In this document: one piece after another, positions 1-33,650 of the stretch
How the letters are laid out: every line of letters begins with the position of its first letter
How positions within the stretch are numbered: the first letter of the stretch is position 1
Source: Crenarchaeota archaeon 13_1_40CM_3_52_17
GTDB lineage: Archaea; Thermoproteota; Bathyarchaeia; 40CM-2-53-6
Assembly: GCA_001918745.1 (NCBI GenBank)
Contig: MNGN01000031.1
Location: forward strand, 1-33,650
DNA: 33,650 nt
Direction: 5' to 3'
Translations under genes and position numbers: made by a program
Notes under the pieces: generated by a model
What the model saw: only the letters and a program-made list of their open reading frames with translations
What the model was told of the DNA's origin: nothing
Database searches by the model: none

Positions 1-39
1 AGAGGCTTTCTGGTACAGCTCTTTCTTCAGATTGCTTCC

Positions 40-720
40 TCATTCTCGTGATGGTACGGTTCGAGCAACACCACTAGCAACGTTCCTGCTGGAACTGCAT
101 TCAGTGCATTTGAGATAAATGCCACCTGTTCTCGAAACCTGTCGGACATATCGGTGTTCTCTCCCGAGCTGGATGCAGGACCTTCCGGGCCGATATATCT
201 TGAACTTGCCTTGAGCATAATCAGACGTTGGAAGCTGATTCGTGTTCAACCTCGGCTTTGGAGTCCTAACATGTTCCAGGATTTGAAGGAGTCGAAACGC
301 AGCGTTGCCGGTATTGTTCTTCTTCTCGCGTGCCACCTTCTTCAATTCCTCAATCCGTTCGGCATACTTCTCGTTGATGACAAGCTCTACATCTTTGCCT
401 TCAAGCTCATGGAGCAGGACAGTGAGCTTTCCTTCTGGCACTACCAGGGACCAGAAACATGTAGTGGCGGGTAGGAAAGTCTTTGAGTATCTTATTGGCG
501 AAATCTTGTCCCGCTCGAATTTCATTCGAATCTTATCGATCGATTCTTGATAGGTACCGTAAAGGGCCCCTCTCACATGGGTTCTGACCTCACAGAGATA
601 GGCGAACTTGATCTTCAGTTCAAGTCCTATCACGTCAACCTCGTTGAGGCCAGTGAGGTGACTTTCCGCAAGCCTGGCGTCATACTGAGTGAAGTCACAG
701 TTTTTGATTTCTTCAGCCAT
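40..720 (-). CDS. Hypothetical protein (226 aa ORF); C-terminal part may be out of frame
   Basis: Supplied ORF. The N-terminal ~170 aa look coding, but the C-terminal ~45 aa look less natural than the overlapping minus-strand frame 27..218. Confidence 0.45.
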   Translation of the reverse strand: MAEEIKNCDFTQYDARLAESHLTGLNEVDVIGLELKIKFAYLCEVRTHVRGALYGTYQESIDKIRMKFERDKISPIRYSKTFLPATTCFWSLVVPEGKLTVLLHELEGKDVELVINEKYAERIEELKKVAREKKNNTGNAAFRLLQILEHVRTPKPRLNTNQLPTSDYAQGKFKIYRPGRSCIQLGREHRYVRQVSRTGGIYLKCTECSSSRNVASGVARTVPSRE

Positions 721-902
721 GCTCCAACAAGCAACTCACCCATTTCGGGCATGGTTTGCTTCCTGAACAATTCAAGATAGTAGTCGAGTTCAACCCTGGG
801 GTGAGGCACTTGGTGACAGACCCATCACCGTCTTACGATTCGATCTCTTCTTGTTCAATGGTCCTCTGGAACGCCCGTTCTCTCTCGACTTTCCTATTTC
901 CT

Positions 903-1139
903 TCATAATGATGCACCGCATTTGCTACACCTCTCTGCTCCCTTTGGAACTGCGGACTTACAGTATGCGCAACGCTTCAATCGATTTGCGTTCGTATAAA
1001 ACGCAACGTTCACGGCCTTGCATTTAGGACACATCCACTTGACATAAGCAAGCGCATCGTCCGGCAGACCCCGTTTCAAACGTCTCATTATGTCAAGTCT
1101 TGCTCTTGAGTCGCTCCCGAGAAATTTCCTGCGCATCAT
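903..1139 (-). CDS. Small double zinc-ribbon protein
   Basis: 78 aa with CPKC...CAYC...CSKC cysteine pairs. Confidence 0.55.
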   Translation of the reverse strand: MMRRKFLGSDSRARLDIMRRLKRGLPDDALAYVKWMCPKCKAVNVAFYTNANRLKRCAYCKSAVPKGAERCSKCGASL

Positions 1140-1260
1140 GCGTCACAAGTCCACCTTCTGAGGGAAACTCTGGTCTTGTCGGGACTGGTACGGGTCTGTT
1201 ACACTTTCTACAATTGATAAGAAAAGTATGTTTCATCTCTCTGGTCACCAAGTGCGGTCG

Positions 1261-1339
1261 GATCTACTTGGGGGCGAAGTAGACGAGTGATGGTTCTTGT
1301 TTGGATTCAATTCGTCCGAAGCTAAATCTGACCGTCTGA
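1261..1339 (-). repeat. Diverged direct copy of the gltX 3' end
   Basis: Ungapped 79-nt alignment to 2366-2444, about 70% identical by eye. The minus strand encodes VRFSFGRIESKQEPSLVYFAPK* versus VRFGFGRIDSKEEPLTVYFAHK* in gltX, with the stop codon in the same place. Confidence 0.75.
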
Positions 1340-2296
1340 TGTTAACGCGTCTGTGGCCTGTCTGGGTTGGTGGAAGGATTCTTCGTGATGGCCGACGAAG
1401 TAGTTGATCAGCGTTCGCAAGAACGAATCAAGTGATTGATAGTTTACAACGAACATGTTCAGGTGACTCAACCGGTGTAAACCTGTCGGCTCTGGAAGAT
1501 CGAAGTCTATCTGCAAGTACCGGTTCAGTGGAAAACTGTAAATTAGATATTCTACGACATGAGACTTGGCGTTCGCTGCCACTTCTATCTTGGAATCCGC
1601 GGCGTCAAACTCGACAAGGTGAAGGTTCGCCGCCGTCACAACTAGCGGTATGTGAATGGAATTCGCAGCCAAGACAGAGTAGAGAGCATCCTCCCTTACA
1701 AGGTCCACGTCAGAACGACGGCTCTCGGCAATTACTGACTTTACAGAGAACGCGGCCTCCCTGCGTGCATCGTACACTGCGTCCCTTCCCTGCCGTCCGA
1801 ACTCAATCGTGGTAGGATCAGTCGAGTCATCCCTCAACTCCCGTCCTATCGTGCAGATCGGAACATCTGGACCGGGCCACTTCGAAAGCTGAATCTCGCC
1901 GAAATCAGAAACAACGAACGGCTTCGATTCTAGCCGGCTCACCTGATTAAAACGAACAATGCTTTTTCCCATCTCAGGGAGAAAGAACCAGTCTTCCGAG
2001 GATCGTTGTTTGGACTGGGTATGAAGAACCAGCTCATAATCAGTTTCTCGATGGTGACGTCGAGCTAATACGTCCACCGAGCTCTCGTAAACGCAGGTCT
2101 GTGGCCCCAGTGAGTAGCCGAGCGTGATCGGATACTCTTCCTCAACATGGAACCCCGCATGCTTGATCACTGTTGCAGAGTATCTCTGCAGGAAATATCC
2201 GTACGCCCCCACCCTGTTAATTAGATTTTTTTCATCCCGAGAAACCGTTGAAGCATTTGCGACATTGATTGTTTCGGCGCTGGAACTTTGGCTCAA
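1322..2296 (-). CDS. Hypothetical protein (324 aa), orphan ORF between gltX tail copies
   Basis: Long ORF with balanced composition; no family recognised. Confidence 0.6.
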   Translation of the reverse strand: MSQSSSAETINVANASTVSRDEKNLINRVGAYGYFLQRYSATVIKHAGFHVEEEYPITLGYSLGPQTCVYESSVDVLARRHHRETDYELVLHTQSKQRSSEDWFFLPEMGKSIVRFNQVSRLESKPFVVSDFGEIQLSKWPGPDVPICTIGRELRDDSTDPTTIEFGRQGRDAVYDARREAAFSVKSVIAESRRSDVDLVREDALYSVLAANSIHIPLVVTAANLHLVEFDAADSKIEVAANAKSHVVEYLIYSFPLNRYLQIDFDLPEPTGLHRLSHLNMFVVNYQSLDSFLRTLINYFVGHHEESFHQPRQATDALTSDGQI

Positions 2297-2368
2297 GTCA
2301 AGACGCCTGATGAATAATGGTCAACTTAGAGGTTACGGCTCATCTCAACTCCACCTTCACTAGTGGAC

Positions 2369-3889
2369 CTACTTGTGGGCAAAGTAGACCGTCAGCGGCT
2401 CTTCTTTAGAGTCGATTCTCCCGAAACCGAATCTGACCATTTGGATGATACTTCCCACATGCTCACCAAGCAAGTTTGTCTCACCAAACCCTTTGGTCCT
2501 TGTTGCATCTGGCATGACCACCTCACACGGGACATGTTGCTCGTCAGGAAGCCATTGTATCAGAGGTGCTTTGAGTTCTCGAGCTTTCGCGTATTCCTGG
2601 CTGTGAAAAGTTGCCTTGACCAGATCCGGTTTCGTTGAAAGAATCTCCACATTGAACAGCTCCATAAGCCGAACAACCTTCGCCTTCTCGAACACCTGAA
2701 GATCGGTCCCTGCTAGCCAGATACGTGCAATACCATCGCGCGGTGCTACTTTCAACGTGCGGTTCCCGAGCTCTGGAAGTTCCGGGTGAAGAGGCAGATG
2801 CGCTTCGAACGGTTGCAATACGTGGTCGACATCCATCGGCACAGGATTGGGAATGAAGTTGTATCTGTGAGCTAGTTTGTCTATTTCCTTCCGGTTTGCG
2901 GCGTTAATGTTGTCCCAGCTCAGTGTCGCGTCCACCGGACTAGCGCCCATCTCATGCACGATCTTTCGCAACGCCCCATGCGAATATCCCCTCCTCCTAA
3001 GCGACGCTATGGTCGGAATTCTAGGATCGTCGAATCCATCGACCAATCCTTCCTCAAGCTCTTTCACCATCTCTGACTTACTGAGCTTGAATCCGATCAT
3101 CTTCAATCGCCCATACTCGAGAGAGTCAGGGTACGACCAGCCCATGTGCTTGTAGAGAAAGGTCTGCCTGACCGCGTTGGTCAAATGCTCCTTCCCCCGA
3201 ATAATGTGGGTAATACCCATCAGATGATCGTCAACAGCAGCCGAGAAGTTGTACAGAGGCCAGACACGATACTTCGACCCGACCCGAGGATGAGGATACT
3301 TCTCAGGATCTATTATTCGGAACGCGGGCCAGTCTCGAACTGCCGGGTTCGGGTGAGTCGTCTCTGTCTTGACGCGAACGACAGCCTCTCCTTCCTTCAA
3401 CCCTCCACTAAGCATCTTGTGCCATTGCTCAAGACTCTCAGCCGGACTCTTCGATCTGTGTGGACAGGCTCGGCCTGACTCAATTATCGCCTTGAACTGG
3501 TCCTGTTCACACGTGCAGACAAACGCGAATCCCTGTCCAAGCGCTTTCTCCGCATACTCATAGTAGATCGGGACTCTATCGCTCATGACGTACTCCTCGT
3601 CCCACTGGCACCCCAGCCACTTCACATCCTTCTCAATCTGTCCATAATACTCGAGAACTGACTTCTTCAGTCGAGGGTCCGTATCTTCAAAGCGGAGGAT
3701 GAATTTGCCCTTGTACATCCTCGCATAGTCATGGCAGAGGAAAACAGCGCGTAGAGATCCGATGTGGAGCACGAAGTCGGGATTCGGAGCGAACCTGGTT
3801 ACGATCTGAGAATAATTGTCCGCGTTTGGAAGAGGAGCTAGGACCTTAGCATCTGTTGGTCCAGCAACTGCTCCTTTCTGCGATGACAT
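2369..3889 (-). CDS. gltX: Glutamyl-tRNA synthetase, archaeal type
   Basis: RFAPNPDFVLHIGSLRA (HIGH-like), LRFEDTDPR and FKLSKS (KMSKS-like) motifs; 506 aa. Confidence 0.93.
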   Translation of the reverse strand: MSSQKGAVAGPTDAKVLAPLPNADNYSQIVTRFAPNPDFVLHIGSLRAVFLCHDYARMYKGKFILRFEDTDPRLKKSVLEYYGQIEKDVKWLGCQWDEEYVMSDRVPIYYEYAEKALGQGFAFVCTCEQDQFKAIIESGRACPHRSKSPAESLEQWHKMLSGGLKEGEAVVRVKTETTHPNPAVRDWPAFRIIDPEKYPHPRVGSKYRVWPLYNFSAAVDDHLMGITHIIRGKEHLTNAVRQTFLYKHMGWSYPDSLEYGRLKMIGFKLSKSEMVKELEEGLVDGFDDPRIPTIASLRRRGYSHGALRKIVHEMGASPVDATLSWDNINAANRKEIDKLAHRYNFIPNPVPMDVDHVLQPFEAHLPLHPELPELGNRTLKVAPRDGIARIWLAGTDLQVFEKAKVVRLMELFNVEILSTKPDLVKATFHSQEYAKARELKAPLIQWLPDEQHVPCEVVMPDATRTKGFGETNLLGEHVGSIIQMVRFGFGRIDSKEEPLTVYFAHK

Positions 3890-3928
3890 TCGATTGTCTG
3901 ATTCTCGCCATTCAAACCGATTGAGTGG

Positions 3929-4906
3929 TTAGAAAAGGTGCTTGTCGATGATCTTCGCTGGTCCACCAGGATCCGAGACAAGGATATTCTTTGTAATCTT
4001 GCTGAGGTTCCTTCGAACGGATTGGGCAGCATCCCGTGTAGTGTTGACAAACACCGAGGGACCAGTGTCTAGGGAAAACCATGCCGGCAACTCCTCTTCC
4101 GTTCGGAGCCTTCGTACTTCTCTCATGATCTCGATTGAGAGTGGACTGAGAAGAATCAATCCTTCTCTACCAGTCATTGTGACTGCGTGCAAGTTGAGCG
4201 TATCTTCCTCGGCTAACCGTCCAATCGACTCTACGTCCTTTCGTGAGATAGCCCGTTTCATCCGTGGCAGAATACTTCGAAGGTAGGCGAGCCTTGGCTT
4301 GAAGAATGGGGACTTGACAGCGTCAGCGTGAGCTCTATCCGTTTTGATCTCGGATTCTATCGGAACGATTATTGTTCTTAGTTTGATCGAGCGGGCAGAT
4401 GCAAGCTCCTCGGCATAAGAGTGACCGTTTTTGTTCGCGTACCAGATTGAGAAGGCGCCGGCCAAGCTGCGTGACGCAGAACCTGCTCCGAGTCTAACAA
4501 CTTCGGACAACTCGGGCGTCTTGATGTTCAGCTCTAACGCTCTTGCGGTTGCAAGTCCTAGTGCGGCGAATCCTGAGGAGGAGAAGCCTAGGCCCTTACC
4601 CTTGACATCAGGGTTCCGGGATCCTATCTTTGCCTTCAGAGACCCCAGACCAGACAAATGTCGTAGATGGTTGACGACCGCTAACACTCTATCCTGTTCT
4701 ATTCGCGATGGCGACTTGCCGTTTATCCTGATACGATCATCAGTGAACTCTCGGTCGAAATCTACAGTCGTAACGGTTGGAAGAGCTTTCATGTTGACAG
4801 ATATGCTGTCGTGGAATGGTAGCCGCAGTCTCTCGTTTCGCAGGCCGTGGTATTTTACGAGGCCTTGAATCGCGTAGGCTCGAGCGGAAGCCTTCAACGT
4901 CCTAAC
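3929..4906 (-). CDS. mvaD: Diphosphomevalonate (or phosphomevalonate) decarboxylase, GHMP family
   Basis: GLVKYHGLRN, GFSSSGFAALGLA, GSASRSLAGAF and LDTGPSVFV motifs retain the Lys/Arg/Asp catalytic positions. The ORF extends to 4957, but a GTG start near 4906 (VRTLKASARAYA) is more plausible. Confidence 0.85.
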   Translation of the reverse strand, partial: VRTLKASARAYAIQGLVKYHGLRNERLRLPFHDSISVNMKALPTVTTVDFDREFTDDRIRINGKSPSRIEQDRVLAVVNHLRHLSGLGSLKAKIGSRNPDVKGKGLGFSSSGFAALGLATARALELNIKTPELSEVVRLGAGSASRSLAGAFSIWYANKNGHSYAEELASARSIKLRTIIVPIESEIKTDRAHADAVKSPFFKPRLAYLRSILPRMKRAISRKDVESIGRLAEEDTLNLHAVTMTGREGLILLSPLSIEIMREVRRLRTEEELPAWFSLDTGPSVFVNTTRDAAQSVRRNLSKITKNILVSDPGGPAKIIDKHLF

Positions 4907-5975
4907 CAATAACGCCCGTCGTCCGAGCCACCTTCTCAGCAGCCGCCATCGCCACACCTGTCTCTCCGAGAATCGTATATCGCTCAGGACGCAGACTATG
5001 GGCCATTGTCAGCGCTCTTATCACCTGTTCAGGAGAGACGTTAAGCTCCTCAGCAGTTGAAGGAGCACCAATCTCTTTTAGAAAAGCTCGTATGGCTTCC
5101 CAGTTGGATCCTTGGAGGTAAGCGCACAAGATTGCGCCAACACCGGTTCTCTCGCCATGTAGACTTGTTTCACCGGCCACGATGTCGAGTGCATGACTGA
5201 ACAAGTGCTCCGACCCACTGCACGGTCTAGAGCTTCCCGCTATGCTCATGGCAACGCCACAACTAATGAGCGCCTCAACGACAGTCTTGACGCCTTCGAT
5301 GTTTCGCTTCAAGATCTCCTTGGCGTTCTTGGTGACAAGCTCAGCACTCATCATTGCAAGGTTGGCTGCATAGTCGCCGTAGTATTCATTCTTCAGTTTG
5401 TGAGCGAGCTGCCAGTCCTTGACAGCTGTGAACTTGGCAACAATGTCGGCACAGCCAGCCGCCAACAGGTTGTAGGGTGAATCAGCTATGACATCAATAT
5501 CAGTAAGAATCGCCACGGGCGCCTGTGCTCTGACCGAATAAGGCCTCGAACCGCCTTTGATCGAAGCATAAGGACTGGCAATACCATCGTGGCTTGCAGC
5601 GGTCGGAACGCTCATGAACGGAACCTTCGACTTGGCAGAAGCGAGCTTCGCTAGATCGATATCCTTGCCACCGCCAACGCCTAGGACTAGTGAGGCCTTG
5701 GATTTCTTGACCGTTTCTACGATATGGTCCGAAACTTGTTGACTTGATTCCTTGACGATAATATGGTCAACCTTCAACCCCGCCTTGGTAACTGATTTCG
5801 CGACAGGCTCGCCTGCTAGAGGGTAGGTTATGGGTCCTGAAACGACGAGCGCGGTACCGGTGAAGCCGAGTCTTGTGCAAACCTCTCCAAGTCGGCCGAG
5901 AACATTCTTACCCACAATAACCTCTCGCGGAAGCTGCATGTAGTGTAGAGACTCGTCAACTTCCATGTTAATCAC
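4902..5975 (-). CDS. egsA: sn-glycerol-1-phosphate dehydrogenase
   Basis: 357 aa; LVLGVGGGKDIDLAK, PFMSVPTAASHDGIASP and GSEHLFSHALD motifs. Confidence 0.93.
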   Translation of the reverse strand: MINMEVDESLHYMQLPREVIVGKNVLGRLGEVCTRLGFTGTALVVSGPITYPLAGEPVAKSVTKAGLKVDHIIVKESSQQVSDHIVETVKKSKASLVLGVGGGKDIDLAKLASAKSKVPFMSVPTAASHDGIASPYASIKGGSRPYSVRAQAPVAILTDIDVIADSPYNLLAAGCADIVAKFTAVKDWQLAHKLKNEYYGDYAANLAMMSAELVTKNAKEILKRNIEGVKTVVEALISCGVAMSIAGSSRPCSGSEHLFSHALDIVAGETSLHGERTGVGAILCAYLQGSNWEAIRAFLKEIGAPSTAEELNVSPEQVIRALTMAHSLRPERYTILGETGVAMAAAEKVARTTGVIG

Positions 5976-7801
5976 GGGAAAAACAGGATAATCAGAGTCG
6001 CCACAAGAGTTAGGGCTTCAAGCCTGAAGAACTGACGTCCGATACGTCTAGCAATCCGACCCACAAAACTCGTGATCGTCTGGAATGTCTCTGATCCCAG
6101 TACTCGTACTTCAATCGAGAATTTGGAAAAACCGGCAGTCGATTCCTCCATCGACAATATCGCACGCTGAACGGTTTCCCTAACCTTCTGTTTCAACAAT
6201 CCAACGTCCATATGAGCACCAACCGGGTGGTACCCCAGAGTAGACCTCACGAGCCCGGTCACCAAGTGCGTGTCTGTAGTCATTATCTCGCCATCAGCTA
6301 CCCCGATCGTCTCAAGGTCTTCCAGTATCGCATCTCTAACCCCCGTATGCATGTTATTGCCATCTATGGTCAGATAGGCAACAATCTGGTTCCCGTTCCG
6401 CACAACTAGCGAAGAGAGCCCACCAGGACCAATCCCGTCTTCAAGCCGGAACTCTTCTAGAGTGTCTGCAGCCGACCCTGCTTCGAAAGGAGATTTTCGG
6501 GCGAGAACCAACTGGTCCAGCACTTTGACTGAGGCCTCAACAAGCTTTTGTGCCTGTTCAGAGGTTATTGAGGTTTGATTCGACAGACTATTGTGAGCAT
6601 CAGCAACAATGGCCGTCAGGCCCCGTGCTTGCGCCGCTCGCTCGATCTCAACGGCGACCTCGGAAGGAAGGTCTTCCATTTCCGTGGGGGACAAGGTCAG
6701 AGTGAGAAATGCGACATTTCCGAAAACCTGACCGGATGCCTTAGCCTCGTCTACCGTGGATCTGACCATTGCACTAGAGTCCTGAATTGAGGTCGCAGCA
6801 GGGTACTCCTCTAGGGCCCTTTCTATGACTCGCTGGACATCCACTTGGGAAACGATGTTCAACTGATGATTTGAGATTCCGTGTGGTACCTGGGCGATTC
6901 CCCCTTTCGATCGTTCGATAGACGCCTTTAGCCTGGAGGGCAGCCCTCCGCTTCCAAGATCACGATAAGGACCCGGATGGAAGTTCGAGACCACAATACA
7001 ACCAACCGCTCCTTTCGTTCCAGAGAAACCGAGAATTGAGCCCTCGATCGTTCCCTGCGTCCCCAACTCACCAAGCCGCTTTTCCAGAGGCTCAGGGTCA
7101 GACTTCAGCCAGTGTTGAAGAAACGCTCTAAAGAGGGTAAGTGGAGAATCTCGAACCTCAGGAGTCCCTGAATGCTCTACATTCCGTATGATTCCTGACA
7201 CGCCGACAGCTGAAAGAACCATGCCAACCACAAAGGCGATGATTCCGCGGACAAGAATGCTGGGAGCATTTGAAAGCCCAACGCTCGATCCAAAGACCAA
7301 AAAGGAGATGATCGCGAGAATCGGGGGCAATGCAGACGCCAAGGATTTCCTCCAAGACTGCACCGATGAGATCGAACCAATTGCGAGAAATCGTATGGGC
7401 AGAGAGACTATCAGCACTGTGAAGAATCCATAAACCCAAAGACCCGGGTTCGAAAAGACCATTCCAGTGACCGCCCCAAGCGGCAAGGCCACTACGAGCA
7501 AAAACCATGAGAGAAGCTCCATTCCAACCAGTCTTCGAAAGTTCAGAACCTTGTCTCCGCGAAGAATCAGCGCCGAGGTCAGCGCCTCGCCGACAAGAGT
7601 CGGAATCACGACTCCAATCAATGGAAAGAGAATCGCAGCTTGGAGACTAACTCCAGCCAAGGGAAGGGCGAGAACTGATGCAAGCACTGTGAGAGTTAGG
7701 AAAACGGAGAGGACCTCAGGGGTCGATGGGAATCCTACTCGTCGGATGAAATTGAATGCTCCAACGGTACCACTTACTCCTCCAGATGCCTTCTGAGTCA
7801 C
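5972..7801 (-). CDS. DUF2070 family multi-TM membrane protein
   Basis: 609 aa; N-terminal TM helices then the SNFHPGPYRDLGSGGLPS, HGISNHQLNIVS and DAHNSL soluble domain typical of archaeal DUF2070. Confidence 0.85.
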   Translation of the reverse strand: MTQKASGGVSGTVGAFNFIRRVGFPSTPEVLSVFLTLTVLASVLALPLAGVSLQAAILFPLIGVVIPTLVGEALTSALILRGDKVLNFRRLVGMELLSWFLLVVALPLGAVTGMVFSNPGLWVYGFFTVLIVSLPIRFLAIGSISSVQSWRKSLASALPPILAIISFLVFGSSVGLSNAPSILVRGIIAFVVGMVLSAVGVSGIIRNVEHSGTPEVRDSPLTLFRAFLQHWLKSDPEPLEKRLGELGTQGTIEGSILGFSGTKGAVGCIVVSNFHPGPYRDLGSGGLPSRLKASIERSKGGIAQVPHGISNHQLNIVSQVDVQRVIERALEEYPAATSIQDSSAMVRSTVDEAKASGQVFGNVAFLTLTLSPTEMEDLPSEVAVEIERAAQARGLTAIVADAHNSLSNQTSITSEQAQKLVEASVKVLDQLVLARKSPFEAGSAADTLEEFRLEDGIGPGGLSSLVVRNGNQIVAYLTIDGNNMHTGVRDAILEDLETIGVADGEIMTTDTHLVTGLVRSTLGYHPVGAHMDVGLLKQKVRETVQRAILSMEESTAGFSKFSIEVRVLGSETFQTITSFVGRIARRIGRQFFRLEALTLVATLIILFFP

Positions 7802-7811
7802 GACGTACCCA

Positions 7812-8552
7812 CTAGGCGCGTCTCATTGCGGCTACGATACTCTTCACTGGACCGGGTCCTTGTTGCTCAAGCAGAGTTCCCGTCACAATGGCCGAGGCTC
7901 CCGCCTTCGCCAAGGCACGCGCCTGGTCTGGCGTCCGAATACCGCCTCCGACAATTACAGGAATGTCGAGATCAGACGAGACCTTTTCGACCATGCCCGT
8001 TTCTACAGGGTGCTCTGCTCCACTTCCCGCTTCAAGATAGACGAATCGCATCCCCAGATACTGGGCAGCAAGGGCGTAGGCGGCCGCTAATTCTGGCTTG
8101 GCGTACGGGATTCTGTTCGCTCTTCCAATGGAGCTCACAGCGGTTTTAGAGTCTCCAACTACCAGGTACCCTAGTGGAATGGGTTCGAGCTTGAACTGTT
8201 TGACCGCCGGCGCCCCTTTCGATTGGGCACGTATTAGGAATCGAGGAGTGGAGGAATTGAGTAGAGACATGAAGAATATCGCATCCGCGAAACGACTCAC
8301 TCCCGAAGGACCGTTAGGAAACAGAATAACTGGCAGGTTGGTTAGCTCCTTAACCTTCTTCACAGTTCCATCGAGCTGATCAACTGACCTGACAGTAGAG
8401 CCTCCGACCATTATCGCCGCAGTTCCCCAACTCTGGAGATCCTCTAATGACCTCGATAGTCGTCCAGTAAACTTCTCGGGATCAATCAGTGATAGGTGGA
8501 TGCAGCCTTGCTCTTTCATCGCCGAGAGAAGAGAAGATTCTACGGGTCCCAT
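7812..8552 (-). CDS. Geranylgeranylglyceryl phosphate synthase
   Basis: HLSLIDPEKF, MVGGSTVRSVDQ, PVILFPNGPSGVSRFADA, YLEAGSGAEHPV and PVIVGGGIRTPDQARA motifs. Confidence 0.93.
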   Translation of the reverse strand: MGPVESSLLSAMKEQGCIHLSLIDPEKFTGRLSRSLEDLQSWGTAAIMVGGSTVRSVDQLDGTVKKVKELTNLPVILFPNGPSGVSRFADAIFFMSLLNSSTPRFLIRAQSKGAPAVKQFKLEPIPLGYLVVGDSKTAVSSIGRANRIPYAKPELAAAYALAAQYLGMRFVYLEAGSGAEHPVETGMVEKVSSDLDIPVIVGGGIRTPDQARALAKAGASAIVTGTLLEQQGPGPVKSIVAAMRRA

Positions 8553-8565
8553 TTGTTCGCGCCTT

Positions 8566-9729
8566 CTATCCTGTCAATAGTTGATAGGCGACCTTCATCG
8601 CAAGAAGCGGATGTCGCGCCATCAACCCTACAGCTTTCGTGGGACTGAAACCGTTCGCCATCTCAACCAGATCTTGTCCCTCCAAGAGTCCTGTTATGAT
8701 GTTCAACTCATTATCAGAGAATCTTTCGAAGGAATCTAAGGCCTTCAAACTGTTGGATATGCGCTGACCCCACAGCTTGTCGAATCTATCTCTGTAGCGT
8801 TGCAGGTTCTCCGCTGACACTCTTCCCTTGAGAGCTGAGATAGCTGCTTCTTCGCCCGCAATCTTTCCCGCCACTAGACCAGTGTGTATACCTGCTCCCG
8901 TGAGCGGTATGACTTGGCTCGCAGCATCGCCGCAGAGCATCATGTTGTCAGCGACATAACTCTCGACCTCTCCTCCGACTGGAACGGGGGCGGCAAGGGT
9001 CCGCTCTATCTTGGCAGATCCAAAGGCTCGAGGGTGTTTTTCGATGAACTTGTCCAGAAGCATTTTCGCTCCAGCCCCTTTCACGCCGATTCCCACATTC
9101 GCATCACCCTTTCCCTTTGGAAACACCCAGATGTATCCAGCTGGCGCTTTTTCATGTCCAACGTATATTTCGAGTTTTGACTCGTCCTCCACAACACAAT
9201 CGGTCATAGAGTATTGTAGAGCTGTAATCGCTTGGTAGTTCTTTCGGGGGAAAAATCGTCTTGCCAGTATCGACCCCGTACCATCGCATCCTACGACGAT
9301 CCTCGCCGTAACCGAACTGGACTCCCCGCCCTTCTTCGTCTGAATTTCAACTAACCCATCTTTCCGCTCGACATTTTCCACAGACGTCTCGAATCTTGCT
9401 TCAGCGCCTGCCTTTTCGGCTCGGTCAGATAAGACTCGAAGAAAAGCGGGTTTGTCAAGAATGTAGCCTTCTCCCCCCACGTTGACTTTCTTCAGTTCAT
9501 CGGGGGCATAGAGAACTGCTCCGGATATGTAGTTGGACACAAACTCGCTCGAAGGCTTGATCTCCGCGTCGACAAGAGCATCCGCAAGCACACCCTCCGC
9601 ACAAACCTTCTTTCCTGGAGACGGTTCTCGCTCTATCAGAACCGTCTTCGCATGTGACTCCGCTGCCTTCCACGCCGCCATGACTCCGGCGGGACCCGCT
9701 CCGATAACGGCTACATCATAGGTTTCCAA
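8566..9729 (-). CDS. Digeranylgeranylglycerophospholipid reductase (GGR), FAD-dependent
   Basis: DVAVIGAGPAGVMAAWKAAE Rossmann motif; GYIWVFPKGKGDANVGIGV and LCGDAASQVIPLTGAGIHTG motifs. Confidence 0.92.
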   Translation of the reverse strand: METYDVAVIGAGPAGVMAAWKAAESHAKTVLIEREPSPGKKVCAEGVLADALVDAEIKPSSEFVSNYISGAVLYAPDELKKVNVGGEGYILDKPAFLRVLSDRAEKAGAEARFETSVENVERKDGLVEIQTKKGGESSSVTARIVVGCDGTGSILARRFFPRKNYQAITALQYSMTDCVVEDESKLEIYVGHEKAPAGYIWVFPKGKGDANVGIGVKGAGAKMLLDKFIEKHPRAFGSAKIERTLAAPVPVGGEVESYVADNMMLCGDAASQVIPLTGAGIHTGLVAGKIAGEEAAISALKGRVSAENLQRYRDRFDKLWGQRISNSLKALDSFERFSDNELNIITGLLEGQDLVEMANGFSPTKAVGLMARHPLLAMKVAYQLLTG

Positions 9730-9755
9730 AGATCAATTTTTCCTAGAATAGTGAC

Positions 9756-10460
9756 TCAGGTCTTGTCTATAGTTGGGTCTACCGGGTGCTGGGCAGCAAG
9801 GCCAGCCTCGATTTCTATATGTTTCCTTGACGGGATAGACACGGGCGCCTTCACATCGCTATCGACAGTCGTCGCGGTCCGATTTTGCCTTTCCGTCTCC
9901 AGGTCGACCCTGTGAAGGAACCACAGCGAGTACATAGACAAACCGAACGCGGTCGTCACAATCTTCGTGGCAAAGACCAGGTTCAGAGGGCTCCGAAGAT
10001 CGAAGATGCTTGCCACCTGGTCGGGGTTGCAAGGGAAAGGCCTGCAATTAGTGGTTAGAACTTCGAGAGCTAACCAGACCATGAAGTTGTAGAAAATCTC
10101 GTAAAACGAAGCGAACGCGACCAGGGCGGTGCCGAGGAAGAGGAAATTTCGAAACCTCGAGGAAAGCTTGAGAAAATGAACCTTGTTCGATTCGAGGCCC
10201 GCAGCCCAGTATACGAAGCTGAAGTAGACGAACCAAGTTATGGGTTTGGCGTAGAAATAGGGAAAGATCGCGGGATCAGGCCACTCCGAGGATACGAACT
10301 GTATTCCTATCTGGGGGTTCGTGGTGGCTTGCAACCCGTAGTATACGATGAAAGCAAGGGCAGTAAGGCCTGCGGACCAAGACAAGACGGACCAGGGCCG
10401 TGTTTCGATGAAGGATCGAAGCTGAGTCAGACCCTGGCGGGATGGCTTCCCATCTGTCAT
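9756..10460 (-). CDS. Uncharacterised multi-TM membrane protein
   Basis: 234 aa with 4-5 hydrophobic segments. Confidence 0.65.
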   Translation of the reverse strand: MTDGKPSRQGLTQLRSFIETRPWSVLSWSAGLTALAFIVYYGLQATTNPQIGIQFVSSEWPDPAIFPYFYAKPITWFVYFSFVYWAAGLESNKVHFLKLSSRFRNFLFLGTALVAFASFYEIFYNFMVWLALEVLTTNCRPFPCNPDQVASIFDLRSPLNLVFATKIVTTAFGLSMYSLWFLHRVDLETERQNRTATTVDSDVKAPVSIPSRKHIEIEAGLAAQHPVDPTIDKT

Positions 10461-10528
10461 AGGAAACGCGTTCCCCTAACGGGCAGTAGAGCCTTTAGGC
10501 TTTTGTGGAAGTCAAAAATGGGGGATTT

Positions 10529-10550
10529 GGGAGAAACACGGGTTTCTCCC
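10529..10550 (-). terminator. Stem-loop downstream of the TRAM gene
   Basis: GGGAGAAAC-ACGG-GTTTCTCCC, a perfect 9-bp stem 19 nt after the TRAM stop. The minus strand then reads ccaaatcccccatttttg. Confidence 0.35.
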
Positions 10551-10568
10551 TACCTCTTATTGGGCATC

Positions 10569-10820
10569 CTATTGGATGACTTCGCCTGAGGCGAAGCGGT
10601 TCGAAACCCGTGTGATCTTTATCTTGATGTGATCTCCGGGTTTGGTGTTTGGTACGAAGACAACAAGACCTTCGACGCGCGCGATTCCCTCACCGCGGCG
10701 ACTGATCTCTTTGATGTCGACATCGTATTCTTTGCCTTCTTCGACCGGTTTCGGTCCGAATCTGTTCGCACCGGCACCACCGCCATAGCCTCTCCTCTCA
10801 TAACCCATAGCATCTTCCAC
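10569..10820 (-). CDS. TRAM-domain RNA-binding protein
   Basis: KEYDVDIKEISRRGEGIARVEGLVVFVPNTKPGDHIKIKITRVSNRFASGEVI. Confidence 0.93.
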   Translation of the reverse strand: MEDAMGYERRGYGGGAGANRFGPKPVEEGKEYDVDIKEISRRGEGIARVEGLVVFVPNTKPGDHIKIKITRVSNRFASGEVIQ

Positions 10821-11000
10821 CTCCGTTCATCGTTTCTTCCGTTCGTTCGGTTGCTACGGGAGAAATCAGCAGTCGTTACTCACGGCCGCCGGACGTTCTC
10901 CGGCCAGTCAACCTGACGATAGAAAAGAGGACCCTTCAGAATATAAACATGCTTTCGTTCCGAACCGACAAGAAACGTAATTCCTTCCTAAAAATCTAGT

Positions 11001-11804
11001 TTGTATACCTCAAGCAACACGCCAGCGCGCATGCCCGCCGCCGTGCAGATACTTCCCGTGACCGGACTTCCACTACTCAAACCAGGCGATGACTTACCCC
11101 GAATGATAGTCGAAAGCGCCCGTAAAGCTAGATGGGGAATAAGAGAGAAAGACATCCTTGTCGTAGGTCAGAAGGCGGTCTCCAAGGCCGAAGGCAGACT
11201 CGTCAACCTTGGCTCCGTCCACCCATCAAAGAGAGCTTCGGTCCTTGCCCGAAAAACTGGACGAAAACCCGAGTTTGTTCAGATAGTCCTCAATGACTCC
11301 AAGAGAGTCGTTCGAGCTGACAGAATGGCCTTGATAGTACGAACAAAACACGGCTGGACGTGTCTCAATGCAGGCGTTGACAAGTCGAACGTGAAGGGTG
11401 ACCTGAACTATGCGCTTCTTCCCACAAACCCGGACGCCTCAGCGAGGAGGATCAGAACGAGGATAAGGCGGCTCACGGGCAAGGACATTGGCGTCATAAT
11501 AACCGATACTCATAGTCGACCGTTCAGACTGGGACAAGTTGAAGAGACAATTGGAGTCGCTGGCCTCAAACCTCACGCTGACTATAGAGGCCAAAGAGAT
11601 CTCTTCGGTTACCAACTAAAATTCAAGAACGTGGCATTAGCGGACGAAGTGGCTGGGGCGGCTGAACTGGTCATGGGACAAGGAAGAGAAGCCATTCCGG
11701 CGGCCATTGTCCGAGGATTGAAGCGAGTTCGATTCCAAGACAGAGCGAAGAGCTCTGATCTAACTGGACCCACCCGAGAAGACTTGTTCAAGGGAACATT
11801 GTGA
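11001..11804 (+). CDS. cofE: Coenzyme F420-0:L-glutamate ligase
   Basis: LPVTGLPLLKPGDDL, DILVVGQKAVSKAEGR and ITDTHSRPFRLGQVEETIGVAGLKP motifs. Start may be the internal ATG at 11031. Confidence 0.92.
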   Translation: MYTSSNTPARMPAAVQILPVTGLPLLKPGDDLPRMIVESARKARWGIREKDILVVGQKAVSKAEGRLVNLGSVHPSKRASVLARKTGRKPEFVQIVLNDSKRVVRADRMALIVRTKHGWTCLNAGVDKSNVKGDLNYALLPTNPDASARRIRTRIRRLTGKDIGVIITDTHSRPFRLGQVEETIGVAGLKPHADYRGQRDLFGYQLKFKNVALADEVAGAAELVMGQGREAIPAAIVRGLKRVRFQDRAKSSDLTGPTREDLFKGTL

Positions 11805-12532
11805 AAAGACGAGGCTCGGGCTCAAAACCGAGCAGAACCTCTGACAAGATCTCAGTCGATTATCCTCCGGCCCATTGGGCAAGACTGGACTCACTGAGAG
11901 ACAGGGCTCTCCATGTCATCAACGCTCTCACCGGATGGTCACACACTGCTCTGACCCACGGTAGCGTCGCCAGGGGAGACGTGGACGACAAGAGCGACGT
12001 GGACGTGTTGATCCCCTCCAATGTCAACACCCAGATCGTCGAGGCTGCCCTGGAAAACGCGGGCTTTACAATATTCTCGAGAGAAATCGCCCAAGCAACC
12101 CCGTCTCACTCCCCTAAGGCACACATCCAATTAGACGCCGAACAGACAACCTCGGTCACTGTTCCGCTGACACCTTTCCGCTCCCTAGAGCTGGAATTCT
12201 ACGCGTTCGGAGGAAAAGTCACACTCCCAGAGTTGAAAAACAGGATTCGAAACCCGGGCTGCACCAAGAAACTGGTCTTGATCGAACCGAACCCGGAAGG
12301 GCATTTCGAGTCTCCTGTAGTCGGCAGAGAAAGTGAAGTCGCACGACTCTTGGGAGTAAGCGTTGCAATTGTCATAGAGCGAGTAAGGGTCTTGACGCGC
12401 AGAGATACAATCGGTAGAACAGGAATGTATCTCAGAATTCCTGTCCGAGATGGAGAATCCTTCGATGAAGTCCTTCAGACGCGTGTTGACTCTGATCCTG
12501 CATTGAGAAGAACGCTTCGAACTAGAAGTTGA
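11801..12532 (+). CDS. Nucleotidyltransferase-domain protein
   Basis: THGSVARGDVDDKSDVDVLI NTase motif; GTG start overlapping cofE by 4 nt. Confidence 0.8.
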   Translation: MKRRGSGSKPSRTSDKISVDYPPAHWARLDSLRDRALHVINALTGWSHTALTHGSVARGDVDDKSDVDVLIPSNVNTQIVEAALENAGFTIFSREIAQATPSHSPKAHIQLDAEQTTSVTVPLTPFRSLELEFYAFGGKVTLPELKNRIRNPGCTKKLVLIEPNPEGHFESPVVGRESEVARLLGVSVAIVIERVRVLTRRDTIGRTGMYLRIPVRDGESFDEVLQTRVDSDPALRRTLRTRS

Positions 12533-12593
12533 AAAAGGTAATATGAAACCCGCATTAGCCGAGCCTAATTCCCTGAACTAAGAGAAGAGCTTC

Positions 12594-13751
12594 TTGAGCC
12601 TACTCGACCCGTACATCCCGCTACTCTTCTACCTCGCCGTTTGGGTCGTCATCTACGCTTTGGCAGTGCTCTTGAAGGCCGACAGGCACGGAATCGTGGC
12701 CAAGCCCTACTACCTGATGCTGAAAACGGTGGCCTTCAACAGCTGGCTTGAGAGGATAGGCGGCCGGTTCCGGAGAGGTTGGCTTGCATTCTTCGACATC
12801 GGCGCAGCCATGGGCGTCGGTCTCCTAGTCTTCGTCGTCTACAGTTTCGTCAATAATGCCGTGGGGTTGTTCAGACACAGTTCGAGTGCTGGACCTACTC
12901 TCCTGATAATTCCGCTCCCCGGATTGACTATCGGCTGGGATATTTTCCCATACATCTTGCTAGCAATCGCCGTACTCCTGATTCCACACGAAATCGCCCA
13001 CGGGATAGCCAGCGTACTTGACAAAGTTCCCGTAAAATCTTCAGGCGTCTTCATGGCAGTTTTCCTGCCAGGCGGGTTCGTTGAGATCGACGAAGAGAAT
13101 CTCGCCAAGCGCAAGGCGAGGACCAAGTTGAGAGTCTTTGCCGCCGGGTCATTTACCAACGTCGCTACTTGGGCACTTGTCCTGCTTCTTCTCGTCGTCC
13201 TCTATCAGCCAGCACCTGCTGGTGTTCTTGTGACCGGATTCACAAATGGAAGCCCGGCACAGGCGAATGGCATGCCTCAATGGTCCGTGATAACTCAAGT
13301 CAACAACAATACGATCTCGGACGCCCAGCACCTCGGACTATACTTGTCAACTCTCACCCCCGGCTCGACTGTCACGGTTCATCTAAGCAATCCTTCGCAG
13401 ACGCTGACGATGATGACCGGAAAATCTGACACAAACTCGAGTAGGGCAATACTTGGAGTCATAACCGCGAACTATGTTCCGCTTAGATACCAATTTCTGC
13501 AGGTAACCTCGTCATACCAGCTTCTCACGGCATTCAGTTGGATGCAACTAATCCTTCTTGGAGTTGCACTCGTCAACATGCTACCTCTCTTTCCATTTGA
13601 CGGGGATCGCTACCTCGATACCCTCTTAGGAGTTCTAGGACTGAAGAATACCAAGAACGTTCGAACAGTCGCCAGTGTTATTTCGCTGGGGCTTCTAGGC
13701 TCCAACATCATTCTATCCTACATCCTATTCGGTACGATATTTCCGAGATAG
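12594..13751 (+). CDS. Site-2-protease-like M50 membrane metalloprotease with PDZ-like domain
   Basis: HEIAHGIAS (HExxH), NMLPLFPFDGDRYLD motif and multiple TM segments. Confidence 0.88.
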   Translation: MSLLDPYIPLLFYLAVWVVIYALAVLLKADRHGIVAKPYYLMLKTVAFNSWLERIGGRFRRGWLAFFDIGAAMGVGLLVFVVYSFVNNAVGLFRHSSSAGPTLLIIPLPGLTIGWDIFPYILLAIAVLLIPHEIAHGIASVLDKVPVKSSGVFMAVFLPGGFVEIDEENLAKRKARTKLRVFAAGSFTNVATWALVLLLLVVLYQPAPAGVLVTGFTNGSPAQANGMPQWSVITQVNNNTISDAQHLGLYLSTLTPGSTVTVHLSNPSQTLTMMTGKSDTNSSRAILGVITANYVPLRYQFLQVTSSYQLLTAFSWMQLILLGVALVNMLPLFPFDGDRYLDTLLGVLGLKNTKNVRTVASVISLGLLGSNIILSYILFGTIFPR

Positions 13752-13756
13752 TTCAG

Positions 13757-14704
13757 ATGGATCCTAGATCCTGCACAGTGTGCAAGCGCCACCCCGGTTA
13801 TTTTCGCAGAGAGTATGAAGGGTCGGTTCTATGCAAGAGCTGCCTTAGAGATTCATTGGAACGAAAAGTTCGCCGGACCATTAGTCACTGGGACATGCTC
13901 GCGCCGGACGACCACGTCGCAGTGGCAGTATCGGGAGGAAAGGACAGCCTAACACTTCTCATGATCCTCCACAAACTCGAGAAGCGGTTTCCCCGCACTC
14001 GTATCACGGCGGTCACTGTGGATGAGGGCATTGCAGGTTATCGGGAAGAGGCCGTTGACATTGCGACAAAATACTGCAAGGACCTCGGGATCGAGCATGA
14101 GGTGGTCTCCTTCGAGGAGCTCTTTGGGTACGGACTAGACGACTTTCTGAAGCGCAAGCAGGAAAGGATGACTGCTTGTTCCTACTGCGGTGTCTTTCGC
14201 CGAAAGGCGATCAACCTCGCGGCAAAGAAAGTTGGGGCAAACAAGATCGCCACAGCCCATAACCTCGATGATATCGTCCAGACATACTTGCTGAACCTGT
14301 TCCAGGGCGATGCCGATCGTTTCGTCAGGTTCAGCCCTGTTCTCAAGGATCCTCGCGGCCTCTTCCTAACCCGGGTAAAGCCGCTGTGCGATATTCCCGA
14401 GAGAGAGATTGTTATGTACGGATATGCCGAAGACCTGCAATTTCAAACTGCCTCGTGTCCCTACATGACCGAGGCCTTACGAAACGAGCTTCGTTCTGTT
14501 CTGAACAAACTGGAACTGGCTCATCCAGGTGTGACCTTCTCTGCTTATCGAGCGATGCTTCGTCTTCGAACCCTCGCCGAACCCAATCTCGCACCGTCTC
14601 GTCTCCAACCTTGCAAGTCCTGCGGAGAGCCAACACCATTCGAGATTTGCGAGGCGTGCAAGATGCAGGGCATCAACTCGGTCATACCTGAGATTTCAGC
14701 TTAG
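13757..14704 (+). CDS. tRNA 2-thiolation protein, TtuA/Ncs6/CTU1 family
   Basis: CTVC..CKSC, SGGKDS PP-loop, ACSYCGVFRR and a C-terminal CKSC..CEAC zinc finger. Confidence 0.92.
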   Translation: MDPRSCTVCKRHPGYFRREYEGSVLCKSCLRDSLERKVRRTISHWDMLAPDDHVAVAVSGGKDSLTLLMILHKLEKRFPRTRITAVTVDEGIAGYREEAVDIATKYCKDLGIEHEVVSFEELFGYGLDDFLKRKQERMTACSYCGVFRRKAINLAAKKVGANKIATAHNLDDIVQTYLLNLFQGDADRFVRFSPVLKDPRGLFLTRVKPLCDIPEREIVMYGYAEDLQFQTASCPYMTEALRNELRSVLNKLELAHPGVTFSAYRAMLRLRTLAEPNLAPSRLQPCKSCGEPTPFEICEACKMQGINSVIPEISA

Positions 14705-15285
14705 AGCGGAATTTCTAGAATTGGAAGCAGCTCAGTCAAGACGCGATAGGTAAAGCCCCAAACAACTTTTCCTTCGACCACAAAGGACTCTACGTTCCAG
14801 GGCTTGTCGCTGGTCGTAATTTCGGTCACTTTCATCGTCGAGGGTAGTTCAGGTAGGTTGACCCAGAAAGAGCTGGCAATCTCTGGGCCAATAGTGACCC
14901 TAGGCTTGACCCTCAAACCGTAGACCCAAGGCTGAACCCCCATCCCCATGCGTCGCATCGGATGACCCACTGATAAGCTGCCAAGCTCCACGCCAACTTC
15001 TTCGAGCTTGACGCCAACTTCTTCCTCGACCTCTCGATGAAGGGCGGTTCGAGGCGTTTCTATACCCTGTTTAACTCGCCCGCCCGGAAGTCCAATTTGC
15101 CCAGACCAAGGGTCACCCTCTCTCTCCGCCCTCTGTACAAGGAGGGTTTGCGGCCCTCTTCCAGGCTCATCCCAGAGGAGAATCGCAACCACTGCTTCGA
15201 CTTGGGCCCCTTCGTTTGATCGATGAATTGAGCCCAGCTTCTCTTTGAGGTGGTGGAGGTTCGAGCTCAGCTCTGCGTTGGGCAA
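14701..15285 (-). CDS. NUDIX hydrolase, CoA-pyrophosphatase-like
   Basis: GQIGLPGGRVKQGIETPRTALHREVEEEVGV Nudix box. Confidence 0.88.
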   Translation of the reverse strand: MPNAELSSNLHHLKEKLGSIHRSNEGAQVEAVVAILLWDEPGRGPQTLLVQRAEREGDPWSGQIGLPGGRVKQGIETPRTALHREVEEEVGVKLEEVGVELGSLSVGHPMRRMGMGVQPWVYGLRVKPRVTIGPEIASSFWVNLPELPSTMKVTEITTSDKPWNVESFVVEGKVVWGFTYRVLTELLPILEIPL

Positions 15286-15357
15286 GTGGCTATCACGCTA
15301 CTTCTGGATTCATTGATGATAACGACGGTCTTGCATCGGTTTCTGTTGTTTGGATAT

Positions 15358-15795
15358 TTAGAAGGCGATTGGTCGTTCTTCTCGCGGTTTGCCACCGGCC
15401 TCTTCGCCGATGATCTGGTATTTTGCCTTGACGAGCTCCATGAAGGGTCCGAGATCTTTCGAGGATTGGAACGCAAAGCCTGCCCAGGTTCGTTTCCTGA
15501 TCTCGTCACGCAGACGCCAATCGATCGTCTGATTTTCGGTGAGACGGATTCTTGACTTGAAGTCGGTGTGGAATGTGGCGTTCATCTCGGCTCCTCTGAG
15601 GTGAAGATGGAAGAGCTGACGGCCCTCGTAGAAGAATGCGGGAGTGGATTCGCTGCTGTGCTTCTCATAAAGGACTTTCATCGAGACTCCTTTCAACTGT
15701 CGCATGCGCGTCCTCAGCGCTTGGAATAGCGACCATGTTTGTGGCGAGACGCGGTCTGCTATCATGGAAAGATCGAGAGTTTCTTTCCGAGGCAA
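15358..15795 (-). CDS. Hypothetical protein, possibly DUF3788-like
   Basis: 145 aa ORF; weak family impression only. Confidence 0.5.
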   Translation of the reverse strand: MPRKETLDLSMIADRVSPQTWSLFQALRTRMRQLKGVSMKVLYEKHSSESTPAFFYEGRQLFHLHLRGAEMNATFHTDFKSRIRLTENQTIDWRLRDEIRKRTWAGFAFQSSKDLGPFMELVKAKYQIIGEEAGGKPREERPIAF

Positions 15796-15931
15796 GCTTA
15801 GAACGCCGGATATCCATATTCTACTAAAAAAGGTTAGATGAAGAATCAGAATCTAGAACTATCAGTTCAGCGCAGACCTCTATTTCCATCGATCACTCTC
15901 TGTAACATTCTTTTTCTCCTAACTACTATGT

Positions 15932-15948
15932 GACCCCCCCGGGGGGTC
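15932..15948. repeat. Near-perfect GC palindrome GACCCCCC-C-GGGGGGTC
   Basis: Read directly; sits in the 15796-16255 gap. Confidence 0.7.
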
Positions 15949-16255
15949 CTCTTTTCCCGCGCCCCACCCTTCGTGGCCCGAAGATCTTCCGGACGCGAAA
16001 TCGCCCATTATCAGCCCTGATCTCGAATCTGATCGCTCTGTCCTAGAATGCATAGCAACCCCTCCATGACGCCGCCTAAAACCGCAAGCTCATCCAAGCC
16101 CAGACCGCGCCCTGAATCCCAAGATTCGCCCAGAATCCATGCCAGACAGCGAGGAACCTCGGCAAAAAGGGGGGTCTTGCACAGAACACCTCGCGACGCT
16201 CAAGAGGCCGAATTGGACAGGATGCCAAGGCTAAACCCGCTCGATGGACACGCCA

Positions 16256-16516
16256 TCAACCTGTCTCCCGTTGTCTCTTCCTCCACAACAACATCTTCTT
16301 CGAATCCAGCACGTACAAGACTCTGTGGAAGGGAATCTGCGTCTCGCCATCCGGCAAGAGGAAAGACCCCTTTCCCAGCCCCGCGATCTCTGAGACCTTG
16401 ATGATCACCTGATCATCCACAGCACCTCGATGAACGTAGGCTAGCACGCACTCTGAGGGATCACTTCCACCACGCATGATCCGCGAAAGGATCGCCCTCA
16501 AAGGATGCTCCCGCAT
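16256..16516 (-). CDS. MJ1316 RNA cyclic-group-end-recognition (DUF504) domain protein
   Basis: 86 aa; VLAYVHRGAVDDQVIIKVSEIAGLGKGSFLLPDGETQIPFHRVLYV matches the DUF504 pattern. Confidence 0.8.
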   Translation of the reverse strand: MREHPLRAILSRIMRGGSDPSECVLAYVHRGAVDDQVIIKVSEIAGLGKGSFLLPDGETQIPFHRVLYVLDSKKMLLWRKRQRETG

Positions 16517-16627
16517 AAACGGACAGGTGGATCGTTAGAAGATGGGTTTTTCGATCATCCGACAACAAGGCTAAATCGTCCCACCAGCCGGAAGCTCTCC
16601 CTCACAGACAAGAACTAGTGAGCCTCT

Positions 16628-17158
16628 GTGGATCCAAAGATACTTCGAAAAGAAACCATCACCTCAGCACTGATCACAGACGTCTGGACATTGTGGACGA
16701 CTAACGATGGAATCACCAGTTTTCTAGCCCCGAAAGCAAACATCAAGCTCGAAGACAATGGACCCTACGAGATACTCTTCGACCCCGAAGCACCACTAGG
16801 CTTCAGAGGAACAGAAGGCTGCAAAATACTCGGACTCGAACAGATGAAGACTCTATCTGTGGAGTGGAAAGCTCCACCCCAATTCCCAAACGTCCGAAGA
16901 CAAAAGACACGCGTCGACATCTACTTCGAGAGAGTCGAAGCACTAACCAAGGTCCGCGTCGCGCATTCAGGCTGGCAATGGGGAGAAGAATGGGATGAAG
17001 CCTACGAATTCTTCGACCACGCATGGAACCTTGACCTCGCCAGAATGCAACAGAGACTCTCCTCCGGACCGATCGACTGGAGGAAACCCTACGTCCCAGC
17101 CTGGCTTGGACACAGAGCATCGCCAATCCGCGACCACGTCCCAGTCGAAAGGCACTAG
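16628..17158 (+). CDS. SRPBCC/AHSA1-like domain protein
   Basis: Start-domain pattern VWTLWTTNDGITSFLAPKANI...GWQWGEEWDEAYEFFDHAWNLDLARMQQRL. Confidence 0.75.
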   Translation: MDPKILRKETITSALITDVWTLWTTNDGITSFLAPKANIKLEDNGPYEILFDPEAPLGFRGTEGCKILGLEQMKTLSVEWKAPPQFPNVRRQKTRVDIYFERVEALTKVRVAHSGWQWGEEWDEAYEFFDHAWNLDLARMQQRLSSGPIDWRKPYVPAWLGHRASPIRDHVPVERH

Positions 17159-17614
17159 GAAATACGGTATTCCACTTTCAGCCCGTCGATTCTTGCGAGC
17201 GACTTCTCAATCGTAGACTGCTCACCTCGTATTGTAACCCGCAGCTTCCCGTCCAGCAACTCTGGAGAGGCAGACTTGACAGGCACCGAGCGCGCGAAGA
17301 GTCTTCGCCGCCTGACCTCTCCTATCCTTACCTCCGTTCCTCAACCAACGCCCGCGCAACAGCAACGTCTCAAACCCGTCTTTGTCCCCCCGAGACAGCT
17401 TATTCACGCCGCGAACGGCTTCGTACTGTTCCATGATCCTCTTCTTGAACGCCGAGTTTTCAGCCGCCCGGATTTGATAGCTTATCTGAAATCCCTACCT
17501 ATCCTGACGCAGGAACCTTAGAGATCGATCTTTCCTCGGCAAAGCTAAGGGAAAGCCGGCTTCGGACAAGACTTCCAGCGGAAATTCCAACGTAAGCTCT
17601 CGCATATTCGGCAT
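17155..17614 (-). pseudogene. Broken minus-strand gene (in-frame TAG at 17495-17497 plus one frameshift)
   Basis: Segments MPNMRELTLEFPLEVLSEAGFPLALPRKDRSLRFLRQDR*GFQISYQIRAAENSAFKKRIMEQYEAVRGVNKLSRGDKDGFETLLLRGRWLR, then +1 frame GTEVRIGEVRRRRLFARSVPVKSASPELLDGKLRVTIRGEQSTIEKSLARIDGLKVEYRIS*. Confidence 0.5.
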
Positions 17615-17720
17615 AGTTCGGACCCGGCAAACCCATTCCGGAAAAACGTTTGGAAAGAGAGCGAAGCCACAAAGGAAGTCTTTATAGCAAAACGGCAAAG
17701 GGTCGAACGCTGACGCAATT

Positions 17721-18341
17721 ATGAGCGACGACATCTACATGCCTGGAGCAACCACAGTCGGACTCGTATGCAAAGAAGGGGCCATACTAGGCTCGGAACG
17801 AAGGTACGCTTACGGGACATTCGTAATGAGTAAGGTCGCCAAGAAAGTCTTCAAGATAACAGACAACATTGGAGTCGGCTGCGCCGGAATAATAGGAGAC
17901 ATGCAAGTATTATCGCGCGAAGCACTAGCCTACATGAACATCTTCCAATATGAACGAGGAAGGGCGGGAACAGTGAAGAACGCGGCCAAACTCATGGCCA
18001 ACCTCCTATCCGCAAGACGCTTCTCCCCCTATCTCGCCCAGACCATAATCGCAGGCGTTGACAACGGCTCTCCAAGCCTATTCGTCATGGACCCGATCGG
18101 ATCCGTGCTCGAAGACAAGTTCGCGGCAATCGGAACTGGCGCTGAAGTCGCTATGGGAGTCCTAGAATCAGAATACAGAGAAGGACTATCAGTCGACGAA
18201 GCCCGCCCACTAATCCTACGAGCCATAAGGTCCGCTCTAGCTCGAGATATCTCAAGCGGAGATGGAGTCGATCTGCTCGTCATAACCGAAGGTGGGATAA
18301 AAGAAGAATCCCACACATTGGCTAAAGCAAAATCCGAATAG
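17721..18341 (+). CDS. psmB: Proteasome beta subunit, probably non-catalytic paralogue
   Basis: GATTVGLVCKEGAILGSERRYAYGTFVMSKVAKKVFKI and SGDGVDLLVI. Aligned position 1 is Ala. Confidence 0.92.
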   Translation: MSDDIYMPGATTVGLVCKEGAILGSERRYAYGTFVMSKVAKKVFKITDNIGVGCAGIIGDMQVLSREALAYMNIFQYERGRAGTVKNAAKLMANLLSARRFSPYLAQTIIAGVDNGSPSLFVMDPIGSVLEDKFAAIGTGAEVAMGVLESEYREGLSVDEARPLILRAIRSALARDISSGDGVDLLVITEGGIKEESHTLAKAKSE

Positions 18342-18394
18342 GCGAGAACCCTGTTATTATACCACGAAAGTCCAGCGGAGCAGAAGCTCGCAAC

Positions 18395-19024
18395 ATGTTA
18401 ACAAAGAAGGATCTGACCGCAATCCAGAAGGATCTCTCCCAATTCGATCGCGCACGCGAGAAAATCCTCGACCTCTCCAGAGCGGCCACAAGAATGGCAT
18501 CATCCTCCATCCTCGAGATTCACAGAGGTGACCTGAAAACAGCCAACTCGACCCTGGAACAGGCTGAGAAGACCCTTCAAGAGATCGAGAAGCTGTCCGT
18601 TGACGCTCCCGAGCTTCGAAGCTCCAACGGAGTCATAGTCGCCTTCCAAGAATACGTGGAAGCAATCACCTTGCGCAAAGTTGCCAAGGGCGAGGGAATC
18701 GTATCGATCGCCGAATCCGGCGCTGATCACCGAAGCTACGTTCTCGGACTATTGGACGCCGTCGGGGAATTTCGAAGAATGGCACTGAACTCTCTCCGCA
18801 AGGGAGATGTCGGAAAGGCAGAGAAACTCCTAGACGCGATGGAAGGAATCTACGATGACTTGCAGACGCTCGAGCATACTTCGATCGTCCCAACATTCAG
18901 AGTCAAAATGGACGCAGCGAGACGAATCATCGAGACCACGAGAGGCGACGTAGTCACCGAGGTCAGACGATTTTCACTAGAACAAGCTCTAGACCGGCTT
19001 GGAAAGAAGATAGAAGATCGCTAG
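18395..19024 (+). CDS. Translin family protein
   Basis: All-helical 209 aa; SRAATRMASSSILEIHRGD and SYVLGLLDAVGEFRRMALNSLRKGD are translin-like. Confidence 0.85.
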   Translation: MLTKKDLTAIQKDLSQFDRAREKILDLSRAATRMASSSILEIHRGDLKTANSTLEQAEKTLQEIEKLSVDAPELRSSNGVIVAFQEYVEAITLRKVAKGEGIVSIAESGADHRSYVLGLLDAVGEFRRMALNSLRKGDVGKAEKLLDAMEGIYDDLQTLEHTSIVPTFRVKMDAARRIIETTRGDVVTEVRRFSLEQALDRLGKKIEDR

Positions 19025-19056
19025 TTGTCCCCGACCATAAGAGGATACAACTGGAA

Positions 19057-19728
19057 ATGAAGCCATCACATCTCCTGATTCTCTACAAGCTCTCTGAACT
19101 AGGAGCAACGACAAAGGAGGTCGTTAGCAGCACGTCGGATCTCGCCAAGGGAATCGGAGGCTCCCAACAAACCGCGTCCCGCCGTCTCATAGAGATGGAG
19201 AAGCTGGGGTTAATCGAGAGAGGTAGAGATGGACGAGACCAGAAGGTCAGAGTAACCGGCGAGGGGCTCCGAGAGCTATCGGATATGTACCTCAACCTGA
19301 AACGAGTCTTCGAAGCACCGAAGAAAGCCCTCGAAATCACGGGATCCGTGTTCACCGGTCTTTCGGAAGGCTCATACTACATGAGCCTCGACGGCTACAG
19401 AGAACAGTTCATATCCAAACTAGGATTTGACCCGTTTCCCGGCACCCTCAACCTCAGAGTCAGCAAGGAGAACCTCGACAGTCGCAAGATTCTGGATACG
19501 TACCCGTTCGTGTACATCGAAGGATTCGCTAACGAGAAGCGAACCTACGGTCCAGCAAAATGCTTCCGGGCCATTGTCAACGACAAAGTCAAGAGCGCAA
19601 TAGTCCTGCCCATCCGGGCCCACTACGGCGAAGACGTCGTAGAACTAATCTCCCCTGTCTCGCTGAGAAAGCAATTCAAACTCGTTGACGGAGACAAGGT
19701 CCACGTCAGAGTACCAATCGGTTCCTAA
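19057..19728 (+). CDS. ribK: CTP-dependent riboflavin kinase with N-terminal winged HTH
   Basis: GIGGSQQTASRRLIEMEKLGLIER HTH followed by DUF120: GFDPFPGTLNLRV, GPAKCFRAIVND and RAHYGEDVVELISPVSLRK. Confidence 0.92.
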   Translation: MKPSHLLILYKLSELGATTKEVVSSTSDLAKGIGGSQQTASRRLIEMEKLGLIERGRDGRDQKVRVTGEGLRELSDMYLNLKRVFEAPKKALEITGSVFTGLSEGSYYMSLDGYREQFISKLGFDPFPGTLNLRVSKENLDSRKILDTYPFVYIEGFANEKRTYGPAKCFRAIVNDKVKSAIVLPIRAHYGEDVVELISPVSLRKQFKLVDGDKVHVRVPIGS

Positions 19729-20174
19729 GAAACCGACAACGATCTCGCGACCCTGCTCTTGAGCTTCGAGCTACTGTTGAAGCCAACAGGCCCAAACCTC
19801 AGTATCCGAACAACCCGGACAGGCAACTTTTCTCTCTTGACAAGTCGTGTGACAGCAGTTCTAATCTCATTCTGGTCGTAGCCAACACAGACGAAGTCCG
19901 GCCTGACCTCTTTGAGAATCCCTAGGAGATCAATCTCTTCCCTTCCGAGAATCGCCCGATCAACCACGCGGAAAGCGGCAACTAGCTCTCTCCTCTGATC
20001 TTCAGGGACAATCGGCCCTCTTCCCTTCCTTCGACGCACCGTCCTGTCGCGCGCGATCACCACCACAAGCTTGGACCCAGGACCTCCTGTTTTCTTTGAT
20101 TCTTCGAGGAATCTCAGATGTCCTAGATGCAGAAGATCGAAGACGCCAGTGGCTAGCACAGTCTTTCTTGGCAA
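19725..20174 (-). CDS. ribL: Archaeal FAD synthase, cytidylyltransferase fold
   Basis: LATGVFDLLHLGHLRFLEESKK and VCVGYDQNEI. Confidence 0.9.
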   Translation of the reverse strand: MPRKTVLATGVFDLLHLGHLRFLEESKKTGGPGSKLVVVIARDRTVRRRKGRGPIVPEDQRRELVAAFRVVDRAILGREEIDLLGILKEVRPDFVCVGYDQNEIRTAVTRLVKREKLPVRVVRILRFGPVGFNSSSKLKSRVARSLSVS

Positions 20175-20233
20175 GCTCAGAGCGAAGGGAACGTGTTAGC
20201 AGAAGGAATAAGAACGCTTCTTGCCGACCCAGG

Positions 20234-20800
20234 CTAAACTGTCAAGCCGCGCTTGGGATCCCCTTTCGGTTCGTACTTCAGCATCAGCGCCTGTTTCGAT
20301 GAAGCCTCAGGCGCCTCGCCTCTCTTCGATGTGATCGTGACAGGAGTGTACCCGTTTATGATAGCATAGATGAACGAGTCATCTCCCCTCTCAGTGCAGT
20401 GCAACTGGAGCTTGTAGAGAGCTTCCCGATGAGTGAACACCATCTTCGTGGTCTCAGAATTGGTAATAATGACTCGACCACCGCAAGTCGGGCAAGCAAT
20501 CGTCTCGTGTCTAGCAATCTTGAGACCGCAGTCTGGACACCAGACATCCTCGTCCCTTCGGGCGATGAATATTGACTGCCAAACCCCGACATGCTTCCGA
20601 GGGCTACACGCGTTCCATTCAGAAGTTGTTAGTCGAGTAGCCCGGAAGGCCCAGGCAGCCTCCTCCTTCCATCGGGTCAGGTGTTCGGCTCTATCCTCAC
20701 ACGTCTTGTGAAAGAACAGCCTCTGCCCTTCTTGGCTGAACGCCGCGGAAACAAGCTCGTCCCTGTGAATCGGCTTGCCACAGCCCGCACAGTTCTCCAT
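20234..20800 (-). CDS. Zinc-ribbon-containing hypothetical protein
   Basis: CAGCGKPI, CPDCGLKIARHETIACPTCGGRV. Confidence 0.65.
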   Translation of the reverse strand: MENCAGCGKPIHRDELVSAAFSQEGQRLFFHKTCEDRAEHLTRWKEEAAWAFRATRLTTSEWNACSPRKHVGVWQSIFIARRDEDVWCPDCGLKIARHETIACPTCGGRVIITNSETTKMVFTHREALYKLQLHCTERGDDSFIYAIINGYTPVTITSKRGEAPEASSKQALMLKYEPKGDPKRGLTV

Positions 20801-20868
20801 CAGTATCGAGGATAGTGGGGCTGCCAGGGCGATATCAGGCGAGTGTTACCCAGATAGATCCGTTCTCG

Positions 20869-21162
20869 CTAGAACTCGGCCAGACCGAGAAATTTCAGAG
20901 CATCGAGAAGGCCTTCAGCATAAGCGATACACGCGAGCGCAGTGACCGGTTTCTGGTTGCCCAAATAGTGCTCTGCGTCTCGAGCATAGTCGCGGGCAAG
21001 TTCCAAAACATGATTCGTCTGAGACAGGCGAATCGACGATCGGCCTTTCTTGATCTTCAAAGATTCCAGTGACTGGGATGTTGCCTTCACATACCTGGCA
21101 GCCCTCTCCCCCGCTCGTTCCCTCATTTCACCGACTCCAAATCCGTATCCTTCGCTCCGCAA
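20869..21162 (-). CDS. DUF357 family protein
   Basis: 97 aa; ALACIAYAEGLLDALKFLGL; overlaps the dphB 3' end. Confidence 0.8.
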   Translation of the reverse strand: MRSEGYGFGVGEMRERAGERAARYVKATSQSLESLKIKKGRSSIRLSQTNHVLELARDYARDAEHYLGNQKPVTALACIAYAEGLLDALKFLGLAEF

Positions 21163-21899
21163 AAGACCTTCAGAAACTCGACCTCCACGAAATGGAGCCT
21201 TCCGGGAATCACGAGGGAATGAGGGAACTTCCCGAAGTCTTCCCTCTGCAGCCCTCCAAGTCTCCGAGCGAGAACAAACTGATCAGGAGATCCCACCCTC
21301 GCCACACCAATCCCTAACCAGTTTTCAATCAAGGGATCTGCAGCCACGAGTTTCAAGGCTGCCTCAGCCACGGTGAGCTGTTTCGACAGGTCTGATCTAA
21401 TATCAAGGAGAACAAGGGAATGGAGTCCTCGTTTCCTGTTATCCATGATCCCATCAACAAGAGAACCTGGCACGCCGGACTCTTGAGGCATTGTTACGGT
21501 CTTGCCGAACTTGTAGCTTTGAAGACCGGTAGCCCCGCAAACCGCGGAGGCTATTGATGGACCATGAATGATTCTCGAAGATACCCCTCTCTTCGCCAGC
21601 TCAAGCCGGATAGAAACGTGAGTAGTAGCAATCATCGGATCGCCCGGAACCAGAAAAGCTACCCTTCCCTTCCCAGCCGCTTCGAGAATCCGTCTCCCGT
21701 TCTCATCTTCAAGCTGAACCCGATCCAATACGACGATTTTTTTTCCGAGAAGAAGCTCAAGCTTCTTCAGCTCAAGGCCAGGCATCAGGTTTGTGTAGAA
21801 TTCCGCAAATACAGCATCCGCCTTTCGAGCCACCTCGACGCCTTCTACAGTGAGCCCTTTCTCATCGTTCAATCCCAACCCGACAAACGTAACACTCAT
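21123..21899 (-). CDS. dphB: Diphthine synthase
   Basis: FVGLGLNDEKGLTVEGVE, FLVPGDPMIATTHVSIRLELAKRGV and HGPSIASAVCGATGLQSYKFGKTVTMP. Confidence 0.95.
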   Translation of the reverse strand: MSVTFVGLGLNDEKGLTVEGVEVARKADAVFAEFYTNLMPGLELKKLELLLGKKIVVLDRVQLEDENGRRILEAAGKGRVAFLVPGDPMIATTHVSIRLELAKRGVSSRIIHGPSIASAVCGATGLQSYKFGKTVTMPQESGVPGSLVDGIMDNRKRGLHSLVLLDIRSDLSKQLTVAEAALKLVAADPLIENWLGIGVARVGSPDQFVLARRLGGLQREDFGKFPHSLVIPGRLHFVEVEFLKVFCGAKDTDLESVK

Positions 21900-21947
21900 G
21901 ACTGCACGAGAATGGGCCTGTTTCCTAAAAGGCCGTTTTTCACTGGG

Positions 21948-23990
21948 CTAGCGTTGTTTCACCCCAGGCTTAGACGAGGCCTCGGTATTCTTACTATCCC
22001 TGCTTTTTTCGTCAGCGCGCTTGCCCTCCGCCCTCGAAGGCGTTGCAACGGTTGGGGCTTCTTTCTTTGCTGAGAGGATCGGAGTTAGGTCCTTTATCTC
22101 GGCTAGTTTTCTCCTGAGAATTCCGAATCGAGAGACTCGGAAGACCAGTCCTCGGCCTCTCTCTATCTCAAACGTAACTCTCTCGGATGCGATCCGTCGC
22201 CGTTCCATTTTCAATACCGACAAGTACCTGACACCTTTTCTTCCCGACCTAAGTAGAGTGAGTTCGATAACGCCGTCCACCATGCTCTTGATCTTGGCGA
22301 TGGAATCCTCAGGCACAGCGCCTCTAGAGGCCGTAAGGATAAACAACCCACCAGTCTTCTTCACTTTCGCGCCTACCGTCTGCAAGAAATTGATCGCCTG
22401 CTTTCCTTCAACCCCGTTGAAAATAGGCGTCAGAGAATCGAGAATCAGGGTCACAGGAACATTCTTCGCCTTCGTTATGAAGGAGGTGACCTGAATGTTC
22501 AACTCTGTAAGATCCGAGGGATCTCTAAGAGCGCCCTCGCCCTGTCCCGCTAGCCCAGAATAACAGTCGATTATCTTCAATCGTCCCTTGCGGAGATGCG
22601 AGATAATGTCCCAGCCAAACTCTCCCATTCGAGCCTGAACGTCCTCGGGAAACGCGTCATACGACAACAAAGCGCAGGGTCTTCCAGCCTCAAGCTCATC
22701 ATGCAACAATTCATAGGACAGAATGGTCTTACCACTGCCCGGATCGCCAAGCAGCAAAAGACTCGACCCGCGTGGGATCGGCCCTCCAATCATCTGTTCC
22801 AGATGCTCGAACCCAGCAAGAGACGTGTCGTACCGTTTCAACACAACAACTCCCCCTAGAAGAGCCAAGACGCCGCCTATCACAAACGGGAGATATCCTA
22901 AGGGAGAAGTCACAATATCGACTCTGATTGAAGTAGCAACACTTGGTCCAGTGTTCCCGAAACCATCATTGAGACTGTTAGCATCGACTCCAACAGTCCA
23001 GGCACCACCAGGGTCGAAGGTAGAGACGGAATAGCCGGTTGGAGTGTAGAATCCCAGACGGTTCGCATCATAGACCGCCGTCAGGTTTGCAATCGTAGTC
23101 CCTGACGGGTTCTTGACCGAGACCACGTATTGGCCAGATGCGAGAAACGCGCCGCTAGAGCCTGAGTATTTTATTCGAAAGTAGGGGTAGAGAGTGTCAC
23201 TGCTCGAAAAACTCGTCGATGGGATACCCTTTGAATTGTAGGTGACCATCGCGTCGACAAACAATTCGCTCTTCGTGACGGTAACGGTCACGGGCAGACT
23301 TGTCCCCGAGTTTCCGTTCGTGTCTGTGGCTCGTACTATTATCGTCCAAGAGCCGAGTGGATCATTCATCAAGACCTGATAGCTAAGGGAGTAGACCCCG
23401 TTAGTAGAGCTAACTTGGGGAAGCGTAAGTTGGCTGTTCGATGGAGTGTCCGCAGTTACCACCGCACCACTTACCGCTCCTAGAGAGTTCGCCACGGCCG
23501 CGGTGATTGTTAGAGCCTGCCCCCTTTGGACTGCTATCCCGAAGATTGGTTGCGATACAACGACGCTCATCATCGCAGTTACCGTGAACTGACCTGTAAC
23601 AACGTTGGCGATGTTTGACGGCGATGTCTGATTTACCGCAACGTTGTAGACGCCTCCGACATTGGTGGCGACAGTGCCATTCAACACGGTCCATGAGGTT
23701 GACGCCTGGTCGTACTGGACAGATATGCTCCCCGACCCTCGATTGTCGGTGGATATTACTTGGTTTGAAAACGCGGAACCAGTACCGTTCGGCTTCTGAA
23801 CACCGATCGTGACCCCGTAGAGAGCGTTCCTCGCTCCATTGGTTACTGTCACCATGATTGCGACGCTATTACCCAAGCTCGTCGTCGGTGGACTGATCGA
23901 GAGAGAGTATGGAGCGATACCGTGTACTTGGGCTACGAAAGTCAGGACTGATGCGATCAATAACGCCAAGAAGATTACTCGTGGTCTCAT
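21948..23990 (-). CDS. Secreted Ig-like repeat / TM / KaiC-RAD55-type ATPase fusion
   Basis: Signal peptide-like N-terminus, beta-rich repeats, TM YLPFVIGGVLALLGGVVVL, then MIGGPIPRGSSLLLLGDPGSGKTILSYELLHDEL (Walker A) and VTLILDSLTPIF (Walker B). Confidence 0.88.
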   Translation of the reverse strand: MRPRVIFLALLIASVLTFVAQVHGIAPYSLSISPPTTSLGNSVAIMVTVTNGARNALYGVTIGVQKPNGTGSAFSNQVISTDNRGSGSISVQYDQASTSWTVLNGTVATNVGGVYNVAVNQTSPSNIANVVTGQFTVTAMMSVVVSQPIFGIAVQRGQALTITAAVANSLGAVSGAVVTADTPSNSQLTLPQVSSTNGVYSLSYQVLMNDPLGSWTIIVRATDTNGNSGTSLPVTVTVTKSELFVDAMVTYNSKGIPSTSFSSSDTLYPYFRIKYSGSSGAFLASGQYVVSVKNPSGTTIANLTAVYDANRLGFYTPTGYSVSTFDPGGAWTVGVDANSLNDGFGNTGPSVATSIRVDIVTSPLGYLPFVIGGVLALLGGVVVLKRYDTSLAGFEHLEQMIGGPIPRGSSLLLLGDPGSGKTILSYELLHDELEAGRPCALLSYDAFPEDVQARMGEFGWDIISHLRKGRLKIIDCYSGLAGQGEGALRDPSDLTELNIQVTSFITKAKNVPVTLILDSLTPIFNGVEGKQAINFLQTVGAKVKKTGGLFILTASRGAVPEDSIAKIKSMVDGVIELTLLRSGRKGVRYLSVLKMERRRIASERVTFEIERGRGLVFRVSRFGILRRKLAEIKDLTPILSAKKEAPTVATPSRAEGKRADEKSRDSKNTEASSKPGVKQR

Positions 23991-24304
23991 CAGTACCCAG
24001 CCTTAGTAGTCTGAGGCATCATCCACGAAAGGGGCAGTCTCGTGTGTCGGGGAAGGCTTGTGTTACCGAAACGGTAGCGGGCTAGGTACACCAATGCGGC
24101 TTCTCATGAGCAGCTGAGGAAGAGTGTACGACTACTACTGGTTGTCAGAGAGGAGCACGATAGAGTTCCCTTCGTCTTAGATTCCGTGACGAATCAAAAT
24201 GAGAAAATCCTTCAACGGATTTAGAGTAGCTTTCTTCTCAGAAACGGTAACCCTTATTAGAAATTCGGCCGGGACCGAGCCTTCGGCGGGTTCGTGGGCC
24301 CGTA

Positions 24305-24335
24305 AACCGGACACGCATGCTGGTCTAGTCGGGCA
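24305..24335 (+). other. tRNA-Lys intron A (31 nt, position 9/10), BHB type
   Basis: Central helix CCCG 24299-24302 / CGGG 24330-24333; bulges TA^A and CA^G; removal gives GGGCCCGTA|GCTCAG. Confidence 0.87.
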
Positions 24336-24357
24336 GCTCAGCCAGGTAGAGCAGCAG

Positions 24358-24371
24358 ACTCTAAGGCTGAG
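24358..24371 (+). other. tRNA-Lys intron B (14 nt, position 30/31), mini-BHB
   Basis: Central helix CAGC 24352-24355 / GCTG 24366-24369; bulges AG^A and AG^G; inner CT-CTA-AG; outer AGAG/CTCT. Confidence 0.8.
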
Positions 24372-24385
24372 GCTCTTAACCTGAA

Positions 24386-24413
24386 GGACGAGTCCATCCG
24401 ACTCGCCCGGGGA
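24386..24413 (+). other. tRNA-Lys intron C (28-30 nt, near position 43), boundaries uncertain
   Basis: Inner hairpin CGAGTC-CATCC-GACTCG; CCTG 24380-24383 / CGGG 24408-24411 with one G-U. Canonical cuts give 28 nt; normal tRNA length needs 30 nt. Confidence 0.6.
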
Positions 24414-24517
24414 ATGGTCGAGGGTTCAAATCCCTCCGGGCCCGCCACAGCAGTACCCCAAACGCCAGTACCTCTGAGTAACCGTCAAGGCAATCCTCTC
24501 AAAGACTTCACCTCCTA

Positions 24518-25138
24518 ATGGTTATACACTACGAAGACATGATCACTCCTGTGCAAACGACAAGCACGCCTCTCTCAATCGACCTAGTCCGCGAGTTCGT
24601 AGTCGCCGGCCACGGAAACCTAGAAAAAGTACAAAAAATGCTCGCAGAGAAACCGGATCTACTAAACGCGGCATACGCTTGGACCGAGACCGACCGGGAA
24701 ACAGCGATTCAAGGCGCAACTCAAGTCGGCAGCGTTTCTATTACGGAATACCTTCTCGAAAATGGAGCGCCCCTCGAAATCTGCACAGCGGCAATGCTCG
24801 GAAGAAAAGACCTAGTCGAGAAGAGAATTCGAGACAATCCTAGTAGTATCAACTCGACAGGGGCACATCGTATCCCGCTCCTGCCACATGCGGCATGGAG
24901 TGGGAATCTCGAACTTGTTCAGTACCTGTTCCAAAACGGGGCGAAGACAGGATCATCTTTGGCCCTCCAAAACGCGGTTACAAGAGGTTACCACGACTTG
25001 GTCTTCTGGCTCATCGCCAACGCAGATCCGGACTTGAATGCCAAGAACTTTCAGGGAAAAACCCCGCTGTCGCTGTCTATGGAAAAGAAACACGAAACCA
25101 TTGCCCAACTCCTAAGGGAGCACGGTGCCAAGGAATAG
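24518..25138 (+). CDS. Ankyrin-repeat protein
   Basis: GATQVGSVSITEYLLENGAPLEI, AAWSGNLELVQYLFQNGAKT and NFQGKTPLSLSMEKKHETIAQLLREHGA repeats. Confidence 0.85.
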   Translation: MVIHYEDMITPVQTTSTPLSIDLVREFVVAGHGNLEKVQKMLAEKPDLLNAAYAWTETDRETAIQGATQVGSVSITEYLLENGAPLEICTAAMLGRKDLVEKRIRDNPSSINSTGAHRIPLLPHAAWSGNLELVQYLFQNGAKTGSSLALQNAVTRGYHDLVFWLIANADPDLNAKNFQGKTPLSLSMEKKHETIAQLLREHGAKE

Positions 25139-25466
25139 TTAGCCCGACAATCTCGATCAACGAAACCCTCGCGTCCAACTCGTGCTGTCTGAGGTCAGAT
25201 TAACCGATTGAAACTTCGCAAGTCTGTCGAAGGAGATCAACGACGACCATCCTGCTCGAAACATGGACCATACGATGGTCCCTACTGTCCGGAATGTTAT
25301 GAGCGCGCCATGAGCGGCGAAATCGACAGGAAGACGGCGGCATCGAGCTAAAATAATCCGTGTCCAACTCCTCGGCCTTTGTAGTGATTGTGCGAATGGA
25401 ACATCTGTTTCATCGAGCACCAAACAGCTATCGCCGCTTCATAGAATCAGAGATAGTGAGACTTCA

Positions 25467-25976
25467 TTGAAGTCAATATCACAGGACGAGAGGCTGAGGG
25501 TCGCTCCGAATTACTCGAAAGACTTCGAGACCCTTGAAAAGATGGAATGGGCTTTCTCGAAAGGAGACACTGACTTCTTCAGAGCAGTCCTCGACACCAG
25601 ACCAAGCTTGCTCCTCCGAATACACTCAGTCTGCATGCTCGCGGACATGAAAGATGAAAGGGCAGTTCCAGCTCTCTGCGAGACGCTGAGACGAGATCCA
25701 AGTCCACTGGTCAGACATGAGGCTGCGTTTGCACTTGGCCAACTGGAGTTCAAGTCATCAGTTCCCTTCCTCCTAGAAGCCATGGCGGCCGACGAGAGCG
25801 TCCTAGTACGACATGAATCTGCGGTGGCACTCGGGTCCATCGGAGAAGAGACAGCCCGCTCAGGACTGATCGACAGATTACGAGACCCAGATGAGGACGT
25901 GCGATTGTCCGCCGAAGTTGCTCTAGCCGATCTCGACTTTCTAGAGCGCCTAAAGACACGAACCACTAGGCGGTGA
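25467..25976 (+). CDS. HEAT-repeat (PBS-lyase-like) protein
   Basis: AVPALCETLRRDPSPLVRHEAAFALGQL and LLEAMAADESVLVRHESAVALGSIG repeats. Confidence 0.85.
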   Translation: MKSISQDERLRVAPNYSKDFETLEKMEWAFSKGDTDFFRAVLDTRPSLLLRIHSVCMLADMKDERAVPALCETLRRDPSPLVRHEAAFALGQLEFKSSVPFLLEAMAADESVLVRHESAVALGSIGEETARSGLIDRLRDPDEDVRLSAEVALADLDFLERLKTRTTRR

Positions 25977-25992
25977 ATACCGAGTTCCACCG

Positions 25993-27093
25993 TTGAGTCG
26001 GTATGAAGATTCCACCCGCCTCCGGGAAAGCTTGTCTCTGAGCATCTCAAAGAATCAAGGAGAGGAAGCGATCCAGCTCCTGAGTAAGCTGAAGCTACTG
26101 AACAGAAAACTCTCCCCGCGAACAATAGACGATCAACTGCACGTGCCCCTGTCGCGAACGCCACAACTAGAAGAGCAAAGACTGCTTGAAAGCGTCCTAG
26201 GAAAACAAAGTCTAAAACAAGAGAAATTTCACTTCAGAGCACAAATCATTGGCTCACTGGAGGAGGTCGTAGCTCGACAACTTCCTTCCAGCGTTATTCC
26301 ACTCGTTTCAAAATCGTTCGATGTGATCGGTGACATAGCCATCCTGGAACTCTCTCCCGAAGCAGAACCATTCGAGAGGAACATCGCCGAAGCGCTGATG
26401 AAGGTCCACAAGAACGTCAAGACAGTCTACTCAAAAGCTGGACCAATCACCGACAACCAGCGATTGAGGCCTCTACATCACGTCCTCGGGTCGAATCGAA
26501 CAGAGACAATTCATAGAGAACTAGGTTGTCGTTTCAAGATCGACGTTGCGAAAGCCTTCTTCTCACCCCGTCAATCCACCGAGCATCGAAAAGTGGCCGA
26601 ACAGGTACGGCCAGGAGAATGCGTGGTAGACATGTTCGCGGGCGTGGGACCCTTCTCGGTACTCATCGCGAAACGATTGAAAGACGTACGAATCCACGCT
26701 ATAGATGCCAACCCCGAAGCTGCCAAGCTGATCGGAGAAAACGCGAAATTGAACAAGGTCCAAGACAGGATAACGGTGTGGTCCGGTGACGCCCGTGTCG
26801 TCATCAGGGAGAACCTCGCTGGCATAGCATCGCGAGTGATAATGAATCACCCTTCACAAGCGAGGGAGTTCTTGGAACACGCATGTGAAGCATTTGGGAG
26901 CGACGGAGGAATCGTTCACTACTACACCTTCGCAGAAGGAATCGACAGCGAGCTAGAGGCTCGGAAAGAACTTACAGGTGTCCTGGATAATTCAAGGTGG
27001 CGGGTCAAGGAAGTCAAGGCAACACGGAAGGTGAGGGGTGTCGCTCCGATGAAATGGCAAATCGCGATAGACGCGGAACTTGCGCCAGCCTAG
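25993..27093 (+). CDS. trm5: tRNA (guanine37-N1)-methyltransferase Trm5 family
   Basis: FSPRQSTEHRKVAEQVRPGECVVDMFAGVGPFSVLIAK, HAIDANPEAAKLI and VIMNHPSQAREFL; TTG start. Confidence 0.9.
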   Translation: MSRYEDSTRLRESLSLSISKNQGEEAIQLLSKLKLLNRKLSPRTIDDQLHVPLSRTPQLEEQRLLESVLGKQSLKQEKFHFRAQIIGSLEEVVARQLPSSVIPLVSKSFDVIGDIAILELSPEAEPFERNIAEALMKVHKNVKTVYSKAGPITDNQRLRPLHHVLGSNRTETIHRELGCRFKIDVAKAFFSPRQSTEHRKVAEQVRPGECVVDMFAGVGPFSVLIAKRLKDVRIHAIDANPEAAKLIGENAKLNKVQDRITVWSGDARVVIRENLAGIASRVIMNHPSQAREFLEHACEAFGSDGGIVHYYTFAEGIDSELEARKELTGVLDNSRWRVKEVKATRKVRGVAPMKWQIAIDAELAPA

Positions 27094-27509
27094 GTCTCCA
27101 CGATTAGCTCGACCAACACCTGCCGCCTAGGATCTTGAAGCAATTCCACGAATGATCTCGGGATATCAGCCGCCGCCCGATTTGAGTGCACCATCAGGGT
27201 CCTATCAGATATGAAACCACTTTTTCTGACCACCATGTCCGTGGGATGGGAGAGAGTCAATCCCTGGGCACCTCGCCCCTGGACGGAGAATTGATGGACG
27301 TCAACCGTCAGAGTTAAGTTGACTTTACAGGTCTCGCTGGAGAGAGCTTTTTTCATCGGCTCGGGCAAGTCGCTCAATGCAACGGAGCACCCGACCGCAA
27401 CGATGCAGTCTCCCTTATTGCCAAGATCAGTGTCCGCTGTGAGCTCCAAAGTCGTCGGGTGACTTGACGAGACCGAAGGATGGCCCCGCGCGTAGAACTT
27501 GAAATTCAT
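27090..27509 (-). CDS. DUF371 family protein
   Basis: FYARGHPSVSSSHPTTLELTADTDLGNKGDCIVAVG. Confidence 0.85.
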   Translation of the reverse strand: MNFKFYARGHPSVSSSHPTTLELTADTDLGNKGDCIVAVGCSVALSDLPEPMKKALSSETCKVNLTLTVDVHQFSVQGRGAQGLTLSHPTDMVVRKSGFISDRTLMVHSNRAAADIPRSFVELLQDPRRQVLVELIVET

Positions 27510-27587
27510 CGAGAGTTACACTATTCGACCAGAGGGGTCTAATATGCTCATCAACGAGTGACATGAGGGGAGGGATGACCGAAGTCC

Positions 27588-28268
27588 GTGGATTTCGCTA
27601 GTGAACGAGAAAGAATGGTCCGGGCCCTAATTGCCGAAGGACTCCTCAAGACCCGCAAGGTCATTGACTCTATGAGAGCGGTTCCGAGAGAACTGTTCGT
27701 GTCCAGCCAAATGCGACAGTACGCGTACAACGATACTCCATTACCGACGGAGCATGGCCAAACGATCAGTGCGCCACTCGGCTGAACAGCCGGGCGTTAC
27801 ATGGTGGCCATGATGGACGAGGCGTTGGAGCTACGACATGGGATGAGGGTGCTCGAAGTAGGCGCAGGAAGTGGATACCATGCGGCCACCATCGCGGAAA
27901 TTGTACGCGACGAGGGACATGTTTTTGCGATCGAATATCTCGATAAACTGATTGCTTTCGCGAGGAGCAACCTGGATCGAGCAGGATACACCAATCGGGT
28001 CACGCTGGTTCAAGGCGATGGATCATTGGGTTACGCTGAGCGAGCCCCGTACGACAGAATACTCGTCACGGCCGCGGCCCCCAAGATTCCGCCCAATCTG
28101 CTAGAACAACTGAAGCCAGACGGAGCTCTCGTCGTCCCAGTCGGTGGAAGAATGTTCCCACAAGAGCTTATCCGGGTCCGGAAGAAGCCTGATGGAACCT
28201 TGGATCGGGATTCCCTGGGAGGAGTTGCATTCGTGCCCCTCATCGGGAAATATGGCTTCAGCGACTAA
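27588..28268 (+). CDS. pcm: Protein-L-isoaspartate O-methyltransferase, predicted join(27588..27777,27799..28268)
   Basis: Exon 1 ...NDTPLPTEHGQTISAP + exon 2 (H)MVAMMDEALELRHGMRVLEVGAGSGYHAATIAEI...GGVAFVPLIGKYGFSD. The joined ORF is 660 nt (219 aa). Confidence 0.9.
27778..27798 (+). other. Candidate BHB intron within pcm mRNA (21 nt, contains in-frame TGA)
   Basis: tcggctgaacagccgggcgtt. Central helix CGCC 27772-27775 / GGCG 27793-27796; bulges 27776-27778 AC^U and 27797-27799 UU^A; inner stem CGGCU/AGCCG with GAAC loop; outer pairs G-C, U-A, G-U. Confidence 0.87.
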
Positions 28269-29302
28269 CTGCCGAAGAAGGATTCAAGCGTCTTCTTGCC
28301 ACTCTCTTTCGCCATTGCAGTCCTTGCCCTTTCCACTACGGTTCTGACTCTCTCCTCGTTGAAGTCTCTCTCTCCGCAGAGGAACTGCACCAGAGATTCA
28401 ACATCGGATTCACGCCATTCCAAAGTGTAATTCGAAGTGACGGCAGGCCTCAGAAATATCTCCCTAATCCTGTCCAACTCGGGTGGCGGAACTACATCCT
28501 TGTTCACTTCGGCAATTCTCTCGACCCTGCCATACTCTTTGACCAGCTTCAGCGCGGTCTTGGGTCCTATGCCTTTGAAACCGTCTGGGTTGAAATCTGT
28601 ACCGATCAGAATTCCCAAGTCCACGAGTTGTTCTCGTGAAAGCTGGAGAGTCTGCAATGTTGATGTCAGGTCTACTAGTTCTGGCTCTACCTGCACGTAG
28701 GCCTCTCGCATAGGCAGCTTTCTCTTTCCACTTATTGCGAGATTCCGGACGAGCCGCCGGGCCCCGAATAGGAGAGAATCGTAATCCTGGCTGACTGCGG
28801 CCCAAACATCCCCGCGAGCAGCCATGTAGGCGGCCTGGGCTTCTCCTTCAGAAGGAGCTTGGACGATCGGCACCCCCAGGTACCGAAGAAGTCGGTGAGC
28901 ATCATCAATCATCAAATCCTTGAGGCTGGAAGTTGCCTGGGCGTAACGTTTCGCTTCCTCGAATTTGCCGGTCGAGAGCGCGGATTCGTATCTCGTTGTG
29001 GCCTCGAACCTGATGGTCCGTCGCCGCTTGATCTCCGTGTCTTTGAGACTGGGCGGCTTTCCGTCGAAAACATACACGAGTCTGATGCCTCTCTCTGCCA
29101 AGTTGGTCGTTCGATAAAGGAGCCCGCTCAAGTGACTCGTAACCCTGCTCTGCCGGTCCATCAATGGCTCGCCGGTGGGCCCTCGAATTATTGCGAGAAA
29201 TTGGTAAAGCGCATTGTAGGCATCTACCGCGAAAGTCTTTCCCGCAAACTCGTCCAGTGAGATCTTGGATCGGGAAATGATGTCACCAAGATCCACGCCC
29301 AA
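28265..29302 (-). CDS. fen: Flap endonuclease 1
   Basis: MGVDLGDII, VYVFDGKPPSLK, APSEGEAQAAYMAARGDVWAAVSQDYDSLLFG and a C-terminal PIP-like KKTLESFFGS. Confidence 0.95.
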   Translation of the reverse strand: MGVDLGDIISRSKISLDEFAGKTFAVDAYNALYQFLAIIRGPTGEPLMDRQSRVTSHLSGLLYRTTNLAERGIRLVYVFDGKPPSLKDTEIKRRRTIRFEATTRYESALSTGKFEEAKRYAQATSSLKDLMIDDAHRLLRYLGVPIVQAPSEGEAQAAYMAARGDVWAAVSQDYDSLLFGARRLVRNLAISGKRKLPMREAYVQVEPELVDLTSTLQTLQLSREQLVDLGILIGTDFNPDGFKGIGPKTALKLVKEYGRVERIAEVNKDVVPPPELDRIREIFLRPAVTSNYTLEWRESDVESLVQFLCGERDFNEERVRTVVERARTAMAKESGKKTLESFFGS

Positions 29303-29326
29303 AGCTCTGCAACCCCTGACTGTATC

Positions 29327-30112
29327 CTAGGATCTCCTGATCCTGTACTCACCTACACGGTTCGCAACCAGCGCCGCCACACCTCCGGCACCAACTCCTC
29401 CGTCAATGTTGACCACAGCCATTCCCAGAGAACATGATTGCAGCATAGAGGCCAAAGCCGCGAGCCCTTTCTCTCCGAAACCGTAGCTTCTAGATGTAGG
29501 GACTCCTATTACCGGGACATCCACGATTCCGGCAACGACTGTGGGGAGCGCCCCTTCACGACCCGCAACCACTACGATGACATCGGCATTCCAATTGAGG
29601 AGATTGCGGACAGGCTCGAACAAGCGGTGAATTCCGGCTACGCCCACGTCATAGAAGGATTTGGTCTCACATCCCATCTCGCGAGCGATAACCTCCGCTT
29701 CTTCAGCTATAGGCATGTCAGAGGTCCCCGCCGTCAATACTCCCACTCTACCTCCACTTCGCCGCGTCCTGTAGCTCTTCGACTTTACAACGATCATTCG
29801 AGAGCGCAAAAAATATTCAACTCTAGACTCTTTTCCGATGATAGATCTAACAGCCTTGACTTGGGAACCGTTCGATCGACTGATGATTGCACGACCAGTT
29901 CGTCTCAACATTGCCTGACTGATCCTCGCTACATCGCTGTCGAGCTTGCCCTCAGCCAGAATCACTTCAGGAAGGCCCTTGCGCTTCTCTCGTCCAATGT
30001 CGAGCTTCGCAAACCGAGACAAGCTCGCGACGGCAAGGAGTCTATTCTTCCTCTCGAAACGTTTTCGACTTCGCTCAAATTTCTCCAGCGAGGACAAATC
30101 GGCCATTCCCAT
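29327..30112 (-). CDS. larB: LarB / PurE-like nickel-pincer cofactor biosynthesis carboxylase
   Basis: GRVGVLTAGTSDMPIAEEAEVIAREMGCET, VVVAGREGALPTVVAGIVDVPVIGVPTSRSYG and NIDGGVGAGGVAALVANRV. Confidence 0.9.
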   Translation of the reverse strand: MGMADLSSLEKFERSRKRFERKNRLLAVASLSRFAKLDIGREKRKGLPEVILAEGKLDSDVARISQAMLRRTGRAIISRSNGSQVKAVRSIIGKESRVEYFLRSRMIVVKSKSYRTRRSGGRVGVLTAGTSDMPIAEEAEVIAREMGCETKSFYDVGVAGIHRLFEPVRNLLNWNADVIVVVAGREGALPTVVAGIVDVPVIGVPTSRSYGFGEKGLAALASMLQSCSLGMAVVNIDGGVGAGGVAALVANRVGEYRIRRS

Positions 30113-30137
30113 TTGCGAGTAAACTGTTTAAATTGCC

Positions 30138-31025
30138 ATGCGGAGTGTCTTGAATATGTTGCCTAGCCCTGCGATAACCGATTTGCAGGTAAAGATGGAG
30201 AAGGCTGTTGATATTATCGGCCGGTTCAACGGGGCTGTCGTTGCACTGTCGGCCGGAGTGGATAGCTCCCTCGTCGCTGCCCTTGCACGGAGGGCATTAG
30301 GGGACCGCGTTGTTGCAGTGACCGCCCTCTCGGAGTCTCTCGCACCCGGGGAGATGGAAGTCGCCCAGAAAACTGCGACGAAAATCGGGATCCGGCACAT
30401 TATTGCGGCGACAGATGAGGTGCATAACGCAAGTTACAAGGCGAATCCCTCTAACAGATGCTATTACTGCAAGGACACGCTCTATCGCGAACTGCGATGG
30501 CAAGCCGACAAGTCCGGATTCGAAGCGGTTCTTGATGGGACCCAACTCGACGATCTCGCTGAGATAAGGCCGGGACTTCTTGCCGCCCGTGAGGCGGGCG
30601 TAAGGAGTCCTCTCGCAGAAGCGGGCTTTTCTAAGAGCGAAGTACGAGAATCTGCTCGACTTCTCGGGCTCGAAGTGTGGGACAAGCCAGCTATGCCGTG
30701 TCTATCATCACGGATACCGCACGGCGAGGAGATCACAGTTCAGAAGCTATCTCAGGTTGGAGAAGCAGAATCAATTGTGAAACGACTCAGTGGCGCTCGA
30801 GACATTAGAGTCAGACACCATGGAACAGTTGCGGCAATCGAGGCTTCCCAAGAAGACTTACCACTTTTTCATGATGACAATTTGATGCGCGAGGTCGGGG
30901 AAGAGCTTAGGCGAATAGGATTCGCGAATGTAACCCTGGGCCCACGAAGATATCCAAACAGACAACGAACAGTGGAACTCGGGCAAGACCACCTCCTTCC
31001 AATCGTTAGCACTTCTAGTCAGTGA
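30138..31025 (+). CDS. larE: LarE-type ATP-dependent sacrificial sulfur transferase
   Basis: VALSAGVDSSLVAALARRALG PP-loop, NRCYYCKDTLY and DKPAMPCLSSRIPHGEEIT. Confidence 0.9.
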   Translation: MRSVLNMLPSPAITDLQVKMEKAVDIIGRFNGAVVALSAGVDSSLVAALARRALGDRVVAVTALSESLAPGEMEVAQKTATKIGIRHIIAATDEVHNASYKANPSNRCYYCKDTLYRELRWQADKSGFEAVLDGTQLDDLAEIRPGLLAAREAGVRSPLAEAGFSKSEVRESARLLGLEVWDKPAMPCLSSRIPHGEEITVQKLSQVGEAESIVKRLSGARDIRVRHHGTVAAIEASQEDLPLFHDDNLMREVGEELRRIGFANVTLGPRRYPNRQRTVELGQDHLLPIVSTSSQ

Positions 31026-31241
31026 CAAGAATGTCTGGAACCCCTCGGCCCCAACCTGCCTGATCGAGGTTATTCTTCCTCGGAACAGCCCTTTCAATCA
31101 TAGCTGAAAACGTTTTTAAGCTATCAGAAACCGATCCAGCACAAACTCTTTCCGTTTCTCGGAAAGTAGGATCTAATACAAGAAGGACTGGACATACGAT
31201 AAGTTGGAGAACCCAAGACAACCAAGAATGAGCGTTTTGAA

Positions 31242-31841
31242 TTGACCACTACAATCGGTGTTGTTTGCAAGGATGGAGTTGTCCTCACGACCGATACAAG
31301 AGCGACCATGGGATCCTTTGTCGCCCATAAGCATGCAAAGAAAGTCTATCGAATCGATCATCATCTAGCAATGACGATTGCGGGAACAGTAGGAGACGCA
31401 CAAGCGTTGGTAGAAATGCTTAGAGCGAACTCTTCATTATACAGGCTTGACCTCGCTCGGCCAATCCCCGTAAACTCCGCAGCAAGGCTGGTTTCCAACA
31501 TCCTGTTCGGCGCCAGATACTACCCGCTCGGGGTCCAAGCACTAATCGGCGGAGTAGACGACAGTGGAGGACACATTTACGCACTCGACCCTCTCGGAAG
31601 CATGATGGAGGAAAAATACGTCTCAACTGGATCTGGATCTCCCGTCGCATACGGTGTTCTCGAATCGGAGTGGAAAGACTCGATGAACGTCAAGGAGTCG
31701 GTGCCCATAGTTGTGAGAGCGATCGATTCGGCCATGAAAAGGGATTCGGCAAGCGGCGACAGTTTCGATGTTGCCCTAATCACGAAGGAAGGATACAGGG
31801 AACTCACAGAGGACGAAAAGAAGCACATCCTCCACGCCTGA
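31242..31841 (+). CDS. psmB: Proteasome beta subunit, catalytic type
   Basis: (M)TTTIGVVCKDGVVLTTDTRATMGSFVAHKHAKKVYRI has Thr1/Asp17/Lys33; non-ATG start. Confidence 0.93.
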   Translation: MTTTIGVVCKDGVVLTTDTRATMGSFVAHKHAKKVYRIDHHLAMTIAGTVGDAQALVEMLRANSSLYRLDLARPIPVNSAARLVSNILFGARYYPLGVQALIGGVDDSGGHIYALDPLGSMMEEKYVSTGSGSPVAYGVLESEWKDSMNVKESVPIVVRAIDSAMKRDSASGDSFDVALITKEGYRELTEDEKKHILHA

Positions 31842-31885
31842 TCCCTTCTTCGCACCTTCCACAGATATCAGAGTCGTAGAGAAGA

Positions 31886-33650
31886 TTGACTAGAACCTAC
31901 AACGACGTACACGCCAAGATACGCGAGACAATCGTAGAGCATATGCCGAAGGACGCCGAAATAACTAGAATAGAATTCGAGGGACCGAGGCTCGCGATAT
32001 ACGTAAAGAACGTCGGGTTATTGGCGGAGCAGAGTTATGTTGTAACTGAGATCGTAAACCTGCTTCACAAGAGAATCGTCATCCGATCTGATCAGTCCAT
32101 ACGTCTGCCAGAGAGAGAAGCCGAAGCTTACATTCGCAAGATCATTCCAGTAGAAGCGGAAATCTCCTCAATCAACTTCGACCCCAGCTTAGGTGAGGTC
32201 GTAGTCGAGGCAACCAAACCCGGAGTGGCGATAGGGAAGGAAGCGGCAGTTCTACAACAGGTCGTAAAGGAAACGAGATGGCGGCCTCGAATACTTCGAG
32301 CTCCCCCGTTACACTCCAAGATCATTTCGAGCACTCGGCACATCCTTCACACTGAGAGCGAAGAACGTAGTAGGATCCTCCGGGATGTTGGCGAGAGGAT
32401 CTTCCGTCCCACCTTCAGCAAGGCAGGCTACGTCCGTCTCGTAACGCTCGGGGCGTTTCACGAGGTTGGACGCGCGGCCATGCTTATCCAAGCAGGATCT
32501 AGCAGTATTCTGCTGGATAGCGGGATAAACCCGGGAGCGCAGGACCCGACTTCGGCCTATCCGCGATTCGATACTGACGAATTTGACCTAGAGAAACTCG
32601 ATGCAGTCGTCATTTCTCACGCCCACCTGGACCACTGTGGAATACTCCCCTTCCTCTACAAGTATGGCTACGACGGACCGGTCTACTGCTCCGAACCCAC
32701 ACAGACCCTGATGACACTTCATCAGCTTGACTACCTAGACGTTCACAGCAGGGAAGGCGAACACTCGCCCTACGACCAAAAAGACGTCAGAGAAGTTGTA
32801 ACGCACACCATACCCCTGCGCTACAATGTGGTAACCGACGTTGCTCCAGACATCAAACTCACATTTCACAACGCAGGCCATATTCTGGGAAGCTCAATGG
32901 TCCACCTACACATAGGCGAAGGCCTCCATAACATCGTCTATAGTGCCGACTTCAAGTTCGGACGAACAATGATGCTCGACCCCGCGACCGCACTATTCCC
33001 TAGAGCTGAAACGCTCATCATCGAGAGCACGTATGGTGGTCCTGACGACATCATGCCTGACAGAGAGGGGGTAGAGGGCAGGCTCGTCAGCATCGTCAAC
33101 GACACGGTCGAGAAAGGAGGAAAGGTGCTGATACCAGTCCCTGCTGTCGGGCGAGCCCAAGAAATCATGCTCGTACTAGATGCGTACATGAAAAACGGCG
33201 CCCTGAGAGAACTCCCCATCTACATCGAGGGGATGGTCAACGAGGCAACCGCGATTCACACGGCTTTCCCCGAATACTTAGTTCGCGACATCAAAGAACA
33301 GATCCTCCACAAAGACATCAACCCGTTCCAGTCAGAATACTTCCATCCGGTAACCCATCCAAGCGATAGAGAGGAGATTATCGCTGGCGGTCCATGCGTG
33401 ATCATTGCCACCTCCGGAATGCTCGAAGGCGGACCCGCGATTGACTATTTCCGCCACCTTGCACCCGACCCGAGAAACACGCTCGCCTACGTGAGCTACC
33501 AGGTGGACGGTACCTTAGGAAACAGAATCAAGAATGGTCTGAAAGAAGTCTCTCTCTATGCCCACGACGGAAAAATGGAAATGGTGAAAGTGAACATGAG
33601 AGTCGAATCCATTGAGGGATTTTCCGGCCACTCAGACAGAAACCAGCTCC
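31886..33650 (+). CDS. KH-domain / metallo-beta-lactamase / beta-CASP RNase (aCPSF1), truncated by window end
   Basis: TTG start; IRETIVEHMPKDAEITRIEFEGPRLAIYV KH region, VVISHAHLDHCG, LIIESTYGG and IIATSGMLEGGP. Open to the last base. Confidence 0.93.
   Translation, partial: MTRTYNDVHAKIRETIVEHMPKDAEITRIEFEGPRLAIYVKNVGLLAEQSYVVTEIVNLLHKRIVIRSDQSIRLPEREAEAYIRKIIPVEAEISSINFDPSLGEVVVEATKPGVAIGKEAAVLQQVVKETRWRPRILRAPPLHSKIISSTRHILHTESEERSRILRDVGERIFRPTFSKAGYVRLVTLGAFHEVGRAAMLIQAGSSSILLDSGINPGAQDPTSAYPRFDTDEFDLEKLDAVVISHAHLDHCGILPFLYKYGYDGPVYCSEPTQTLMTLHQLDYLDVHSREGEHSPYDQKDVREVVTHTIPLRYNVVTDVAPDIKLTFHNAGHILGSSMVHLHIGEGLHNIVYSADFKFGRTMMLDPATALFPRAETLIIESTYGGPDDIMPDREGVEGRLVSIVNDTVEKGGKVLIPVPAVGRAQEIMLVLDAYMKNGALRELPIYIEGMVNEATAIHTAFPEYLVRDIKEQILHKDINPFQSEYFHPVTHPSDREEIIAGGPCVIIATSGMLEGGPAIDYFRHLAPDPRNTLAYVSYQVDGTLGNRIKNGLKEVSLYAHDGKMEMVKVNMRVESIEGFSGHSDRNQL

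Follow-up and report, generated by a model that had tools for sequence, protein, structure and literature searches.

The window analysed here, a 33,650-nucleotide stretch of DNA, belongs to a 1.78-Mb draft genome of the Bathyarchaeia and contains pcm, the gene for protein-L-isoaspartate O-methyltransferase (PCMT), which is split by 21 nucleotides. The parts of the gene are as follows.

27588 to 27777, + strand: pcm exon 1, comprising codons 1-63 and base C of a His codon; the GTG start at 27588 is assumed
27778 to 27798, + strand: putative 21-nt bulge-helix-bulge (BHB) intron, tcggctgaacagccgggcgtt, with an in-frame TGA at 27783-27785 and homologous introns in more than 110 genomes
27799 to 28268, + strand: pcm exon 2, comprising bases AC of the His codon, then MVAMMDEALE... 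up to the stop
Junction peptide of spliced pcm, predicted: GQTISAPHMVAMMDEALELR

The initial annotation described two open reading frames in the same frame around a 21-nt insert with a TGA, and both the coordinates and the sequence were confirmed exactly. The exon-1 frame (27588-27785) ends at this TGA, and exon 2 begins at 27799, its first ATG lying at 27801. The intron lies in phase 1, inside the His codon (C^AC) of the active-site motif ISAP-H-MV. Its removal in silico reproduced the sequence ISAPHMVAMM that the same annotation had derived, and the resulting product is a full-length PCMT with an end-to-end match whose junction is gapless in alignment with the solved enzymes 2yxe (ISAIHMVGMM) and 1jg1 (VSAPHMVAIM). 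Substitutions in the two exons are mainly at third positions or synonymous. A search of the family genomes with the spliced protein found no second full-length pcm.

Predicted RNA fold at the pcm joints

The fold predicted across both exon-intron joints consists of the following elements.

27772 to 27775, + strand: central helix, 5' strand CGCC; exonic, in the Ala-Pro codons GCG CCA, with compensatory CACC/GGTG variants elsewhere
27776 to 27778, + strand: 5' bulge AC^T, cut after 27777
27779 to 27783, + strand: inner stem, 5' strand CGGCU; covariation seen in each of the four pairs counted
27784 to 27787, + strand: GAAC loop of the intron hairpin
27788 to 27792, + strand: inner stem, 3' strand AGCCG
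27793 to 27796, + strand: central helix, 3' strand GGCG; intronic
27797 to 27799, + strand: 3' bulge TT^A, cut after 27798

The architecture initially proposed, a BHB with a 4-bp central helix, 3-nt bulges and an inner stem, is retained, but its strict form is not. Judged by its predicted pairing, the pcm element is a relaxed BHB of central and inner helix that lacks the stable outer helix of the strict motif, and it is classed as relaxed because this outer, exonic helix is weak. In the window the outer helix is GUG/CAU; many relatives have only one sure pair, and the second outer pair is broken in 8 of 18 loci. No clear preference for Ser codons that would favour outer-helix pairing was observed. 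With an outer helix that many members have in weak or broken form, the pcm site would not be expected to be cut by an archaeal splicing endonuclease (EndA, the tRNA-splicing enzyme) of strict specificity.

BHB-like sites of equal stringency number six on the window's strand (33.6 kb) versus 1-11 per shuffled window, and the local fold has a z-score of −1.44. The structural criterion alone is thus within chance, and the fold z-score and motif counts were rejected as proof of an intron. For the same reason, the frequency of BHB-like motifs by chance, the original statement that structure and sequence choose the cuts independently was somewhat too strong: both agree on the cuts, but it is the comparative evidence that decides. 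What exceeds chance is the cut register that restores the conserved His, together with the recurrence of the element, with covarying helices, across more than 110 genomes.

Distribution and covariation among relatives

An alignment of pcm from sister genomes, which the initial annotation had suggested as a check for presence or absence of the intron, was extended from the family to the phylum. At the family level, a search with the spliced protein placed an intron at the identical codon in 19 of 21 genomes; the two exceptions are G016, in which the contig begins within pcm, and G020, in which the copy is intronless. Named relatives that share the intron are deposited as Candidatus Bathyarchaeota. 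Among the introns of relatives are those at 4274-4293 of VBAX01000072.1, at 18358-18377 of VBAY01000101.1 and, on the minus strand, at 16708-16729 of DAFH01000073.1. Intron lengths in the family are 20, 21, 22 and 26 nt, and the intron of G037 has 30 nt; applying the EndA rule, by which the cut follows base 2 of the bulge, rebuilds His from C and AC each time. The 4-bp central helix and the two 3-nt bulges are found at the joints in all 20 rows of the family-level comparison.

Two of these loci have peculiarities of their own. The 30-nt intron of G037 (L059) lies on a 3.8-kb contig (C178) placed in family f6, whose other members carry a different type of pcm that lacks the intron; in the pcm tree this gene groups within family f9 on a long branch, and either the contig is misbinned or the gene was transferred, as seems likely. 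In G008 (L054, C121:7500-8600) the intron is present and about 28 residues after MVAI are seemingly missing, through either a real deletion or an assembly fault.

At the class level, a covariance model built from 20 loci matched 148 of 257 genomes (E ≤ 0.05), 112 with intron-length matches and 36 with intronless ones (45-48 nt, at the same exon site); the remaining 109 genomes, in which pcm is missing or divergent, gave no match and were left unscored. The model marked one place per class genome and no similar intron in other genes, where a dissimilar one would escape it; G111 and G158 have two places each, both pcm-like. Among the 104 class loci that were fetched and aligned, intron lengths span 20-48 nt and are indifferent to the reading frame (46, 31 and 27 loci by length modulo 3), and excision according to the EndA rule brings back SAPHM in every one. 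The central helix reads CGCC/GGCG in 99 loci and CACC/GGTG in three, with one mismatch and one G-U; four standard pairs are formed in 103 of the 104, the exception being one GACG variant. A search of 398 genomes of the phylum added six carriers outside the class (G298, G305, G284, G291, G263 and G262), all with the BHB core and a restored SAPHM. Four of the six, from family f34, have the central helix CACC/GGTG. All other matches outside the class are 45 nt long and intronless.

A separate scan of 377 kb (the window and ~343 kb of the same genome) for BHB sites that join two open frames returned 61 weak candidates and was non-discriminating; among the 45 of these 61 that were listed, the known pcm and cbf5 introns are absent.

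Both RNA helices show compensatory change. Across the two, 99.0% of cells are paired, compared with at most 37% in slid controls; the alignment used for this count was fitted to the model structure, and the stems pair equally well when strings are matched directly in the unaligned sequences. Double-change cells number 119 versus 30.4 ± 12.8 after shuffling, a value reached in none of 500 shuffles, and double changes occur in five of the eight pairs. The Ala codon within the central helix is GCG in 104 and GCA in seven of the 111 intron-bearing genes, whereas intronless pcm has GCA 12, GCG 8, GCT 7 and GCC 5 times at the corresponding position. This restriction, among sequences related by descent, points to a constraint on the exon at the RNA level.

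The reading frame provides a further line of evidence. The intron shifts the frame in 73 of the 104 class loci. An in-frame stop is present in all 31 introns whose length is a multiple of three, versus 8.3 (maximum 17) in shuffled introns, a comparison that ignores the relatedness of the loci. Many of these stops are one inherited TGA in the stem, and several other positions also occur. Translation of the intron codons as protein in relatives, the outcome named at the outset as contrary to an intron, is impossible in all of them because every intron either frameshifts or holds an in-frame stop. Selection for an in-frame stop, acting against translation of unspliced mRNA, is a plausible reading of this pattern.

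Mapped onto a tree built from 155 pcm proteins, presence or absence of the intron requires 11 changes (at least 3 of them forced) versus 38.5 when shuffled. Intronless genes nest within intron-bearing clades (family f10, with f12 adjacent), with deep nodes weakly supported, and this nesting suggests an early gain followed by repeated loss. The pcm intron is probably ancestral to much of the Bathyarchaeia and some neighbouring classes, with several losses, and transfer of pcm possibly contributed to its distribution.

Splicing machinery and known introns

A gene for EndA alpha (L060:1216-1785) lies 13 kb downstream of pcm on the same contig. Its product is closest to the catalytic subunits of A. 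pernix (3p1z/3ajv) and S. tokodaii (2cv8), keeps Tyr, His and Lys at the presumed catalytic positions, and has a KP-containing stretch where the crenarchaea-specific loop presumably sits. The second EndA subunit (L061) is divergent and structural, without the catalytic Tyr-His-Lys. The EndA of the window's genome is of the crenarchaeal alpha2beta2 type. Relaxed BHBs are cut efficiently only by alpha2beta2 and epsilon2 EndAs (PMC6379350), and the weak outer helix at pcm fits the specificity of the former. Two EndA genes are found in most family and class genomes, including most near-complete genomes of the class, and their number does not distinguish lineages with the pcm intron from those that lack it.

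The RtcB ligase gene is partly assembled, its N-terminal part lying at a contig end (L234, G000:C18:43092 onward). The gene is interrupted after YDIN by an apparent intein (CLSGDSRVLHDLGY...), probably a true one, within which the contig ends. Several tRNA genes of this genome carry introns, and at some of the tRNA loci (L222, L224-L230) these apparently lie outside the anticodon loop, as D-loop inserts of ~20 nt. The ~13-kb spacing of pcm and EndA alpha on one contig recurs in many family genomes (G000:C38 and relatives) and is probably plain synteny. An ACT-domain regulator gene near EndA alpha (L060:2243-2793) has a one-base frameshift at a T5 run (...KTIF / SSLEYTGP...), for which an error in sequencing may be responsible.

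A cbf5 intron of 19-23 nt, with a BHB and located between bases 1 and 2 of the catalytic Asp codon, was found in all 21 family genomes, at the following loci.

L239 (G000:C35:15500-16800): cbf5 of the window's genome
L236-L238 and L240-L256: cbf5 of 20 family relatives

The cbf5 pre-mRNA intron of Desulfurococcales and Sulfolobales was reportedly described by Watanabe in 2002, and the present loci extend its range from these orders to the Bathyarchaeia. As a known intron at a known site, in the same genome as the pcm intron, it serves as a positive control. The pcm and cbf5 introns have in common a BHB-like motif, usually relaxed, a cut between the second and third bulge base, phase 1, a key codon, lineage-specific losses and a tie to hetero-oligomeric EndA. 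Their sizes are comparable (16-44 nt in crenarchaeal cbf5, 20-48 nt in pcm). The two differ in host gene and in lineage, the pcm intron being spread over more than 110 genomes of Bathyarchaeia and neighbouring classes, and in the kind of evidence: the pcm intron is predicted from sequence, whereas splicing of the crenarchaeal cbf5 intron was shown experimentally in several species (Yokobori 2009, PMC2738675). A misidentified cbf5 intron was rejected, as the host is pcm and the true cbf5 intron is separate in the same genomes.

With the BHB introns of archaeal tRNA and rRNA, the pcm intron shares the motif and the predicted enzymes, EndA and a ligase; unlike them, it sits in the coding region of an mRNA, where codons limit the outer helix. 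Group I and group II self-splicing introns have a ribozyme core of hundreds of nucleotides and were ruled out for an insert of 20-48 nt. In Haloferax volcanii, EndA cuts a BHB in the 5' UTR of the HVO_1309 mRNA (PMC7714728), an mRNA substrate of the kind predicted for pcm, but one in an untranslated leader, whereas that of pcm interrupts the reading frame.

Competing explanations and meaning of the intron

A BHB intron in pcm explains the data far better than any alternative, and the probability that the 21-nt insert represents an archaeal pre-mRNA intron with a relaxed BHB, cut by EndA and followed by ligation of the exons, is put at about 0.95. The pcm transcript would fold into the relaxed BHB spanning both joints, and an alpha2beta2 EndA would cut both 3-nt bulges, in each case after the second base. 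Joining of the exons by RtcB, or by a ligase equivalent to it, would then rebuild the His codon of SAPHM, and the excised 21-nt piece would be discarded. An unspliced message would yield only a 65-residue fragment, so splicing would be needed for a functional enzyme.

The strongest competitor, itself improbable, is a split gene whose two polypeptides assemble, with exon 2 re-initiated at the ATG of SAP-H-M. This ATG directly follows the insert, and an upstream GGYG loosely resembles a ribosome-binding site. However, the break would hit a highly conserved motif, and the pairing of the insert with exon 1, the compensatory changes, the restricted Ala codon and the constant C + AC His would be left unexplained. 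Slightly less probable still is a cis-acting site for EndA-dependent decay, at which cutting without ligation lowers pcm expression. Conservation of the EndA site, the stops that many introns hold in the exon-1 frame and the cutting of the Haloferax leader (PMC7714728) are in its favour; without ligation, however, the sole pcm would never be full-length, yet both exons are conserved. Such decay could be an additional role beside splicing.

Translational bypass or frameshifting, in which the ribosome skips the hairpin, is very improbable. Known bypass elements do combine a short hairpin with an in-frame stop, as seen here, but no matched take-off and landing codons are present, and length and loop vary freely. 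TAC, AAC or GAC precedes the ATG in most loci, and bypass could not insert the conserved His because its codon arises only by joining C to AC. A pseudogene or a sequencing or assembly error, conceivable in draft, metagenome-derived data for a gene that is intact apart from its in-frame stop, is refuted by conservation, since the interruption recurs in more than 110 separately assembled genomes with covariation and with both exons conserved.

To our knowledge, the only coding-sequence intron with good support in archaea since 2002 has been that of cbf5. The pcm intron bears out the initial expectation of a notable new protein-coding case, cbf5 being the only coding-sequence BHB intron reported in the open-licence literature. 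Apart from the 5'-UTR case that it describes itself, a study from 2020 names cbf5 as the sole mRNA example on record (PMC7714728), and for introns in protein-coding genes a 2025 paper on EndA structure cites the cbf5 work only (PMC12397907). Earlier predictions of putative introns in further protein genes are cited in PMC2738675. No report combining isoaspartyl, intron and BHB was found in the open-licence literature, and earlier notice elsewhere is possible; its titles and abstracts report no mRNA introns in Bathyarchaeota or Bathyarchaeia.

After cbf5, pcm would thus be only the second family of archaeal protein genes for which there is strong evidence of an EndA-type intron that is both ancient and conserved. 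A broader proposal is more tentative, and we consider it somewhat less probable than its opposite: that EndA introns in protein genes, such as those of pcm and cbf5 within single genomes, are general, old and largely unannotated in Bathyarchaeia and their relatives, and that the stop-codon selection in pcm serves as a prokaryotic safeguard, or as splicing-dependent control, that keeps unspliced message from being translated. With a second gene affected, class-wide and beyond, tRNA-type splicing of mRNA would be no oddity of cbf5, which raises the question of how splicing outpaces coupled translation. In a major uncultured class, gene callers would break pcm into two genes or cut it short, and the pcm introns would provide a large natural data set for intron gain and loss in archaea.
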